A program made the translations under genes and the position numbers. From Sphaerochaeta globosa str. Buddy (lineage in GTDB: Bacteria; Spirochaetota; Spirochaetia; Sphaerochaetales; Sphaerochaetaceae): a stretch of 64,000 nt of DNA. The stretch covers positions 1,742,458-1,806,457 of the forward strand of contig NC_015152.1 of the NCBI RefSeq assembly GCF_000190435.1. The letters run 5' to 3'. Below the pieces are notes generated by a model, which was not told the origin of the DNA, searched no databases, and saw nothing but the letters and a program-made list of their open reading frames with translations. Below are positions 1-64,000 of the stretch, piece by piece; the stretch's first letter is position 1; the number at the start of each line of letters is the position of its first letter.

Positions 1-289
1 GCTGCTTGATCGCCCCTTCTCCCTCTTCCATCATACACAGAAACAGCCCAAGTTTTTTTGTCAGCAGAACCTGCTCATTTGCTGAGCAGAACTTCCTGAG
101 TTTTGTGCTGGCTCTTCCTGCGTACACCGCACCACCAAGCACTACCGTATCGTAGTCATCAAGATTGACTGTCCTCTTTTGTTTGAGATTCTGCAGGTCT
201 GCACCTTCATTAAGCAGTTTCTGAAGCATTGTGGCGCAGGTTTGGGTTGTACCATATTTGGTTGCATAGATAATCAGTGTTTTTGGCAT
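1..289 (-). CDS. flavodoxin-domain protein, 3' part cut by window edge
   Basis: The minus strand from 289 encodes an N-terminus MPKTLIIYATKYGTT followed by a loop containing VVLGGAVYAG. This is the pattern of a flavodoxin fold: a first beta strand, then an FMN phosphate-binding loop rich in Thr/Ser (YGTTQTCA, about residues 12-19), then the second FMN loop. The small flavodoxin_5 / HemG-like proteins that look like this are usually 150-180 residues and act in electron transfer or as menaquinone-linked oxidoreductases. Only 96 residues are visible, so the subfamily cannot be fixed. A GGAGG ribosome site lies just upstream of the ATG. It is transcribed in the same direction as the two-component operon upstream, but a terminator at 351-379 separates them. 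Fold confident, exact role unknown. Confidence 0.72.
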   Translation of the reverse strand, partial: MPKTLIIYATKYGTTQTCATMLQKLLNEGADLQNLKQKRTVNLDDYDTVVLGGAVYAGRASTKLRKFCSANEQVLLTKKLGLFLCMMEEGEGAIKQ

Positions 290-350
290 CTGTTCCTCCA
301 ACACTCCTATCATAGCATGCAGGTGCAGAGTGAAAAAGATTGACACAGAT

Positions 351-379
351 AAAAAGAGGAGAACGCTTTTGCGTTCTCC
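351..379 (-). terminator. Rho-independent terminator of the two-component operon
   Basis: A perfect 9-bp inverted repeat (358-366 with 371-379, loop of four) reads on the minus strand as a stem followed by TCTTTTT. It lies 25 bp past the stop of the small secreted protein gene and ends the operon that begins at the response regulator. Confidence 0.9.
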
Positions 380-403
380 CCTCCTGTTGCTATGCGGTAG
401 TGA

Positions 404-757
404 TTACCACCTGCCGCCCTGGCCTCTTGCACCCTGGCGCATCTGGTTGCCAGTCTGGTTGGCACGGTTGGCAGTCTGTCTGGCGGCAGCTTCTGCCCTG
501 CGTGCATCGATGAGAGCCTGCATCTCTTCAGGAATCTCTCCGTCCTCCAGGATGCAATCCTGAAGCATCTGTCTCTGTTGCACTGCCATCTGATTAGCTG
601 CTCCCATCTGAGCGGGACGAGCCTGTGCTGCCATACCCTGCATAGGACGACTCTGTACTGCTGCACCTCTTGCACCCATCTGCATCGGGACTGCAAATGC
701 GATCGCTGCTACTACCACCAGAATGATTGCTACCATTACGAAACGTTTCTTGTTCAT
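404..757 (-). CDS. small secreted Met/Gln/Arg-rich protein, 117 aa
   Basis: The start at 757 (MNKKRFVMVA) is chosen over a longer frame to 811 because GGAGG lies directly upstream and the protein then begins with a clean signal peptide (residues 1 to about 21, ending FAVPM). The mature part is low in hydrophobics and rich in Met, Gln, Ala and Arg, with repeated QM/MG pairs (MQMG, MQGM, QMGAANQM). A short acidic helix-like segment (GEIPEEMQALIDARR) follows, and the C-terminus is Gly/Arg-rich (GARGQGGRW). I do not recognise the family. It is the last gene of a response regulator / histidine kinase operon. That position, together with the Met-rich composition, recalls small periplasmic metal- or stress-related proteins of the CpxP/Spy kind, but there is no LTxxQ motif, so this is only an analogy. 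Confidence 0.75.
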   Translation of the reverse strand: MNKKRFVMVAIILVVVAAIAFAVPMQMGARGAAVQSRPMQGMAAQARPAQMGAANQMAVQQRQMLQDCILEDGEIPEEMQALIDARRAEAAARQTANRANQTGNQMRQGARGQGGRW

Positions 758-841
758 TGTTGACCTCCAGTCAATCTGTTTGTTGTTCTTGACTCTATAG
801 TCGCATCCCAATATCCAGTCTGTTTCAACGGTAGGTAAAGA

Positions 842-2176
842 TTAGGTAAAGCGAACCGTAAAAATAGTAGTTTTATTGCTTTTTACATCGATCGACCAGC
901 CATGTGCCTGGACAATCGCTCGCACGATGGAAAGCCCAAGCCCCGATCCATCGCTTCTTCGTCCGGCTTCTCCCCGACTCAAACGATCGAACACATAGGG
1001 AATATAGGACTTTTCGATGGTTCCTTCATTCTCGATGCTCAGACTTTCAGCCTTTGTTGTTGCATCGGGGGTAACATTCACGCGTATTATGCTTTTTTCT
1101 TTTCCATAGCGGATGGCATTGCTTACTAGGTTCTCCAAAGCCCGCGTGAAAAGTTGTGTATCGGCACTCAGTACTGCATCCCCTGATGAGAGAACTATCT
1201 GCATGTCATGCTTGGCAGCCTGTGCTTCGAATCGTTGTATGAACGTAGTAAGAAATGCGTGCAGATTGATTTCACTCGTATGCACCTTTACATCCGGGGA
1301 CTCAAGCTTGGTGAGCAAGGAAAGACTGTTGATCAAGGACTCCAGTCGCACTGTTTCGTGTTGCAGCAGATGAAGGCGCTCATCGTTAAAAGGCAATACC
1401 TTGTCCTCAACCGCTTCCAATTGGCCTTTGAGAACCGATACAGGAGTTCTAAGGTCATGAGCGATATCCTCCGCCCATTGGCGGCGCAGCTGCTCTTCGT
1501 TCTTCAAGGTATCCTGCAAGGTTTGTGCAGCATTTGCAATAATCGAAAACTCCACAATATGTTCGCTTCGCAACTCTACCGAGCGCTGTCCCCCGGCCAT
1601 ACTATCCAATGCCTGGGCGAGCATTTTGCTCTGACGTTTCAACGGCTTGAGGAACAAAAACGCCAAGAGCGTTGAAACAGCGAGTGCGATCAACAAAGCC
1701 CAGATGAGAATGCGTTCCGCTGCTGCAAGCAGGGAAGCATTTCCTTCCATTTCAGAGAACGTCGGCAGGTGTACAGCATACCGATAGACCAGTTCAGCCG
1801 AGCTTGACTTCACTTCCTGCCAGTTCAAGTTTTCAGTCAAACCAAGTTGCATTCCTCTGCCCCTGCCCGCTCCCCGTTCAGCCTTACGATAGGAGTACAA
1901 CAGTTGACCCTGGCTGTCGCTGACATACAAATAGGTGGGAGTATAGGGCAGGGAATTGAAAAGGATCGAGGCAATTTCCGCTGTTACAGGTTGCTCTGAC
2001 TGCAGCAGTTGACTGACGATGTAGGCGTTCAGGGAGGCTTCTTCCTTCGCATGCCAGGAAGCTTGTGCCGCATCGAGGCCGAACGAAAGAAACAACGAGA
2101 GAACAAGCGCAAAAATCAGGAGGCTCAAAACCACCAACGCTAGATTCAGTGCGGCAAGGGAGAAAGGTTTACGCAT
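842..2176 (-). CDS. sensor histidine kinase (HAMP-HisKA-HATPase), 444 aa
   Basis: Membrane sensor kinase of an OmpR-type two-component system. A first membrane helix (about residues 8-33) and a second (about 157-178) bracket a periplasmic sensor domain of roughly 120 residues. A HAMP segment, the dimerisation/phosphoacceptor box AHDLRTP with His at about 240, and an HATPase domain with N-box (LENLVSNAIRYG), FDRLSRGE and G-box SGLGLSI follow. All catalytic motifs are intact. The start at 2176 is chosen because GGGAG precedes it and it lies 1 bp after the regulator's stop; a slightly longer frame would begin inside the regulator gene. The periplasmic domain is not one I can name, so the stimulus is unknown. 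The gene downstream encodes a small secreted protein that may be the target or an accessory. Confidence 0.93.
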   Translation of the reverse strand: MRKPFSLAALNLALVVLSLLIFALVLSLFLSFGLDAAQASWHAKEEASLNAYIVSQLLQSEQPVTAEIASILFNSLPYTPTYLYVSDSQGQLLYSYRKAERGAGRGRGMQLGLTENLNWQEVKSSSAELVYRYAVHLPTFSEMEGNASLLAAAERILIWALLIALAVSTLLAFLFLKPLKRQSKMLAQALDSMAGGQRSVELRSEHIVEFSIIANAAQTLQDTLKNEEQLRRQWAEDIAHDLRTPVSVLKGQLEAVEDKVLPFNDERLHLLQHETVRLESLINSLSLLTKLESPDVKVHTSEINLHAFLTTFIQRFEAQAAKHDMQIVLSSGDAVLSADTQLFTRALENLVSNAIRYGKEKSIIRVNVTPDATTKAESLSIENEGTIEKSYIPYVFDRLSRGEAGRRSDGSGLGLSIVRAIVQAHGWSIDVKSNKTTIFTVRFT

Positions 2177-2177
2177 C

Positions 2178-2870
2178 CTATTGCTCCCTCTTTGTCCCAC
2201 TGAAGGAGTAGCCGAATCCTCGCACGGTCTGGATCCACTCAGTCTCCCCCAACTTCGAGCGCAAGTTCTTCATATGGGTATTGATGGTCCGGTCGCTTCC
2301 GTCGTGGGTATAGCCCAGACATTGCCCAAGAAGGCGCTCGCGTTTGATCAACAGCGGCGCATTGCTTGCAAGGTAGGAAAGGAGCTTCCACTCCAGAGCC
2401 GTCAGGGACACCGGTTGGGTATCGACCAGCACTTCATGCTTCTTCTCATCGAGGGTCAGCGTATGCCCTTCTTTTTCCCAAGTGAGGGATGACTGTTTTG
2501 GCTCTCCTGACTGTTCCACCCTTCTGAGGATGGCTTGGACTCGAAGAACCAATTCCTTTGGGGAAAAAGGCTTTACAATATAGTCTTCCCCTCCGAGCTC
2601 AAGGCCGGTTATCCTATCGCTTTCCGATTCACGCGCGGTAAGAAACAAGAACGGTAGGCTCGGATCGAGGTGGTGGATCTGCTTGGCAAGTTCGAAACCG
2701 TTTCCATCACCGAGCATGACATCCAAAATGCACAGACGCGGGTGCTTGAAGGCAAGGCTTTCCACTACGCCGTGCACGCCTTCAAATTCAATAGCGGCAA
2801 AATCGGCCAATTCGAGATAGGCCTTGATGATTTGCCTAATGGATGGGTTGTCCTCTACTACATATATCAT
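2178..2870 (-). CDS. OmpR-family response regulator, 230 aa
   Basis: Receiver domain (residues 1-115) with the acidic pocket VVEDN, phosphoacceptor Asp50 in CILDVMLGD, and the conserved Lys in VKPFSPKE. A C-terminal winged helix (about 130-228) carries the recognition segment DRTINTHMKNLRSKLG and ends GFGYSF, as in the OmpR/PhoB group. It should be phosphorylated by the kinase encoded immediately downstream and bind DNA as a dimer. The ATG at 2870 gives the usual N-terminus (MIYVVEDN). An upstream in-frame TTG at 2900 would add ten residues with no family counterpart. The ribosome site in front of the ATG is weak, so the start is the least certain part. Confidence 0.92.
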   Translation of the reverse strand: MIYVVEDNPSIRQIIKAYLELADFAAIEFEGVHGVVESLAFKHPRLCILDVMLGDGNGFELAKQIHHLDPSLPFLFLTARESESDRITGLELGGEDYIVKPFSPKELVLRVQAILRRVEQSGEPKQSSLTWEKEGHTLTLDEKKHEVLVDTQPVSLTALEWKLLSYLASNAPLLIKRERLLGQCLGYTHDGSDRTINTHMKNLRSKLGETEWIQTVRGFGYSFSGTKREQ

Positions 2871-2940
2871 AGGTCGATGGTAGCTCGCCCGGCTTGGCAA
2901 CTCAAGTGATGGACCAAAATCTTTATCTATTCTCCACCGA

Positions 2941-3711
2941 TCAGAGGGCGGTCCACCCGCCGTCGACCAATAACAGGGTACCCGTCACCATGTCTGCACC
3001 ATCGCTTGCAAGATAGAGAACAGCCGACGCGACGTCCTCGATGGTGGCTACCCTGCCGCGGGGGATTTTCGCGAGTACCGAACCAAGAAATACTGGATCG
3101 TCCAAGCGCTTGGCGGTTCCCGGGGTATACACGAAAGTAGGCCCTACGGCATTGACGGTGACCCCCCTGCCCGACCACTCGACGGCCAGGGTCTTGGTCA
3201 ACATATTCAGGCCGCCCTTGGATGCACAATACACAGCCTCATGGGGGATTGCCACCACCGAGGCTTGGCTGGAAATGTTTACGATCCGGCCTTTGCCTTG
3301 TTTGAGCATCCGCCTTCCTGCTTCCTGGCAACAGAAGAAAGTTCCCTTGAGATTGAGATCCATCATCCAATCCCAGTCCTCTTCGGTAATATCCTCGGCA
3401 GGAATGGGATTGCCCATACCTGCATTGTTCACCAATACATCGATACAGCCGAGTTCTGCCTCAATACGAGCAAAGCAGGAACGAATCGAGTCCACCCGCC
3501 TGAGGTCCAAGGCAAAGGTGTACGCCTTTCCCCCTTCCCCGACAATGGTCTCTTTCACTTCCTGCAATGCTTCAACATCTCGCGCAGCAAGAGCCACCGT
3601 GGCCCCTTCGGATGCAATTATGCGGGCCAGGCCTCTTCCGATACCCTTACTTGCACCCGTAACAACAACCAGTTTCCCCTGTAGGTGTGCACCAAATTTT
3701 TGCGTATCCAT
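2941..3711 (-). CDS. SDR-family dehydrogenase, 256 aa
   Basis: Short-chain dehydrogenase/reductase with the Rossmann motif TGASKGIG (about residues 18-25), NNAG (about 95-98), a catalytic Ser in ISSQAS and the YxxxK pair in AVYCASK. The C-terminus TGTLLLVDGGWTAL is typical of classical NAD(P)-dependent SDRs such as gluconate 5-dehydrogenase or FabG relatives. GGAGG at the right spacing selects the ATG at 3711. It is the last gene of the TRAP / aldolase cluster on this strand, 48 bp after the aldolase gene, so a role in oxidising or reducing the imported sugar acid is inferred. The substrate cannot be read from sequence. Confidence 0.9.
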   Translation of the reverse strand: MDTQKFGAHLQGKLVVVTGASKGIGRGLARIIASEGATVALAARDVEALQEVKETIVGEGGKAYTFALDLRRVDSIRSCFARIEAELGCIDVLVNNAGMGNPIPAEDITEEDWDWMMDLNLKGTFFCCQEAGRRMLKQGKGRIVNISSQASVVAIPHEAVYCASKGGLNMLTKTLAVEWSGRGVTVNAVGPTFVYTPGTAKRLDDPVFLGSVLAKIPRGRVATIEDVASAVLYLASDGADMVTGTLLLVDGGWTAL

Positions 3712-3759
3712 ACTAGCCTCCACATAGCTACGCTACGATGGATACCGGCATTTTGCAAG

Positions 3760-4638
3760 CTACAGATAGGGTTCAATACGCCTGAGAGCTCCCTCTATTC
3801 TCAGTTTTGCCCCGTCATCCAGCTCTTTGAACGGCTTTCTACACGGGCCTGAAGGAACACCCAGATAGGTCATGCAATACTTGACCGCTGAGAAAATCCC
3901 CTCCTTGACCACCGCTTCAATGAAGTTGTTGAGCATATGCTGTTTCTGCTGAGCACCGCTTATGTTGGAGCCAAGAAAATCTTCACGGATGGAAGCAAAA
4001 AGTTTAGGACAGACATTGACTGTCGTCCCGATGGTGCTCTGTGCCCCGGCGGCAAGACTGTAGAGGAAAATCTCATCAAACCCATTGAACAGAATTTTCT
4101 TGGGGAAAGCCTGCCCAAGGCGTTCAAGGTCATAGAGGTTCATGGAGGTATGCTTGACGCCGATGATTTTGACGCTCTGCATGACCGAACTCTCCTTGGA
4201 AAAGGAAATCCCGGTAAATTGGGGAATGTTGTACACAATAACCCCAAGGTCCACCGCATTCACTACATCCAAATAGTAGTTCTCCACCTCTTTCTGTGAA
4301 TAGTGGTAGTAGATGGGAGGAATGAGGGAGACAGCTTTTGCTCCTACTTTCTGTGCATGCACCGAGAGCTGAATCGCCTCCCGAGTCCCTAATGAACCGG
4401 TATGCACATAGAAAGGAACCTTGTTTTTGCACACCTCGCTGACCAGCGATGCTATCAGCATTCGTTCTTCTACACTGAGGAGCAAGCCTTCACCTGATGA
4501 ACCACAGCAGTAAAAACCTTCACTGCCGTGTTCAATCTCATACATAACCAGGTTCTGGAGTGCATTCTCATCGATGCTCCGATCCTCTCTCATCGGTGTA
4601 ATGAGCGCCGATACTACTGCAGGCGTCCTGTCTACCAT
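3760..4638 (-). CDS. DHDPS/NAL-family aldolase (N-acetylneuraminate lyase-like), 292 aa
   Basis: TIM-barrel class I aldolase of the dihydrodipicolinate synthase / N-acetylneuraminate lyase superfamily. The pyruvate-binding segment GSSGEG (about residues 46-51), the catalytic Tyr in YNIPQFTG and the Schiff-base Lys in GVKHTS are all present, so it should form or cleave a 2-keto acid via a pyruvate Schiff base. The context is a TRAP transporter and two dehydrogenases, not lysine synthesis. A catabolic lyase or dehydratase for a nonulosonate or 2-keto-3-deoxy sugar acid is therefore more likely than DapA. The start overlaps the stop of the preceding SDR gene (4632-4638), which implies translational coupling; an alternative ATG at 4647 adds three residues. 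Confidence 0.88.
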   Translation of the reverse strand: MVDRTPAVVSALITPMREDRSIDENALQNLVMYEIEHGSEGFYCCGSSGEGLLLSVEERMLIASLVSEVCKNKVPFYVHTGSLGTREAIQLSVHAQKVGAKAVSLIPPIYYHYSQKEVENYYLDVVNAVDLGVIVYNIPQFTGISFSKESSVMQSVKIIGVKHTSMNLYDLERLGQAFPKKILFNGFDEIFLYSLAAGAQSTIGTTVNVCPKLFASIREDFLGSNISGAQQKQHMLNNFIEAVVKEGIFSAVKYCMTYLGVPSGPCRKPFKELDDGAKLRIEGALRRIEPYL

Positions 4639-5462
4639 GCTGTCCATCCCCCGTCGACCACCAGATTCGAACCGGTCATATACGTCGAAGCATCACTTGC
4701 CAAAAAGACCACGGCACCGTTGAACTCATCAGCTTTCGCCATTCTACCCATCGGCATGCGCGCATGGTAATTCTTATGGAAGTGTTCGTCCTGGGTTTCA
4801 CGCCAGACTCCTGAGGGAGTAAGGGTATTAACCCGGATTCCCTGCTTGGCCCAATAGGTTGCACAGTAGCGGGTCAGATTGTAGATGCCACTTTTTGCAG
4901 CACTATAGGCAACAGGCTTGATGAAGGGAACACCAGTCATTTCCTTCTTGTAGGCATAAATGTCCTGTACCGGGCTAAGCATGCCGTAAATGGAACCAAC
5001 TTGTATGATCGACCCGCCCTTCGAAGCCTTAATCAACCTTGCACCGAAAGCTTGGGTCATCAAAAAGGTACCTACAAGGTTGGTCTCGACCACTTCACGG
5101 AAGACTTCCTCGGGAAAGGTCTCAAATGGCCCTGAAACCTCAGGAGGAGCACTGGGCTGGGTGTCGATACCTGCATTGTTGATCAGAACATCGGCAACAC
5201 CCCAGGTAGACTCTACGGTATCGAGGGCTTGGTTGATGGATTCCTTATTGGTGATATCGGCTTGCGTCAACAGCAGGTTTGCATGCGATGCATACTCTTT
5301 CGTTAAAGCCTTCTCAGCCTTCTGCGCATTGGCAGAGCGGGAAAATACGGCGACTTTCGCATCGCGGCGAAGAAATTCCTTCACGAACTCGGCACCGATC
5401 TGGCCAAGGCCGCCGGTTATTACCACAATTTTTCCTGAAACATCGAACAATCTATCTTTCAT
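4632..5462 (-). CDS. SDR-family oxidoreductase with PtmA-like insertion, 276 aa
   Basis: SDR with the nucleotide motif TGGLGQIG (about residues 16-23), NNAG and the catalytic YSAAK. The stretch between the catalytic Ser (VGSIYG) and Tyr is about fifteen residues longer than in classical SDRs and contains IYAYKKEMTG. From memory, this insertion resembles the oxidoreductases found next to sialic/legionaminic acid genes (PtmA type). It ends TGSNLVVDGGWTAW, nearly the same tail as the SDR at 2941. It lies 24 bp after the TRAP permease gene and overlaps the aldolase gene, so it acts on the same imported acid. A GAAGGA ribosome site precedes the ATG. Confidence 0.88.
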   Translation of the reverse strand: MKDRLFDVSGKIVVITGGLGQIGAEFVKEFLRRDAKVAVFSRSANAQKAEKALTKEYASHANLLLTQADITNKESINQALDTVESTWGVADVLINNAGIDTQPSAPPEVSGPFETFPEEVFREVVETNLVGTFLMTQAFGARLIKASKGGSIIQVGSIYGMLSPVQDIYAYKKEMTGVPFIKPVAYSAAKSGIYNLTRYCATYWAKQGIRVNTLTPSGVWRETQDEHFHKNYHARMPMGRMAKADEFNGAVVFLASDASTYMTGSNLVVDGGWTAW

Positions 5463-5486
5463 AGTGTTTCCTTCAATATATTGACA

Positions 5487-6758
5487 TTAGGCTTGCAAGA
5501 GTTTGGTAGGAAGCCACGTTACTACTTCCGGAATATACGTACACATAAACAAAACAATTACCAAGGGAATGATGAACGGCAGAATTGCCTTGTACATCTT
5601 ATTCAATGAAACTTTTGAAACATCCCCGATAATGAACAGGCAGACGCCAAACGGAGGGGTGACCTGGCCGATCATCAGGTTCAGAATCATCACTACCCCG
5701 AAATGCACCAGATCGATCTGCAATGCTTTGACGATGGGAAGCAGAACCGGCAGCATCAAGGTTAGGATTGCACCCGGCTCCATGAACATTCCCAGAACCA
5801 ACAACAGAATGTTGATCACCAGCAATATCAAATTGGGATTGTCGCTGATGCCCAGAATAAAGTCCGCCATCTGGGCGGAAACGCCTTCTTTTATCAGTAC
5901 ATAGCTGAACAGCATTGATGTACCGATGATGAACAGCGTATTGGCACTGGTAATGGCACTTTCAAGCAGGCACTGCTTGAAGGTTTTCCAATCCAAGGTG
6001 CGGTACACAAACAATGCAATAACCAGAGCATATCCGACAGCAACGCTGGATGCTTCGGTTGGCGTGAACAAACCGAACACAAAGCCGCTGAGAATAATCA
6101 GAGGGGTGATGATAGACAATACAGAAGCAAAGAATTGTTTGATGAGCAACCGCATATTGAACGCAGTCCGTTCATACTTACGCCTAACGGCAAAGATAAA
6201 CACTAAGACCATTAAAGCAACAGCCATCAAAAGACCGGGAACCACGCCTCCCATGAAGAGCTGGGAAACACTGACCGAAGCAACTGATCCATAAATGATG
6301 AGGGGAATGGATGGGGGGAAAATGGGACCAATGACCGAAGAGGCTGCCGTAATGCCTGCAGAAAATTCCTCGTCGTATCCGTTGGTCGTCATGGCTTGCA
6401 TTTCGATGGTCCCCAAGCCACCGGCGTCAGCGGCAGCACTGCCCGACATACCGGCAAAAATGAGGCTGGCAACAACATTTGCATGACCAAGACCGCCGGG
6501 AATCCATCCTACCAGACGCTTGGCGAAGTCAAAAATATTTTCGGTAATCTTTCCGGCATTCATCAGATTGCCCGCAAGAATGAACAAGGGAATGGCTATC
6601 AACAAGAAGGAGTCGATGCCGCTGACCATTTTCTGACCGATGACCATCAAGGGATACCCCAAATTCAGACACCCAAGGATGGCACTGGCACCGATGGAGA
6701 TGCTGATAGGCACACCGATCAACAACAAAACAACAAAACTTCCAAAAAAGAGAATCAT
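5487..6758 (-). CDS. TRAP transporter large permease, DctM family, 423 aa
   Basis: Hydrophobic throughout, with about twelve predicted helices. It has the family segments VASLIFAGMSGSAAADAGG and FPPSIPLIIYGSVA, and a C-terminal repeat with IGQVTPPFGVCLF. DctM proteins form the Na+-driven transport domain that takes substrate from the periplasmic DctP protein. Its ATG overlaps the TGA of the DctQ gene (6755-6758), so the two membrane subunits are translated together. Length is normal for the family (420-430). Confidence 0.95.
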   Translation of the reverse strand: MILFFGSFVVLLLIGVPISISIGASAILGCLNLGYPLMVIGQKMVSGIDSFLLIAIPLFILAGNLMNAGKITENIFDFAKRLVGWIPGGLGHANVVASLIFAGMSGSAAADAGGLGTIEMQAMTTNGYDEEFSAGITAASSVIGPIFPPSIPLIIYGSVASVSVSQLFMGGVVPGLLMAVALMVLVFIFAVRRKYERTAFNMRLLIKQFFASVLSIITPLIILSGFVFGLFTPTEASSVAVGYALVIALFVYRTLDWKTFKQCLLESAITSANTLFIIGTSMLFSYVLIKEGVSAQMADFILGISDNPNLILLVINILLLVLGMFMEPGAILTLMLPVLLPIVKALQIDLVHFGVVMILNLMIGQVTPPFGVCLFIIGDVSKVSLNKMYKAILPFIIPLVIVLFMCTYIPEVVTWLPTKLLQA

Positions 6759-7240
6759 CGGCTCCTCTCCCCTCTTGCCTTTTCAACAAGCTCGTAGATT
6801 GATTTAATGCAGAGAAAACTCCCTGTAATCGCCATCGGGACATACTGCCAAAGTTTGGCAAACTTGGGCATGGAGGAGTAGTATTCGGTGCTCACATAAG
6901 GATACAAGCCAAAAAATGCGATGACCATAATCGTCCCAAGGGCTGCTGCCACCATTTTATGAATAACCCAGAGCACTGTTTTCAAGGTGCCTTTTGTCCT
7001 GACATAGAACATGTCCAAGCTTATCATCCTCTGTTTGTCATAGAGCACGATAACACCCAAAAAGGCCATCCACAGGAACATGAAACCTGCCATCTCGGTC
7101 ATTCCTCGAAAGGATTTTCCCAATATGTTACGCAGTACCAGTTCATTGAGCATGAGAAGCACAATGCCTGCCACCAAGCACATAAGGAGTACCGAGACCA
7201 GGCGGACGAAGAGATCCAGGAGTTTTTTTACTAATTGCAT
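6755..7240 (-). CDS. TRAP transporter small permease, DctQ family, 161 aa
   Basis: Four predicted membrane helices and the DctQ signature region LRNILGKSFRGMTEMAGF followed by WMAFLGVIVLYDKQRM. It pairs with the DctM subunit encoded next. The ATG at 7240 is preceded by AAGGTGG; a longer frame would use a TTG further upstream with no ribosome site. A hairpin between this gene and the receptor gene upstream probably lowers its expression relative to the receptor. Confidence 0.92.
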   Translation of the reverse strand: MQLVKKLLDLFVRLVSVLLMCLVAGIVLLMLNELVLRNILGKSFRGMTEMAGFMFLWMAFLGVIVLYDKQRMISLDMFYVRTKGTLKTVLWVIHKMVAAALGTIMVIAFFGLYPYVSTEYYSSMPKFAKLWQYVPMAITGSFLCIKSIYELVEKARGERSR

Positions 7241-7266
7241 GTACCACCTTCCCAAACTGTACAAAC

Positions 7267-7292
7267 AGAAGGGCGGAGGAAACCGCCCTTCT
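7267..7292 (-). terminator. intercistronic hairpin / attenuator between dctP and dctQ
   Basis: A perfect 10-bp stem (7267-7276 with 7283-7292, six-base loop) is followed on the minus strand by TGTTTGT, an imperfect U-tract. It lies 14 bp past the dctP stop and 26 bp before the dctQ start. This is the expected position for partial termination or RNA stabilisation that gives more receptor than permease. Confidence 0.75.
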
Positions 7293-7306
7293 TCAGACTC
7301 TATACC

Positions 7307-8314
7307 TTACTTTGCGAGAATTGCATCTACGATTTTTTGGTCATACCAAGCTTCAGAGGCATACTGCTTGTAATAGGCAGATCCCCCGAGCTTGTTCTTG
7401 AAGCTCTGGATATCGGGATTTTCGATGAACTGCACGCCTGCTTTCTTCAGCGTCTCGGTTGCAGTTACGTTGTCTTCCTCGATTGTGTCGAAGGAGTACT
7501 TTGCTGCTGCAATTGCCTGTTCCTTGAGTATCTTCTGCTGGTCGGCAGTAAGCTTATCCCAAGACTTCTGGTTCATGGCCATCGTGCAACCCATCCACAT
7601 GTAGTTGATGAAGCTGTAGTGTTTGATATCGTCGTAGGTTGCATTGGCTACCAGGTGGTAGGTTGCGTTGTCCTGGGCTTCAGCGGTTCCATTGGCAAGG
7701 GCGATGGCAAGCTCATTGAGTGCGAGTGCTACGGGTGTTGATCCCAAGGCACCCCAGACATCGAGGTACATCTTGCTGGTCGGAACGCGAATCTTCAGTC
7801 CCTTTACATCATCAACGTTCTTTACAGGGCGGTTGGTGGTTGCAACATGACGCATGCCATTGTCGCCTTCGGAGAGGTATACAAGCCCGGCTTTGGGAAG
7901 GTCGGCGAAAATCTGCTCGCCGATTGCACTGTTGACAATCTCATACGCTTCCTGAGCTGAATCAAAAAGGAACGGCAGGTCAAGGATTTTTGCTTTGTCG
8001 TAGAAACTGGTAAATCCGCTTGTTCCTGCAAAAATTACGTCAATGGTTCCCATTCTGGTCGACTGCAGGGCCTCGGCATCGTTGCCAAGCTCACCGCTGT
8101 GATGGGCGACCATCTTTATGGTGCCATTCGAAGCTGCTTCCACCAATTCCTTGTACTTGAGAATGGTTTTCGTAGGTACAGAGTTTACGTTGCCAGGGGA
8201 GTATACGGTTAACGTTACGCTCTCTGCCTGTGCGCTTGCTTCTTTGCCGCCTTGGGCAAAGGCCAATGAGAGACCGAGCATCAGTACGGCCATGACGAGC
8301 AACATTCGTTTCAT
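7307..8314 (-). CDS. TRAP transporter substrate-binding protein, DctP family, 335 aa
   Basis: Signal peptide of about 20 residues (MKRMLLVMAV...AFAQGG) and a mature DctP fold. The family's carboxylate-binding region is visible (GLKIRVPTSKMYLDVWGALGS with the conserved Arg, then ALNELAIALANGTAEAQDN). It captures the acidic substrate in the periplasm for the DctQM pair encoded downstream. GGAGG lies before the ATG at 8314; an upstream extension to 8365 would run through the promoter and operator. It is the first gene of the cluster and diverges from the GntR regulator. Confidence 0.94.
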   Translation of the reverse strand: MKRMLLVMAVLMLGLSLAFAQGGKEASAQAESVTLTVYSPGNVNSVPTKTILKYKELVEAASNGTIKMVAHHSGELGNDAEALQSTRMGTIDVIFAGTSGFTSFYDKAKILDLPFLFDSAQEAYEIVNSAIGEQIFADLPKAGLVYLSEGDNGMRHVATTNRPVKNVDDVKGLKIRVPTSKMYLDVWGALGSTPVALALNELAIALANGTAEAQDNATYHLVANATYDDIKHYSFINYMWMGCTMAMNQKSWDKLTADQQKILKEQAIAAAKYSFDTIEEDNVTATETLKKAGVQFIENPDIQSFKNKLGGSAYYKQYASEAWYDQKIVDAILAK

Positions 8315-8349
8315 AATAAGAACCTCCAAAGGATTTGTAGGATGCCGGA

Positions 8350-8360
8350 TTGTCAGACAA
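8350..8360. promoter_or_regulatory. operator 1, palindrome TTGTCAGACAA
   Basis: An 11-bp perfect palindrome centred on A8355, extended to 17 bp by flanking GGA/TCC (8347-8363). It sits in the 5' untranslated region of the dctP transcript, about 12-20 bases downstream of its predicted start site. The identical core recurs at 8459-8469 in front of the GntR gene, so it is very probably the binding site of that regulator. Confidence 0.8.
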
Positions 8361-8378
8361 TCCATGCGTTACATACTG

Positions 8379-8406
8379 AGTTTACCACGAATACCCTGGT
8401 TGTCAA
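8379..8406 (-). promoter_or_regulatory. promoter of the dctPQM-SDR-NAL-SDR operon
   Basis: On the minus strand a perfect -35 box TTGACA (8401-8406) is followed by a 16-bp spacer and a -10-like TAAACT (8379-8384). The predicted start near 8372 puts operator 1 just downstream, where a bound repressor would block elongation or initiation. Confidence 0.65.
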
Positions 8407-8428
8407 CCGTAAATTTCCTAACAATTCT

Positions 8429-8457
8429 TTGACTATGCCCCATTTTCGTGCTAGTCT
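8429..8457 (+). promoter_or_regulatory. promoter of the GntR regulator gene
   Basis: TTGACT (8429-8434), a 17-bp spacer and TAGTCT (8452-8457). The transcript would start near 8464, inside operator 2, leaving only about ten bases before the ATG at 8475. No Shine-Dalgarno sequence is visible there. Confidence 0.55.
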
Positions 8458-8458
8458 G

Positions 8459-8469
8459 TTGTCAGACAA
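8459..8469. promoter_or_regulatory. operator 2, palindrome TTGTCAGACAA
   Basis: Identical in all 11 bases to the site at 8350-8360. It covers the predicted transcription start of the regulator gene, which indicates autoregulation. Confidence 0.8.
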
Positions 8470-8474
8470 ACATT

Positions 8475-9176
8475 ATGAAAGAAATAAAACGCATATCCGT
8501 GACCACCCAAGTGATAGACTCGATCCGCGAGTCAATTCTTCAGGGAACCTACCCCGTAGGTTCAAAACTCCCTCCAGAGGTAAAGCTCTGTGAAATGCTC
8601 TCGGTGAGTCGTTCCACCGTCCGTGAAGCGATGCGCTCACTACAAGCAGAAGGGTATGTCGAATTGATCTCCGGCAAAGGCGCTTTTGTCAAGGACAACC
8701 AAGGACACGACTATGATGCCATTCGTTCGTGGTTCATCGAAGTCGCTCCCACCCTCAAGGATACCACCGAGGTCCGCGAAGCGTTGGAAACGCTGCAGGT
8801 ACGCATGGCCATCAAGCGTGGAAGCGATGAGGAGTTGGTTATTCTGCAGCAAATTCACCAGCAATTCATCGAAGAGAACAAGGTCAGCAATGTAACCGCC
8901 CTAGCCGAGCTCGATGAACAGTTTCATACCCAAATCTGTCACATGGCGCATAACCCATTGCTTTTGAAAATTAACCAATTGATGGCCATGGAACTCAAGC
9001 GTTATCGACTCATGTCCATTTCGGTGAAAACCAGCTCAGACAATACCATTCGCGAACATGAGTTGATAATCAACGCCATTGAGGAGCGGGACAATCAGAA
9101 GGCTGCAGCGTACATGCTCGCACACTTAGGCAGCTCGCTTGCTGATATAAACAAGGTTCTTGAAGGCCAGAAGTAA
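8475..9176 (+). CDS. GntR-family regulator with FCD ligand domain, 233 aa
   Basis: N-terminal winged helix (residues 1-70) with the GntR helices VIDSIRESILQGTYPVGSKL and SVSRSTVREAMRSLQAEGYV. A C-terminal all-helical FCD domain (about 75-230) follows, with acidic/His positions typical of metal-assisted carboxylate sensing (LDEQFHTQI and REHELI). It should repress the divergent TRAP/aldolase operon until the sugar acid or a metabolite binds. Two identical palindromes lie at both promoters. ATG 8475 is used because the operator and the -10 box lie immediately before it; a 9-codon upstream extension would place the operator inside the gene. Confidence 0.92.
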   Translation: MKEIKRISVTTQVIDSIRESILQGTYPVGSKLPPEVKLCEMLSVSRSTVREAMRSLQAEGYVELISGKGAFVKDNQGHDYDAIRSWFIEVAPTLKDTTEVREALETLQVRMAIKRGSDEELVILQQIHQQFIEENKVSNVTALAELDEQFHTQICHMAHNPLLLKINQLMAMELKRYRLMSISVKTSSDNTIREHELIINAIEERDNQKAAAYMLAHLGSSLADINKVLEGQK

Positions 9177-9184
9177 GAACATTG

Positions 9185-9213
9185 TTGACATCCCTTCGCT
9201 TTCCCAGCATAGT
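9185..9213 (+). promoter_or_regulatory. possible promoter of the MFS transporter gene
   Basis: TTGACA (9185-9190), a 17-bp spacer and CATAGT (9208-9213), in the 65-bp gap after the GntR gene. A separate promoter would let the transporter be expressed apart from the autoregulated regulator. Confidence 0.45.
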
Positions 9214-9241
9214 CGGCTGTAAGGGAACGGGAGATACTGTC

Positions 9242-10462
9242 ATGCAACCAAAAAAACCATCCATCTATACAGGGGACAAGACGGTGAAAACTTTCTTGGC
9301 CACTATTTTGTTTTCCGGTCTTGCCTACGGCTTTTATCGGGGGATTCAGGACAACTACTTGGCGGAAATTGTCAAGATTTCTGAATTCGAACGCGGTATT
9401 GTGGAATTCTTTCGGGAAATTCCCGGCCTCATGCTCGTCTTCATCCTTGCTTGGATGTATCGCCTCAGTGAAACCAAGGTTTTCAAGATCGGTACAGCCA
9501 TCATGCTTGGAGGCGTCCTCGGTCTTTTGCTGCTGGGATCGAGCAAAGTGGTCGTCATTCTTTTTATGGTGGTTTTCAGTACCGGTGAACATATTGTCAT
9601 GCCTATCAAGAGTTCAATGTCCCTCGCCTTTGCCAAGAGCGACAAGGGAGGAGCGAGCTTGGGCGTGACTTCCAGCATCAGCCACGGGGGCAACATCATC
9701 GGCTATATGCTGGTTTCCCTGCTCTTTGTCGTGCTCGCAAGCCTGGGGTATGCACGCGACTCACTCTTGGGCTTCCGCATTGTCTTCCTCATTGCGGCCA
9801 TCCTGCTGCTTCTCTCCACCATGATAGCGCTGTCCATGAAGGACAAAGGAAAGCAGGTAAAACGCTCACGCCTGTACTTCAACAAAAAGTATACCAAGTT
9901 TTACATGCTGGAAATATTCTATGGAGCCCGCAAGCAAATCTTCCTCACCTTCGCCCCCTATGCGCTCATTCTCTTTTATGGTGCCGACACTTCGGTCATC
10001 GCCCTACTACTGGCCATTTGCGCAGTCTTTGGCATGCTTCTCAGCCCGGTAATAGGGATGCTGGTGGACAAGCTGGGGTATAAGAAAATCATGGTTGCCG
10101 ATACCCTGATTCTTGTTGTCGTCTGCTTCTTCTACGGATATGCACATCGTCTCTTTCCGATGCATATCGCCTTTATCGTGGTCTGTATCAATTTTGTTCT
10201 GGACTCAATCATCAGTTTGGCAAGCATGGCAACCAACGTCTATGTCCGTGACCTTAGCTCCAGTCGCGAAGAGCTGACAGCCACTCTGACAACGGGAATA
10301 TCGGTCAATCACCTGATCAGCGTCCTGATTGCATTGCTGGGCGGCTACATCTGGAAAACCTTGGGCATTGAAGTATTGTTTACCATGTCTGCAATCCTGG
10401 GAGTGATCAACTCCCTCTTTGCTGCAACAATCAAAAAACCGGAGCAGAGAACGCTATATTAA
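9242..10462 (+). CDS. MFS transporter, 406 aa
   Basis: Major facilitator superfamily permease with about twelve hydrophobic helices in two halves joined by a basic central loop (KDKGKQVKRSRLYFNKKY, about residues 203-220). An N-terminal soluble tail (MQPKKPSIYTGDK) precedes helix 1. The cytoplasmic loop between helices 8 and 9 reads LVDKLGYKKIM, a weak form of the MFS loop motif. GGGAG precedes ATG 9242. The substrate is not readable. It follows the GntR gene by 65 bp, so it may export or import something related to the sugar-acid cluster, but it has its own possible promoter. Its last 32 bases overlap the convergent prenyltransferase gene. Confidence 0.85.
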   Translation: MQPKKPSIYTGDKTVKTFLATILFSGLAYGFYRGIQDNYLAEIVKISEFERGIVEFFREIPGLMLVFILAWMYRLSETKVFKIGTAIMLGGVLGLLLLGSSKVVVILFMVVFSTGEHIVMPIKSSMSLAFAKSDKGGASLGVTSSISHGGNIIGYMLVSLLFVVLASLGYARDSLLGFRIVFLIAAILLLLSTMIALSMKDKGKQVKRSRLYFNKKYTKFYMLEIFYGARKQIFLTFAPYALILFYGADTSVIALLLAICAVFGMLLSPVIGMLVDKLGYKKIMVADTLILVVVCFFYGYAHRLFPMHIAFIVVCINFVLDSIISLASMATNVYVRDLSSSREELTATLTTGISVNHLISVLIALLGGYIWKTLGIEVLFTMSAILGVINSLFAATIKKPEQRTLY

Positions 10463-11345
10463 GCACATATGCGAGAAGAAAGGCCATGCAAAAGTGCACA
10501 TAGCTTATGGAGGCAAACCTCATGTGAACAGACTTGTGCTCTGCATCCAACCCTTCCCGTTTGACTTTCGCTAGTGCAATGCAAAAGAGAGCGAGCGAAG
10601 GAACGAGGCAGAGGGCAAGTGTCACAGGATAGAATCCAAGAACGACCAAGGCATAACTCAGTACATAGGCAGCCAGGCCCTCCCCTGCAATAAGGGTGAA
10701 GGCCTTTCTTTTCCCTACTACAATGGAAAGCGTCTTACGTCCACTTGCCGTATCACCAACCAAATCGCATCCATTGTTTACCGAAAGGATCATGGCGATG
10801 AGCAAGTAAAACGGCAAGGTGACCACGACGTGCAAACGAGTGAGGGTGACGTCCTGTACAAACACCGTGATGAGAAAAAGCACGGTTCCCAAAAAGAGGC
10901 CGGCAAACAATTCTCCAAACGGTGTTCGTGAAATGGGATACGGTCCTGCTGTGTAGAAAAAACCGACAAGCATGCACGCCCCCCCTACAAAAATTAGGTA
11001 CCAACTGGTAAGCCATGCAAGATAGAGGCCAAGCAGGGCGGCAAAGCCGAAAAGAAGCAGGGAGACCAGCAAAGCAGAGAATGCGCTGACGTCTTGATGG
11101 ACGAGTACTTTATCCTCTTCCTTGGTATAGATGGCGTTGTCGGTTCCCCTCCAATAATCAAAAAAGGTATTGAAACCGGTTGTTCCCATATCGACAAGGA
11201 GCGTGGCAAGGCCCATGACCAACCATGTCAGGATATTCAATGAACCTCTCACTGAAAGTGCATAGATGCTTGCACACAAGAACGTTCCCATGCTGATAAT
11301 TTTTGTGCGCATCTCCACAATGTGCATGAATTGCTTTCGCGTCAT
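10431..11345 (-). CDS. UbiA-family prenyltransferase (MenA-like), 304 aa
   Basis: Integral membrane prenyltransferase with both Asp-rich sites: NTFFDYWRGTDN (about residues 58-69) and NNGCDLVGDTASGRKTL (about 190-206). These bind the Mg2+-prenyl diphosphate. The intervening YTAGPYP-GE pattern is also as in MenA/UbiA. About nine helices are predicted. It would attach a polyprenyl chain to an aromatic acceptor, most likely 1,4-dihydroxy-2-naphthoate for menaquinone, but no other quinone genes are nearby, so the acceptor is inferred. ATG 11345 is chosen; a GTG at 11381 is an alternative. Its 3' end overlaps the MFS gene by 32 bp tail to tail. Confidence 0.85.
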   Translation of the reverse strand: MTRKQFMHIVEMRTKIISMGTFLCASIYALSVRGSLNILTWLVMGLATLLVDMGTTGFNTFFDYWRGTDNAIYTKEEDKVLVHQDVSAFSALLVSLLLFGFAALLGLYLAWLTSWYLIFVGGACMLVGFFYTAGPYPISRTPFGELFAGLFLGTVLFLITVFVQDVTLTRLHVVVTLPFYLLIAMILSVNNGCDLVGDTASGRKTLSIVVGKRKAFTLIAGEGLAAYVLSYALVVLGFYPVTLALCLVPSLALFCIALAKVKREGLDAEHKSVHMRFASISYVHFCMAFLLAYVLNIAFSAPVF

Positions 11346-11433
11346 AGCGCTATAGTACCGAAAAACGGGTGGTTTTACCACTGTCTAGTCTTTTTGGCTT
11401 GATTTTCCTTATTACTTGCCAATATTCTTAGTA

Positions 11434-11469
11434 TTGCATATTGATGCAACCTCTATGCATCTTTATAAT
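11434..11469 (+). promoter_or_regulatory. promoter and inverted repeat upstream of the TAXI-TRAP operon
   Basis: TTGATG (11441-11446), a 17-bp spacer and a perfect -10 box TATAAT (11464-11469). An inverted repeat TTGCAT-N4-ATGCAA (11434-11449) overlaps the -35 box and is a likely operator for an unidentified regulator. The remaining bases to the ATG at 11550 form an 80-base leader ending in AGGAGAG. I see no other clear element between 11346 and 11549. Confidence 0.6.
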
Positions 11470-11549
11470 CATTACTTTAAGAGTAAGGATTCCATTTTAT
11501 AAGTCGCAGGACTTTCTTCCCTGCAATCATACAAACAGGAGAGAATGAT

Positions 11550-12536
11550 ATGAATACAAAAAGAATTGTCCTTGTAGCACTTTTGGCTCTGCTTCTGGCT
11601 GTCAATATATTTGCAGCTGGTCAGGCTGAGACCACAAAGACTGAAGGATTGGACCGCAGCAAGCACTTCATTACCGTGGCAACCGGTCCTACCAGTGGGC
11701 TGTACTATCCGATCGGTGGAGCTTTTTCATCGGTATTTCAAAATAAGCTTGGCTATAAATCCTCAGCTCAGGCAACCGGTGCCTCGGCTGAAAATATCAC
11801 CCTGATCTTGGAAAAGCGTGCTGAAATGGCTATCGCCATGAGTGATGCTGTCGCCCAGGCATACCAAGGCTTCGGTGCCTATGAAGGCAAGCAGCCCGCC
11901 AGTGAGCTCAGAGCTCTGTTGGGACTCTACCCCAACTATGTACAGCTGGTCACCACCAGCCGCACCGGCATCACAAAGTTCACTGACCTGAAAGGCAAGC
12001 GCGTCGGCGTCGGAGCTCCCAACAGTGGTGTAGAACTCAACGCAAGAATGATGTATGAAGCCCACGGCATGACCTATGCCGATAGCAAGGTAGACTACCT
12101 CAACTACGGTGAGGCCATTGCCCAGTTGAAAAACAACCTGGTCGATGCAGTATTCGTAACCAGCGGCATTCCCAATGCAACCATTATGGAACTGGGTACC
12201 AGCAGCCAAATCGTTCTCATTCCCATCGAAGGGGAAGGTCTTGCGAACCTGAAGGCAAAGTATCCGTTCTTTGTTGAGGCTACGATTCCTGCCGATGTAT
12301 ATGACACCAAAGGTGATGTCGTCACCGCCACGGTTCGCAACATCATGATCGTCAATGCAAGTCTCGATGAAGAAGTTGCCTACGATTTGACCAAGGGAGT
12401 TTTCGAGAATATCGGCGACATCCAGGCTTCGCATGCAACCGCAAAGCAACACATTACGCTGGAAAACAGCCACCTTGGTGTTGATATTCCCTTCCATGAA
12501 GGGGCCAAGCGCTACTACAGCGAAGTAGGTATGTAA
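11550..12536 (+). CDS. TAXI-family TRAP transporter solute receptor, 328 aa
   Basis: Signal peptide of about 22 residues (MNTKRIVLVA...FAAGQAE), then the TAXI signature: TVATGPTSGLYYPIGGAF (about residues 42-59), SVAQAYQG-like loop, GKRVGVGAPNSGVELNA and a C-terminal region with VAYDLTKGVFENI. TAXI receptors deliver small acids such as glutamate or dicarboxylates to fused TRAP permeases. The strong AGGAGAG ribosome site marks the start. It is the first of three closely packed genes (8-bp gap, then a 28-bp overlap). Confidence 0.94.
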   Translation: MNTKRIVLVALLALLLAVNIFAAGQAETTKTEGLDRSKHFITVATGPTSGLYYPIGGAFSSVFQNKLGYKSSAQATGASAENITLILEKRAEMAIAMSDAVAQAYQGFGAYEGKQPASELRALLGLYPNYVQLVTTSRTGITKFTDLKGKRVGVGAPNSGVELNARMMYEAHGMTYADSKVDYLNYGEAIAQLKNNLVDAVFVTSGIPNATIMELGTSSQIVLIPIEGEGLANLKAKYPFFVEATIPADVYDTKGDVVTATVRNIMIVNASLDEEVAYDLTKGVFENIGDIQASHATAKQHITLENSHLGVDIPFHEGAKRYYSEVGM

Positions 12537-12544
12537 ATTAGTCG

Positions 12545-13054
12545 ATGAAGAGCAGAACACGGTTTATAGTACTTGTTGTCCTCATCCTCGTGATGGGGAC
12601 ACTGCTCTTCTTTCTTCTCGCATCGGGACCTGGACTGCAGCTTGTCCTCAGTGACCAAGAAACAGGAAAGGTCCTCTTTTCCCTTCCTGTACAAGAGGGT
12701 GACACCCTAACCTTTCATTGGATACACTCGTTCGAACATATCCCTTGGATCGAAGAGTACACCATTGAAAAAGATGGTACATTTGCGCTAGACACCATTT
12801 CTGTTGCCGGCTTCGGCGCAGGAATACCTGAAAACAAGGGAGTGGTATCCATCGAGAATGGTATGATCGTCATGCGTCAGATCGACCAGAGCTTCGATGC
12901 GATTCGATGGATACATTCACAAACAGCCCTTGTTTCCATTACACTTGGACTCACTACATTCATTGCCGGCAAGGACGTACAACATCACCTTCCGGTAGTA
13001 CTCTCTATCAAAGGAACGAGAACATTATGGCCAAGATACATCTTGATGAACTGA
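12545..13054 (+). CDS. DUF1850 protein, accessory of TAXI-TRAP system, 169 aa
   Basis: One N-terminal membrane anchor (residues 7-28) and a small extracytoplasmic beta-rich domain with FHWIHSFEHIPWIEEY (about 58-73), which matches my memory of DUF1850. This family is commonly found between a TAXI receptor and the fused TRAP permease; its function is not established. Its 3' end overlaps the permease gene by 28 bp in another frame, which points to coupled translation. No strong ribosome site precedes the ATG, so coupling to the receptor gene eight bases upstream is likely. Confidence 0.85.
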   Translation: MKSRTRFIVLVVLILVMGTLLFFLLASGPGLQLVLSDQETGKVLFSLPVQEGDTLTFHWIHSFEHIPWIEEYTIEKDGTFALDTISVAGFGAGIPENKGVVSIENGMIVMRQIDQSFDAIRWIHSQTALVSITLGLTTFIAGKDVQHHLPVVLSIKGTRTLWPRYILMN

Positions 13055-14997
13055 ATCCCCATATGAAAGCAAAGCAGGAAGAACTGCTGGGCAAATTTGA
13101 GAAAGAGTCAAAGACCAGGACCTTCGACCACGTACTTTTGGTGAAGATGGTCTATTATTTGACTATCGGCATCGCCTTGTACCACTTCATCACCTCCTTC
13201 ATTGGATACCCCGCCACCCACCTGCACCGTTCACTCCATGTGGCTATGATGTTGTTCATGACCTTTTTCCTCTACCCATTCAGCAAAAAGTCACCACGCA
13301 AGACCATCCCATGGTACGACATCCTCTTTGCACTGCTTGCAGTATCTGTAGCAGTTTATGTATGGGTCGATTACATCAACTTTATCAATCGCATGGGCAG
13401 TCCCAATACCATGGATGTGGTGATGGGCACCATTCTTATCGTACTCGTATTGGAAGCAAGCAGGAGAATCTCGGGCTGGCCGTTGGTAATTCTCAGCCTC
13501 ATCTTCCTGCTCTATGGATTGGTCGGCCGCAATCTTCCCGGCATTCTTATGCATCGCGGTTATACTTGGAGAGCATTGGTCAATCATATCTTCATCAATA
13601 CTGAAGGCATTTACGGTACCTCCGTCGATGTTGCGGCCTCCTACATTTTCTTGTTCATCATGTTCGGGACTGTCATGAACAAGTGCGGCATGGGCAGATT
13701 TTTCAATGACCTTGCTCTTGCCTTTGCCGGTAGTTCCAAGGGAGGACCGGCAAAAGTCGCAGTCATTGCAAGCGGTTTCCTCGGATCGATCAACGGCAGT
13801 GCGGTAGCAAATGTGGTAACCACGGGAACCTTTACCATTCCCCTGATGAAGAAAACCGGATACAGCAAGGAATTTGCCGGAGCCGTTGAATCGTCGGCCT
13901 CGGTAGGTGGACAGCTGTTGCCGCCCATCATGGGGGCTGCTGCCTTCATCATGGCAGAAATGCTCGGTGTCAAATATGGTGTCATTGTGATCAGTGCCAC
14001 CATCCCGGCCCTCCTCTATTATTTGGGAATCCTGGTGCAAGTACAACTGAGGGCTTCCAAGAAGAACCTTCAAGGCATTCCCAAAGAGGACCTTCCCAAA
14101 GTAGGCGAAGTCATGCGCGAACGCGGGCATTTGCTTATTCCCATAGCATTTTTGCTGTATATGTTGCTGTTCAGCGGAGCAACGGTCATATTCAGTGCCT
14201 TTTGGGCAATCGTTGCCACCATTGTTGTCAGTATGACACGTAAATCCACTCGAATGACCTTCACCCAAATCCTTGATGCTTTCAGCGAAGGAACAAGGGC
14301 GGTTGTATCGGTGGCTGTAGCTTGTGCAGTTGTCGGCATCATCATCGGCGTGGTAAGCCTTACCGGATTCGGCCTGAATATGGCAAACGCCATTATCCAG
14401 TTGGGACAGTCCAACCTGATGCTCACCCTGATTCTTACCATGGTAACCTGCATGATTCTGGGCATGGGACTTCCTTCCATCCCCGCATACCTGATCACCG
14501 CCACCATGGCAGCCCCTGCCTTGGTGAAATTGGGAATCCCTCCGATCGCCGCCCATATGTTCGTCTTCTATTTTGCTATGTTTGCAAATATTACCCCACC
14601 GGTGGCACTTGCTTCTTTTGCAGCTGCGGGTCTGAGCGGTGGCGACCCTATGAAAACGGGCTTGCAATCAGTCAAGCTGTCACTTGCCGGTTTCATCGTC
14701 CCCTACATGTTCATCTACAACACAGCCTTGCTGCTCATCGATACTACGCCCTTGGTAGCAATTCGGGTGTCCATCACGGCAATCATCGGGGTTTGCATGA
14801 TCGGAATGGCGACCGAGGGATATCTGTTTACCACCATGAACACGCTTCTGAGGATTCTGGCCTTCGTCGGATCGCTACTTTTGATCACTGCCAATGTTGT
14901 ACAGGATGCAATCGGTTTGGCATTCCTGGTACTTATAGTGCTCTATCAGCGGCATCTAGCCAACAAGACCAAACAGAGCTCCGAGCCTTTAGTGTAA
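13027..14997 (+). CDS. TRAP transporter fused permease (4TM/12TM), 656 aa
   Basis: Large membrane protein joining a DctQ-like N-terminal part (about residues 35-170) to a DctM-like C-terminal part. Family segments include GSINGSAVANVVTTGTFTIP, QLLPPIMGAAAFIMAE and FANITPPVALASFAA. It should catalyse ion-driven uptake of the ligand caught by the TAXI receptor. AAGGAACGAG precedes the ATG at 13027, inside the end of the DUF1850 gene. Length is normal for the fused class (620-700). Confidence 0.93.
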   Translation: MAKIHLDELNPHMKAKQEELLGKFEKESKTRTFDHVLLVKMVYYLTIGIALYHFITSFIGYPATHLHRSLHVAMMLFMTFFLYPFSKKSPRKTIPWYDILFALLAVSVAVYVWVDYINFINRMGSPNTMDVVMGTILIVLVLEASRRISGWPLVILSLIFLLYGLVGRNLPGILMHRGYTWRALVNHIFINTEGIYGTSVDVAASYIFLFIMFGTVMNKCGMGRFFNDLALAFAGSSKGGPAKVAVIASGFLGSINGSAVANVVTTGTFTIPLMKKTGYSKEFAGAVESSASVGGQLLPPIMGAAAFIMAEMLGVKYGVIVISATIPALLYYLGILVQVQLRASKKNLQGIPKEDLPKVGEVMRERGHLLIPIAFLLYMLLFSGATVIFSAFWAIVATIVVSMTRKSTRMTFTQILDAFSEGTRAVVSVAVACAVVGIIIGVVSLTGFGLNMANAIIQLGQSNLMLTLILTMVTCMILGMGLPSIPAYLITATMAAPALVKLGIPPIAAHMFVFYFAMFANITPPVALASFAAAGLSGGDPMKTGLQSVKLSLAGFIVPYMFIYNTALLLIDTTPLVAIRVSITAIIGVCMIGMATEGYLFTTMNTLLRILAFVGSLLLITANVVQDAIGLAFLVLIVLYQRHLANKTKQSSEPLV

Positions 14998-15005
14998 CTA
15001 CCTCA

Positions 15006-15025
15006 GCGCTCCTTTTCAGGAGCGC
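15006..15025. terminator. hairpin between convergent genes, weak terminator
   Basis: A perfect 7-bp GC-rich stem (15006-15012 with 15019-15025, six-base loop) lies directly after the TRAP permease stop and before the stop of the convergent gene at 15056. No U-tract follows on either strand, so it may be Rho-linked or only an RNA end stabiliser. Confidence 0.45.
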
Positions 15026-15055
15026 AAATGAGAGATGTTTCTGTTTGAATTCTTG

Positions 15056-15463
15056 TTACGCTTCCAACATCCAAATGGCGGAGTGTCCTTTGTTATCACC
15101 TCTGCAAGGTGGGAAGCGTTTGCCCTCTTCCATGGAAACCTTGCGTTCGGGATGTTCACTGCAGTGGTATTGTCCGCTGACTTCGCACGGGGCACCGGTC
15201 TGGGTGGAGACTCGTTCAGTGTCCTGCTGCTCTGCTTCTTGTGCCTTACGAATAGGCTCTGGGTCCTCTTGTGGTTTCTTCCCGAGCAGCATCCATTGGC
15301 TGATAATGGCAATGGCGCAGACCAAAACAACCAGAATACTGGCTATCGCCTTGAAGGTCGGGTTTGGAATTGCGATAAGAATCAAGACAATAATGAGAGC
15401 CATAACTACCAAATACACCAAAGTAGTCTTCTGTACGCGTTCTTTCTCGGGATGTGTATTCAT
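15056..15463 (-). CDS. membrane protein with C-terminal Cys/His (YjzC-like) motif, 135 aa
   Basis: Two membrane helices (about residues 14-32 and 37-60), a charged Gln/Glu-rich linker, then a C-terminal segment with Cys93, His100, Cys101, His104 and Cys120 in the pattern PCEVSGQYHCSEH...RFPPC. A similar small motif (SGxYxC followed by a basic, FPPC-containing strand) occurs in YjzC-like proteins and probably binds zinc. The joining of two membrane helices to this motif is unusual in my experience. GGAGAAGG precedes ATG 15463. It stands alone, convergent to the TAXI-TRAP operon. No function can be assigned. Confidence 0.7.
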   Translation of the reverse strand: MNTHPEKERVQKTTLVYLVVMALIIVLILIAIPNPTFKAIASILVVLVCAIAIISQWMLLGKKPQEDPEPIRKAQEAEQQDTERVSTQTGAPCEVSGQYHCSEHPERKVSMEEGKRFPPCRGDNKGHSAIWMLEA

Positions 15464-15655
15464 ACCTTCTCCTACCAAAGTTTGTGCCCCAGGAGGGAAG
15501 AAATTATCACTTCAACTATGTGTAGCATACAGCATAGTATTCCGATTCTCAATCTTTTTTCATGCACTATCTGTATATAGCCGACAGGAAATTGGCGATG
15601 TTAGAAAATTCACTGGCATATTACCAATACAGAGTATTAATAGCCCTCTATTATA

Positions 15656-15684
15656 TTGACATCAATATTATTTACCTCTATACT
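15656..15684 (+). promoter_or_regulatory. near-consensus sigma-70 promoter of the outer-membrane protein gene
   Basis: TTGACA (15656-15661), exactly 17 bases, then TATACT (15679-15684). Eleven of twelve positions match consensus. A short inverted repeat AATAC-AGA-GTATT (15626-15638) lies upstream and could be an operator. The leader to the ATG is about 17 bases and contains AGGAGG. Confidence 0.85.
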
Positions 15685-15707
15685 TAAATCATCAATCAGG
15701 AGGACCT

Positions 15708-16544
15708 ATGAAACGCATACTCATCACCACTGCCTTGCTTCTTTGCTTTATCTCATTCTCACTTCCCGCCTTCTCATTCACCCCCTTTTTAGAAACAGAA
15801 CAGGGAACCATCGGCCTGGTTTACCATACCTATCAAAATGGAACAGCAGGAACTAACTTTGACTTCATCAAACAAGGTGGACAGACCAACCTCTACCCCT
15901 TCAGCAGGTACACCGTTGGCGCAACCATCCAGGAGAACCACCGTCTGTGGTTTACCTACCAGCCGCTGGAACTCAACACCGCTGTGCGATTTGCTGATAA
16001 CGTCACTATTGGAGGAGTTACATTTAATGGTGGTACTCCCATGGAACTTACCTACAGCTTCCCCTTCTACCGAATGACCTATACTTATGACCTGTTAAGC
16101 AAAAATGATAATGCATACCTAGGTGTAGGACTTGCCTTGCAGATCAGAAATGCTTCCATACAGTTCAAGCAAATCGATGGCGCTTCTGGTCAACTTTATG
16201 TCAGTCAGAACGTCGGCTTGGTACCTGCACTTGCGATCTATAGTGAGTACGTGTTCCCCTTCGGTCTGACCCTGAGTGCAGACATTGCAGGCTCCTATGC
16301 AGATTCTGCCATTATCAACGGCGCTGATTTCGAGTTTGCGGGATCGATCCTTGATGCTTCTCTGAGAATGAGCTATTTGGTCAGTGAAAACTACTCCTTA
16401 TTTGCCAACGCCCGATTCTTTGGTGGAACAGCCGAGGGTATCAGCGAAAACATCGGCGATAATTGGACAGAAAACGTATTGCCGTACACCAAGAACAATA
16501 TTGCATCGCTTACCTTCTCAACGGGTCTACACTGGCAGATGTAA
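15708..16544 (+). CDS. predicted outer-membrane beta-barrel protein, 278 aa
   Basis: Signal peptide (residues 1 to about 23, ending PAFSF), then a mature part of alternating hydrophobic/polar strands rich in Tyr, Phe and Gly (for example YRMTYTYDLL, LRMSYLV, LFANARFFGG). The last strand is SLTFSTGLHWQM, which has aromatics near the C-terminus as expected for barrel insertion. The size suits an 8-12 strand barrel. I cannot name the family or ligand. It has the strongest promoter in the window, a strong AGGAGG site and its own terminator, so it is probably an abundant single-gene product. Confidence 0.72.
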   Translation: MKRILITTALLLCFISFSLPAFSFTPFLETEQGTIGLVYHTYQNGTAGTNFDFIKQGGQTNLYPFSRYTVGATIQENHRLWFTYQPLELNTAVRFADNVTIGGVTFNGGTPMELTYSFPFYRMTYTYDLLSKNDNAYLGVGLALQIRNASIQFKQIDGASGQLYVSQNVGLVPALAIYSEYVFPFGLTLSADIAGSYADSAIINGADFEFAGSILDASLRMSYLVSENYSLFANARFFGGTAEGISENIGDNWTENVLPYTKNNIASLTFSTGLHWQM

Positions 16545-16564
16545 TCGTTTCAGGATGATGAAAG

Positions 16565-16595
16565 GCGCGAGAGATGCTTCTCTTGCGCTTTTTTT
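16565..16595 (+). terminator. Rho-independent terminator of the outer-membrane protein gene
   Basis: GCGCGAGAGA pairs with TCTCTTGCGC (one G-T pair), three-base loop, followed by seven T residues (16589-16595). It lies about 20 bp after the stop. Confidence 0.9.
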
Positions 16596-16665
16596 GTGTC
16601 CAACTGACGTTTTTTATAGGCAAATACTCGACTATTGTGTAGGATAAGAACAGGCGGACACTTGC

Positions 16666-17775
16666 ATGCAACCTGTAGTGATAGTAAACATTTTTAGTAT
16701 GTTTCCTCTGCTCTTTACCATCTATCTGGCGAAACGGCATCTCTCAGGTTCCCGACAGAATTGGTACTATATTTTTGCATCGGTCATTACCATCATCTTA
16801 CTTTTCTTGGAAATCGTAGGAAGCCTCATCAGCAGAACGCAAACAAACTTTGCCTTGATCATCCACTATCTCAGCTACTCCTTGGGATACGCACTCACTC
16901 CGGCAGTACCTATGGTGATTCTCTTCTATCTCGGATGCTCTACCTGGCCTTTGGCAAAAAAGAACGTATTGTTTATTCCGATGGGACTCAACGTATTACT
17001 GTCCATCCTCTCGATGCAAAGTGGTTGGTACTTTACCATTCTCGCAGACAATACGTATCAGCGAGGCCCCTATTTTTGGCTTGTTACTGCCTTTTCGGCA
17101 TATTATTATGTCTGGATACTGCTCAGACTCCTGCAAATCAGGAAAGAACGAATTGTCCCTTCGAAGTTCCTCATGGGTTTTGTCTATCTCTTGCCCATCA
17201 TCTCAACGGCCTTTCAGATGGCAACCCGCGATGAAATCTTCGTCTTCAGTACGGTGGGAATCTCACTGTTGCTCTACTATCTCATTGTTCAGGAAGCGCA
17301 GTTTGACTACGATGTCCAGACAAAAGTACGCAACAGGGAAGCCTTTGAGCAGGAATTGCTTTCGAAGCAGCATCTTGAACAAGATTATGCTCTGTTTATG
17401 TTCGATGTGAATAATCTAAAACAAACAAATGATATCTGGGGTCATCAGGAAGGGGACAGCCTCTTATACTCGGTTGCCCAAATCATAGCCAAGAGCTTTG
17501 AGCCTGAAGCAAAGGTATTTCGCATCGGAGGCGACGAGTTTTGCGCCATCCTCCCTCTAGCAAAGAAACCAGACCCTGCTTCGTACCAACAAAGAGTTCT
17601 TGCGTCCATTGCAACTGCCAACGAGAGCAGAGTACACCCTATCCGTATTGCGTCCGGGTTTTCGCTGAGCAGCAAGGATGCGGGCATCTCACTGAGAAAA
17701 GCCTTCATCCATGCTGACGAGCAGATGTATCGAAATAAAAACGAGCTGAAACGAATACTACGTGAGCAATCCTGA
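16666..17775 (+). CDS. diguanylate cyclase with seven-helix membrane sensor, 369 aa
   Basis: About seven membrane helices fill residues 3-208, resembling the 7TM sensor modules attached to many signalling domains. A GGDEF domain follows (about 215-366) with the metal-binding Asp in FMFDVNNLKQTND and the intact active loop GGDEF at 288-292. It should make c-di-GMP from two GTP. No RxxD inhibitory site is seen five residues before GGDEF, so product inhibition through that site is unlikely. No c-di-GMP target or EAL partner is nearby. Its 3' end overlaps the convergent TolC-like gene by 18 bp. Confidence 0.9.
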   Translation: MQPVVIVNIFSMFPLLFTIYLAKRHLSGSRQNWYYIFASVITIILLFLEIVGSLISRTQTNFALIIHYLSYSLGYALTPAVPMVILFYLGCSTWPLAKKNVLFIPMGLNVLLSILSMQSGWYFTILADNTYQRGPYFWLVTAFSAYYYVWILLRLLQIRKERIVPSKFLMGFVYLLPIISTAFQMATRDEIFVFSTVGISLLLYYLIVQEAQFDYDVQTKVRNREAFEQELLSKQHLEQDYALFMFDVNNLKQTNDIWGHQEGDSLLYSVAQIIAKSFEPEAKVFRIGGDEFCAILPLAKKPDPASYQQRVLASIATANESRVHPIRIASGFSLSSKDAGISLRKAFIHADEQMYRNKNELKRILREQS

Positions 17776-19311
17776 CAGATGCATTCTCATATACAGAAAT
17801 TCCAACTCCCGAAGCGTTCCTAACACGGTGAACGCTGCCTGCATTCCATCGAGTTCCTTCTGACGAACGAGGGAGGAGTCGGAAAGGCCTGCAGCAAAAC
17901 GAATCTGTTCGGTCTGTAAAAGGATCTGCTTGTTCTCATACTCCTTGAGCTGCAATATCAGGTTCATCCGATACGTGGACAGGTCCTGCTGGAGGGCCCT
18001 GACCTCTGAGGATGCCTTATCGTAAGCTTGTTCCACCTTTGCCTTGGCAGCATACAGTGCCTGTTGTGCACTACTCTGCTGCAAATCCGACGATCGACGG
18101 AAGAGATCGGTTGCACTGAAACTGATCGAGAAGGAAAGTATAGGTTTCGAATCGGAGAACATGCTGGCAAACGATTCGAAAAAGGACGTGTTATTTGAGG
18201 GAATATAGAACGGTGAGATCTGAAACGAGAGTTGGACCTGGGGAGCATCGGACAGAGCATAAAAGCCGCTATCCAAGGTTGCTGAGCGCAGTTCACCTAC
18301 TGCCTGGGTATATTCAGCATTCTCCATCAGATATCTGGTGAGCAGTACATCGCGATTATTTGCCTGTTGTACAAGGGAAGCGAGACTGAAGGAAGAAAGT
18401 GTGAGCTCGGAAGGTAGGGCTTCACCCCAAGTCAATGCAAGAGTCTCTTCGAGTTCCGCTATTTCATATCCCAAGTTTTGGTAGGCGGATACATTCTGAT
18501 AATACGATAGCAACCTGTTCTCAAATGCTTGGGCACTGATAAGGCCTTGCTTCAGGTCTTCTTCAGCCTTCTGAACCAAATCATAGGCGAGACTGGTCCT
18601 TTCAGCGATGAGGTAGCGGTTCTCCAATAGGTTCTGTCGAAGTATAAGCAGCTGCAGATTCTGCAGAACCATCGCCGAAGAGAGCGCCTTCAGGGAAATT
18701 TGGGAGGATTCAAGGGCAAGCAGCTGCTTCTCAAGCTGTTTGGATTGGTAGGCTGTGTCCAGTATCTTCTCTCCTGTCCACAACGGCTGGGAAACGGAGA
18801 GCGAAACTGAAGGAGTTTGCGTCCATGCAGAGGTGGAAAGACTTTCAAACGTTGAGCTTTGCTTTACACTCAGATTCACAACCCCTCCGGTTGGCAGATT
18901 CTGCGTAAGGGTCGATCCAACTGAGAAATTGTGCTTCTGCGTTCTTGTTGTCCCCGGTCCTGATGGTATAGTCGTGTCGCTATACGAATACGGAGTTGCC
19001 GTGATGCCAATCTTGGGTTTCCTGTTCTCCTGGGCAAAATCCAATTGTGCTTGTTGGATGGCTACAACCGAAGCAAGTCGCTTTGCATCGAGGCTGGTTT
19101 GCTGTACCAATTGCTGCAAGGTTGGAGAAAGGGAGAACAGTGAAGGACCTTGGGTTGGAGACCACTCCGAAAGAAAGTCCTGAAGTTTCTTCTCTTCAAA
19201 CTCAGGAAGAGCCAAAGAAGGCACCCCTTGAGTGGACAAATCAGGATACGCTGCCAAAAGAGGCAGACAGACAAGACTTAGTATAAGAATGCTAAGGAAT
19301 TTAGTTTTCAT
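17758..19311 (-). CDS. TolC-like outer-membrane efflux protein, 517 aa
   Basis: Signal peptide (MKTKFLSILI...LLAAYP) followed by the two-repeat, long-helix architecture of outer membrane efflux proteins: extended Gln/Leu/Ala helices such as QKAEEDLKQGLISAQAFENR and AKAKVEQAYDKASSEVRAL, separated by strand segments (GGVVNLSVKQS, PSVSLSVSQPLW). It would form the trimeric exit duct for the RND pump encoded upstream. ATG 19311 overlaps the RND stop (ATGA) and is preceded by AAGGAG. It is the last gene of the adaptor-RND-TolC operon. Confidence 0.9.
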   Translation of the reverse strand: MKTKFLSILILSLVCLPLLAAYPDLSTQGVPSLALPEFEEKKLQDFLSEWSPTQGPSLFSLSPTLQQLVQQTSLDAKRLASVVAIQQAQLDFAQENRKPKIGITATPYSYSDTTIPSGPGTTRTQKHNFSVGSTLTQNLPTGGVVNLSVKQSSTFESLSTSAWTQTPSVSLSVSQPLWTGEKILDTAYQSKQLEKQLLALESSQISLKALSSAMVLQNLQLLILRQNLLENRYLIAERTSLAYDLVQKAEEDLKQGLISAQAFENRLLSYYQNVSAYQNLGYEIAELEETLALTWGEALPSELTLSSFSLASLVQQANNRDVLLTRYLMENAEYTQAVGELRSATLDSGFYALSDAPQVQLSFQISPFYIPSNNTSFFESFASMFSDSKPILSFSISFSATDLFRRSSDLQQSSAQQALYAAKAKVEQAYDKASSEVRALQQDLSTYRMNLILQLKEYENKQILLQTEQIRFAAGLSDSSLVRQKELDGMQAAFTVLGTLRELEFLYMRMHLSGLLT

Positions 19312-22300
19312 GCAGCGCTCCTTCTTGTACGGTCGTAGAGAACACCGTAGAGCAACGGGATGACCAGCAAGGCACTGAGGGTTGAGAAAATAAGGCCCAC
19401 CATGATGGTGCTTGCCATAGGTGACCATACCACCGAATAGCCTCCGATGCCGATGGCAGTAGGGAGCAAACCGGCAATGGTAGTCAGACTGGTAAGCAGA
19501 ATCGGCCGGATTCTGGTGACTGCAGACTCGAAGATTGCTTCCTTCACCGTTTTCCCCTCTGCCCGTAATTCGTTGATGAAACTGATCAAGACGATTGCAT
19601 CGTTGACCGCTACCCCTGCAAGGGCAACAGCACTATAAATGACCGTGGTTGAAAGCGGCGTGCCTGACACAAACAAATACAGCACAACCCCGATGAAAGC
19701 GAAGGGAACGGAAAGGAGAATCAAGAACGGTTGGCTGTAGCTGTTGAACTGCGCTCCGAGGATAAGGTACATCAAGAAAATTCCCAGGACGAAGACCCTA
19801 AGAATATCAATCAGAAGGTTGGAGAAGTCTGCGAACTCACCGCCGACTACCAAGTCGACACCACTAAAGCGCTCATCGAGTTGGGTATCCCAAAGTTGGC
19901 GGATCTGCTCATTGACGGCCTTTTGATCGATATCACCCAGCGCATCGGCTGTGATGGTAATCTCTCGCTTGCCTTCAACCCGGCGAATGGAACCGATTGA
20001 ATTATCCAGTTTGAGGGTTGCCACGCTGGAGATGGGAACCAATCGGCCATCGTCGGTGGGGATAAGAATCTGTTCAAGGTCCTCGAATCGATCAGTCGAC
20101 TTGGAAGCAAACTGAACGATGATGTCGATTTCCTCATTCTCCAAGAAAAAAGTACCTACCGTAATGCCATCGAATCGGGAGCGTAAGTAACTGGCTATGG
20201 TAGAAACGCCAATACCCAGTCGGCTTGCTTGATCCTGATTCACTTCAATACGAAGCACAGGATTACCCGGAACAAAGTCACTCTGAACATTGGAGACATT
20301 CTCAATTCCTGCAAGCGTATTGGAAAGTGTTGCTGCTGCATTGATGATGGGCTGATAGGAGTCTCCGGAGAGCCTGAAACTGAAATCGGATGAGGTGGGA
20401 GGTCCTGTCTGAGCCTTGGTGAAGAGCACTTGTTCTGAGCCACTGAGATAGTAGGTTTCTTTCTTCAGCTCTTCAATGATTTCTTCAATGCCACGCTCTC
20501 TTCCTTGATCTTTTTCTGCTAGGTCAACCGTAATTTGGGCCTGTGTTGTTGTTTGGGAATTTCCCGACCCCCCAATATTGCTGCTGATTGAAAGAATTTC
20601 GCCTTTCCCTACTTTGCTCAGCAACACATCCTCATACGTCTGTACGATGCGGTTGGTTTGGTCCAGGGTGGAACCAAGAGGCGTGGTGATCTCAATATTG
20701 AAGTAACTGTAATCCTCGGCACTGAATAAATCCTGCTTAAGGGTTCCCACCAAGGAGAATACTCCAAGGGTGATCAGAAGAGTTAGGATCAGGTATAAAC
20801 CTTTGCGTTTGTACACCACTTCCAATACCCTACGGTACCGCCCTATGAAGGCATCAAAACGACTTGTCTTTTGCTTTTGCCCGCTCTTTTTCTCCCTAGG
20901 ACCCCATTCTGCATAGTGTGAAGGAAGAAAGAACAAAGCTTCAAACGTACTGACAACCAAGGCGATGGTTACCGTCAGGGGGATGACTCTCAAAAACTTA
21001 CCAATGGTACCGGGAATAATCATAAGCGGTAAAAATGCTGCAACGGTTGTACCGGTTGCTGCAATAATGGGCCAAATAACTTGGTTTACCCCTAAAATAG
21101 CGGCATCGTGGCGCTTCATTCCCAAGCTCTGCAGCCTGTAGGAGTTTTCAATAATGACAATACCGTGGTCGACGATCAAACCAAGAACAAGCACCAGACC
21201 AAAGAGTGTATTGGTGTTGATGGTCTCCCCCAACAAATCCAGAACCAGGAACGTCAGGGCAAACGTAACGGGAATACCCAAAGCGGTGACGAGGGAGTTT
21301 CTCACCCCGATGAACAAACTGAGAATAAGAACGAGCAGGACCAATCCCATAAGAGCATTGGAAGAAAGCACCGAGAGGCTTGAGGCGATCTGGACGGTTG
21401 AATCGTTGAACAGCGTAAGAGTCGCCCCGCTTTGCTGTTGCTGTTCTTCAACGATTGTACGAACCATATCAACAATGGCGACTGAGTTGCCCTTCACCAC
21501 CTTGGTTACCCGAAGGCTTACAGAAGGACTGCCGTTGAATCGATTGAAGGGAGTATCCTTCTCAAAGCCATCAATGACCTGGGCGACATCGCTGACTCTG
21601 ATGATACCCTCACCTTGGTTCGAGCGCCGCACGATGACGCTGTTGATATCAGCAACCTCACGAATGGAGCCCAGGGTCCTCAACAGGTATTCCCGACTTT
21701 GTGTCGTTAAATTTCCACTGGGTACCGATCGATTTTGCTCGGAGATGGAGCGGACAACCTCGTTTACACTCAAGCCAAGGGAAGCCAACATGACTGGATC
21801 CATCTGAACTTGGATTTGGCGCTCGGGCAGTCCAATAATCTCTACATCAGCGACATCACCGACCTTCAATATTTCATTCTGTAACGAGAGAGCCTGTTCC
21901 CGTAAATCCTGATACGGAAGGTTTCCACTGATAATTACTTCAATTACGGGCAAAAAGTCAGACGAAGAGAAGTCATCCAGGATTGCCGGCAGGGTTCCAT
22001 CAGGCAAGGTTACTTGACTGAACCGTGTTTGAGCATCCTGAAACAAGGATTTGAAGAGTTGGTCATCGATGCCGTCGTCGAATTCAACGCGCACGACAGA
22101 AAGGCCTTCACTGGTAGTGGAGCTTATCTGCTTAAGCCTGTCCATCCCTTGGAATGCATTCTCTACCGGAATGGTGACTGATGCTTCCATGTCCTCAGAT
22201 GCAACCCCTGGATACGGTACAATGACATTGACCCAGTAAAAAGGAACCTCGGCAAACTGTTCCTGGGGTAGACTAATCAAGGAGAAAAGCCCAAGAGCCA

Positions 22301-22385
22301 ATACCGTGACCATGAGAATATTGATAAGTACCGGCTTGGTTACGGAGAACCTGCCTATGGTAAAGCGATTTGTGTTTTCGTCCAT
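19308..22385 (-). CDS. RND-family efflux pump (AcrB/HAE1 class), 1025 aa
   Basis: Full-length resistance-nodulation-division exporter: first helix at 16-38, large periplasmic loops (about 40-335 and 555-860), and two six-helix bundles. Family segments include VPYPGVASEDMEASV near residue 57 and GIPVTFALTFLVLDLLG. The proton-relay pair in TM4, Asp407/Asp408 in AcrB, reads VDHG here (Asp406, His407). The TM10 position carries AVNDAIVL instead of the AcrB Lys region. So the proton-relay set is altered, though one Asp is kept. GGAGCAGGG precedes the ATG. It lies between the adaptor (9-bp gap) and TolC-like gene, forming a complete tripartite pump. Substrate unknown. Confidence 0.93.
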   Translation of the reverse strand: MDENTNRFTIGRFSVTKPVLINILMVTVLALGLFSLISLPQEQFAEVPFYWVNVIVPYPGVASEDMEASVTIPVENAFQGMDRLKQISSTTSEGLSVVRVEFDDGIDDQLFKSLFQDAQTRFSQVTLPDGTLPAILDDFSSSDFLPVIEVIISGNLPYQDLREQALSLQNEILKVGDVADVEIIGLPERQIQVQMDPVMLASLGLSVNEVVRSISEQNRSVPSGNLTTQSREYLLRTLGSIREVADINSVIVRRSNQGEGIIRVSDVAQVIDGFEKDTPFNRFNGSPSVSLRVTKVVKGNSVAIVDMVRTIVEEQQQQSGATLTLFNDSTVQIASSLSVLSSNALMGLVLLVLILSLFIGVRNSLVTALGIPVTFALTFLVLDLLGETINTNTLFGLVLVLGLIVDHGIVIIENSYRLQSLGMKRHDAAILGVNQVIWPIIAATGTTVAAFLPLMIIPGTIGKFLRVIPLTVTIALVVSTFEALFFLPSHYAEWGPREKKSGQKQKTSRFDAFIGRYRRVLEVVYKRKGLYLILTLLITLGVFSLVGTLKQDLFSAEDYSYFNIEITTPLGSTLDQTNRIVQTYEDVLLSKVGKGEILSISSNIGGSGNSQTTTQAQITVDLAEKDQGRERGIEEIIEELKKETYYLSGSEQVLFTKAQTGPPTSSDFSFRLSGDSYQPIINAAATLSNTLAGIENVSNVQSDFVPGNPVLRIEVNQDQASRLGIGVSTIASYLRSRFDGITVGTFFLENEEIDIIVQFASKSTDRFEDLEQILIPTDDGRLVPISSVATLKLDNSIGSIRRVEGKREITITADALGDIDQKAVNEQIRQLWDTQLDERFSGVDLVVGGEFADFSNLLIDILRVFVLGIFLMYLILGAQFNSYSQPFLILLSVPFAFIGVVLYLFVSGTPLSTTVIYSAVALAGVAVNDAIVLISFINELRAEGKTVKEAIFESAVTRIRPILLTSLTTIAGLLPTAIGIGGYSVVWSPMASTIMVGLIFSTLSALLVIPLLYGVLYDRTRRSAA

Positions 22386-22394
22386 ACCCTGCTC

Positions 22395-23486
22395 CTACAA
22401 GCCTTGGCTGCTAATCGAGCTGCCGTCGACTATACGAGAGAGAGCACTGACCAATACCTTCTTATCTGAAAGATTTAAGGCAGGATCTACACTCTGTATT
22501 GCAGTCTGGTCACCAAACTGATCGATAATCTGAATTTCAACAAGCTGTGCCGTATTATTTTGCGCTACGAATACATACGTTGTATCATTGCGGTCAACGA
22601 TTGCGGCATTGGGGACTAAGGTATAGACAGGAGCATCAGCATTATAGATGGTAACCTGGGCGGTAATACCTGCCCTGATCAAATCCACTCGAGGATTCTC
22701 AAAGTCGACGTACACTGTCCAGCTGCCGGTTCTGCTGTCACTGGAAGCACTGATGGCACTGACAGATCCTTGTGCTGTTATGGTTTCAGTTGGAGTTGCA
22801 ATGACTATGTCGGCTTTCGCTCCTTCCTTGATCAGAAAAAGCTGGGATTGCCCTACTGCAAGGGTTACTCTGAGATGAGCCAGGTCGACAATACGTGCCA
22901 CCTGGGTACCTGATGTCAGTAGATCGCCGACAACCAGTTTCGCAACCTCAGCCACACTCCCCGCTATGGGAGTGGTAATACTCATGTTCGACAGAGTATT
23001 GCGGGCATTCTGCAACTGGGCTGATAGACCGTCTGCCGTCGAGCGGGAGCTATTGAGGGCGGACAGTGAAATAGCCCCTTTTGCATAGAGCTGTTCATTG
23101 ACGCCAAGTTCCTTCTGGGCATTCTCACTCTGTTTCTCGAGCTGGCTCAACGTAAGATTGGCTACCTTGTCATCGAGCTCGATCAACACATCACCTTTTT
23201 GCAAGGTACTTCCCAGCGTTACCTGAATTGTATTGATCTCACCGCTCGTGCGTGCTTTCACACTTACTTCCTGCTGGCCTTGAATTGTCCCGCTGCCAAC
23301 AACCTTGTCACGCAAAGCCTTGGTCTGCACCGCAACCGCTGACGAGACAATTTGGGTATAGTCCGTCGCTGAAGCAACCACTTCGACTGCAACAGGATCT
23401 TCCTGTTGTGCCTTTGCACACGAAGTTGCCAACATCATAATGGCCACCAAGGGGAGAATCCAGCGAACCGATTGCCTCAACTGCAT
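22395..23486 (-). CDS. RND efflux periplasmic adaptor, lipoprotein, 363 aa
   Basis: Lipoprotein signal peptide with lipobox LATSC (Cys at about 23), then the membrane-fusion-protein order: a barrel-sandwich half (VVGSGTIQGQQEVSVKARTSGEI), an alpha-hairpin (LSQLEKQSENAQKEL and following), the second lipoyl half (ITTPIAGSVAEVAKLVVGDLL), then beta-barrel and membrane-proximal domains. It joins the RND pump to the TolC-like duct. GAGG precedes the ATG. First gene of the operon, with a promoter and a 6-bp inverted repeat upstream. Confidence 0.92.
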   Translation of the reverse strand: MQLRQSVRWILPLVAIMMLATSCAKAQQEDPVAVEVVASATDYTQIVSSAVAVQTKALRDKVVGSGTIQGQQEVSVKARTSGEINTIQVTLGSTLQKGDVLIELDDKVANLTLSQLEKQSENAQKELGVNEQLYAKGAISLSALNSSRSTADGLSAQLQNARNTLSNMSITTPIAGSVAEVAKLVVGDLLTSGTQVARIVDLAHLRVTLAVGQSQLFLIKEGAKADIVIATPTETITAQGSVSAISASSDSRTGSWTVYVDFENPRVDLIRAGITAQVTIYNADAPVYTLVPNAAIVDRNDTTYVFVAQNNTAQLVEIQIIDQFGDQTAIQSVDPALNLSDKKVLVSALSRIVDGSSISSQGL

Positions 23487-23531
23487 ACATACCTCAAATG
23501 GGAAAATAGTTTTTAGGAATTAGTTTCAATA

Positions 23532-23573
23532 AGTATACAGATAATAATTTCCCTAGACAAGAGAAGCCTTGTC
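23532..23573 (-). promoter_or_regulatory. promoter and operator-like repeat of the efflux operon
   Basis: On the minus strand TTGTCT (23555-23560), a 17-bp spacer and TATACT (23532-23537). An inverted repeat GACAAG-N6-CTTGTC (23556-23573) overlaps the -35 box, the usual place for a repressor site on a drug-efflux operon. No regulator gene is adjacent. Confidence 0.6.
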
Positions 23574-23587
23574 CATTGGTCCTCTGC

Positions 23588-23616
23588 TTGCAGTTTACTA
23601 AAACTTCTTGTATAAT
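23588..23616 (+). promoter_or_regulatory. promoter of the cation-efflux gene
   Basis: TTGCAG (23588-23593), a 17-bp spacer and a perfect TATAAT (23611-23616). The transcript would start near 23623 and carry a leader of about 110 bases. Confidence 0.65.
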
Positions 23617-23630
23617 AACCATATAGCTTT

Positions 23631-23717
23631 CAGCACACCATCTCACTATTCCCATTTTATTGTGTGAATACTCCGTGCCTATGACGGAGAATCAGAGGAG
23701 TAACCATACGAGTGCTG
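23631..23717 (+). promoter_or_regulatory. structured mRNA leader with competing pairings
   Basis: CAGCAC (23631-23636) can pair over a long range with GTGCTG (23712-23717). The overlapping CACAC (23634-23638) can instead pair with GTGTG (23662-23666). A third hairpin CTCCGT/ACGGAG (23671-23676 with 23684-23689) is compatible with either. GAGGAG (23695-23700) lies inside, 33 bases before the ATG at 23734. The two exclusive pairings look switch-like, but I do not recognise a known riboswitch class. Confidence 0.4.
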
Positions 23718-23733
23718 GGCTTACAAACACCCT

Positions 23734-24666
23734 ATGCGTACCAAAACACGAGAAATTGCAATCCTTCGTTTCACAACCTTTGTGTGTCTATTCTTCGGCA
23801 TATTGGGAGTGGCGGCTTCCCAGCTCGCCCACTCACGCTCGCTGCTTCTGGACGGACTCTACTCACTCATTCAAAGCCTGTTCATTCTTGGATCCGGGCG
23901 TATCGTTTCGTTGCTGTTTACCAGTGACGACCAACGATTTCCTTTTGGCTTTGCCGCTTTTGAGCCCTTCTTTCTGGTTATCCGGTCACTGACACTGCTG
24001 ATTATGGTCCTTAGCATCGGATTCTCAGCGTTCCTCTCACTTTTCAATGGTGGGTATGCAATATCCGTAGACATCGCCCTGCCGATCTCAGTCCTTTCAC
24101 TGCTGGTCTGTGCCGTGGTGTACAGCATCCTCAAGCGAGAAGCAACCAAACTGAACAGCCCGGTGCTCAGAGCTGAGAGCAAAGCTTGGTTGCTGGATAC
24201 ACTGCTCAGTTTTGCTTCAATGTCGGCGATGGTGATCGCTCAAATAGCACTAAGATTTTCCTTTTCCGGATTGATGCGATACATCGACCCATGCTTAACT
24301 CTAGGATTCCTAATCTGCGTGATTCCACTCTTGACCAAGGATTTGGTCCAGTACAGCAAGGAACTCTTGGGAGCTGCCCCAACAAGCTCGACCCAGACAG
24401 CCTTGGAAAAGATTGCGTACAGATTCGTTCGCAAGTATGACTTTTTGAAAGCCGAAGTATTTGCATCCAAACAGGGTAGATCCTTGAATGTACTCATGTA
24501 TGTCTTCTTGAAAGAAGAACGACCACTGTTGCAGCTCGATGCCATCCGCTTGGAAATGCTCAAGGCTCTCTATACCTATAGCAACTGGTGTGAAGCCGAC
24601 ATCATTTTCACCCTTGACGACCGATGGGTGGACTACAACACCTTACCCTCATTGCAGGAAGCTTGA
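23734..24666 (+). CDS. CDF-like cation efflux protein (COG3965-type), 310 aa
   Basis: Six hydrophobic helices in residues 8-205 followed by a cytoplasmic C-terminal domain (about 210-310), as in cation diffusion facilitators. TM2 reads SRSLLLDGLYSLIQS and TM5 RAESKAWLLDTLLS. Compared with YiiP, only one Asp per helix of the four metal ligands (D45, D49, H153, D157) is retained. That is the pattern I recall for the divergent COG3965 group. Export of a divalent metal is the family role; specificity is open. No Shine-Dalgarno sits at the ATG. An in-frame TAA 33 bases upstream rules out a much longer protein. The 3' end overlaps the esterase gene by 18 bp, tail to tail. Confidence 0.8.
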   Translation: MRTKTREIAILRFTTFVCLFFGILGVAASQLAHSRSLLLDGLYSLIQSLFILGSGRIVSLLFTSDDQRFPFGFAAFEPFFLVIRSLTLLIMVLSIGFSAFLSLFNGGYAISVDIALPISVLSLLVCAVVYSILKREATKLNSPVLRAESKAWLLDTLLSFASMSAMVIAQIALRFSFSGLMRYIDPCLTLGFLICVIPLLTKDLVQYSKELLGAAPTSSTQTALEKIAYRFVRKYDFLKAEVFASKQGRSLNVLMYVFLKEERPLLQLDAIRLEMLKALYTYSNWCEADIIFTLDDRWVDYNTLPSLQEA

Positions 24667-25410
24667 GAGCACTCTTGGCAAAGCGGCATCCCAGAAAGCC
24701 CACGTATGGGCGCCGCTTCTCTCTTCATACGTGATTTGTAGCTTGTCAGCGAACGTCTTAACAAATCGTTTGGTATCCTCATACAGAAAGTCTTCCGTCC
24801 CACAGGTGACGTAGAGCTTTGGCTGTACCGATGCAAGGGAATCGGCAAGGGCAAACAAGTCGTCCTCACTGCCTGAAAGGCACGCTATCGGCCCAAAGGT
24901 ATTCTCAAATTCCGAAGGGAATGGGAGCTTTTCATCCGTAAGTCGGTTGGCGAGCGAGACCAAATCGAGGGCACCGCTCATACTTGCGGCAAAGCCATAC
25001 TGCATAGGTTTGGTCAGTGCTGCCTTAAGCGCTCCATACCCGCCCATTGAAAGCCCCGCAATGGCGGTATCCTCAGCCTTGGTGCTGATCGGCAGGAGCT
25101 TGGCAAGCAAACGGGGAAGCTCCTCGGTCAGAAAAGTGAAGTAGGGATATCCCTTCTTCTGGTCAGTGTAAAAACTTCTGCCTACCGAGGGCATAACAAC
25201 TACTAGTTCCAAGTTCTGTACGTATCGCTCGATATGCGAGTTTCTGAGGTAGCTGGTCTCATTTTGCTTCAGTCCATGCAGTAAATAGAGCACCTTGTAC
25301 GGTCCTGGACCTACACTAGGACTGCGTTCGCATTTCTGCGGTACAATAATTTGAACAGCAGTATCTACTTTCAGGACATCAGAGAAAAAATCGAGCCGAA
25401 TGAGCGCCAT
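24649..25410 (-). CDS. alpha/beta-hydrolase esterase (FrmB / tributyrin esterase type), 253 aa
   Basis: Esterase-D family hydrolase (COG0627). LYLLHGLKQNE carries the oxyanion-side HG motif (about residues 42-52), the nucleophile elbow is GLSMGGYG with Ser at about 119, and the catalytic His lies in GAHTWAFWD (about 233-241). No signal peptide, so cytosolic. Family members hydrolyse S-formylglutathione or short-chain acyl esters. Nothing nearby points to formaldehyde metabolism, so a general acylesterase is the safer call. Confidence 0.88.
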   Translation of the reverse strand: MALIRLDFFSDVLKVDTAVQIIVPQKCERSPSVGPGPYKVLYLLHGLKQNETSYLRNSHIERYVQNLELVVVMPSVGRSFYTDQKKGYPYFTFLTEELPRLLAKLLPISTKAEDTAIAGLSMGGYGALKAALTKPMQYGFAASMSGALDLVSLANRLTDEKLPFPSEFENTFGPIACLSGSEDDLFALADSLASVQPKLYVTCGTEDFLYEDTKRFVKTFADKLQITYEERSGAHTWAFWDAALPRVLSSFLQ

Positions 25411-25525
25411 GGCTGCCTCCAGGTTGGGAGCAACTGTATCGCATTTTCTCTCAAAAAGCCACCCGATACGGTTCTGTAATCTTTACGAAGTCTGATTGTT
25501 CTAGCTTTGTAGGGGGAGAAAGCAG

Positions 25526-25861
25526 ATGCGAAGTATTTCACATATAAGACAACATAGCGTTGCTGTATTCATTGTCTGCTCCCTTCTGCTCAGTGGCTGC
25601 GGCGTGTACAGCAAGGTGCCATCGGTTACTCCCCAAGCACAAGAATGGGAAGGTCCCCTGCTTGACCGGGCGGATATGGAGCATGTGCACATCGTGGTAA
25701 AACCCCGCGAGAAAACCATTGTCCTCAACCTCGATGAGTTGGATGCCGACCTTTCTCTGTTGTCAACGTACATCGATACCAAAGAAAACCAGCACACCCT
25801 CCCTGTCAGTGACAGGGGAGAGTACGTGCTGGTAATCCAAAAGCAACAGGAAATTGATTAG
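25526..25861 (+). CDS. small lipoprotein, 111 aa
   Basis: Signal peptide with lipobox LLSGC (Cys at about 25) and a short mature domain of some 85 residues containing HVHIVVKPREKTIVLNLDEL. I do not recognise a family. The gene is divergent from the esterase and convergent with the ABC ATPase gene, overlapping its stop by 4 bp. AGGGGGAG lies 6 bases before the ATG. Confidence 0.7.
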   Translation: MRSISHIRQHSVAVFIVCSLLLSGCGVYSKVPSVTPQAQEWEGPLLDRADMEHVHIVVKPREKTIVLNLDELDADLSLLSTYIDTKENQHTLPVSDRGEYVLVIQKQQEID

Positions 25862-26940
25862 CTGATCACATGGGCGCTGATAGCTTCGAAGCTGACCCCT
25901 ACCAGGTCGCCTACCTGATAGAGGCCTTCTTTCACTGGATTGTACGATATCGCCACAATGGGTTCAGTCCTTCCCTTCACGGATATCTCATACTCAACCG
26001 TCGCCCCTAAATAGACTGCTTGTTGTACTACCCCATTGAAAAAAGCCTGTTCGCTGGGTTTCTCAATTTTCAAACCTTCAGGACGAACGACTACAGTTGC
26101 ACGCTTGCCAACCCTGACATCTTTATTGAATGAGGGGAAAACATACTCTTTTTGGTTGATCTCAATCGTCAATGCAGTATCAATCTTTTTGACCATCCCC
26201 TTGAAGAAATTCGCCCTGCCGATAAAGTCAGCCACAAAATGATTGGTAGGTCGGCTGTAAATCTCGAAGGGAGTGCCCAACTGTTGGATTTTTCCTTTGT
26301 CCATGACCATAATTCGATCACTTACCGTCATGGCTTCATCCTGGTCGTGCGTGACATAGATACTGGTAATACCGAACTGCTGCTGAATCCTGCGGATTTC
26401 CGTTCGCATCTGATCCCTGAGCTTTGCATCAAGGTTGGAGAGCGGCTCGTCGAAGAGAAGCACCCGGGGCTTGGTGACAATGGCACGTGCCAAGGCCACC
26501 CGCTGCTGCTGACCACCGGAGAGTTGGCTTGGCTGACGAGAGCCCAAAGCAGAGAGCCCCATGGTGGCCATTATGGTATCGACTTCTGTTTTGATTTGGC
26601 TTTTCTTCATGCCCTTCAACTCCAAACCAAAGCCGATATTCTGCTCCACGGTCAAGTGTGGAAATATTGCATACGATTGGAACACCATTGCGGAGTTTCG
26701 TTTATTTGCCGGCAGGTCGTTGACCAATTGACCATCGATGAAAACATTGCCTTTGGTTTGTTTCTCAAAACCGCTGATAATGCGCAGCGTCGTTGTTTTT
26801 CCACATCCCGAAGGACCAAGGAAGGTAACCATTTCGCCTTCCTTAATCTCGATGTTGACCGTATCCACTGCAGTGAACTCTTTGCTCTTGTCATCCTGGT
26901 CGGTAAAAATCTTGGTTACATTTACTAAGGTTACACTCAT
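25858..26940 (-). CDS. ABC transporter ATPase, ferric/AfuC-FbpC type, 360 aa
   Basis: Nucleotide-binding subunit with Walker A GPSGCGKTT (about residues 42-50), Q-loop MVFQSYAIFPHLTV, signature LSGGQQQRVALARA, Walker B VLLFDEP and H-loop YVTHDQDEA. A TOBE domain follows the ATPase core (about 245-360). This is the CUT1/FbpC arrangement. It energises import through the permease encoded upstream, fed by the binding protein at 28696. The last 4 bp overlap the convergent lipoprotein gene. Confidence 0.93.
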   Translation of the reverse strand: MSVTLVNVTKIFTDQDDKSKEFTAVDTVNIEIKEGEMVTFLGPSGCGKTTTLRIISGFEKQTKGNVFIDGQLVNDLPANKRNSAMVFQSYAIFPHLTVEQNIGFGLELKGMKKSQIKTEVDTIMATMGLSALGSRQPSQLSGGQQQRVALARAIVTKPRVLLFDEPLSNLDAKLRDQMRTEIRRIQQQFGITSIYVTHDQDEAMTVSDRIMVMDKGKIQQLGTPFEIYSRPTNHFVADFIGRANFFKGMVKKIDTALTIEINQKEYVFPSFNKDVRVGKRATVVVRPEGLKIEKPSEQAFFNGVVQQAVYLGATVEYEISVKGRTEPIVAISYNPVKEGLYQVGDLVGVSFEAISAHVIS

Positions 26941-26949
26941 ACAAAACTC

Positions 26950-28641
26950 CTAGTGGCTGAGAATCGAGCTGGTGGTATGGTATTTCAAGCGAAGAATCAG
27001 TTTGATGACACCCATGGCTACCAATATTATTGCTACAAGAATCAGACTGAAGGCTGCTGCAGCTCCGATGCGCCCGCTCTCGACTTGGCTCATAATCTGT
27101 ACGGTCATCAGCTTCCACCTGGCAGAGACTAAAAATATTGCCGCGCTGATGGCTGTCATACAACGTACAAAACTGAAAATGAGAGAGCTGAAGAAAGCCG
27201 GGATCATCAAGGGGAGCGTTACCTTGCGGAACGTCTTGCTGCTGTCAGCACCCAAGTCAACAGCCGCTTCCTCTATGGATGGGTCTATTTGGTTAAGGAC
27301 AGCCACCCCACCCTGTACTCCTACGGGCAAGTAACGAAAAATGAAATTGAGCAGAAGAATGAGCAGGGTTCCGGTAAGGTAGAGCGGATGATTATTGAAA
27401 GCCAGAATGTATCCAATACCTACAACAGTTCCAGGCAGAGCGAAGCTGAGCATGGAGGAAAATTCCATGAACTTTCGTCCCCAGAAACGTTTGCGAACCA
27501 CCAAAAAGGCTATGACCATACCCAACGTTCCTGCAATCGGAGTCGAAAGCCCTGCAATCGCCAAGGTATCGAGTACCGACTCAAAGCCTACCCGCCATAC
27601 ATAGACGAAATTTTGCAAGGTAAGCTTGTTGCTGTTTCCCCACGACTGGGCAAAGGCACCCCAGATAATGCTCGCATAAACCAAAATAATGAAGGCTGCG
27701 ATAACACAGCAGACGGCAAACAAAATCCAGCGGGCCTTGGGACTTACCACATCGTTGCTCGACTGGGTTGGTTTTCCGGTCACTGTCACATATTGTTTCT
27801 TGCTGACCCAATATTTTTGCAACATGTAGGCCGACACAGAAGGAACCAGTAAAATAAAGGCAAGGGCTGCACCTTTTGCAAAGTTGCCCATACCGGTTAT
27901 TTCAAGGTATGCTTGGACGCTGAGAATTGGAAACTGGGCACCGGCGAGCACAAGCGGGTTGCCGAAATCAGCAAGAGACTCCACGAACAGCACGAGCATG
28001 GAACTGGCAATACCGGGAATTGAGAGAGGAAGGGTGACCTTCCTGAAAATGGTAAAGCGGTTGCCGCCCAAATCCATGGCAGCATCCTCCAAGGTTGGAC
28101 TGATCGACTCAAGCACTCCGCGTAGTGTTATGTATGCAACAGGAAAGAAGGTCAGTACCTGGGCAAACAGCAATCCTTTTGGACCATACACGTTGGCATC
28201 CTGCATGCCCAACAGATATGAGCTCACAAACCCGTTGCGTCCAAAGAGCATTATCACCGCCAATGCTCCGATGAACGGAGGACTGATAATGGGAATTGTG
28301 GCGATAAGGTTGAAGAATTTTCTTCCTCGAATGTTTGCACGAGTCAGAGAATACGCAAATACATATGCAATCAAGGTCCCAAGCAGTGCCGTGGCAATTC
28401 CCATCCACAGTGAATTGAACAGAGCTTTGAGGTAATACCCATTTGAGTATGTCATCACATCGGTGAAGTTCTTGATGGAGAAGGCTCCATTGACTTGGAA
28501 GCTTACTACGATGACCTTGTACAGCGGATAGATGATAAAAAGAATCAACGAGAGCAAGAGCAGCAAAATAACCCCTAACAGAAGTGGATCCTTGCTCAGC
28601 CGAATAAAACCATGCCATGAGGAGATGATTCGTTGTTTCAT
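26950..28641 (-). CDS. ABC transporter permease, FbpB-type fused two-domain, 563 aa
   Basis: Twelve predicted helices in two homologous halves, each carrying a permease EAA loop: LEDAAMDLGGNRFTIFRKVTLP in the first and IEEAAVDLGADSSKTFRKVTLP in the second. This is the single-polypeptide permease of ferric-type and related importers. ATG 28641 is preceded by GAGG, and a perfect 12-bp hairpin separates it from the binding-protein gene. Operon order is binding protein, permease, ATPase. Confidence 0.93.
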   Translation of the reverse strand: MKQRIISSWHGFIRLSKDPLLLGVILLLLLSLILFIIYPLYKVIVVSFQVNGAFSIKNFTDVMTYSNGYYLKALFNSLWMGIATALLGTLIAYVFAYSLTRANIRGRKFFNLIATIPIISPPFIGALAVIMLFGRNGFVSSYLLGMQDANVYGPKGLLFAQVLTFFPVAYITLRGVLESISPTLEDAAMDLGGNRFTIFRKVTLPLSIPGIASSMLVLFVESLADFGNPLVLAGAQFPILSVQAYLEITGMGNFAKGAALAFILLVPSVSAYMLQKYWVSKKQYVTVTGKPTQSSNDVVSPKARWILFAVCCVIAAFIILVYASIIWGAFAQSWGNSNKLTLQNFVYVWRVGFESVLDTLAIAGLSTPIAGTLGMVIAFLVVRKRFWGRKFMEFSSMLSFALPGTVVGIGYILAFNNHPLYLTGTLLILLLNFIFRYLPVGVQGGVAVLNQIDPSIEEAAVDLGADSSKTFRKVTLPLMIPAFFSSLIFSFVRCMTAISAAIFLVSARWKLMTVQIMSQVESGRIGAAAAFSLILVAIILVAMGVIKLILRLKYHTTSSILSH

Positions 28642-28657
28642 GAAAACCTCAGACCAA

Positions 28658-28684
28658 TGTTCTCCGGTGGATTCCACCGGAGAA
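28658..28684 (-). promoter_or_regulatory. intercistronic hairpin between binding protein and permease
   Basis: A perfect 12-bp stem (28658-28669 with 28673-28684) with a three-base loop, without a following U-tract on the minus strand. It probably protects the 3' end of the upstream binding-protein message, giving it higher expression than the permease. Confidence 0.75.
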
Positions 28685-28695
28685 CAGAAAAAGAC

Positions 28696-29721
28696 TTACT
28701 TCTTGGCGGAAAGCACTTCACTGACCCAGCGTTCGACCAATTCAGATTTGCGCGAGCTGTAGTATGCCAAATCAACTCCCACCACGTTGAGGGTGGAGAA
28801 TGCGGGCATGACAGGATCAATCTCAGCATCGTCGATGACCGGATAGAAGTAGGTACCGGTGGACTTCAGCACATCCTGGCCTTTCTTGCTTACCAACCAA
28901 TCCATAAAGATTTTGGCTGCTTCGTAGTTCTTGGCACCCTTGAGAATCGAGGCTGCGGGGAACTCGAACCCAAAACCTTCCTTGGGGAATACGATTTCAA
29001 TCGGCTGTCCATTGGCTTTCATTTGGAAGAATGCCGGAGAGAACTGGATTCCGATTGCGGCATCCCCAACGTTGACGCCCTTCGAGGGTCCGGTGCCGCT
29101 GGAGGTATAGGTCTGAATGTTGGCATTCAGTTTTGCCATGTACGCATAGGCTTCATTTTCACCCATGATTTCGATCAGGCTGTAGACCATGGTGGTTGCA
29201 GTGCCGCTTGCTTGCGGAGTAGGAACCTGAATGAGGTTCTTGTACTCAGCTCTGAGCAAATCAGCCCAACTGGTAGGCATTTTTGCTCCAGCTTTGGCCA
29301 AAGCAACGGTATTCACCCCAAAACAGAGCGGGTTCATGTAGAAACCTCTCCAATACCCTTCAGCATCCTTGAACTCTGCACCAAGGGCTTCGAATGCTTG
29401 TCCCTTGTAGGGAATCGTCAAGCCCTGTGTTTTTGCGATAACGTGGTTGTCGCTTGGGGCACCAAGCCAGACATCGGCTTGTGGACGACCACTCTCTGCT
29501 TGGATCCTGGTCAAAGCCGGACCGCTGGAGAGCTGGACAAAGCTCGTCTTGATTCCAGAATCCTTGGTAAAGGCATCGAGAATCTTCACGGCATTCGCTT
29601 CATCTACACTTGCATAGACGACCAACTCCTTTGCTGCCTGCCCATCCTCCTTGGACCCCTGGGCTGCGAGAGGACTGAACAGACACAGTAGCATGAGCAC
29701 ACCTATCAGTAACTGTTTCAT
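28696..29721 (-). CDS. ABC transporter substrate-binding protein, ferric/AfuA type, 341 aa
   Basis: Signal peptide (MKQLLIGVLM...LAAQGS) and a type II periplasmic-binding fold: LVVYASVDEANAVKIL at the start, PQADVWLGAPSDN, and a C-terminal DLAYYSSRKSELVERW with the Tyr pair at the usual place for metal coordination in FbpA relatives. Family members bind Fe3+, but 2-aminoethylphosphonate and other anions also occur, so iron is inferred. AGGAGG precedes the ATG. The promoter region is 29722-29817; possible boxes there are weak and no clear Fur-like site is seen. Confidence 0.88.
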   Translation of the reverse strand: MKQLLIGVLMLLCLFSPLAAQGSKEDGQAAKELVVYASVDEANAVKILDAFTKDSGIKTSFVQLSSGPALTRIQAESGRPQADVWLGAPSDNHVIAKTQGLTIPYKGQAFEALGAEFKDAEGYWRGFYMNPLCFGVNTVALAKAGAKMPTSWADLLRAEYKNLIQVPTPQASGTATTMVYSLIEIMGENEAYAYMAKLNANIQTYTSSGTGPSKGVNVGDAAIGIQFSPAFFQMKANGQPIEIVFPKEGFGFEFPAASILKGAKNYEAAKIFMDWLVSKKGQDVLKSTGTYFYPVIDDAEIDPVMPAFSTLNVVGVDLAYYSSRKSELVERWVSEVLSAKK

Positions 29722-29817
29722 AAGAACCTCCTAAAAAACGTATAGATAATTCTATCATTGATTGGGCGGCAAGCAAGAAAAGGATTTGGCTATTGTAAAT
29801 CAAAAGTGTTTAAGAAC

Positions 29818-30261
29818 TTATTCATCCAGCGTGAAGGAAAGAAGGACAAACGCTCCATCTTCATTCTTCATCCAGGTCGTACTGCCGTAGCCGTAGGTTG
29901 GTTCATGGTAACAAAACGGGACTTCATAGAGGTGGCCTCTTTGGATGGCTTGGGCAATTTGTAGTTGTTGCAAGGGTAGATGGGAGGCAAGAATACGATC
30001 ATATGTATAGACAAATCCCGTTCGCATCGAAGAAGGAACATAGCTTTCTATCCACGATAGGGAGTAGCTTTCGCTGAGAGCTTGCAGGGCTCTCTCTTCT
30101 ACACTACCATCTTGTATTTCAACAATTTGACCGATATTTCGGTCCAGAGGAAGCATTGGCTTGGGAGTAGCAAAGAGCGGTGTTGCAAGCATTCCTACAA
30201 CCATGAACAGTATACAATTTCGTGCAACTCGATACTTTTTCAACACGCCCTTCCTTGCCAT
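29818..30261 (-). CDS. secreted protein of unknown function, about 147 aa
   Basis: From 30261 the product starts MARKGVLKKYRV with a basic n-region and hydrophobic helix ending in PLFATP, a plausible signal peptide. The mature part has SLSWIESYVPSSMRTGFVYTYDRI and ends FVLLSFTLDE. I do not know the family. The start is uncertain: ATGs at 30273 and 30312 are in frame, and the latter has AAGG at fair spacing but would place an operator-like sequence inside the gene. The reading frame open further upstream is antisense to kdgT and is not used. It is divergent from kdgT and shares its GTATAC-containing control region. Confidence 0.55.
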   Translation of the reverse strand: MARKGVLKKYRVARNCILFMVVGMLATPLFATPKPMLPLDRNIGQIVEIQDGSVEERALQALSESYSLSWIESYVPSSMRTGFVYTYDRILASHLPLQQLQIAQAIQRGHLYEVPFCYHEPTYGYGSTTWMKNEDGAFVLLSFTLDE

Positions 30262-30278
30262 TAGGTTTACCATTGCAA

Positions 30279-30288
30279 ATTGTATACC
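30279..30288. promoter_or_regulatory. operator-like site ATTGTATACC
   Basis: Variant of TTGTATACAA between the divergent secreted-protein gene and kdgT. A related partial copy CAGTATACAA lies at 30208-30217 inside the secreted-protein gene. Confidence 0.5.
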
Positions 30289-30328
30289 TGTTCCATGCTT
30301 TTTTCTAGACATTATACAGCCTTGTGAT

Positions 30329-30338
30329 ATTGTATACA
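30329..30338. promoter_or_regulatory. operator-like site ATTGTATACA upstream of kdgT
   Basis: Matches nine of ten positions of the palindrome TTGTATACAA (from 30330), 47 bases before the kdgT ATG. GntR-family regulators often bind GTATAC-centred palindromes. Confidence 0.55.
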
Positions 30339-30384
30339 CATGTGTGTCGTTGGACAACAGAAAAAAAAAGAGGAGAGCAATAAC

Positions 30385-31413
30385 ATGAAGATGGGAAAAG
30401 TACCGATTTTTGACACGATCAACAAGATTCCTGGTGGCATGATGGTGGTTCCTTTGGTTCTCGGTGTGATTTTCAACACATTCTTCCCTGGAGCTTTGAA
30501 TATTGGCAGTTTTACCACTGCTTTCTTTAAAACAGGTGCATTGACCTTGATCGCACTCCTGTTTTTCTGTAGCGGCGCCCAAATCAATCTCAAAACTGCC
30601 GGTATTTCGTTGTACAAAGGTATAGTTCTCAACTCCAGCAAAGTATTCTTCGGCCTGATCATTGGTGTTATTTTTGCAAAGGTTGCCGGTCCTGGTGGTG
30701 CTCTGCTTGGAGTCACTCCCCTGGCCATGATTTCCGCCATGTCAAACTCGAACGGTGGATTGTATACTGCTCTTGCATCCAAATATGGTGATGAATCAGA
30801 CGTTGGTGCCATCGCAGTCATTTCTTCCAATGATGGACCATTCTTTGAGATGATGTTCATGGGTATTGCCGGCGTTGCAACCATTCCGTTTATGAGTTTG
30901 GTCGCTGTCATTGTCCCCATTCTTGCTGGCATGATTCTGGGCAATTTAGACGATAAGTTCCGCGACTTCCTCAAGCCCGGTATGTTCATTGCCATTTTCA
31001 CCTTCTCCTTCCCCCTTGGAGCAGGCCTGAGTTTCCAGACCATTATCAAAGCAGGTATCCCGGGAATCATCCTTGGTGTCTTGACCTTGATCGTAACCGG
31101 TGTTCCTTCCTACTTCATCTACAAGTGGTTGGTACCCAAGAAGATGAGAAGAACCGCTGCAGTTGGTGCCGGTGTCGGAACAACGGCTGGCAATGCTATT
31201 GCAACCCCTGCTGCGATTGCAGCTGTCGATCCTTCCTGGTTGCCGTTTGCTGAAAAAGCCACCGTACAGGTTGCTGCAGCCATTATTGTTACGGCAATTT
31301 TGGTGCCGTTCCTGGTAGATTTCTTCTATCGCTGGGAACAGAAGCGAGGGTTGATAAATGAACACGCAATCACGGCAACCGTTGAGGTTGACGCAGCAGG
31401 CCAACAGCTTTAA
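30385..31413 (+). CDS. kdgT: 2-keto-3-deoxygluconate permease family transporter, 342 aa
   Basis: KdgT family: about ten helices beginning MGKVPIFDTINKIPGGMMVVPL, with FFCSGAQINLKTAG (about 72-85), TPLAMISAMSNSNGGLY and GVGTTAGNAIATPAA. Known members import 2-keto-3-deoxygluconate by proton symport, and the family also covers related sugar acids. The ATG at 30385 follows GAGGAG. Here the permease precedes a LarA-like gene and lies near C4-acid-sugar enzymes rather than pectin genes, so an aldonate or C4 acid may be the true substrate (inference). GTATAC-type operators lie upstream and downstream. Confidence 0.9.
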   Translation: MKMGKVPIFDTINKIPGGMMVVPLVLGVIFNTFFPGALNIGSFTTAFFKTGALTLIALLFFCSGAQINLKTAGISLYKGIVLNSSKVFFGLIIGVIFAKVAGPGGALLGVTPLAMISAMSNSNGGLYTALASKYGDESDVGAIAVISSNDGPFFEMMFMGIAGVATIPFMSLVAVIVPILAGMILGNLDDKFRDFLKPGMFIAIFTFSFPLGAGLSFQTIIKAGIPGIILGVLTLIVTGVPSYFIYKWLVPKKMRRTAAVGAGVGTTAGNAIATPAAIAAVDPSWLPFAEKATVQVAAAIIVTAILVPFLVDFFYRWEQKRGLINEHAITATVEVDAAGQQL

Positions 31414-31428
31414 GCTATAGGCACTCGT

Positions 31429-31438
31429 TTGTATACAA
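31429..31438. promoter_or_regulatory. perfect palindrome TTGTATACAA upstream of the LarA-like gene
   Basis: The best copy of the motif family seen at 30279 and 30329. It sits 16 bp after the kdgT stop and 53 bp before the LarA-like ATG. It suggests a second regulated promoter or a shared regulator for both genes. Confidence 0.65.
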
Positions 31439-31443
31439 TTCAT

Positions 31444-31473
31444 CATAAAGACGAGCAAATGCTCGTCTTTATG
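31444..31473 (+). promoter_or_regulatory. perfect 13-bp hairpin between kdgT and the LarA-like gene
   Basis: 31444-31456 pairs perfectly with 31461-31473 around a four-base loop. There is no U-tract beyond the TTTAT within the stem. It could be an attenuator after kdgT or a stabilising 5' structure for the downstream message. AGGAGG follows 7 bases later. Confidence 0.7.
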
Positions 31474-31490
31474 AGTCTCAGGAGGACCTT

Positions 31491-32840
31491 ATGCATGTGC
31501 ACAATCCGATAGATCCTACTAACAAAGATCTACTGCTTCCCGAATCTACGGTGATATATGGGATGTCGGCCCCCCCTGCCCTCTCTGATCCCGAGGCTGC
31601 CATTCAAAAGGCACTTTCAGCTCCCATCCAAAGCAAACCTCTTTCGGTCATTGCAAAAGAGAAGCTTGGTGCCAACAAGGATGCTTCGGCGGTTATTGTC
31701 ATCTCTGACAATACCAGACCGGTACCCTATAAAGGAAAAGGAAACATACTTGTTCCCATTCTTACCACCTTGTTGGAAACCGGCTACAAAAGTCAGCATA
31801 TAACCGTTCTGATTGCTACCGGCACCCATCGACCCATGACCGGCGAAGAGATAGAGCGCATCATCGATCCCTGGGTATTTGCACAAGGAATCGCCGTCGT
31901 CAATCATGACTGCAAGGATGAAACAATTCTGACATACCTTGGCAAGACAGAACGCGGCAGCGAAGTAAAGATCAACAGCAGCTATGTAAACGCCGACTTG
32001 AAGATTCTCACCGGTTTGGTGGAAAGCCACTTCATGGCAGGGGTGAGCGGCGGCCGTAAGTCGGTATGTCCAGGTTTGATCAGTGAACACGGTACATTCC
32101 TCTTCCATGGGGCAAACCTGATGGGCCATCCGGACTCTCGCGACCTCAACTTGAAGGGAAACCCTGTACACGAGGAATCCTTGGCTTTTGCCAAAATGGC
32201 AGGAGTTGACTTCATCGTCAATGTAACGCTGGACCACAAGTTTGCCATCACCGGTGTATATGCCGGCGACCTTGAGGCTGCCCACCTTGCCGCTTTCGAA
32301 ATGGTAAAAGGCTATGCCAAAGTCCCCATCACCGAAGAGGCGGACATTGTCATCACCCACGGTGGCTTTGTCGGGATCAACCACTATCAGAGTGCCAAAG
32401 CTGCCTTCGCTTCCATCGGGGCGTTGAAAAAGGACGGGTATCTGATCAGCATCGCCAACTTCACCGACAAGAAAGACATAATCGGTTCGATCACCTATAA
32501 AACGGTGCTGGCCATTTTGTCACTGTGTGGGGCTGAAGCCTTGATTAAGGTGCTGCACAGCAAGGACTGGCCGTTCATCCCCGACCAATGGCAAGTGCAA
32601 AAGTGGGCGCCTGTATTTGAGAAAATTCCTCTAGACCATTATTACTACTTTGCACCCCAGCTGTCTAAAGCTGACGGACCCGGGCTGCCGGGCATCAATG
32701 CCGCAACCCTTACCGACAGCAAGGACTATAGTGAAGTGGTACAAACACTGCTACAAGTCATTTCCAAGCGAGAAAGTGGAAGAAAGCTGAAAATCATCTG
32801 GCTCAGTGATGGACCTTATTCCATTCCTTACGTGAAATAA
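31491..32840 (+). CDS. LarA-family (DUF2088) nickel-pincer racemase/epimerase, 449 aa
   Basis: Every residue I recall as important in Lactobacillus LarA is here at matching spacing: Asp73 and Arg76 in SDNTRP, His113 in GTHRPM, His180 in ESHF, Lys190 in GGRKS (the residue that carries the nickel-pincer cofactor), His206 in FLFHG, and Gln300/Lys303 in YQSAK. LarA-family enzymes invert the C2 centre of alpha-hydroxy acids by hydride transfer, and members acting on lactate, malate and aldonates have been reported. No LarB, LarC or LarE maturation gene is in the window, so these must be elsewhere. It follows kdgT and faces PdxA and DUF1537 genes, so a C4 or hexonic sugar acid is a likelier substrate than lactate (inference). 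AGGAGG precedes the ATG. Confidence 0.88.
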   Translation: MHVHNPIDPTNKDLLLPESTVIYGMSAPPALSDPEAAIQKALSAPIQSKPLSVIAKEKLGANKDASAVIVISDNTRPVPYKGKGNILVPILTTLLETGYKSQHITVLIATGTHRPMTGEEIERIIDPWVFAQGIAVVNHDCKDETILTYLGKTERGSEVKINSSYVNADLKILTGLVESHFMAGVSGGRKSVCPGLISEHGTFLFHGANLMGHPDSRDLNLKGNPVHEESLAFAKMAGVDFIVNVTLDHKFAITGVYAGDLEAAHLAAFEMVKGYAKVPITEEADIVITHGGFVGINHYQSAKAAFASIGALKKDGYLISIANFTDKKDIIGSITYKTVLAILSLCGAEALIKVLHSKDWPFIPDQWQVQKWAPVFEKIPLDHYYYFAPQLSKADGPGLPGINAATLTDSKDYSEVVQTLLQVISKRESGRKLKIIWLSDGPYSIPYVK

Positions 32841-32854
32841 CCAGATACTCGTTG

Positions 32855-32889
32855 CAAAACAGAGAGAGGACTATCCCCTCTCTGTTTTG
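32855..32889. terminator. bidirectional terminator between larA-like gene and pdxA
   Basis: A 12-bp perfect stem (CAAAACAGAGAG with CTCTCTGTTTTG) with an 11-base interior. It ends in TTTTG on the plus strand and, because of the A-run in the other arm, in TTTTG on the minus strand too. It separates two convergent genes whose stops are 15 and 8 bp away. Confidence 0.85.
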
Positions 32890-32896
32890 TATATCC

Positions 32897-33865
32897 CTAG
32901 AGTTTCATACCTATGGATATAGCCTCAAGCAGACTCTTTTCACTGGCGACAAGCTTACCTGCTATATCGAAGGCTGTACCATGGTCAACCGATGTCCTGA
33001 CAACATCCAAACCTACGGTAATATTCACTCCGCTGTCGAATGCGAGCATTTTCAAGGGAATATGGCCTTGATCGTGATACATCGCCACAACAATGTCGTA
33101 GCCTCCCTTCATTGCCTTCAGAAACACGGTATCAGGAGGAATGGGACCTTCAACGGCAATACCTTCCCCGCGGGCTGCTTCAACAGCCGGAATGATGTGC
33201 TCTAGCTCTTCGGTACCGAACAGCCCGTTCTCCCCGGCATGAGGATTCAAGCCGGCAACTGCAATCCTCGGACAGGCATACCCTGCTTTCTTGAGGGTTG
33301 CATCGGCAAGGTGGATAACATCCAAAACTCGTTCCTTTGTGCAGGCATCACATGCTTGTCGAAGGGAGATATGAGTGGAAACATGAATGGCTTTCAGCTT
33401 TTCACTCCACAGCAGCATGGCATACGAAGGACCATGGGAATAGAAGCCGAAAATTTCGGTATGACCGGCGAACTTGTGTCCGGCCAAATGCAAGGCTTCC
33501 TTGTTCAAGGGAGCGGTCACCACTGAGGAAATATCCCCTCGTAGGGCAAATTCGATTGATGTACGTACGCTTTGGAATGCCAGCTCCCCACCCAAAGCAG
33601 TCACTTTTCCTATCTGGATGTCCGCCAATGTTACCGACGGAATCGGATCATAGAGGTTGATGGCATCCTCTTTCCAACTATCGATGGTTGTAAGGGCATT
33701 GAATACAAACCCATAGCCAAGCTCTTGATTGTAATACTCCAAAATTGCATGGCTGCCAAACAAGAGAGCATGCCTTTGATAGAGCTCGTTGGCATACAGT
33801 GCCTTCAAGGTGATTTCCGGACCGATCCCGCAGGGATCTCCCAGTGTGATACCAAAACGTTTCAT
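32897..33865 (-). CDS. pdxA: PdxA-family dehydrogenase, probably 4-phospho-D-threonate/erythronate type, 322 aa
   Basis: Full PdxA fold: GDPCGIGPEI near residue 8, metal-ligand His residues in HKFAGHTEIFG and YHDQGHIPLK, and GLNPHAGENGLFG. PdxA proper oxidises 4-phosphohydroxythreonine in vitamin B6 synthesis. The PdxA2 subgroup oxidises and decarboxylates 4-phospho-D-threonate or -erythronate to dihydroxyacetone phosphate, and is encoded beside a DUF1537 kinase exactly as here (10-bp gap). I therefore favour the catabolic role. AGGAG precedes ATG 33865; an extended frame to 33964 runs into the kinase gene. Confidence 0.88.
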   Translation of the reverse strand: MKRFGITLGDPCGIGPEITLKALYANELYQRHALLFGSHAILEYYNQELGYGFVFNALTTIDSWKEDAINLYDPIPSVTLADIQIGKVTALGGELAFQSVRTSIEFALRGDISSVVTAPLNKEALHLAGHKFAGHTEIFGFYSHGPSYAMLLWSEKLKAIHVSTHISLRQACDACTKERVLDVIHLADATLKKAGYACPRIAVAGLNPHAGENGLFGTEELEHIIPAVEAARGEGIAVEGPIPPDTVFLKAMKGGYDIVVAMYHDQGHIPLKMLAFDSGVNITVGLDVVRTSVDHGTAFDIAGKLVASEKSLLEAISIGMKL

Positions 33866-33875
33866 GGTTGTACTC

Positions 33876-35087
33876 CTATACTTCTCGCAAAACCCGTAGT
33901 GAGTAGGCAATGGCATCGTCATTCCCGAAAGCTCCCGCCTTGGTGACGAGCCTGAGTTTTTCATACTTCGTGCCTACCACTTCCAGCAGGGGAAGACCTA
34001 AGAGCACCTCCCCAATAATTTCCACCTCGCTGATCTGTAAAAGTTCAAGTATGCCGAAAGCAGTATCCCCGCCGGTTAAAAACAAACCGCCCAAGGCATG
34101 AGATTCTATTACATCCTTGGCTATGGTGCTCAAGGCCAATCGTACAGCATTACCCACTTGGCTTTCAGTAAGTCCCATTTGGATGCCCAGCTTCAATGAA
34201 TCCTCATAGTCTGCGTGTTCAAGCACCGATGAAGCCAATAACAGAACATCCTTGTTCTGGGAGAGGAGGAGACGAACCCGTTCTGCATGGCTATGCAGGC
34301 CTTTTTTCTCCAAAAGGTCGCAAACCCCTACACTGACAGTGGAAATACCACGACTTTGTGCATACAGCACCTGCTTACGTGTTACTTCACTCAGGCTTGC
34401 TATCAGTCCCAGAACGGGATTGGAAGGGTGATATTGAGTAACCAACGCTTCACCAAGTCCGGCACTCCCTACAAACAATACCTTTTGAGATAAGGAGAGA
34501 GCCCATGCAGCGATATGGTTCAAATCTTCGTTGGTGGTGGCATCACAAACGACAACACCCTCCTCTATACTAGGCCAAGACCGTGCCCTGACAGTCTCCA
34601 AATCCAAGGAAACCACTTTTTTGGATGAGCTGAACAGCGTATACAGGTTATCCTCAGTTACCGGCTTATGGGGATCCTTTCCATGCTCAGTCTCTTTCAG
34701 TGGTTTCCCATGAACCGAAACCACCGAATCCATGCAGATACGCCCCATATCGGGAAATGCTGTTGCAACAACGATGAGATCGGCATGCAGGCAGGTTGCA
34801 ACCTCAACCACCTCGTCTACAATATTGCCGCGAAGGGTGGAATCGATTTTTTTCATAAAAACAGTGAAAGCCGAGCTATCCAAATCGGCAAGGGAAGAAC
34901 GCACGACTTCTCTCGCTTTGCCTGGTGCAAGATTTCTCGATTCAGTATCGAGCACCAATGAATACTGGGGAGCAAGCAGTTTGGGTCGGCCGATCTGTAC
35001 CCTGGTAGGAAATCCTCGGCGCACGAGCTGTAAGCCGGTGTCATTGGCTCCCGTAAAATCATCGGCGATGATCAAGTAAGTTTGCAT
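33876..35087 (-). CDS. four-carbon acid sugar kinase, DUF1537 family, 403 aa
   Basis: N-terminal domain starts TYLIIADDFTGANDTGLQ, the hallmark of the DUF1537/OtnK/DtnK kinases. The C-terminal nucleotide-binding domain includes LGGLFLTGGDTAF (about residues 320-332) and ends with a GAFGNDDA loop. Family members phosphorylate D-threonate, D-erythronate or 3-oxo-tetronates at O4. With the PdxA-family gene directly downstream, the pair should convert a C4 acid sugar to dihydroxyacetone phosphate and CO2. GGGAGGA precedes ATG 35087. Confidence 0.9.
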   Translation of the reverse strand: MQTYLIIADDFTGANDTGLQLVRRGFPTRVQIGRPKLLAPQYSLVLDTESRNLAPGKAREVVRSSLADLDSSAFTVFMKKIDSTLRGNIVDEVVEVATCLHADLIVVATAFPDMGRICMDSVVSVHGKPLKETEHGKDPHKPVTEDNLYTLFSSSKKVVSLDLETVRARSWPSIEEGVVVCDATTNEDLNHIAAWALSLSQKVLFVGSAGLGEALVTQYHPSNPVLGLIASLSEVTRKQVLYAQSRGISTVSVGVCDLLEKKGLHSHAERVRLLLSQNKDVLLLASSVLEHADYEDSLKLGIQMGLTESQVGNAVRLALSTIAKDVIESHALGGLFLTGGDTAFGILELLQISEVEIIGEVLLGLPLLEVVGTKYEKLRLVTKAGAFGNDDAIAYSLRVLREV

Positions 35088-35197
35088 AGGTTCCTCCCCG
35101 ATACGGCTATAGTACCATTCTAGCCTGCTCCCCTGCTTGGTTGCCACACTTTTCTCTTTCGCTTTACACAGATTGCTCGGTGTTCTACTATCTAGGC

Positions 35198-36457
35198 ATG
35201 CAGCGCACGTATTCATCTTTGCTCAGCAGCCTCTATGGCGAACAACAATTTGGTATTCGTGATCCACTGTGGAAGGATATTCATCTTCCACTCTCCTTCA
35301 AACCGATCATCGCAGACCCTGTTTTCCAAAAATTAGGCAGGATTAAACAACTGGGACCCACGTTCCACCTGTATCCGGGGGCGGTTCACACCAGGCTGGA
35401 CCATAGCCTGGGGGTATACCATATAGGGTTCTCCATCCTTGTCAGCTTGCTCAAACAAGCCATGCATGGTGCCTGTACATTGCCATGCACGGAACAGGGT
35501 ATGAAAACTTTCCTGTGTGCCTGCCTGCTCCACGATATCGGACATTTCCCCTTTGCGCACTCGCTGAAAGAATTGCCGCTTCAAAGCCATGAAAGCATTG
35601 CCAATCGACTTATCTGTGAACAAGGGAATTTCAGGACTGCCATCGAACGTGCCGGCCTTGTGCCCGAACAGGTGGGGAGTATCATCGATGAGCAGGCTGC
35701 CTTTGACAGTGAGGAAATCAGCTTGTATCGGAATATTCTCTCTGGTACGCTGGACCCGGACAAGCTCGATTACCTGAACCGTGATGCATTCTTCTGCGGG
35801 GTACCGTACGGCACCCAGGATGTGTCCTACATAACAGATAAGCTTTTTGTTGTTGATTCCCACCTTGCAATCACCGAGCAGGCACTAGGGTCGGTGGAAC
35901 ACCTCTTGTTCAGCAAGTACCTGATGTACCGCAATGTGTACTGGCACAAAACAACGCGCAGTGCAACGGCAATGATCAAGAAGGCCGTGCTTCTCTCGCT
36001 TTGTGATGGCAGCATCCAAGCAGAAGAACTGTATGCGCTGGATGATGAGCAGTTCTTTTTACTGCCTACTACCAAGCAGTTTCCTGCGGCCTCCCTGTTT
36101 ACACTCGTGCGTGAGAATCAACTCTATAAGCTGGGCTTCGAAAAACAGTATGAGTCAGGTTCAGATTTGGAGAGCCGAACCGATACCTTGTCCAAGCGGA
36201 TGGAGTATGAGGCTGCTCTCGCTGCAAAACTTGAGGTGCCTGCATCGCAGATTATTGTCGATATTCCCGAGCCGGTTTCCTTTGAAACAGATATTCCCAT
36301 TCTCAACGATCAGGGAAAGATTGCGAGCTTCCAGTCCCTGGACCATATATTTTCCTATGATATCGGAAAGGTCTTTACAAAAAGCCTGAGAAAATTCAGA
36401 ATCTTCACACCCTCCTCCATCCCGGTGCAAGCACTTGAGGAGGCATTGGAGCTCTGA
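35198..36457 (+). CDS. HD-domain phosphohydrolase (COG1078-like), 419 aa
   Basis: HD superfamily protein: the first His lies in HTRLDHSLGVYH, the HD pair in LLHDIGHFPFAH, and the last Asp in DPDKLDYLNRDAF, all in the order found in COG1078 dNTPase/SAMHD1-like hydrolases. The C-terminal third has no recognised domain. Likely a metal-dependent nucleotide phosphohydrolase; substrate unknown. ATG 35198 is chosen because the family N-terminus lies there; the ribosome site is weak (AGG). It is followed five bases later by the TtcA-like gene, so the two are an operon. Confidence 0.82.
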   Translation: MQRTYSSLLSSLYGEQQFGIRDPLWKDIHLPLSFKPIIADPVFQKLGRIKQLGPTFHLYPGAVHTRLDHSLGVYHIGFSILVSLLKQAMHGACTLPCTEQGMKTFLCACLLHDIGHFPFAHSLKELPLQSHESIANRLICEQGNFRTAIERAGLVPEQVGSIIDEQAAFDSEEISLYRNILSGTLDPDKLDYLNRDAFFCGVPYGTQDVSYITDKLFVVDSHLAITEQALGSVEHLLFSKYLMYRNVYWHKTTRSATAMIKKAVLLSLCDGSIQAEELYALDDEQFFLLPTTKQFPAASLFTLVRENQLYKLGFEKQYESGSDLESRTDTLSKRMEYEAALAAKLEVPASQIIVDIPEPVSFETDIPILNDQGKIASFQSLDHIFSYDIGKVFTKSLRKFRIFTPSSIPVQALEEALEL

Positions 36458-36461
36458 GTAC

Positions 36462-37211
36462 ATGGAAAAAATTCCCTATCGCACGCTCATCAACGGCGAG
36501 ATCCCGCCGTGGGTTATGCGTTTCATCAAACATACCGGCAAAGCCATCAATACCTACTCTATGATCCGCGAGCAGGATACGGTGTTGCTCTCCGCCTCGG
36601 GAGGAAAGGATAGCCTCGCCTTGGCCTTGGCCCTTTCGATCCGTCGCAATTGGCTGCCTATCACGTATAATTTGAAGGCTTTGATGATCAACTGGATCGA
36701 GCATCCGATTCCCGATGAATTTCGAGAGAAGCTTACTACCTACTTTACCGACCTTGGCTATGATTTTACCATTGTTGATGAACATCAGTACCCAGAATCC
36801 TTCAAAGGTGAGTTCAATTGTTATTTGTGCTCCAGAAATCGCCGAAGAGTGCTCTTCAATTATTGTGAAGAACATTCGATAGGTCTCGTGGCCATGGGGC
36901 ATCACCTCGATGACCTGGTGGAGACCAGTCTGATGAATCTCTGTTTTCGGGCAAACTTTTCCACCATGCAGCCGGTTCAGCCCTTTTTTGATGGGAAAAT
37001 TCATATTATCCGACCTATGATAGAAATACATGAATCGGTTACCCAACGGCTAGCCGATGTCTATGACTTGCCGGTGGTTAAGCCGGTCTGCCCCTATGAC
37101 CAAACAAATATCCGAGCCCGTCTGAAACCCATTATCAAAGACCTTTCTCATTTGGACAAACTCAGCCGAGAGCACATATATCATGCCCATCAATTTACGG
37201 GCAGGCTGTAA
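36462..37211 (+). CDS. ttcA: PP-loop ATPase, TtcA-like tRNA thiolation protein, 249 aa
   Basis: N-type ATP pyrophosphatase with PP-loop SASGGKDS (about residues 44-51) and a CxxC motif in NCYLCSRNRR (about 121-130). The conserved AMGHHLDDLVET and a C-terminal RPMIEIHES complete the picture. TtcA makes 2-thiocytidine at tRNA position 32 using an iron-sulfur cluster held by Cys residues. The group also includes TtuA-like proteins, so the exact tRNA base is not certain. GGAGC lies before ATG 36462. No zinc-ribbon ends are seen, which favours TtcA over TtuA. Confidence 0.8.
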   Translation: MEKIPYRTLINGEIPPWVMRFIKHTGKAINTYSMIREQDTVLLSASGGKDSLALALALSIRRNWLPITYNLKALMINWIEHPIPDEFREKLTTYFTDLGYDFTIVDEHQYPESFKGEFNCYLCSRNRRRVLFNYCEEHSIGLVAMGHHLDDLVETSLMNLCFRANFSTMQPVQPFFDGKIHIIRPMIEIHESVTQRLADVYDLPVVKPVCPYDQTNIRARLKPIIKDLSHLDKLSREHIYHAHQFTGRL

Positions 37212-37284
37212 CTTGGCTCTTTCAGACCTGTTTACATCAATACCAAGTATATGTGATGATAGAGCTGGAAGGAGGGGTGACGAT

Positions 37285-38709
37285 TTGCTCAGACGCCTAG
37301 GTCTGCTTCTACTGATAATCCTGCTTGCAACCCTCCCATTGAGTGCTGAGAGCGAGGGTGATGCTGTTGTGCCCAGTGAGGAAACAGAAATCACGCCAAG
37401 CAATACGGAGCAGGAACCTTCTTTTGACACAAATGAGAATACTTGGGGAATCACCGGTGATGATGTTGCAACCGGACTGCTCGAAGGCGTCGCTACTTCC
37501 GATGGGTTTTTCGCCCTTTCTTATATGCCGGACTTCAGCATCGGCAAACTTGCTTTTCAGCTGGATGTTAAAATCAAGGGATCGTATGCAACCGACCCCT
37601 TTGGATTGTCCTTGGATTTCTCAGACTGGAAAGCTCCAGATCGCCTTGAGAACCAGAGTCTTGATGCATATGCGGTCATCGCACTCAAGCATTACAGTCG
37701 TTTCATACGGACCATCCAGTATGGGGAACGCTATGACTCGCTGTATATCCGGTTCGGAAAACTTTTGGGCATTACCCTAGGTGATGGTGCTCTGCTCAAC
37801 GGCTACTTCGACCGCGGGGTTTCCGTGCGCAGCAGTCGCCCCGGCTTGGAAGTCATGCTTGATGGAACATTGTTGGGAATCCCGGATGCAGGCTTTCAAT
37901 TCATCACCAACGATGTCTTTAAACCCACACTCACGGCGTGGAGACTTTTTTCCAGGCCACTGAACGAATATCCCGAGTATAAAACTATTTCCAATGTACA
38001 AATCGGTCTTTCCTTCGCCCAGAGTCCTAAACTGCTCGACCTTGAGGACAGACAACTACTCGGTCGAAAACTCATCGCACTGGACCTCTCTATTCCGATT
38101 ATTACCTGGAGCTGGTTCAATGTTGATTTCTTTACCGATCTTCTCGCACAATCTCCCGATAACGGCTCAAGTAAGCCGGCATTCGCCTACCGGTACGGCC
38201 TTTGGGGTCATACGAAAAGCTTTTTTGTATTCAACACGAGTGTGACAGTTCCAACTTTCGGTCACTATTATACTGATTACTTTGCCTCAGATTTTGAGAA
38301 TCGAACTGCACAGGATCTACAAAATCTCATTCTTGAGTTGGGGACTTCACGACTCGATGGGATGTTCGGCCTGAACTTTGTGCGGGATGGGGTGTACCTC
38401 AGAGCAAAAATGACAAGTAATTACACCTCTGGATCTTACCATGACTACCGTTTCCTTGCAAATGCACGCATAGACAAGCGATTATTCAATATCGTCTCGC
38501 TAGACTTGAGCTATGAAAAGCTTTATCCTACCAGTACCGGAGAAAGGTTCTTTGAGGGCTTGCAGACACTACGCAATGTAATACTTTCTGCCTCTGCAGT
38601 AGTCAAAGTCAAACCGTACTCTTTTGATCTTGGACTAAGCATCCTTTTTGATGACCAAGCCCAAGCAACCTATACGTTAGATACTGCAGTAAGGGTTTCA
38701 ATCCTGTAA
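37285..38709 (+). CDS. secreted, probable outer-membrane barrel protein with TTG start, 474 aa
   Basis: GGAGGGGTGACGAT is followed by TTG, giving LLRRLGLLLL and a signal peptide cut near PLSAES. The frame is open upstream to 37183, but that part overlaps ttcA. After an acidic linker (about residues 22-55) the rest is strand-rich with many aromatic/alternating segments (FALSYMPDFSIGKLAFQLDVK, VYLRAKMTSNYTSGSY, YSFDLGLSILF). This is consistent with a barrel of about 400 residues. I know no family name. It is followed 20 bp later by another barrel-like gene, so the two probably work together. Confidence 0.68.
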   Translation: MLRRLGLLLLIILLATLPLSAESEGDAVVPSEETEITPSNTEQEPSFDTNENTWGITGDDVATGLLEGVATSDGFFALSYMPDFSIGKLAFQLDVKIKGSYATDPFGLSLDFSDWKAPDRLENQSLDAYAVIALKHYSRFIRTIQYGERYDSLYIRFGKLLGITLGDGALLNGYFDRGVSVRSSRPGLEVMLDGTLLGIPDAGFQFITNDVFKPTLTAWRLFSRPLNEYPEYKTISNVQIGLSFAQSPKLLDLEDRQLLGRKLIALDLSIPIITWSWFNVDFFTDLLAQSPDNGSSKPAFAYRYGLWGHTKSFFVFNTSVTVPTFGHYYTDYFASDFENRTAQDLQNLILELGTSRLDGMFGLNFVRDGVYLRAKMTSNYTSGSYHDYRFLANARIDKRLFNIVSLDLSYEKLYPTSTGERFFEGLQTLRNVILSASAVVKVKPYSFDLGLSILFDDQAQATYTLDTAVRVSIL

Positions 38710-38729
38710 CTTCAGTGCAGGGAGTGTAT

Positions 38730-41207
38730 ATGAATCGGTTATGCAAGCATGTTGGTCTGCTTCTCTTGGCCGCCTGCCTCATAGGGAATCTGTATGCTGA
38801 TGAATCTGTGTTCATCGGCGATGGCGATATCAGCGCCCTGAAACTCTACGACAGTCAAGGCAACCCACTCGATGCAACCAGTGAAAATGCTAGCCAGATC
38901 GGTGAGGGGTGGATTATCCAGAACCCCGACACACCCATACTCATCATTACACCCAGGGGGACCATCAATGTGTATGAAGGCTCCTTGTTGGTCACCGGCA
39001 ATCTATCCAGCAAAAATTCCGACTTGTACCTAGTTTCAGGAAAAGCCACCTTCAACACGTATGCAATGGAAGGGGGAGTGCTTACGGTAACCACCCCTGT
39101 CTCCCGCCACCGACTCGAAGGGGATGGGGAGATGTTGGTCATTACCACCGAGGGGGAGGAAAGTGTCACTTCCTTTACCGGTACGGTAGAATCGTTCAAC
39201 GCCTTGACGGGGTTCACCCGAACCATACGGCCATTCGACAAGTTGTTCATGCAGGAAGAGAGTGCCAGGCCCCAGCCGATTGAGATTGGATATTATCTGA
39301 CCTATGCAACCTACCCTGACATGATGCTTGCACGACAGATTGTGCAGAATCTTTCAGCTCCGATTGTTGCTCCTAAGCCGATGGCCCCTAAGGCCCGAAC
39401 AACTGAATTGGTGATCGAGCAACCGGAAGTAGAGAAGGTTACCATCGCAGCTTTGGCTGAACCCGTAAGCAGTTTGGTTGTAACGCAGCAGAAACCTTTT
39501 ATTCCGGAACAAGTACAGGTCATTTCAGTAGCGGTGCAACCGATTGCCGTACCGCAACCGGTACGGACGCTTACTTCAACCATACTCAAAGCACCCTCCT
39601 CCAGGATTATCGTTACGGTGCGCCCCATGGTTGCCGACATTCCGTCTGCGCCTAAGGCAACAACATCGGTTCAAGTGCCTTCTGCACCCTCTCAAGTTAC
39701 TACGATGTCTGAACTAGACGTACCTAGTGTAGTTCAGCAGGAAAGTCTTGACGTTTCCCTTCCCCTTGAAGAGCCCGCTACCATGGTAATGCAACCGGAG
39801 GATACACGTTCAGCAGCAATTCCCTTGCAGAACATAGAGGCCGAGGTAATCGAGCCGATTCCTGCAAGTGAACAAGCGGCCGTTGAGCAGCCAAGCGAAG
39901 CAGTACTTTCTACGACCCCGGTTTTGACCAGTACCCCCAGCCTGCTCACCTCTTCCGATGCCGAACGGATTGGGGGGTCCTTTGGGTTGGTTGCAGACTA
40001 TCGATTCCAATTGGATGGGACGAATGCAAACTCCTTCAGCCATCGGCTCATCGTAAAGCCCTTTTTCACCAAGGGTCCCTTCAGCCTATCGTTGCAGTCG
40101 AATATAGAGACCCAGGATTTCTCTTCATTTACCAGTAATACCAATCCTATTCCTTCTTCGACACTTGCTCGGCTCTCCTATGCATTCTCCTACGTGGACC
40201 AACTGAGAATCGGCTACAGCACGTCTGCCTTCTATCTGGTATTGGACCACACCAGAAGCATGGTCAGTGATATGACCAGTTTCACAGCCCCCCAATTCGG
40301 AGAAAGCAGCAAGTTGGTCCTGCAAAACCAAATCAAGGCAGGTCCTTTCACCTTGATCACAGCCTTCGACGATTTGTATCTGACAAACCTCTTGGCAAAC
40401 CGGGCTCAATTTGGTTCTTCCATCCTTCAGTTTACCCCGTCAGGCGGATATCCGCTCACCATCGCACTCGGTGCCTTGGCAAAAGTGGAGAAGACACCCT
40501 CTAATTCGGTGAATCTCTATCCCCTGCTCAGCTTCCGCTTCCCGGTAATCAATACCAGAACAACCCAGTTCAGTGCTATCCTGCAAGCTCACGGGTACCT
40601 GCCTGTCTATCCTTCATTTGATACCGACCAATTCATCGACACCTCGCTTGCAACCTTCTTCCCCAATTACTCCTTGGGAGCTGGATTTGCCATTAAGCGC
40701 AACCAATTCTCAGCCAAGATTCTTGCCTCCTTGAACGAGGGAAAGAATCATAACCTGTTGGTCAATGATTTTGCCTATGCGGGCATTGACACCTCCTACG
40801 CTTCCACTGTCGATCTTCTTACCGACATACGGTATGAGGGTACAGGATTTGAATCGAAAGTAGTTTGGAATGTGCCCTTTACAGCTTCGTTTGCCATAGC
40901 CACCCTGAGTGGAGGTCATGCAGCTGATTACAGCCAGCTTTCACTCGGAGTAAAAATCAAGAAGGCTTCATTTGGTCTAGGAATTTCCAACCTCGGCCTT
41001 TTTGACACGCTACAAGCAATTTTCGCTGGAACAGCGAGGTATACTACGCTGTTGGGTGGCACCTATGCGACCAGTTACCTCTATGCCAGCTATGAGTTTG
41101 GTATTGCAAGTCTTTTGGCTAAGGTTACCTACCCTGTTTCAAGTTCAGCATATACAGTGCCGGTTGTGAGCCTGACTGCACGCCTGAAGCTCAGTAAGGC
41201 CTTCTAG
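38730..41207 (+). CDS. large surface protein: FecR-like domain, Pro/Val linker, C-terminal barrel, 825 aa
   Basis: Signal peptide (residues 1 to about 22, ending NLYADE). Residues 25-175 look like a FecR-type beta domain with ITPRGTINVYEGSLLVTG and SVTSFTGTVESF. Residues about 200-420 form a low-complexity Pro/Val/Thr/Glu-rich linker. The last 400 residues are strand-rich (YRFQLDGTNANSFSHRLIVK, LYASYEFGI) and end in a barrel-like strand with terminal Phe (SLTARLKLSKAF). A FecR-like periplasmic/surface domain on the N side of an outer-membrane barrel is unusual. GGGAG precedes ATG 38730. Function unknown; envelope structural or adhesion roles are possible. Confidence 0.68.
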   Translation: MNRLCKHVGLLLLAACLIGNLYADESVFIGDGDISALKLYDSQGNPLDATSENASQIGEGWIIQNPDTPILIITPRGTINVYEGSLLVTGNLSSKNSDLYLVSGKATFNTYAMEGGVLTVTTPVSRHRLEGDGEMLVITTEGEESVTSFTGTVESFNALTGFTRTIRPFDKLFMQEESARPQPIEIGYYLTYATYPDMMLARQIVQNLSAPIVAPKPMAPKARTTELVIEQPEVEKVTIAALAEPVSSLVVTQQKPFIPEQVQVISVAVQPIAVPQPVRTLTSTILKAPSSRIIVTVRPMVADIPSAPKATTSVQVPSAPSQVTTMSELDVPSVVQQESLDVSLPLEEPATMVMQPEDTRSAAIPLQNIEAEVIEPIPASEQAAVEQPSEAVLSTTPVLTSTPSLLTSSDAERIGGSFGLVADYRFQLDGTNANSFSHRLIVKPFFTKGPFSLSLQSNIETQDFSSFTSNTNPIPSSTLARLSYAFSYVDQLRIGYSTSAFYLVLDHTRSMVSDMTSFTAPQFGESSKLVLQNQIKAGPFTLITAFDDLYLTNLLANRAQFGSSILQFTPSGGYPLTIALGALAKVEKTPSNSVNLYPLLSFRFPVINTRTTQFSAILQAHGYLPVYPSFDTDQFIDTSLATFFPNYSLGAGFAIKRNQFSAKILASLNEGKNHNLLVNDFAYAGIDTSYASTVDLLTDIRYEGTGFESKVVWNVPFTASFAIATLSGGHAADYSQLSLGVKIKKASFGLGISNLGLFDTLQAIFAGTARYTTLLGGTYATSYLYASYEFGIASLLAKVTYPVSSSAYTVPVVSLTARLKLSKAF

Positions 41208-41245
41208 CTTTTGCGCTTCGGCCTCTTCTGTGATAGAGTCTTGCT

Positions 41246-43012
41246 ATGAAGATTAAACTACTCGATCCCTTGGTAGCACAGCGTATAGCTGCCGGGGAGG
41301 TCATTGAACGACCAGCCTCAGTGATACGGGAGCTCTTGGACAACGCCCTCGATGCTGGAAGCAAATCCATTGTTGCCAGTGTCATCGAGGGGGGACTTGA
41401 AGAGATCAAGGTTATTGATGACGGTGAAGGCATAGAGAGAGAGGACCTACCTCTTTTGTGTGAGAGCCATGCCACCAGCAAGGTACGCGAGCTTGATGAC
41501 TTGTATCATATCAAGAGCATGGGATTCCGCGGTGAGGCACTGTACAGTATCGCCTCTGTTTCCAGAATTACCATCGCCAGCAGTTTTCAAGGCCAAGAGC
41601 CCTACCAAATCACCGTAGACAACGGAAGAAAGGAAGCAGTTCTGCCCGGAGGCCCGCGTACCGGTACCATGGTGACGGTAGAGGGCCTGTTCAAAGAGCT
41701 TCCTGCAAGAAGGCAGTTTCTCAAGCGGCCTTCCACGGAAGCCACCATGGCCAGGGCGGTTCTGCTTGAGAAGGCGTTGGCGTTCCCCGATCGAGCCTTT
41801 CGTTTCATCAGCGACCAGACAGTACGGGTGGATTTGGTACCGACAACCAGAAAACAACGTGTCCTGGATGTATTGTTGCTCAATCAGAATATCGTAAGCT
41901 CTGAAATGCTTGAGCTGTACGATAGTGCCGGCCGTTTCGACCTCTATGCAGTCTGTTCTTCCCCCGCTTTCTCGCGCAGTGACCGCTCCCATATAAAAAT
42001 CTATGTGAACAATCGTCCGGTTGACGAGTACTCACTGGTGCAGGCAGTAACCTATGGGTATGGAGAACTTCTCGCAGGAGGTTCGTTTCCGTATTGCTAT
42101 CTCTTCATCGACGTTGATCCCACACTGGTCGACTTCAACATACACCCAACAAAACGAGAGGTGAAGCTACGCAACAAAGCTGAAATTCATCATCAGGTGG
42201 TCAGCATGATTGCAAGCCAAATCAAGCGAACCATTCCACGGTTGGTGAAACAGGAGTTGGAAGCTGAAGCTTCCCCTTTGCTTGCTCCGCTGTATGAGAC
42301 AAAACCGAGTTCTTATCAGGCTTCGGAGCGCTCAAACCGGTATGAAGCCCCTTCGCAAAAGGCTCCGCTCGATAGTGAATGGTTCCAGAAAGCAAGAGAA
42401 TTGCTGGAAGGAAACCGGATGCAAGCATCTCGCACAACCGAGTCACAGGACATCTGGGCCGAACAGGAAGACGAACAGGAGTTTATCTACCTTGGGCAGG
42501 CATTCAACCTTTTTCTGGTTGCCCAGAAAAAAGATGACTTGTTCCTGGTTGACCAGCATGCGGCCCACGAACGCTTGATATTTGACGAGGTGAGGGAGAA
42601 AAAGAACATTCAGCAGTTGATGATCCCTCTCTCTTTTGAAGTGGAACGGGATGTTGACACCTACTTATTGGAACATCAGGATGTATATCTGAATCTCGGT
42701 ATCAAGCTTGAGCGAACGGAAGACCTGCTTTGGCAGATCTCTTCCTTACCTGGCTTGTACCGCAATATCGAGGCGCAGCTGGTTTCTTTCATCCAGAAGA
42801 CTACCGGTGATACCCAAGAAGTAGAAAAGGGACTCTATGCCGTTGTTGCCTGCCATGCGGCGATTAAAGCCGGTGATACGGTTGACAGAATGATGGCACT
42901 ATCGCTCTTGACCAAGGTTTTTCAACTCGACGAGCCTACTTGCCCGCATGGAAGAACCTTCGTGGTGCGATTGAACAAGGAAGAATTGATGAAAGCGGTA
43001 CAGCGTACTTAG
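41246..43012 (+). CDS. mutL: DNA mismatch repair protein MutL, 588 aa
   Basis: GHKL ATPase N-terminus: IAAGEVIERPASVIRELLDN, DDGEGI, ATSK and GFRGEAL in order (residues 10-100). The transducer domain has NNRPV. A C-terminal domain from about residue 405 carries the endonuclease motif DQHAAHE-R-IFDE plus ACHAAIKAGD and CPHGRTF. This is the endonuclease-type MutL found in bacteria lacking MutH. It nicks the daughter strand after MutS finds a mismatch. No Shine-Dalgarno is obvious at the ATG. The stop overlaps the convergent lipoprotein gene by 4 bp. Confidence 0.96.
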   Translation: MKIKLLDPLVAQRIAAGEVIERPASVIRELLDNALDAGSKSIVASVIEGGLEEIKVIDDGEGIEREDLPLLCESHATSKVRELDDLYHIKSMGFRGEALYSIASVSRITIASSFQGQEPYQITVDNGRKEAVLPGGPRTGTMVTVEGLFKELPARRQFLKRPSTEATMARAVLLEKALAFPDRAFRFISDQTVRVDLVPTTRKQRVLDVLLLNQNIVSSEMLELYDSAGRFDLYAVCSSPAFSRSDRSHIKIYVNNRPVDEYSLVQAVTYGYGELLAGGSFPYCYLFIDVDPTLVDFNIHPTKREVKLRNKAEIHHQVVSMIASQIKRTIPRLVKQELEAEASPLLAPLYETKPSSYQASERSNRYEAPSQKAPLDSEWFQKARELLEGNRMQASRTTESQDIWAEQEDEQEFIYLGQAFNLFLVAQKKDDLFLVDQHAAHERLIFDEVREKKNIQQLMIPLSFEVERDVDTYLLEHQDVYLNLGIKLERTEDLLWQISSLPGLYRNIEAQLVSFIQKTTGDTQEVEKGLYAVVACHAAIKAGDTVDRMMALSLLTKVFQLDEPTCPHGRTFVVRLNKEELMKAVQRT

Positions 43013-43623
43013 CGGTAGACGATGTAGCGTACCGTTTGGTCCTGCACTAAAACGCTTGCCTTAGAAACTCCCTCTTGCAGGGTAATGGGTTCGTTCTGCT
43101 GTATTTGGCGGGTCTCAAGCAATGCTTCATCTGCATCATACAGGCTGAGCTGACCAAGCCCTTCATGCAGATGCAGGGTGTAGGTTTCTGCATCATACCC
43201 AACGATATCTTTTGGCATCGTATAGCTGACAAGAAAGGTTTCTTCCAACGTTTGTCCGTCGTCGTTGAGGATGGACAGTTTCCACTCCCCTTCAGGCAGC
43301 ATGACATTCCTGCCCATACTAAGTGGGCCTACCGTGTAGGTATCCTTCTCATCACCTTCGATGGTGAGGGTCCAAGAGCTTACCTGATTGCTGGCAACAA
43401 GGTAAATCTGCTTCTGGCTTGGTTCACCTTGGATGGAAAAGGAAAGGATGAGTTCCTGCATCATGCTGTTCTCAGCAGGATATACCTGCGTCTGCACATT
43501 GGCTTGCAGGTTAACCACCTCAAGCTCCTCCCTGCTGCAACTTGTGAGCAGGAGGAGGAGAAGCAGGAAAAAAGCTATGAATTTATACTTGCGTTGCAAG
43601 ATATGACCGAACCGGGTTTGCAT
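43009..43623 (-). CDS. lipoprotein of unknown function, about 204 aa
   Basis: N-terminal membrane signal of ten hydrophobic residues ending in lipobox LLTSC (Cys at about 29), then a mature beta-rich domain with ELILSFSIQGEPSQKQIYLV and VGPLSMGRNVMLPEGEWKLSI. The start at 43623 overlaps the acyltransferase gene by 41 bp and has no strong ribosome site. A TTG eight codons later is an alternative. The frame continues upstream but only inside the other gene. No family recognised. Downstream, its stop overlaps mutL by 4 bp. Confidence 0.65.
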   Translation of the reverse strand: MQTRFGHILQRKYKFIAFFLLLLLLLTSCSREELEVVNLQANVQTQVYPAENSMMQELILSFSIQGEPSQKQIYLVASNQVSSWTLTIEGDEKDTYTVGPLSMGRNVMLPEGEWKLSILNDDGQTLEETFLVSYTMPKDIVGYDAETYTLHLHEGLGQLSLYDADEALLETRQIQQNEPITLQEGVSKASVLVQDQTVRYIVYR

Positions 43624-44716
43624 ATGCGTTGAGGGCATAGAGTCGGACATCCTCTCTTGCACCCTTGAATCGGTAGAGGAACGCTTCAGAATCGAAATTC
43701 TGATACGAGGAAGCAAATCGACTGCCACCCTCAAGATAGTCATACGCAAAGAGATTGGTCGGCCAAAGCTTGTACAGTGTATGGATTTGCCTGTCCACTT
43801 CCTGGGCAACCTGTTCGGAGTTCTCATAGAAACCCTGAATGGGCTTGCCGAAGGCAATATGTACGTTGCCCTTGTAGCCCTTCATACCACGGGATATGGA
43901 GATGAGGTCCTCATATCGCTTCTTGGTATGTTCACCGCTCTTGATGCGTGCCACTTCCTCACCAGCCTTGATCAGGTCGCAGGGATCGTACTCATAACTC
44001 ACGGCGATTGGAACTATCCGACAGCGGTTGACTACCTCGTTAAAGGTCACTCCCTTCTGTTTCTGGGAGAGGTGAAGCATTTTAATAATTGCAGGGGTGG
44101 TGACATCGAGTCCATCCTTCGCCCGCCCACTCTTCTGGGCGACCCAGATGGACTTGTTCTCTTCGGTGATCAACTCAACGAAATAAGAACTCAAGCGAAT
44201 TGATTCCAGATATTTCTCACGCATCGGCAGTGTTCGCTTGACGGTAACCCCTCCATTGAGCTTGAAGAGGTCGGTGACGAATTGATTGGTCAAGAGGTTG
44301 TCCCCGATCGCCATCTCACAGGGCATTCTATCAGCCTTAATCAGGGCAAGGTCGATCAATGCACAGTCGAGCACGATGTCCCGATGATTGCTCATAAACA
44401 GATAGGAAAGTTCCTTCTCGGTTTGTTCGGCACCACTATACGAGAAAGTATTGACGCTCTTTTGGATGATGGCTGGCAAGAAAATTCCTGCGGTGATATA
44501 CCGCTGAAAATCTTCATAGCTCTGTACCTTTGCAAGAATTTTTGCAATATAAGCGGCACTTTCAGATAGCTGCTTCTGTTGCTCAGCCGTTTCGGATGGA
44601 CCCAACGAAGCAAGAATCTTGTAAAGGGCATCCTTGTTCTCAAGAATGCGTGTTATGGCGTCACAAACAGCCTGCCCCCGGTAGGGAGCTATATCATCAT
44701 ACTTTGTAATATCCAT
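43583..44716 (-). CDS. glycerol acyltransferase-like (PlsC/PlsB superfamily) protein, 377 aa
   Basis: The acyltransferase motif block begins SNHRDIVLD (about residues 109-117), followed by a lipid-binding Gly segment (LNGGVTVKR, about 153-161) and IPVAVS-like RIVPIAVSYEYDP. This resembles the glycerol acyltransferases of Bacteroidetes, where the His box is longer by one than the usual HX4D. It would transfer an acyl chain to a lysophospholipid or related glycerol acceptor at the inner membrane. The gene is 3 bp after the DHOD-like gene and overlaps the lipoprotein gene. Confidence 0.82.
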   Translation of the reverse strand: MDITKYDDIAPYRGQAVCDAITRILENKDALYKILASLGPSETAEQQKQLSESAAYIAKILAKVQSYEDFQRYITAGIFLPAIIQKSVNTFSYSGAEQTEKELSYLFMSNHRDIVLDCALIDLALIKADRMPCEMAIGDNLLTNQFVTDLFKLNGGVTVKRTLPMREKYLESIRLSSYFVELITEENKSIWVAQKSGRAKDGLDVTTPAIIKMLHLSQKQKGVTFNEVVNRCRIVPIAVSYEYDPCDLIKAGEEVARIKSGEHTKKRYEDLISISRGMKGYKGNVHIAFGKPIQGFYENSEQVAQEVDRQIHTLYKLWPTNLFAYDYLEGGSRFASSYQNFDSEAFLYRFKGAREDVRLYALNAYANPVRSYLATQV

Positions 44717-44719
44717 GGC

Positions 44720-45712
44720 TCAACCCTTTTGTGCATCCAGGATTGACTTCATGTACTGCACACGCTCCCATTTGGCTGGGTCGGGCATACGCTCCTGTGC
44801 GAGTTTTCCATTGAAGTCAGAAATCTTGGAGTAGGAGTGTGAATCCATCCACTGTGCAAGCTCCGACTCTATCTTTGCTACAGAAGAGAGTCCCTGTTTC
44901 AAAAGGACGGAGCACAGCTGAACGGCCTTGGCCCCGGCAAGCAACTGCTTAATGACAGTGCTACCGCTATAAATACCGGTGGAGGCGCAAATATCATAGC
45001 GGACCTCGTCGCTCATCAAAGCGGTCCACCTCAGTGAAAGTGCATATTCATCCTTGCTGCTGAGCATTTGGGCCGGCACCAAGGAAAGTTTTTCAATGTC
45101 GATGTCAGGGCTGTAGAACCTATTGAACAGGACCACACCATCGATGGACAGCTCGTCGAAACGTCGGAGCATGTTGGCCAGGGACGAAAAAGAAGGCCCC
45201 ATCTTCAGACTCAGGGGAAGCTTGATCTGCTTGCGAGCTGCCTTGACCAAAGAAAGGTACTCTTTCTCAATGGCATTTCCCTCTACTTCAACATCAGCTG
45301 CGACCGTATAGTGGTTGAGTTCGATAGCATCGGCACCACAAGCAGCAAAGCGGTTTGCATATTCAATCCAGCTGCCACTCTGACGGCAGTTGATGGATGC
45401 GATTACAGGAATCTGCAAAGAGCGTTTGGCATCCTCAAGCAGGGTAAGGTATGCATCTATGTGTCGCTCCATGCTTGCACCCTTCACAAAGCCATACGCA
45501 TCCGCATGGGCAAGATACTCTTCTGCCCCATCAACGGCACTGTCGCTATCCACGTCGATCTGTTCCTCAAAGATAGATTTCAAAACCACTGCGGAAAGAC
45601 CAGCGTCCTCACAACGCTTAAGGTTGTCCAACGATGCGGTCAGGGGACTACTTCCTGCAATAAGGGGGTTTTTAAGCTTCAATCCAAGATATGATGTAGA
45701 CAGGTCTGCCAT
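44720..45712 (-). CDS. dihydroorotate dehydrogenase-like flavoprotein, 330 aa
   Basis: FMN-binding TIM barrel of the PyrD superfamily. LGLKLKNPLIAGSSPLT (about residues 9-25) matches the class I entry, followed by VIASINCRQSG, AIELNHY, LSLKMGPSF and a C-terminal phosphate-binding ASTGIYSGSTVIKQLLAGAKAVQLCS. The group is often called dihydroorotate dehydrogenase-like and is found outside pyrimidine operons. No other pyr genes are here, so it need not make orotate. AGGAGA precedes the ATG. It heads a three-gene run with the acyltransferase and lipoprotein. Confidence 0.85.
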   Translation of the reverse strand: MADLSTSYLGLKLKNPLIAGSSPLTASLDNLKRCEDAGLSAVVLKSIFEEQIDVDSDSAVDGAEEYLAHADAYGFVKGASMERHIDAYLTLLEDAKRSLQIPVIASINCRQSGSWIEYANRFAACGADAIELNHYTVAADVEVEGNAIEKEYLSLVKAARKQIKLPLSLKMGPSFSSLANMLRRFDELSIDGVVLFNRFYSPDIDIEKLSLVPAQMLSSKDEYALSLRWTALMSDEVRYDICASTGIYSGSTVIKQLLAGAKAVQLCSVLLKQGLSSVAKIESELAQWMDSHSYSKISDFNGKLAQERMPDPAKWERVQYMKSILDAQKG

Positions 45713-45826
45713 GATGTTCTCCTCAACTCATACAACTGGGCAGTGCGCTCCGGCACAGTTATACTCACTATAGCATGAATATGACTCTTTCTCCAGTGAG
45801 CTTGGATATTCTTGGTAAAACAGCAT

Positions 45827-45852
45827 AAAAAAAGGTGCCCGAAGACACCTTT
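45827..45852 (-). terminator. terminator of the serA-serC-lrp operon
   Basis: On the minus strand a GGTGTCTTCGGGCACC-type hairpin is followed by seven T residues (complement of 45827-45833). It ends 18 bp beyond the lrp stop. Confidence 0.88.
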
Positions 45853-45869
45853 CTGAAAAGTATTTGCAT

Positions 45870-46325
45870 CTACAGGATGTAGGGAATCCTGAAATTATGC
45901 GACTGATAGACAACAAAGGTTTCAACCTCGGAAATCTCGCTGATTTTATCAAGTTCAAACTTGAAAAAATCGAGCAGACTCAAGCCTTCTTCCTCGCTGA
46001 GCACCAGTTGGACGATAAGATCATAGCGGCCGGTCACCACAGCTGCAGAGATAACACCCCTGAGTTCAGAAAATTCCTTGGCTTTTCGTTCCAGATCGAG
46101 GGTTTTAAGCTTCACCCCCATCATGACCACCTGAAGGCCTGGAATGGCCTCAGGATTGATCAAGCCTGAAATTTGCAGTACGCCCTCATCAATCAGCTTG
46201 TTGACCCGGGAGCGAACGGTATTCTCTGTAATACTCAGTTCTTCTGCGATGGCACTGAACGGCTTTCGTCCATCACAAAGTTGCCTGATAATCGCTTTGT
46301 TCGTCTCGTCCATCTTAACTTTCAT
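45870..46325 (-). CDS. Lrp/AsnC-family transcription regulator, 151 aa
   Basis: N-terminal helix-turn-helix (residues 5-50; FSAIAEELSITENTVRSRVNKL) and a C-terminal AsnC/RAM effector domain (about 65-150). It follows serC by 6 bp in the serA-serC operon, so it probably senses serine or a related amino acid and controls this operon or a wider set. GGGTGAT, complementary to the 16S tail, precedes the ATG at 46325. An A/T-rich inverted repeat upstream of serA is a candidate binding site. Confidence 0.93.
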   Translation of the reverse strand: MKVKMDETNKAIIRQLCDGRKPFSAIAEELSITENTVRSRVNKLIDEGVLQISGLINPEAIPGLQVVMMGVKLKTLDLERKAKEFSELRGVISAAVVTGRYDLIVQLVLSEEEGLSLLDFFKFELDKISEISEVETFVVYQSHNFRIPYIL

Positions 46326-46331
46326 GACTTA

Positions 46332-47414
46332 TCACCCGTTTTTCCTTTCGAATTCCTTCATGAACTGAGCAAGGGCAACCACGTCTTCGACAGGAAGCGC
46401 ATTGTACAGACTAGCACGCAAACCTCCAACAGAGCGGTGTCCCTTCAAGCCAAGCATTCCATGCTTCTTTGCTTCACCAAGGAACTGTTCCTCAAGCTCT
46501 TCGCTGGGAAGGCGGAATACCAGGTTCATTTTTGAACGGAAAGTAGGATCGACAGGACTGAGGAAGAAGGAAGAAGAATCGATGACATCATAAATCAACT
46601 TGCTCTTCTCGAGTGCTCTCTTCTGCATGCCCAAGGTCCCGCCGTTTGACTTAATCCATTCCAGCATGAGCTTCACCGTCCAGATGGTAAATACAGGAGG
46701 AGTGTTGTACAATCCCTTTTCCTTGCTGTGCAGGCTATAATCCATATAAGCGGTAAGATTGGAGTTCTGTTTCTCAAGCAATGACTTCTTCATAATAATG
46801 AAGGTAGCCCCTGCAGGACCCAGATTCTTCTGTACCCCGCCATAGATCATGTCGAACTTATCCACAGGCACCGGGCGGCTGAAAATGTCGCTGGACATGT
46901 CGGCGATAAGAGGAACTGAACCGGTATCAGGCCAATCCTGCCATTCAATGCCCCCGATTGTTTCATTCGAACAGAGGTACAAGTAGCTTGAATCCTTGCT
47001 CGGCTTCACACTCTTGGCATCCGGCAGTGAGGTATATTTGTTGGCCTTGCCATCATAATAGTAATGTACCTTGCCCAGCTTCTCGGCATCATCGGCGGCC
47101 TTGTTGGACCAAGTGCCACTGCGAATGTAGTCAGCAACGGTACCGGGACGCAAAAAGTTCATGGGAATCATGGTAAATTGCAAGGTGGCTCCACCACCGA
47201 GGAAATACACATCATACTCATCACTGATGCCCAGCAGTTCCTTGAACAAGGCAAGACAATCGTCGTACATATCCTCGAACATACCACCGCGATGGCTGGC
47301 TTCAATCATGGACAAGCCTTGGTTGTTGTATTCGACCATCTGGTCCCGAAGCTTCTCCAATACCTCAACCGGCATCACCGAGGGGCCGGCAAAATAATTT
47401 TTCTTGCGTTCCAT
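46332..47414 (-). CDS. serC: phosphoserine aminotransferase SerC, 360 aa
   Basis: Class V aminotransferase: starts NYFAGPSVMPVEVLE (about residues 6-20), has SHRGGMFEDM and FLGGGATLQF for cofactor and substrate binding, and the PLP Lys in YGGVQKNLGPAG (about 196-207). It converts 3-phosphohydroxypyruvate and glutamate to phosphoserine, the second step of serine synthesis. Length matches E. coli SerC. Its ATG overlaps the serA stop by one base. Confidence 0.96.
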   Translation of the reverse strand: MERKKNYFAGPSVMPVEVLEKLRDQMVEYNNQGLSMIEASHRGGMFEDMYDDCLALFKELLGISDEYDVYFLGGGATLQFTMIPMNFLRPGTVADYIRSGTWSNKAADDAEKLGKVHYYYDGKANKYTSLPDAKSVKPSKDSSYLYLCSNETIGGIEWQDWPDTGSVPLIADMSSDIFSRPVPVDKFDMIYGGVQKNLGPAGATFIIMKKSLLEKQNSNLTAYMDYSLHSKEKGLYNTPPVFTIWTVKLMLEWIKSNGGTLGMQKRALEKSKLIYDVIDSSSFFLSPVDPTFRSKMNLVFRLPSEELEEQFLGEAKKHGMLGLKGHRSVGGLRASLYNALPVEDVVALAQFMKEFERKNG

Positions 47415-48298
47415 TAGATCTTTCCTCCCTTCTGCAACTCATCCATGATTTCATACGTTTCCTCACCAATACGGTCGAGGTTCTCTTCACTATTGGCACC
47501 GACATGGGGGGTGAGCGTCACCCGTTCAGCTTTGAGAATCGGATAGTCTTCACTGGGGGGGTCGGAGGGATACACATCGGTACAATACCAGGCGACGCTG
47601 CCATCAGCGAGGGCTGCTACCATATCCTGGGCATCCACACAAAGTCCACGACCGGTATTGATGACCACCGGCTGCTTCTTGCAGTGGGAAATCAAAGTCT
47701 TGTTTACCATACCGCGAGTCTCATCGGTCAAAGGAAGATGCAAGGAGATGTAGTCAGCATCAGCTACTGCTTCCTCAGGGGTTCCTACCATCTTTGCCAA
47801 GGGGGAAGAAGAGACATATTTGTCATATGCTACGACCGTCATGCCAAAAGCCTTTGCACGTTCGGCAACCTTGGAAGCAATATTACCGATACCAAAGAGG
47901 CACAAAGTCTTGCCGTACAGCTCGGTACGCTTGAGATTCTTCAGCCATTCTCCCCTCTTCATGCCATTGTGGTAGGCAACCAAATTGTTGGGAGTACTCA
48001 GCATCAGGGCAAAAGCAAGCTCCGCCACGGCAATCGCCGAGGATTTGGGAGTATTGCGAACAATAATTCCTTTGCTCTCTGCATACGGTTTGTCAATGTT
48101 GTCGATACCAACACCACCGCGGATGATCAACTTTAGATTCGGGGCTTGGTCGATGTACTCTTTTGTACACTTGGTCTTGCTGCGCACCAGCACAACATGT
48201 GCCTCACTCAGCCGATTCTTGTCAGTAGTTACTTCTCCGAACGATTTGAGCTTTTGGGGAAGTGAAGCATCAAAAGCATCAGAAATCAGAATTAGCAT
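47414..48298 (-). CDS. serA: D-3-phosphoglycerate dehydrogenase, short form, 294 aa
   Basis: D-isomer 2-hydroxyacid dehydrogenase fold. The substrate-binding Arg is in IIRGGVGIDNID (about residues 74-85), the Rossmann glycines lie in LFGIGNIASKVA (about 138-149), the second catalytic Arg in NTGRG, and the acid/His pair around TPHVGANSEEN (about 258-268). It oxidises 3-phosphoglycerate for serine synthesis together with SerC encoded next. It lacks the C-terminal ACT or ASB regulatory domain of long SerA proteins, so feedback by serine must act elsewhere, perhaps through the co-transcribed Lrp regulator. Confidence 0.93.
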   Translation of the reverse strand: MLILISDAFDASLPQKLKSFGEVTTDKNRLSEAHVVLVRSKTKCTKEYIDQAPNLKLIIRGGVGIDNIDKPYAESKGIIVRNTPKSSAIAVAELAFALMLSTPNNLVAYHNGMKRGEWLKNLKRTELYGKTLCLFGIGNIASKVAERAKAFGMTVVAYDKYVSSSPLAKMVGTPEEAVADADYISLHLPLTDETRGMVNKTLISHCKKQPVVINTGRGLCVDAQDMVAALADGSVAWYCTDVYPSDPPSEDYPILKAERVTLTPHVGANSEENLDRIGEETYEIMDELQKGGKI

Positions 48299-48384
48299 GG
48301 CGTTTCTTTCCTCTCTTTGCTAGTTGGCAACGGGTTGTAACCCCTTGCACGTTTGTATGAGGGAATTGTACACCAAAAATATGC

Positions 48385-48410
48385 ATTTTGTCTAATTTAT
48401 TTTACAAAAT
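48385..48410. promoter_or_regulatory. A/T-rich inverted repeat upstream of serA, candidate Lrp-type operator
   Basis: ATTTTGT (48385-48391) and ACAAAAT (48404-48410) form a perfect 7-bp inverted repeat with 12 A/T-rich bases between. The site lies about 90 bp before serA in the 244-bp intergenic region. The rest of that region holds the rpsU terminator and otherwise nothing I can name. Confidence 0.55.
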
Positions 48411-48509
48411 ATGACGTATTAATAAAAATTAGGGGTAAATGTTTCCGGATAGGAAGAATTGATAGCATTTCCTAGCGAAACTTTGCAATGCAAGTACCCC
48501 AACAAGCAA

Positions 48510-48534
48510 CAAACCGCCGGAGACCGGCGGTTTG
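48510..48534 (-). terminator. terminator downstream of rpsU
   Basis: Perfect 11-bp stem (48510-48520 with 48524-48534) and three-base loop. It reads on the minus strand into TTTGTTG. Its 3' boundary is 8 bp after the rpsU stop. Confidence 0.82.
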
Positions 48535-48542
48535 CATACTAA

Positions 48543-48752
48543 TTAAAAGCCTTTTGTGCCATGGAGCTTGCGCACCTTCTTCATCTGCTTGCGTGCAAGA
48601 GCTTTCTTTTTCCTGTTAAGGATGGTGGAGGGCTTTTCAAAGTACTCCCGCTTCTTCCATTCGCGGATGATACCTTCTTTCTCAACCATGCGCTTAAAAC
48701 GCTTGATTGACTTTTCAAGAGGTTCATTGTCGTCTACTTTTACGAATGCCAT
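48543..48752 (-). CDS. rpsU: 30S ribosomal protein S21
   Basis: 69 residues, very basic, with the S21 core [17 protein letters not shown] and a Lys/Arg-rich tail. It sits on the platform of the small subunit and helps base-pair mRNA at initiation. The gene has the strongest ribosome site in the window (GGGGGGTGAT, about 48757-48766), which nearly matches the whole anti-Shine-Dalgarno region. It follows recJ by 93 bp in the same direction and may be partly co-transcribed. Confidence 0.97.
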
Positions 48753-48845
48753 ATATTAATCACCCCCCTTCCCTATTACTGGGTTCGTTTTCACCTGAAC
48801 TAGATTGCCCGAAACAGGCCCTCCGTGTCAAGTACATTTCACGCT

Positions 48846-50975
48846 TCAATTTGACGGCTTTAGGTCCAGAATCGTAATCTGCAATGTTTCCTGATTACGA
48901 AAGTAATTCCTGCCGAGCCTGAAGGCTATATCCACGCTGGTCCCAACATCAAAATCCTTGCCGATACGGTCGGCAGCATTCCAATATAAAGCCGGCCACT
49001 TGTACTCTCCGAAAGCAAGCGTCATTTTTACATGCTGCACCGAACCGTTTTTATTGTTCATGATTTGTATGTTCTCAATAACCGCCCCTTCCATCAAAAA
49101 GACCAGAGGAGTATTCTTCTCCCCGTAGGGTTCAAAGAACTCGACTACCTTGATGATGTCGGGAGTCATATATGCCTCAGGCAGGGTGCAATCGATGTTG
49201 ATCTCTGCAACTTCTTCAGGCAGGCAGTCCATGGAATCAATCTCGTCCATAACCCGCTTTTTGAAAATCTCCAGCTGAGAAATATCCATGGAAAAGCCGC
49301 CGGCACAGGCATGGCCGCCGAAGTCAAGAAACAAATCACTGAAACGACTGAGAAAATCACGGGCATTGAACGAGTCCGGGCTTCGCATCGAAGCACTGAC
49401 CCTTCCCTCCGCTACCGTTGCAAGTACGATGGCAGGAGCATTGAACTGCTTAAGCAGCCGACTTGCCATAACACCGGTAATCCCTCGTGACAACGTGGAA
49501 TCCTCAACAACCACCAGCTTGGAGCCGGTAGCCTCAAAGCTGTCCTTTGCCATTTTGAGCATTCGATCCCAGGCTTCCTCTCCAAGCTTCTGCCGCTCCT
49601 TGTTGAGCCTGAGGAGTTGACCGGCCAGCTCCTCTGTTTGGGAAATATCGTTACTGAGCATCATTTCCAACGCAACGGATGGCTTCCCCATTCTTCCGGA
49701 GGCATTGATGACTGGACTGATCTGCCAGGAGATATCGCTGGTTGAAAGTTGTTTTCCAAGAAGGTTCTGCATGGAGAACAGAGGCATCAGAGATTCTCTT
49801 CTACCTTGGGCCAAAACCTTCAACCCACGCTTGACCATTATGCGGTTCTCATCCTCCATCGGCATAAGATCTGCAACGGTACCAATGGCAACCAAGTCAA
49901 GAATCGACTCATATTCAGTATCCAGACCGGGATAGCGCTTCATGCAATAGGCTACAAACAAGGTAAAGAGAACCTGCAGCTCATCCTTGCCGAAAGGAGA
50001 GTACTTGATGGCCCTGCTGATATTGGAAAGGGCGAACAGACCCTTGTTCTTCATGACAGGCATCACAGCTTCCATTTGTGAACGCATATCCACCACATGA
50101 ATATCAATTTTTTTGGAGAATGCTTGTTTCAGCTGCACCAATTCTGCTTGGGCATCGAGTACCAAAATAGGCAAGCCGCACGAAAGAAAGGCCAAAGCCT
50201 TGCTTTGGGAAGGAGGCAGCAAACCCGGGTTTATTTCTTCTATCACCCGATCGATGACCAACAGGTTTTGGATACGCATCGCTTGGATGATAATTGTATC
50301 GTGTCCAGGCTGGGCGTGAAGCAGGATGCATTCCTCCCGGTAGAAATCAGTCTGGCTGAAGCGTAGAGCCCAGATTACCTTGGCTACCACCCCACAACCG
50401 GCCAGATGCTCGAAGGGATACCCCGAACCCGGCATTTTGGGATCGATAATGGCCAAGGCCGGGGGCAGCGTATCGCCGCTGATGTGGTGGTCCAATACAA
50501 TCGTGTCGATTCCAAGGCTATGGGCATGGGCGATCTCTGCGAAGTTGGAAATACCGCAGTCGACAGTGATCATCAACGTCACCTTGTCCTCGTATGCCTT
50601 ATCCACACCACGCAGGGTCATGCCGTAGGGATCGTCTCCCTCGGGCAACTGATAGCCGACCTCAAGCCCCATGGTCCTGAGTTCCTGCACCAACAAGGCG
50701 GTGCTGGTAATCCCATCCACATCGCGGTCCCCGACCACACATACCTTCTCGCCCTCAACGATTGCTTCATTGATGCGATCCACCACTTCCTCCATGTCAT
50801 CGAAGAGGAAGGGATTATGTAAATACGTTAACTCTTGCTCCAAAAAAAACTTTACTTGCTCGCTGGAGACCTGTCCTCTTCTGACGAGAATGGATGCACT
50901 GAGCATATCCAGACCATACTGTTCATGCAAACGCCGTATCTCCTGAGCGGAGACGGGAGACTTATTCCAAACCAT
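48846..50975 (-). CDS. recJ: single-strand-specific exonuclease RecJ, 709 aa
   Basis: DHH-family 5'-3' exonuclease: motif I GDRDVDGIT (about residues 82-90; Tyr usual at the third place is Arg), VDCGIS motif II, LDHHIS motif III, DLVAIGTVADLMP motif IV and a GGHACAGGFS segment in the DHHA1 domain (about 554-563). The C-terminal OB-like domain follows. The region between motifs III and IV (about 190-330) is longer than in many RecJ proteins and unassigned. It resects 5' ends in RecFOR repair, matching the adjacent recO. Confidence 0.93.
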   Translation of the reverse strand: MVWNKSPVSAQEIRRLHEQYGLDMLSASILVRRGQVSSEQVKFFLEQELTYLHNPFLFDDMEEVVDRINEAIVEGEKVCVVGDRDVDGITSTALLVQELRTMGLEVGYQLPEGDDPYGMTLRGVDKAYEDKVTLMITVDCGISNFAEIAHAHSLGIDTIVLDHHISGDTLPPALAIIDPKMPGSGYPFEHLAGCGVVAKVIWALRFSQTDFYREECILLHAQPGHDTIIIQAMRIQNLLVIDRVIEEINPGLLPPSQSKALAFLSCGLPILVLDAQAELVQLKQAFSKKIDIHVVDMRSQMEAVMPVMKNKGLFALSNISRAIKYSPFGKDELQVLFTLFVAYCMKRYPGLDTEYESILDLVAIGTVADLMPMEDENRIMVKRGLKVLAQGRRESLMPLFSMQNLLGKQLSTSDISWQISPVINASGRMGKPSVALEMMLSNDISQTEELAGQLLRLNKERQKLGEEAWDRMLKMAKDSFEATGSKLVVVEDSTLSRGITGVMASRLLKQFNAPAIVLATVAEGRVSASMRSPDSFNARDFLSRFSDLFLDFGGHACAGGFSMDISQLEIFKKRVMDEIDSMDCLPEEVAEINIDCTLPEAYMTPDIIKVVEFFEPYGEKNTPLVFLMEGAVIENIQIMNNKNGSVQHVKMTLAFGEYKWPALYWNAADRIGKDFDVGTSVDIAFRLGRNYFRNQETLQITILDLKPSN

Positions 50976-51006
50976 GTATATACAACCTTTCTATTTATTT
51001 TGCCAA

Positions 51007-51762
51007 TCATTGGTCTGCTCCTTCCTGAAGGATGCCTGCAGACAAGGTTTTGAGTGTTCCACCGGTTATGATCTGAGCATACCTGAGTAGGTAGTTCTTG
51101 ATCCGTTGGGTGGCAGTCGGACTCAGGGGTACGAGTACACTCTCTTCATATCCCAACTTGGAGGTGAGCACTAAATATCGGCGTGCCCCAGGGGGGAGCA
51201 ACATACCAGAATCAAGCGATGCGCATGCGCTGCAACAGGGACAGGAAAGGGAAGAGGAAAAACTGAGGATCTCTTTTTCCCCGTACAACCGTTCACAGAT
51301 GGGGCAGCTGGTCAAATCGGTACGAAGGCCAAGCAAGTCGGTCAGCCGGTGGACGAATTGGATAAGTATCTGATCGGTTCGCTTTGGAAATGCAGTAAGC
51401 ATATCCAAAGCAGTGCTCAACAATTGATACTCCCCTGCACTCTCTCCTCCATTGGTCTTGAGCAGCAACTCACAGAAAAATAGGGCACAATACGTACGAG
51501 ACAAGTCATCCCTGATATCATCGTGCGTGGCTACAACCTGGGCATCCTTGAGCGTATAATCCTTCTTTACTGGATTATAGTAGAGGAAAAACTGTGCATC
51601 CGTAAAAACTTCGGCCTTTACCGACTTCAGTGACTTACGTGCCCCATAGCTGATAACATCAATGATCCCGAAGTCCACACTGAGAAGCTTCAGTCGTCGA
51701 TTCAGCTGACCGTGCCGCTGACTGTGCAAGACGATAGCCAAAGACGATACATTACGCTCCAT
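51007..51762 (-). CDS. recO: DNA repair protein RecO, 251 aa
   Basis: N-terminal OB-fold (residues 1-80), helical middle and a zinc site with CPIC (about 155-158) and CPCCSAC (about 178-184). ATG 51762 is preceded by GGAGG; a longer frame to 51861 lies in the divergent promoter region. RecO loads RecA onto SSB-coated DNA with RecR and RecF. It lies 31 bp before recJ in the same direction, so the two recombination-repair genes form one unit. Confidence 0.92.
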   Translation of the reverse strand: MERNVSSLAIVLHSQRHGQLNRRLKLLSVDFGIIDVISYGARKSLKSVKAEVFTDAQFFLYYNPVKKDYTLKDAQVVATHDDIRDDLSRTYCALFFCELLLKTNGGESAGEYQLLSTALDMLTAFPKRTDQILIQFVHRLTDLLGLRTDLTSCPICERLYGEKEILSFSSSLSCPCCSACASLDSGMLLPPGARRYLVLTSKLGYEESVLVPLSPTATQRIKNYLLRYAQIITGGTLKTLSAGILQEGADQ

Positions 51763-51847
51763 GGACCCTCCAAAAACTAGAGTAGAGGGAACAAGGTAAA
51801 AAATCAACTGGTTGGAAGCTGAGCAGCTCTGTGATATGCTATCGGCA

Positions 51848-53122
51848 ATGAAACGGACCATCCTCAGCCTATACCTAGTACTTCTGTGCTTTTCGCTGTC
51901 GGCTTACAGCATAATCCCCCAAGAAGTAGAGCAGCCCTTTGACAGCACACAAGAGCTTTCCAAAATCGATTTCCTCAAGCCCTTGGCTGCCAATCAAGAG
52001 AGTTGGGTCGACCAGACCTCGATTTCTCTTATGACGGTAGGGCCGGGAGATCCCCTGTATGCCTGGTTCGGCCACTCCGCCCTCATCGTAAAGCAACCTT
52101 CAGGGACGCAGATCATGTATGACTGGGGAATCTTTGACTATGACCAAGAAAATTTCTATCTGAATTTCGCACGGGGAAGAATGTATTACTATGTGGTGGC
52201 AAGCGAGGCGTCCTGGCGCATCCAAGAAGCCATCGATGAGATGCGCGATGTCAAAATTGTTGAACTGAATTTCCCCAAGGAAGCAAAATTTGCGCTCATC
52301 GCCTTCCTGCAAAAAAACATCAAGACTGAATACAGCACCTATCTCTACCACTTTTATTATGACAACTGCGCGACAAGAATCCGCGATATCATTGACTTTG
52401 CGACCCATGGAGAGTTCAGCGCTTGGGCAAGCATAGTCCCCTCACAAGGCAGCTATCGTCAGCTGACCATGCAGAACCTGATACACAGTCCTGCACTCTT
52501 CTGGGTGCTCGACACCCTCCAAAGCAGAATCATCGATACCCGGCTGAATCGCTATGACGAGCTGTTCCTGCCTGAAAAACTTCACCAAGCAGTTGTGGAT
52601 TTCACGTATGCAGACGGTACAAGACTGGTTGCTGAAGAACACATTTTACAGGATACATCCGAAGAGAACATCCGATTCACCGTGGGAAACAAATTGGTCA
52701 ACTATGACTGGGCGTATTGGCTCTTCGGCCTTAGCCTTGCCTTGCTTCTTGGGCTTATCGGAAAAAAATTTCCTGCTCTTAGACGAGTAGCTTTCGGCCT
52801 GTTGATGGTTGGCCTGGCCGCATTGGGCTCGCTGCTACTCTTTATGATGGTATTTTCCGATATGGATATGACCTACTTCAATGAAAACATTCTCTTTTTG
52901 AATCCCTTGCTGTTGATTCCCGCTTTCAGCTTCCTGATACAAAAAAAGCAGAGCTCCAGGTTTTTGGCCTACTGCTCTGCAATCATGCTGGTGTTACTTG
53001 TGCTCAAATGGTTCGTTCCCGCATTTGCCCTGCAGGACAACCTGAGAACCATTGCAGTCCTGCTTCCTACCTATATATTAGGGTCGGCCTTTCAAAGCAG
53101 GAGCAAGGGTGAAAAGCGCTAG
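51848..53122 (+). CDS. DUF4105 (Lnb-like) membrane protein, 424 aa
   Basis: Signal/anchor at residues 3-20, then a DUF4105 domain with TVGPGDPLYAWFGHSALIV (His76) and YDNCATRIRD (Cys174). A His-Cys pair is consistent with a papain-like or acyl-enzyme hydrolase/transferase. Four further helices fill residues 284-420. DUF4105 has been linked, from memory, to lipoprotein N-acylation in Bacteroidetes (Lnb); whether that applies here is inference. No clear Shine-Dalgarno at ATG 51848. The 3' end overlaps the convergent LemA-like gene by 45 bp, the longest such overlap in the window. Confidence 0.8.
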   Translation: MKRTILSLYLVLLCFSLSAYSIIPQEVEQPFDSTQELSKIDFLKPLAANQESWVDQTSISLMTVGPGDPLYAWFGHSALIVKQPSGTQIMYDWGIFDYDQENFYLNFARGRMYYYVVASEASWRIQEAIDEMRDVKIVELNFPKEAKFALIAFLQKNIKTEYSTYLYHFYYDNCATRIRDIIDFATHGEFSAWASIVPSQGSYRQLTMQNLIHSPALFWVLDTLQSRIIDTRLNRYDELFLPEKLHQAVVDFTYADGTRLVAEEHILQDTSEENIRFTVGNKLVNYDWAYWLFGLSLALLLGLIGKKFPALRRVAFGLLMVGLAALGSLLLFMMVFSDMDMTYFNENILFLNPLLLIPAFSFLIQKKQSSRFLAYCSAIMLVLLVLKWFVPAFALQDNLRTIAVLLPTYILGSAFQSRSKGEKR

Positions 53123-53620
53123 GTCCTCCATCTCAAGTCGATTGGCAACAATCAAGGCAGGAAACGCATGCTTTTGCCTGTTGAAATACTCAGCTTTTGT
53201 ATGATAGGAAAGAAGTGCATCCGATAAGGCAAGTTCCTCTTCATACATTTTTTCAAAATAGGGTGCATAGGACAAGTATGCAGGATCGGCGTAAAGATTT
53301 CTTTGCAACAATCCCAATGCTTCATCCAAGAGCAGATACCTTGCAGTTAGGTCGGCAACCGATTGCTCCTTTTCAAACTCACCCACCACCGAATCGAGAC
53401 TTGCTTCATGTCCATTCTGCTCAAGCAACGCTGAAAGAGCCTTGGCGTAATCAAAACGCAAGGCAATATGCGACCGTACCTTTTGCAGATCCCCGAGCGC
53501 TTGTTTCTGGTAGCTGCCCAGACGATTGACATTGTTACGGTCGATGGCAAACAGCGCGAACACACTAAGCAAACCAACCACCGCAATGCTGACGATGGCA
53601 CTGCGGAGGTTGGGAAACAT
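53078..53620 (-). CDS. LemA-family-like membrane protein, 180 aa
   Basis: One N-terminal helix (about residues 7-27), then a helical domain with the LemA end pattern SYHTKAEYFNRQKHAFPALIV (Tyr-Asn-like repeat followed by FP). Function of LemA proteins is not settled. It begins 7 bp after the carbamate kinase stop and probably is coupled to it. The start (MFPNL) is weakly supported; no strong ribosome site. Confidence 0.68.
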   Translation of the reverse strand: MFPNLRSAIVSIAVVGLLSVFALFAIDRNNVNRLGSYQKQALGDLQKVRSHIALRFDYAKALSALLEQNGHEASLDSVVGEFEKEQSVADLTARYLLLDEALGLLQRNLYADPAYLSYAPYFEKMYEEELALSDALLSYHTKAEYFNRQKHAFPALIVANRLEMEDLALFTLAPALKGRP

Positions 53621-53627
53621 CGGCTTC

Positions 53628-54572
53628 TTAGAGGACAATCTTCGTACCTTTACCTTCGTACAGGGCGCCATACAGGTTGGCAGGATCGGTGATCAGGCCG
53701 ACATTACCGGTAGAGCGAACGAAATCTACGATGGCCTGCACCTTTGGAAGCATACTGCCAGGAGCAAAATGCCCTTCGGTGATGTACTGTTCGGCTTCGT
53801 TGACGGTAATGGTATCCAACGTCTTCTGATTGGGTTTGCCGTAGTTCAGGCATACTTTCTCAACGGCTGTTGAAATGACAAAGAGATCGGCCTTCAACTG
53901 CTTGGCCATCAGGGCGGCTGCAAGGTCCTTGTCAATGACCGCTTCCCTGCCGCTGAGCATACCATTCTCATCACGTACTACAGGAATACCACCACCACCT
54001 CCGGCGATGACAATAACCTTATTGTTCAACAGGGTGCGAATCGTCTCAAGTTCCACAATGGCTTTTGGCTTCGGACTGGCTACAACCCTGCGGTATCCTC
54101 GGCCTGCATCCTCTACGCACACCCAATTATCGTGCTGGCTGTGGTAATCTGCATCATCCTTGGTCATGAAGGACCCGATCGGCTTGGTAGGCTTGCCAAA
54201 GGAAGGGTCTGCATCGCTGACTTCAACCTGGGTAACCACCGTTGCAACTTCAGGATTCATCCCGATTTTTGTAAACTCATTCTTCAATGCCATCTGCAGT
54301 TGATACCCGATGGCTCCCTGCGTGTCGGCAACACAGCTATCCAAGGGAACGCTGTGCAATATGGAGCGGGAAAATTCCGCCCTGAGAAGAATGAAACCAA
54401 CCTGCGGTCCGTTTCCATGGGCAATGACCACCCGGTGACCGGCTTTCACCAGTTTGGCAATATGCGCTGCAGTCTTCCGAGCTGCCTCATATTGGGCTTC
54501 TACGGTGACGTGTTTTGGGTCCTCTATCAATGAGTTCCCGCCGATGGCTATTACAATAAGTTTGCTATCCAT
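53628..54572 (-). CDS. arcC: carbamate kinase, 314 aa
   Basis: Amino-acid-kinase fold with VIAIGGNSLI (about residues 5-14), VIAHGNGPQVG, the insert IGSFM and the GGGGIPVV loop (about 214-221), then VEKVCLNYGKP. It makes ATP from carbamoyl phosphate and ADP. AAGGAAGGAACC precedes ATG 54572. No arginine deiminase or ornithine carbamoyltransferase gene is nearby, so the source of carbamoyl phosphate (agmatine, allantoin or elsewhere-encoded arginine route) is open. It is divergent from the GntR regulator at 54756. Confidence 0.94.
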   Translation of the reverse strand: MDSKLIVIAIGGNSLIEDPKHVTVEAQYEAARKTAAHIAKLVKAGHRVVIAHGNGPQVGFILLRAEFSRSILHSVPLDSCVADTQGAIGYQLQMALKNEFTKIGMNPEVATVVTQVEVSDADPSFGKPTKPIGSFMTKDDADYHSQHDNWVCVEDAGRGYRRVVASPKPKAIVELETIRTLLNNKVIVIAGGGGGIPVVRDENGMLSGREAVIDKDLAAALMAKQLKADLFVISTAVEKVCLNYGKPNQKTLDTITVNEAEQYITEGHFAPGSMLPKVQAIVDFVRSTGNVGLITDPANLYGALYEGKGTKIVL

Positions 54573-54693
54573 ATAGGTTCCTTCCTTCTGTGCAGAGACA
54601 TTGAGTCTACGTCTCAATCATAGCATGTCTGCAACAAATTGCAACAGATTTTCTTGGTCTCTGCGGTATTTCCACCTTTTTCAAAAATTTTTC

Positions 54694-54733
54694 TTGACAG
54701 CTTCCCCAAGCATGGTATTCTGGTGGTATACCA
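54694..54733 (+). promoter_or_regulatory. promoter and TGGTATACCA operator of the second GntR-TRAP operon
   Basis: TTGACA (54694-54699), a 16-bp spacer and TATTCT (54716-54721), followed by the perfect palindrome TGGTATACCA (54724-54733) across the predicted start site. GntR/FCD regulators commonly bind such sites, so autorepression is likely. A 6-bp inverted repeat ATTGAG-N7-CTCAAT near 54600-54618 lies closer to arcC. Confidence 0.7.
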
Positions 54734-54755
54734 CTGGGATACTACGAGGGAGTGC

Positions 54756-55409
54756 ATGACAAAAACAGAAGTTCTCCTTGATTTGCAGCAACGCATCATC
54801 TCTGAAGAGTTCCTTCCCGGAGCCTGGTTGGTCGAACGCGACCTCAGTAGTGAATATGGGCTTTCCAGAACTCCTATTCGCGAGGTGCTGAATAAGTTGG
54901 TTCTGCTTGGTCTGATTACCGTGCAACAGAATCGCGGTTATCAGGTTCGCCAGTTTTCGTTTCAGGATGTGGTAGAAATTTTCAATGCCCGGAGAGCCAT
55001 CGAGGGAGCCTGTGCCCGCTATGCTTGTTTTACCAAAGCCCCTGATATCGATGTGAGGATCCAAGAACTTAGGGCTAAGCTTCTCGGTCTGGATATCGAT
55101 AAGGATGGAGGAAGCAAAGCGATCGCCGTCGGCAATGAGGTACATGATTATCTGATTGAACTTGCAGGGAATCGTTACCTCAAGGAATTCACCTACAAAC
55201 TTTCATCGTTGATGAAACTCACCAGAAATCTAACCAAAAACAGGACTGCAATCGAGGAAAATTCACGCCAAGATCACCTCAAGATATTGGATGCCCTGGA
55301 AAAACGTGACGCGGATTTGTGTGAACAACTGATGGACCAGCACCTGAGTAATACGTGCAAGGCATTGGCTGACACCTATCTTACGTCTCTGACCTCCTTT
55401 TACGCCTAA
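54756..55409 (+). CDS. GntR-family regulator with FCD domain, 217 aa
   Basis: N-terminal winged helix with LLDLQQRIISEEFLPGAWL and GLSRTPIREVLNKLVLLGLI, then an FCD domain (about residues 72-215). GAGGGAG precedes ATG 54756; an earlier start would run through the promoter. The TGGTATACCA palindrome in front of it and the TRAP operon 55 bp behind it indicate it controls itself and the downstream transporter and aldolase genes. It is shorter than the GntR at 8475 and not a close copy. Confidence 0.92.
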   Translation: MTKTEVLLDLQQRIISEEFLPGAWLVERDLSSEYGLSRTPIREVLNKLVLLGLITVQQNRGYQVRQFSFQDVVEIFNARRAIEGACARYACFTKAPDIDVRIQELRAKLLGLDIDKDGGSKAIAVGNEVHDYLIELAGNRYLKEFTYKLSSLMKLTRNLTKNRTAIEENSRQDHLKILDALEKRDADLCEQLMDQHLSNTCKALADTYLTSLTSFYA

Positions 55410-55464
55410 GATTCTGCTTCAGGGGTCGTTATATGGCCCTAACAATACATCGTGGAGGATTATT

Positions 55465-56466
55465 ATGAAGAAAAGTATCCTGATTATGGCACTCGCAGCA
55501 CTGCTGCTGATGCCCGTCTTTGCTCAAGGAACAGTCGAAGCAAAACCCGACCAAGAGTATGTGCTGAGATTCGGCCATGTGCTCACTCCTGAGGACACAT
55601 TCAACAAGCAGTATTTGGAATGGTCGAAGGCTGTAGCAGCCAGAACCAATGGCAAGTTGAAGATTGAGGTCTATCCCAGCGCCCAACTCGGTGTCGAGGA
55701 AGACGTTCTTGAACAAATTCGCCTTGGCTCCAACGTTGGTTGGCAGACCGACCCCGCCCGTCTTGGCAACTATGTCAAGGAATGGGGTATACTGTACATG
55801 CCGTTCTTCCTTGGTGGCATTGATGATGTAGAGAAACTGCTCGATTCCAAAGTCGTAAAGGGTTGGGTCGACCAGCTCGAGAAGCAGCACCAGATCAAGG
55901 TTGTATCGTACGCATGGGTACAGGGATTCCGCAACATTTTCACCAACAAGCCTGGAAAGAGCCCTGCAGAGCTGCGCAACAGCTTGATCAGAACTGCAAA
56001 CGCTCCGGCATGGCTTGCAACTGTCAACTCCCTTGGCAGCAAGGCAGTCGCACTGGCATATGGTGAGCTGTACAACGGCATCCAGACCAAAGTTGTTGAT
56101 GGTTGTGAGCTCCCCTATGCCGCAGCAAAACAGCTGAAGGTGTATGAGGTTGCAGATTACATTGTTGAAACCCAGCACATTTTCCAGCTGAACGTCATGG
56201 TTGTCAGTGCTGCTTGGTTCAACAAGCTGCCCGCCGACTATCAGCAGATCCTGATCGAAGAGTGTAACAAGGCCGGTTTGGTTGCTTCCAACATTCTGCT
56301 CAAGAATGCTGAAGCAGACCGCCAGTTCATGATCGACCAGGGCATGACCTACATCCCGCACAGCGATCTTGATGTTGCCGCTTTCAAGGCTTCCGGCGAA
56401 GCTGCCTATAAGGCACTCGGTTTGGATGCTGCAAAAGCTGCAGTCTACGCTGAACTCGGGAAATAA
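55465..56466 (+). CDS. TRAP transporter substrate-binding protein, DctP family, 333 aa
   Basis: Signal peptide (MKKSILIMAL...PVFAQG), then VLRFGHVLTPEDTFNKQYLEWS (about residues 33-54) and the DctP carboxylate region with SLIRTANAPAWLATVNSLGSK (Arg about 174), then GELYNGIQTKVVDG. Compared with the DctP at 7307 it has a different binding-loop sequence, so a different ligand is likely. GGAGG precedes the ATG. First transport gene of the second cluster. Confidence 0.94.
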   Translation: MKKSILIMALAALLLMPVFAQGTVEAKPDQEYVLRFGHVLTPEDTFNKQYLEWSKAVAARTNGKLKIEVYPSAQLGVEEDVLEQIRLGSNVGWQTDPARLGNYVKEWGILYMPFFLGGIDDVEKLLDSKVVKGWVDQLEKQHQIKVVSYAWVQGFRNIFTNKPGKSPAELRNSLIRTANAPAWLATVNSLGSKAVALAYGELYNGIQTKVVDGCELPYAAAKQLKVYEVADYIVETQHIFQLNVMVVSAAWFNKLPADYQQILIEECNKAGLVASNILLKNAEADRQFMIDQGMTYIPHSDLDVAAFKASGEAAYKALGLDAAKAAVYAELGK

Positions 56467-56484
56467 GAGAACACCAGCTTCTTT

Positions 56485-56511
56485 GGCCTGCAATCAGATA
56501 GATTGCAGGCC
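56485..56511 (+). promoter_or_regulatory. intercistronic hairpin between dctP and dctQ
   Basis: Perfect 11-bp stem (56485-56495 with 56501-56511), five-base loop, no U-tract. Same position as the hairpin at 7267-7292 in the first cluster, so probably the same role in raising receptor over permease levels. Confidence 0.72.
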
Positions 56512-56540
56512 GATGTCTTCACGTTTCAACGAGGTTAATC

Positions 56541-57041
56541 ATGAACCGTATAGCAAAAGCTTATAAAAAGTTCTGCGATATCGAACTTGCCGTCGGGGCT
56601 GTCCTGCTCATCTCCACGGTCTTCATCCTTACCTTTGCAGCAATCCTCAGAACCATTGGCTTTCCAATCAACTGGGGGCTCGATCTTGCCTTACTGATGT
56701 TCACCTGGTCAGTCTACGTAGGTGCTGATACTGCCCTTCGGGATGACAAAATGGTCAACGTCGAGATTTTTCAACAATTTCTCAAACCCAAAACAAAGAA
56801 AATTTTGCAATTAGTCATTTATATACTCATTCTTCTCTTCCTCTTTCTTATGGTCTACTACGGTTTCTACCTCGCATACTCATCCAGGTTCCGTACCTTC
56901 CAGGGTATTCCCTTTATGAGCTATACCTGGGCGACCTTGAGTATGCCCATTCCTTCGGTTTTCATGATCATCACCACCTGTTTAAAAATTCGTAATCTTC
57001 TGAAAAATGACAGTGCCGTCGGCTCAAAAGAAGTGAGGTAA
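56541..57041 (+). CDS. TRAP transporter small permease, DctQ family, 166 aa
   Basis: Four helices (about residues 17-37, 47-64, 88-110, 124-146) and the DctQ motif region NWGLDLALLMFTWSVYVGADTALRDD. It forms the membrane complex with the DctM encoded 3 bp later. GAGG lies upstream of the ATG. Confidence 0.92.
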   Translation: MNRIAKAYKKFCDIELAVGAVLLISTVFILTFAAILRTIGFPINWGLDLALLMFTWSVYVGADTALRDDKMVNVEIFQQFLKPKTKKILQLVIYILILLFLFLMVYYGFYLAYSSRFRTFQGIPFMSYTWATLSMPIPSVFMIITTCLKIRNLLKNDSAVGSKEVR

Positions 57042-57044
57042 GAC

Positions 57045-58334
57045 ATGATTCTTGTATTACTTATATTCCTGTTGCTGCTCTTCATCGGAGTCCCCGTAGG
57101 TTTTTCCCTGGGTATCTCCGGGATATTCTATTTTCTGCAACATATGGAACTGCCCTTGGCAACCGTTGTGCAGCTGCCGATCAGCCAAACACAAAGTGTG
57201 ACATTGTTGGCAGTCCCGTTGTTCATTTTTGCAGGAAGCCTGATGAACAGCTCGGGAATCACCACCCGCCTGATCAAGCTTGCCATGCAACTTGCCGGCC
57301 ATATGCGCGGAGGAATGGCGCAGGTCAGCGTTGTTCTGAGCACCCTTATGGGTGGCTGCTCCGGCTCCTCCAATGCCGATGCGGCCATGGAAGCGCGTAT
57401 TCTTGGACCTGAAATGCTCAAGCAAAAGTATCCCCGCGGGTATACCGCCGTGGTAATCGGCTTCACAAGCTTGATTACCTCCACCATTCCTCCTGGAGTC
57501 GGCATGATACTTTACGGAACGGTTGGCGAGGTTTCCATCGGAAGATTGTTCTCTGCCGGTATTATGAGCGGTTTGATTATGATGGCAGCATTCATGATTA
57601 CCGTAGCAATTACTGCACGCTTTCGTAAGTTCCCTAAAGCCCGTGAGCATCGTGCATCCATCAAAGAAATTGTTCTTTCCTTGAAAGATACCATCTGGGC
57701 CTTGATTTTCCCGATTGTTCTGATTGGAAGCTTGAGAATGGGCTTGTTCACCCCCTCTGAGGTCGGTGCATTTGCTTGCGTGTATGCACTCATTGTGGGT
57801 TTCTTCGTATACAAGGAAATGACCATCAAGAGCCTGATTGCTACCCTCAAGGAAGCCATCAGGGATATCGGTGGAATTATGTTCATGATTTCCATGAGCG
57901 CAGTCTTTGCCTACGGCATCCCGATGGACCAAATTCCCCAGAAATTAACCACCCTGATCACCGGTTTCACCAACAGCCAGTTTGTCGTAATGGGCATCGT
58001 ATTCTTCCTCTATGTCATCTTCGGCATGTTCATGGACGGCTCGATCGTCATCCTTCTGCTCACCCCGATTCTCATGCCGATCGTCCGTACCATCGGTATC
58101 GACCCGGTTCTCTTCGGTGTTGTGACCAGCATCATCGTCACCATGGGCATTCTTACTCCACCGGTAGGTATAGCCATGTACATTGTCAACGGAATTCTTG
58201 GTGTACCGATGTCTGAATATCTGAAAGAAAGCATTCCTTTCTTCATCGTCACCATTCTCGTGGGAGTACTGCTCCTTGCTATCCCCGATGTCATCCTCTT
58301 CTTGCCGAACATGCTGTACGGCGTAGCCAGCTAA
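57045..58334 (+). CDS. TRAP transporter large permease, DctM family, 429 aa
   Basis: About twelve helices with DctM segments STLMGGCSGSSNADAAMEA, SLITSTIPPGVGMILYG and TMGILTPPVGIAMYI. It drives Na+-coupled uptake with the preceding subunits. The aldo/keto-reductase-fold gene begins 12 bp later, so transport and metabolism are one transcription unit. Confidence 0.95.
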   Translation: MILVLLIFLLLLFIGVPVGFSLGISGIFYFLQHMELPLATVVQLPISQTQSVTLLAVPLFIFAGSLMNSSGITTRLIKLAMQLAGHMRGGMAQVSVVLSTLMGGCSGSSNADAAMEARILGPEMLKQKYPRGYTAVVIGFTSLITSTIPPGVGMILYGTVGEVSIGRLFSAGIMSGLIMMAAFMITVAITARFRKFPKAREHRASIKEIVLSLKDTIWALIFPIVLIGSLRMGLFTPSEVGAFACVYALIVGFFVYKEMTIKSLIATLKEAIRDIGGIMFMISMSAVFAYGIPMDQIPQKLTTLITGFTNSQFVVMGIVFFLYVIFGMFMDGSIVILLLTPILMPIVRTIGIDPVLFGVVTSIIVTMGILTPPVGIAMYIVNGILGVPMSEYLKESIPFFIVTILVGVLLLAIPDVILFLPNMLYGVAS

Positions 58335-58346
58335 GGAGCTGTAGAG

Positions 58347-59300
58347 ATGAAATACAAAACACTTGGAAAGTCCGGCATCGATATCTCCATGATCAGCATG
58401 GGAGGCCATGAATACCTACCCAATCATAAGTCCAGAGGTTTCAACGAGGACTTTGAGAAGGCCATCACAGCTGGATACATCTTCCCCGGTTTCGGGGGAG
58501 AGAACCGCAAGAACATCCTCAAGGCTTCCTATGACCTGGGCATAAACTTCTATGATGTGACCCATGACTCGGAGAAGGATGCGTTAGGTAGGAACTTCCT
58601 TGAACTTCCTCCACCCTACCCGGTATATATCCAGACCCGACCCGAAGGGTTTGTCTACACCTACGATGAGCACAACAAGAAAATGGCCGACTACCAGACC
58701 CTCAAAGCCGAGGCTGTGAGAATTCTCAAGTTGCTCAGACGTGACAGTATCGACTTTTTCAACTTTGCTTTCATGAAAAGTGCTCTTGAGCACGATCCTG
58801 AGTACTTGGCAAAGATTTCCTACAATATCGAACACCTCAAGAAGGAAGGCCTCATTCGCTTCGCATGTGCCGATACCTTCAGCGGGGAGAGCACCTACCT
58901 CAAGCAGATTGCCACCGGCAGTTTCGATGTAGTCTACATCAATTTCAACCTTGCAGATCACCAGGGTACAAAACGAGTATTCAAAGAAGCTGCGAAACTC
59001 GGTATGGGTGTAGTTGCAAGAGAGGCTTTCATGAAAGGCTCCCTCTTTGAGATGGCCAAGGAAGCAGGTATTGAGAATAAGACATTGCTCGCCCATGCAG
59101 CCATGAAGTGGGTTTACTCCTTCGATGAAGTATCGAGTATTGTCTACGGAACAGGAAAGGCAGAGCATCTCTATGATTCTGCATCCATTCTCGAGGACTT
59201 GCACATGAGCGAGGAAGAACAGAACCTTATCGAAGCCATTAAGAAGACTGAGCTGTTCAAAACCTATGAAACGAAAAAGAACGAAGAGTTCTTACAATAG
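58347..59300 (+). CDS. aldo/keto-reductase-fold protein with altered catalytic tetrad, 317 aa
   Basis: Overall AKR order: MKYKTLGKSGIDISMISMGG, LGINFYDVTHDSEKDALGR, RRDSIDFFNF, HLKKEGLIRFACAD and a C-terminal SIVYGTGKAEHL. The usual tetrad is Asp, Tyr, Lys, His. Here the Asp (YDVTH) is kept, but no Tyr follows in the shortened loop, the Lys position reads QTRPEG (Arg), and the His strand reads FNFAFMK. So normal NADPH reduction is doubtful. AGGAG precedes the ATG. It lies between TRAP and aldolase genes, so it should act on the same compound, perhaps with another chemistry or as a binding protein. Confidence 0.82.
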   Translation: MKYKTLGKSGIDISMISMGGHEYLPNHKSRGFNEDFEKAITAGYIFPGFGGENRKNILKASYDLGINFYDVTHDSEKDALGRNFLELPPPYPVYIQTRPEGFVYTYDEHNKKMADYQTLKAEAVRILKLLRRDSIDFFNFAFMKSALEHDPEYLAKISYNIEHLKKEGLIRFACADTFSGESTYLKQIATGSFDVVYINFNLADHQGTKRVFKEAAKLGMGVVAREAFMKGSLFEMAKEAGIENKTLLAHAAMKWVYSFDEVSSIVYGTGKAEHLYDSASILEDLHMSEEEQNLIEAIKKTELFKTYETKKNEEFLQ

Positions 59301-59319
59301 CAAGGAGTACCATACACCT

Positions 59320-60216
59320 ATGAATTTCGAAGCAAAAGGTATTATCACTGCAATGGTTACCCCGTTGACAGCTGACTATAAGATCCACGAGAAAGGACTA
59401 CGCAAGCTGGTCAACTATATGATCGATGGAGGAGTGCATGGACTGTTTGTAGTCGGCACTTCCGGTGAATTCTACGGGTTTTCACCAGAACAACGTCGCG
59501 ATGCATTCCAAATCTGCATCGATGAGGCGAAAGGACGGGTCCCCGTGTATGCCGGGGTAAACGGCATTACCACCGCCGAGGCCGTAGGCTACGCCCAAAT
59601 GGCCGAGGAAGCGGGAGCCGATGCCATCAGCGTGCTGACACCGATGTTCATCAGCGTCACCCAGGCAGAACTCTATCAACATTATGCCGATATTGCTGCT
59701 TCCACAAAGCTACCGATGTTGCTCTATAACAACGTGGGAAAGACCAATGTGAACATTGGTGTGGATACTGTGGTGAAGCTTTCCAAGATTAAGAATATCG
59801 TAGGGGTTAAGGACAGCAGCGGCGATTTTACCCTGACCAGCGAGTACATCCGCAATACCTATCAGGCAGAGAAACCTTTCTATGTTCTGAGTGGACGGGA
59901 TACCCTGATTCATGCCTGTCTCTGTTATGGTGGTCATGGTGCAATTACAGCATGTGCAAACATTGCTCCACGCCTGATGGCAGACATCTATGACAAGTAT
60001 GTCAGCGGTGATGTAGCGGGATCACTTGAGGCCCAGTACAGAATTGCCCCGGTGAGAATGGCCTTCAACCTGGGTTCCTTCCCCACCATCCTCAAGGAGA
60101 GCCTTGAGCTCTTGGGCATCGATGCCGGTCCCTGTTTCGCCCCCGTTGGTCCTATGAGCATTGAGAGCAAGGAACTTCTGAAAAAGGCGTTGATCCAAGC
60201 AGGAGTATTGAACTAG
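59320..60216 (+). CDS. DHDPS/NAL-family aldolase, 298 aa
   Basis: Class I aldolase of the DapA/NanA superfamily: GTSGEFYG pyruvate-binding loop (about residues 47-54), catalytic Tyr in YNNVGKTN and Schiff-base Lys in GVKDSSGD. It should cleave or dehydrate a 2-keto-3-deoxy acid. The YNN and GKTN pattern differs from the YNIPQFTG of the homologue at 3760, so the two clusters probably handle different acids. AAGGAG lies 12 bases before ATG 59320, a longish spacing. It is the last gene of the operon, before a large terminator. Confidence 0.9.
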   Translation: MNFEAKGIITAMVTPLTADYKIHEKGLRKLVNYMIDGGVHGLFVVGTSGEFYGFSPEQRRDAFQICIDEAKGRVPVYAGVNGITTAEAVGYAQMAEEAGADAISVLTPMFISVTQAELYQHYADIAASTKLPMLLYNNVGKTNVNIGVDTVVKLSKIKNIVGVKDSSGDFTLTSEYIRNTYQAEKPFYVLSGRDTLIHACLCYGGHGAITACANIAPRLMADIYDKYVSGDVAGSLEAQYRIAPVRMAFNLGSFPTILKESLELLGIDAGPCFAPVGPMSIESKELLKKALIQAGVLN

Positions 60217-60230
60217 AAATTTGAACGATT

Positions 60231-60317
60231 GTCTTCAGTCCCACCCCAAAACCCGCCAGCTGAGCATACTATGATACATCAAGGGGCAAAGGGCGGGACT
60301 GAAGACTTTTATTTTTT
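60231..60317 (+). terminator. large terminator with 12-bp stem and long pyrimidine tract
   Basis: GTCTTCAGTCCC (60231-60242) pairs perfectly with GGGACTGAAGAC (60295-60306). A T-rich tract begins at once (TTTTATTTTTT) and continues, nearly purine-free, to about 60360. The 52-base loop is C-rich then G-rich and contains CCCGCC, which can pair with GGCGGG inside the 3' arm, an alternative fold. It ends the second TRAP operon. Confidence 0.88.
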
Positions 60318-60397
60318 CTTTTTCTTTCTCTTTTATATTATTATTACTTTTTCTTTTTTCTTCAGAAGGAGCATACCGATCGGTGTGCCCTCTTTGA

Positions 60398-61138
60398 TTA
60401 GTCCATCAAATACCCACCATTGATATTGACCGTCTCACCGGTTATGAACGAGGCTTCATTACTTGCCAAGAAAAGCGCCGTCGAGGCTACTTCCTCAACA
60501 GTACCCATGCGACCGAGCGGAATGGCACTGATAACTTGCTTACGTTTCTCATCCGACCACTGAGCGCTCATTTCTGTAACAATGGCATGGGGAGCGATGG
60601 CATTTACCCGAACTTGGTACGGTGCCAACTGACGGGCAAGGGACCGGGTGAAGGTGGTTAGGGCCCCCTTGGAAGTCCCATAGGCCGGAGCTGCCGTAAT
60701 ATCGCCGCATTTGGCAGCTACGGAGGAGATGTTCAGAATAGTACCGCTTCTCTGAGCACTCAGATATGGAATTACTGCCTTGCTGCAGTAAAAAGCTGCA
60801 TTGACATTCACATCCATTACCTCATGCCAAGCCTTTAGTGACATATCCAATACCCCCTCACGGGAAATGATTGCTGCATTATTCACCAGAATATCAACGC
60901 CGCCCCATGCTTGGACTATTGCATCAATAGCTTGTTTCACCTGCTCATAGTCGGTGATATCGGTCTGCCTTGCCTGTACGCTATACCCTTTATCGGTAAG
61001 TTCCTTGATGAAGGGAGAAACATCACGGCGTACAAGAAGTGCCACCCGTGCCCCTTCTTTGAGAAAACGCTCGGTGATTGCTCTACCGATTCCCCGATTC
61101 CCCCCAGTGATAATCACCCGTTTGTTTGCTAATCTCAT
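60398..61138 (-). CDS. SDR-family dehydrogenase (FabG-like), 246 aa
   Basis: Classical SDR with TGGNRGIG (about residues 11-18), NNAA, catalytic ISSVAA and YGTSK (about 152-156) and C-terminal TGETVNINGGY. AAGGAG precedes the ATG. It is convergent with the TRAP-aldolase operon, not part of it, yet likely belongs to the same pathway, as SDR genes also sit in the first cluster. TTGTATACTG (complement of 61158-61167) lies just upstream of its start and could be a -10 box or a GTATAC-type regulator site. Confidence 0.88.
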   Translation of the reverse strand: MRLANKRVIITGGNRGIGRAITERFLKEGARVALLVRRDVSPFIKELTDKGYSVQARQTDITDYEQVKQAIDAIVQAWGGVDILVNNAAIISREGVLDMSLKAWHEVMDVNVNAAFYCSKAVIPYLSAQRSGTILNISSVAAKCGDITAAPAYGTSKGALTTFTRSLARQLAPYQVRVNAIAPHAIVTEMSAQWSDEKRKQVISAIPLGRMGTVEEVASTALFLASNEASFITGETVNINGGYLMD

Positions 61139-61251
61139 CGTTGACTCCTTAGGAATACAGTATACAAGAAAGCAGGGAACAATTCTTCAGTTTGCGTCCC
61201 TATTTGACCCTGCCCACCCTTTTCGCTACACTTGCGCCAAGTGAGGACAGC

Positions 61252-61896
61252 ATGGATAAACAGTCGCAAGGCATGAACAAAAAGGAACTCTTTCTCTTTG
61301 CTCTCTACATAACAGGAATAGTATTGGTTAATACGGTAGGAAGCAAAATCATAAACCTTTTTGGTGTCAGGGTTTCTGTGGGAATTTTCTTTATGCCGGT
61401 CCTCTTTTTGGTCACCGATATTGTCGGTGAAGTGAAGGGTCACGAACACGCCTCGCTTTTTGTGCACTATTCCATCATTATGCTGGTAATCCTTTTTGTA
61501 ACAACAGCACTATTCGTGCAGGTTGCCCCACACCCCAGTTGGGAATTACAGCAAGCGTACCGCCAAATCTTTGGAATGAGCATGCGCATGAGCCTGGCCT
61601 CACTGGTCAGCTTTTCTATCAGCCAGACAGTCGATGTAAATATTTTCCTATTTTTCAAGAAATTAAGCAACGGCAAAAAGCTTTGGCTGAGAAACAACCT
61701 CAGTACCATCACCAGCCAATTCATCGATACCGTCATTTTCATGTTCATTGCTTTTTATCAGACCACCCCAAAATTCACGGTTGCTTTTGTCTTCAGCCTC
61801 ATAATTCCCTATTGGCTGTTCAAGGTTGTCTTTGCCCTATTGGATACCCCATTCTGTTACCTTGGGGTAAAATGGCTTTCCAAAGAAGAGAACTAG
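61252..61896 (+). CDS. queuosine precursor transporter, YhhQ/DUF165 family, 214 aa
   Basis: Six hydrophobic helices, with GSKIINLFGVRVSVGIFFMPVLFLVTDIVGE-type region (about residues 31-61) and the YhhQ segments DVNIFLFFKKL and WLRNNLSTITSQFIDTVIF. Family members import queuine or preQ bases for tRNA modification. GAGGA precedes ATG 61252; an ATG eight codons later is an alternative. I looked for a preQ1 riboswitch in the 110-bp upstream and saw none. Confidence 0.9.
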   Translation: MDKQSQGMNKKELFLFALYITGIVLVNTVGSKIINLFGVRVSVGIFFMPVLFLVTDIVGEVKGHEHASLFVHYSIIMLVILFVTTALFVQVAPHPSWELQQAYRQIFGMSMRMSLASLVSFSISQTVDVNIFLFFKKLSNGKKLWLRNNLSTITSQFIDTVIFMFIAFYQTTPKFTVAFVFSLIIPYWLFKVVFALLDTPFCYLGVKWLSKEEN

Positions 61897-61982
61897 CCAC
61901 TTTCCTTTAGGAAGAAGTTTTATTACCTTTAGTTCGGGCGGGCGTCATTGCCGCCCGTATGTAATTGTTATATGGAGGCGCT

Positions 61983-64000
61983 ATGTCTGAACAGGAACTA
62001 TTGCCGATCGAGCAACTGCTTCCCAATAATTTGTTTATTCTTCCAGTCACGGGAAACCCTGTGTTCCCTGGACTGTTTACCCCGTTGATGATCACCGACA
62101 ATCAGGATGTCGAAATCGTCAACCAGGCTATCAAACATGGTGGCTTTTTGGGACTTTTGCTCATCAAGGATGAAACCGAGAGCGAGGAGTACTCCCAAGA
62201 GAACCTGTACAGTGTGGGAACTGTTGCCAAAATCGTTAAGAAAATCAAGCTCCCCGACGGGGGCATTAGCATATTCATCTCTACGCTCAAGCGTTTTGAG
62301 ACCAAGCAGTACTACCCAAGCGGTCCGTACCTTGTTGCCGAGGTGCAATACCTCGAGGACATAGAGGATGAACCGGAGGAGCTGAGGGCATGGACCCGGC
62401 TCTTGCTCTCCGAGATGAAAATGCTTACCAAGAACAACCAAATCTTCAGTGAGGAGATGCGCCTGAACATGGTCAATATCGACCATCCGGGCAAGCTTGC
62501 CGACTTCATCGCAAGCATCCTGAATGTCGAACGCAAGCAGCAGCAAGCCATTCTTGAAACACTGGTGGTGCGTAGGCGCATAGAAAAAGTATTGGTATTC
62601 ATCAAGAACGAGCAGAATATCGCCCAGGTGCAGGCAAAAATCCAAGCCAGGGTAAACCAGAAGATTGAGAAGAACCAGAGAGAGTACTTCCTACGCGAGG
62701 AGCTCAAGTCCATCCAACAAGAGCTGGGATTGACAACCAACCCCAAGGTTGAGTTGATAAACCGACTCAAGGCAAAATTCAAGGGCCTCCCCCTCTCAAC
62801 TGAAGCCCAGGAAACGGTGGACCGTGAGATGGCTCGATTCGAAGCTATGGATCCCTCAAGTCCTGAGTACTCCATCAGCCGTACGTATTTGGAAATCATC
62901 AGCGACCTGCCGTGGAAGGAACCCAAGGCGGAGAACTTCAGCATCGAAAGCGCCCGCAAGATTCTTGAACGGGATCACTACGGTATGAAGGATGTAAAAG
63001 ACCGAATTCTTGAGTTCCTTGCAGTCCGCAAGAAAAAGCAGGATACCAAGGGTTCCATCATTTGCCTTGTCGGCCCTCCGGGAGTCGGCAAGACCAGCGT
63101 GGGTATTTCCATTGCCCGTTCGCTGAAGAAGCAGTACTTCCGCTTCTCAGTCGGCGGCATGAATGATGAGAGCGAGATCAAGGGCCACAGAAGGACCTAT
63201 ATCGGGGCGATGCCTGGAAAAATCATCCAAGGGCTCAGGATTACCAAGGCTAAGAACCCAGTTTTCCTCATCGATGAAATTGACAAGATGGGTGTCTCCT
63301 ACCAGGGAGATCCTGCCAGTGCATTGCTTGAGGTACTCGACCCCGAGCAGAATTCCTCCTTCCGTGATACCTACCTTGACATCCCCTTCGATGTAAGTGA
63401 GGTTCTGTTCATCTGTACCGCCAACACGCTCGATACCATTCCCAGGCCCCTCTTGGACCGCATGGAAATCATCCAGCTCTCCGGCTATACCAGCGAGGAA
63501 AAGCTGGCCATCGGAAAGAAATACCTGGTACCCAAGTCGATGGAGAAGCATGGCCTGACCAAGGATGAAATCAAGTACACACCGGCTATTCTCAGAAAGA
63601 TTGCCGATGAGTATGCCAGAGAGGCAGGAGTCAGAAATTTCGAGAAGTCACTGCATAAGATCAATCGCAAGGTTGCACTTCGTTTGATCGAGAGCAAGCC
63701 GGAAACATTGCCGGTGGTCATCGACGATGTATTGTTGCATGAATTCCTTGGAGAGCCGGTTTTTGTGGAAGATGAAATTCTCAAAGCCGACCGCCCGGGA
63801 ATGGCAATCGGTCTTGCATGGACCAGCATGGGTGGCGATACCCTGATCATCGAAGCGCAGAATACTCCGGGAAAAGGCGAGATCAAACTCACCGGTCAGC
63901 TTGGAGAGGTCATGCAGGAGTCGGTGAGCATCGCTTACACATACCTGAAGGCGCATGCCAAGGAACATAAGATCGATCCCAGTTGGTTTGAGAATAATGC
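61983..64000 (+). CDS. lon: ATP-dependent protease Lon, N-terminal and ATPase part, cut by window edge
   Basis: The frame from ATG 61983 (after TGGAGG) stays open to the window end, about 672 codons. It shows the Lon N domain (PVFPGLFTPLMI, about residues 26-37), the coiled-coil linker with REYFLREELKSIQQELG, Walker A GPPGVGKTS (about 363-371), Walker B VFLIDEIDK and arginine-finger region PRPLLDRMEII. The C-domain starts near GMAIGLAWTSMGGDTL. The Ser-Lys catalytic dyad lies beyond 64000. It degrades misfolded and regulatory proteins. The 86-bp gap before it holds a 7-bp GC hairpin near 61936-61957 and no clear heat-shock element. Confidence 0.96.
   Translation, partial: MSEQELLPIEQLLPNNLFILPVTGNPVFPGLFTPLMITDNQDVEIVNQAIKHGGFLGLLLIKDETESEEYSQENLYSVGTVAKIVKKIKLPDGGISIFISTLKRFETKQYYPSGPYLVAEVQYLEDIEDEPEELRAWTRLLLSEMKMLTKNNQIFSEEMRLNMVNIDHPGKLADFIASILNVERKQQQAILETLVVRRRIEKVLVFIKNEQNIAQVQAKIQARVNQKIEKNQREYFLREELKSIQQELGLTTNPKVELINRLKAKFKGLPLSTEAQETVDREMARFEAMDPSSPEYSISRTYLEIISDLPWKEPKAENFSIESARKILERDHYGMKDVKDRILEFLAVRKKKQDTKGSIICLVGPPGVGKTSVGISIARSLKKQYFRFSVGGMNDESEIKGHRRTYIGAMPGKIIQGLRITKAKNPVFLIDEIDKMGVSYQGDPASALLEVLDPEQNSSFRDTYLDIPFDVSEVLFICTANTLDTIPRPLLDRMEIIQLSGYTSEEKLAIGKKYLVPKSMEKHGLTKDEIKYTPAILRKIADEYAREAGVRNFEKSLHKINRKVALRLIESKPETLPVVIDDVLLHEFLGEPVFVEDEILKADRPGMAIGLAWTSMGGDTLIIEAQNTPGKGEIKLTGQLGEVMQESVSIAYTYLKAHAKEHKIDPSWFENN

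Follow-up and report, generated by a model that had tools for sequence, protein, structure and literature searches.

A conserved aldo-keto reductase-fold protein lacking Tyr, Lys and His of the catalytic tetrad, most likely serving as a non-redox enzyme in the breakdown of sugar acids in Sphaerochaeta

The aldo-keto reductase (AKR) superfamily is a standard example of a barrel committed to NAD(P)H chemistry, and an AKR-like gene in which the catalytic residues appear replaced raises the question of what such a barrel does instead. We examined this question for a gene lying between a TRAP permease and an aldolase in Sphaerochaeta globosa str. Buddy, within a stretch of 64,000 nucleotides (contig NC_015152.1) referred to here as the window. 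The gene and its neighbours are listed by window position and strand, with the basis of each assignment in parentheses.

54639–55409, + strand: GntR/FCD regulator (Pfam)
55465–56466, + strand: TRAP solute-binding protein DctP (Pfam)
56541–57041, + strand: TRAP small permease DctQ (Pfam)
57045–58334, + strand: TRAP large permease DctM (Pfam, NCBIfam)
58333–58338, + strand: likely ribosome-binding site AAGGAG, by the DctM stop and 8 nt upstream of the start codon of the AKR-like ORF (read directly)
58347–59300, + strand: AKR-like ORF, 317 aa (Pfam PF00248 and structure models)
59320–60216, + strand: DHDPS/NAL-family aldolase, likely a 2-keto-3-deoxy sugar-acid aldolase (Pfam; neighbours of its closest relatives where the AKR-like gene is absent)
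60398–61138, − strand: SDR oxidoreductase, convergent, a possible redox partner (Pfam)

The ORF is real and its product is an AKR-fold barrel. It is a single-copy gene in the source genome, starting 12 bp past the DctM stop and ending 19 bp ahead of the aldolase start. Aldo_ket_red was the sole Pfam domain observed (53.3 bits against a cut-off of 24), and a (beta/alpha)8 AKR barrel was obtained in both structure predictions, with a pLDDT of 88.3 for model 1 (built from alignment A4, 19 rows) and 90.1 for model 2 (built from alignment A3, 12 rows). The structural library was queried with model 1 alone, with top matches that include AKR14A1 by Foldseek (E 8.2e-15) and L-galactose dehydrogenase by VIA-align (Z 28.1, rmsd 2.7, 280 aligned). 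No PDB chain matching the protein was found by phmmer.

The catalytic tetrad Asp-Tyr-Lys-His was examined in A3, whose 12 family rows omit G019 as near-identical to G025. Two aligners were used: MAFFT, run with 11 ordinary AKRs of the source genome, and hhalign, in which A3 was compared with 11 ordinary AKRs (7 of them from the source genome). The two agreed on the tetrad columns.

58554–58556, + strand: D70, the retained tetrad Asp (12/12 rows)
58557–58574, + strand: shortened loop VTHDSE after strand 2, without Tyr (alignments; the tetrad Tyr loop is deleted)
58638–58640, + strand: R98 in the tetrad Lys column (Arg in 12/12 rows; MAFFT and hhalign)
58761–58769, + strand: invariant N139 and, in the tetrad His column, A141 (alignments)

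Only the Asp was retained, in all 12 rows, and the thirteenth member (G019, L006) reads the same way, with Asp kept and Tyr, Lys and His replaced. The original prediction had proposed this pattern for the single protein, including a shortened, Tyr-less loop after YDVTH; the alignments bear out both, showing the Tyr loop deleted and the substitutions kept in orthologues throughout A3. Its account of the Lys strand (QTRPEG) and the His strand (FNFAFMK) held as to the loss of both residues and needed amendment as to what stands in their place. The family's IQTRPEG aligns with VISTKA of ordinary AKRs, which places the invariant R98 in the Lys column and the Gln, also invariant, two positions earlier. 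The His column holds Ala in 8 rows and Gly in 4, with N139 two residues before it. Q96 for Lys and N139 for His were therefore dropped, since both aligners put R98 and A141 in those columns.

Selection on the gene was estimated from pairwise comparisons, with dN/dS of 0.024 against G013 and 0.034 against G005, and of 0.052 for the close pair G025 and G001; no ratio could be derived for four more distant copies, in which dS was saturated. The gene is under strong purifying selection. A full D, Y, K and H was found in 11 of 11 ordinary AKRs of the source genome, and together with the dN/dS of 0.024–0.034 this argues that the loss of the tetrad is not chance.

The cofactor side was altered as well. 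The roles of the columns listed below are those known from AKR1 structures and are presumed to hold here.

58872–58877, + strand: D176-T177, columns of the nicotinamide-binding Ser-Asn (both aligners)
58935–58943, + strand: Gln column, occupied by Y197, with N199 invariant (alignments)
59019–59024, + strand: R225-E226, columns of the stacking aromatic and the following Ser (12/12 rows)

The nicotinamide-contact Ser, Asn and Gln and the stacking aromatic are all absent from the family in the MAFFT columns. The Ser column is D176 in 12/12 rows, the Asn column (T177) holds Thr in 11 rows and Ser in one, the Gln column (Y197) holds Tyr in 8, Asn in 3 and Trp in 1, and the stacking aromatic column is R225 in 12/12 rows. 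At the adenine side, the column that is Gln in 9 of the 11 ordinary AKRs holds H in 10 family rows, N in 1 and E in 1. The C-terminal cofactor-binding stretch around GTGxxxHL is still AKR-like in sequence. The cofactor-side segments had been described as normal, and this did not stand, as all 12 rows depart from ordinary AKRs at the four nicotinamide-contact columns and at the adenine-side Gln. Binding of NAD(P) has probably been lost, judging from these columns.

An alternative is that the protein is still an NAD(P)-dependent oxidoreductase of a sugar or sugar acid, with Arg serving for Lys, and Y23, Y104, Y106 or H21 serving for Tyr as proton donor. Tyr residues are among the invariant positions of A3, the change from Lys to Arg is conservative, the GTGxxxHL stretch persists, and the top structural matches are AKR oxidoreductases. 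The altered nicotinamide contacts and adenine-side Gln count against it, as do the invariant D176 and R225, which would place charges at the nicotinamide position, and any redox step could come from the SDR in the cluster. We consider this alternative fairly unlikely, and the protein is very probably not an ordinary reductase. L-galactose dehydrogenase, AKR14A1/YghZ and AKR11C1 resemble it in the barrel, the N-terminal MKY..LGKSGI.IS, the Asp and the C-terminal helical region, but the AKR-like protein differs from these ordinary AKRs in lacking Tyr, Lys and His, in its nicotinamide contacts and in an added insertion of 20–30 residues.

58407–58505, + strand: family-specific insertion after strand 1, residues 21–53, HEYLP..SRGFNEDF..GFGGE (alignments; absent from ordinary AKRs)

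Confidence in the insertion was low in model 1 and 67–78 by block in model 2. Invariant residues in A3 (68 of 317) were concentrated at the mouth of the barrel, with 33 of 91 on mouth loops and 35 of 226 elsewhere (Fisher p = 1.2e-4, a value made optimistic by kinship among the rows and based on loops hand-set from model 1). The former active site bears a new invariant polar set, which makes "inactive" unlikely as the whole story. Of the original description of a conserved inactive or repurposed AKR between a TRAP permease and an aldolase, "conserved" and "repurposed" fit the observations (orthologues in two phyla, substitutions in 12/12 rows, purifying selection and 8/8 operons), and "inactive" fits them poorly.

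The family is rare among the genomes sampled, in sets that overlap one another. At E <= 1e-12, members were observed in 9 of 139 genomes of the source's family, in 2 of 392 genomes of a phylum-wide sample (both within the genus) and in 4 of 317 genomes from the order to which the alphaproteobacterial MAG G434 belongs. For the class of G434 at 1e-15 (1/385) and its phylum at 1e-20 (1/349), the sole match was G434 itself each time. Of the 13 member genomes, 8 belong to the genus and G1135 to another genus, and the others are G434, G1065, G1067 and G970, so that orthologues span two phyla, and identity to the window protein within A3 was 39–92%. Two scans of viral contigs found no relatives. Plasmid matches were rejected as relatives: those listed were of only 23–30% identity, and the two records inspected contain genes annotated as aldo/keto reductase. 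Searches of the open-access literature found no publication on the family.

Within the genus, the order GntR, DctP, DctQ, DctM, AKR-like, DHDPS-type aldolase was observed in 8/8 copies, counting G013, whose contig stops within the aldolase. Among the 139 family genomes, a DctP orthologue (68–100% identity) was present in the 9 that have the AKR-like gene and in no other, the next DctP being at 48%, and an aldolase orthologue (at least 74%) was present in 8 of these 9. The SDR gene of G001 (L044:6856-7131) matched over 37% of its length only, with other ORFs adjoining; the SDR may therefore be dispensable. A carbamate kinase gene, arcC (53628-54617, − strand), is divergent from the GntR gene in the window; it adjoins the operon in 7/8 genus loci and lies about 5 kb off in G007. 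It also neighbours other genes common to those loci, and we treat it as no more than a candidate member of the pathway.

The nearest PDB entry to DctP was 2hpg (288.8 bits), which we take to be TM0322 of Thermotoga maritima, and TM0322 is presumably UctP. PMC3750489 lists a hypothetical sugar as the substrate of the UctMPQ system of T. maritima. A nonulosonate substrate such as sialic acid was considered and set aside, since DctP scores 289 bits with 2hpg and about 100 bits with SiaP.

Four of the eight genus operons (G001, G012, G019, G025) carry ribulose-phosphate-epimerase-like and GalB-like genes downstream of the aldolase, and in G1135 the TRAP genes are followed, towards the end of a contig, by the AKR-like, epimerase-like and GalB-like genes. 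The GalB-like PIG-L protein at L041:6421-7158 (− strand) scored 130 bits to 5cgz, a 4-oxalomesaconate hydratase, and further copies were observed in L042, L043, L044 and L050, giving five such operons bearing the AKR-like gene in all. The GalB-like protein may be a further enzyme of the pathway that adds or removes water, or could take on the water chemistry in place of the AKR-like protein. These additional genes indicate more than one non-redox step, and they bear on the alternative that the AKR-like protein is a non-redox pathway enzyme other than a dehydratase, namely an isomerase, epimerase or lactonase on either side of the aldolase step. The loss of redox residues would suit such an enzyme equally. 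The window operon lacks both genes, however, and has only the AKR-like and aldolase genes after the transporter; we regard this reading as unlikely.

In the alphaproteobacterial loci the transporter was of another type. In G434, G1065 and G1067 the AKR-like gene has the last permease gene of an ABC importer on one side and the ATPase gene of that importer on the other. In G970 it is flanked by a HpaI/GarL-type aldolase and an MFS transporter, the best scores of the latter being to D-galactonate transporters. Other aldolases in these loci included an RraA-like one, one gene off in G1065, and a class II aldolase about 7 kb off in G434. In G434 the ABC ATPase gene is separated from the AKR-like gene by an extra 341-aa ORF without a Pfam match (L046:2278-3303, − strand).

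In potassium channels the beta subunit is an AKR-fold protein attached to a membrane transporter, and the position of the AKR-like gene directly after the last permease gene, in TRAP and ABC settings alike, would suit a comparable non-catalytic subunit, either ligand-sensing or transporter-associated. We judge this very improbable: the invariant residues cluster at the barrel mouth, and the transporters are unrelated (TRAP, CUT1-like ABC and MFS), which makes it unlikely that a physical contact has been conserved. Kv channel beta subunits (AKR6) have the AKR fold in common with the protein, with a weak sequence match. They keep Tyr and Lys and have Asn as the tetrad His, whereas the AKR-like protein lacks Tyr and Lys and has Ala or Gly in the His column, which is not the AKR6 pattern.

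The neighbours of related aldolases offer a closer guide to function. In genomes without the AKR-like gene, the nearest aldolases were those of G018 (61%), G021 (58%, partial), G1164 (55%), G020 (54%), G017 (53%) and G1159 (53%), and we compared the loci of five of these six relatives at 53–61%, leaving out G021. An enolase-superfamily sugar-acid dehydratase adjoins the aldolase in 4 of the 5. This was a glucarate-dehydratase-like gene in G017 and G020 (742 bits, below the equivalog cut-off of 829) and a galactonate-dehydratase-like gene in G1164 and G1159 (283 bits; cut-off 311), and G017 also has a galactarate dehydratase and a tartronate-semialdehyde reductase, both above their cut-offs. 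In G018, the closest of these aldolases, no enolase-type dehydratase was found among the ORFs read in 18 kb, and the aldolase clade of G018 therefore need not follow a dehydratase.

In the window and the 13 AKR-like loci, tblastn with two enolase-type dehydratases and one GarD-type galactarate dehydratase gave no match. Of ten further ORFs in the alphaproteobacterial loci, nine had a Pfam match, none of these to a dehydratase. This search covered the loci themselves, so that a dehydratase may lie elsewhere in the genome, and IlvD/EDD dehydratases were sought by reading long ORFs only. With a dehydratase beside related aldolases and none beside the AKR-like gene, the AKR-like protein appears to hold the dehydratase slot. 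The pattern is also compatible with a GalB-like hydratase, with a gene located elsewhere, or with a substrate that is dehydrated from the outset.

Taken with its gene context, the protein most likely catalyses a non-redox step in the breakdown of sugar acids. We tentatively favour, at somewhat less than even confidence, an AKR barrel that no longer carries out NAD(P)H-dependent hydride transfer and works on a sugar acid brought in through the neighbouring TRAP transporter, most likely as a dehydratase or lyase feeding the aldolase; the dehydratase reading is preferred mainly because of the slot position in related modules. Under such a mechanism, elimination of water would give a 2-keto-3-deoxy acid, which the aldolase of the next gene would then cleave. 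R98, at the old Lys position, and R225 may hold the carboxylate, D70, D176 and E226 with H21/E22 could supply base and acid, a possible metal might sit on D176, N199 and E226 at the ends of strands 5–7, where nicotinamide would lie, and the conserved insertion would close the site. A more specific proposal, which we consider doubtful, is a cofactor-free AKR-fold dehydratase, derived from an NADPH oxidoreductase, whose D176, N199, E226 and R225 form a metal or charged site at the old nicotinamide place. In Sphaerochaeta-like spirochaetes and in some Alphaproteobacteria such an enzyme would have replaced enolase-type dehydratases without being orthologous to them.

Enolase-superfamily dehydratases such as GudD and galactonate dehydratase occupy the equivalent operon place, ahead of a DHDPS-type aldolase and by a transporter, but have no sequence kinship to the AKR-like protein, in which Pfam finds Aldo_ket_red only and no MR_MLE domain. 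The loci also resemble the two-step modules of dehydratases with GarL/HpaI, DHDPS/NAL or RraA-like aldolases, with the AKR-like protein at or near the place of the first step, and differ from them in that this first enzyme is of another fold. Since importer and aldolase share an operon with the AKR-like gene, the question of its substrate is directly testable. A new catalytic role for an AKR-like protein is plausible in this context. If the proposal is true, a conserved branch lacking both tetrad and nicotinamide contacts, yet retained in catabolic operons of two phyla, would show the passage of a redox barrel to a lyase or isomerase, and it would correct the annotation based on the Aldo_ket_red family, which is likely wrong in function for these proteins.
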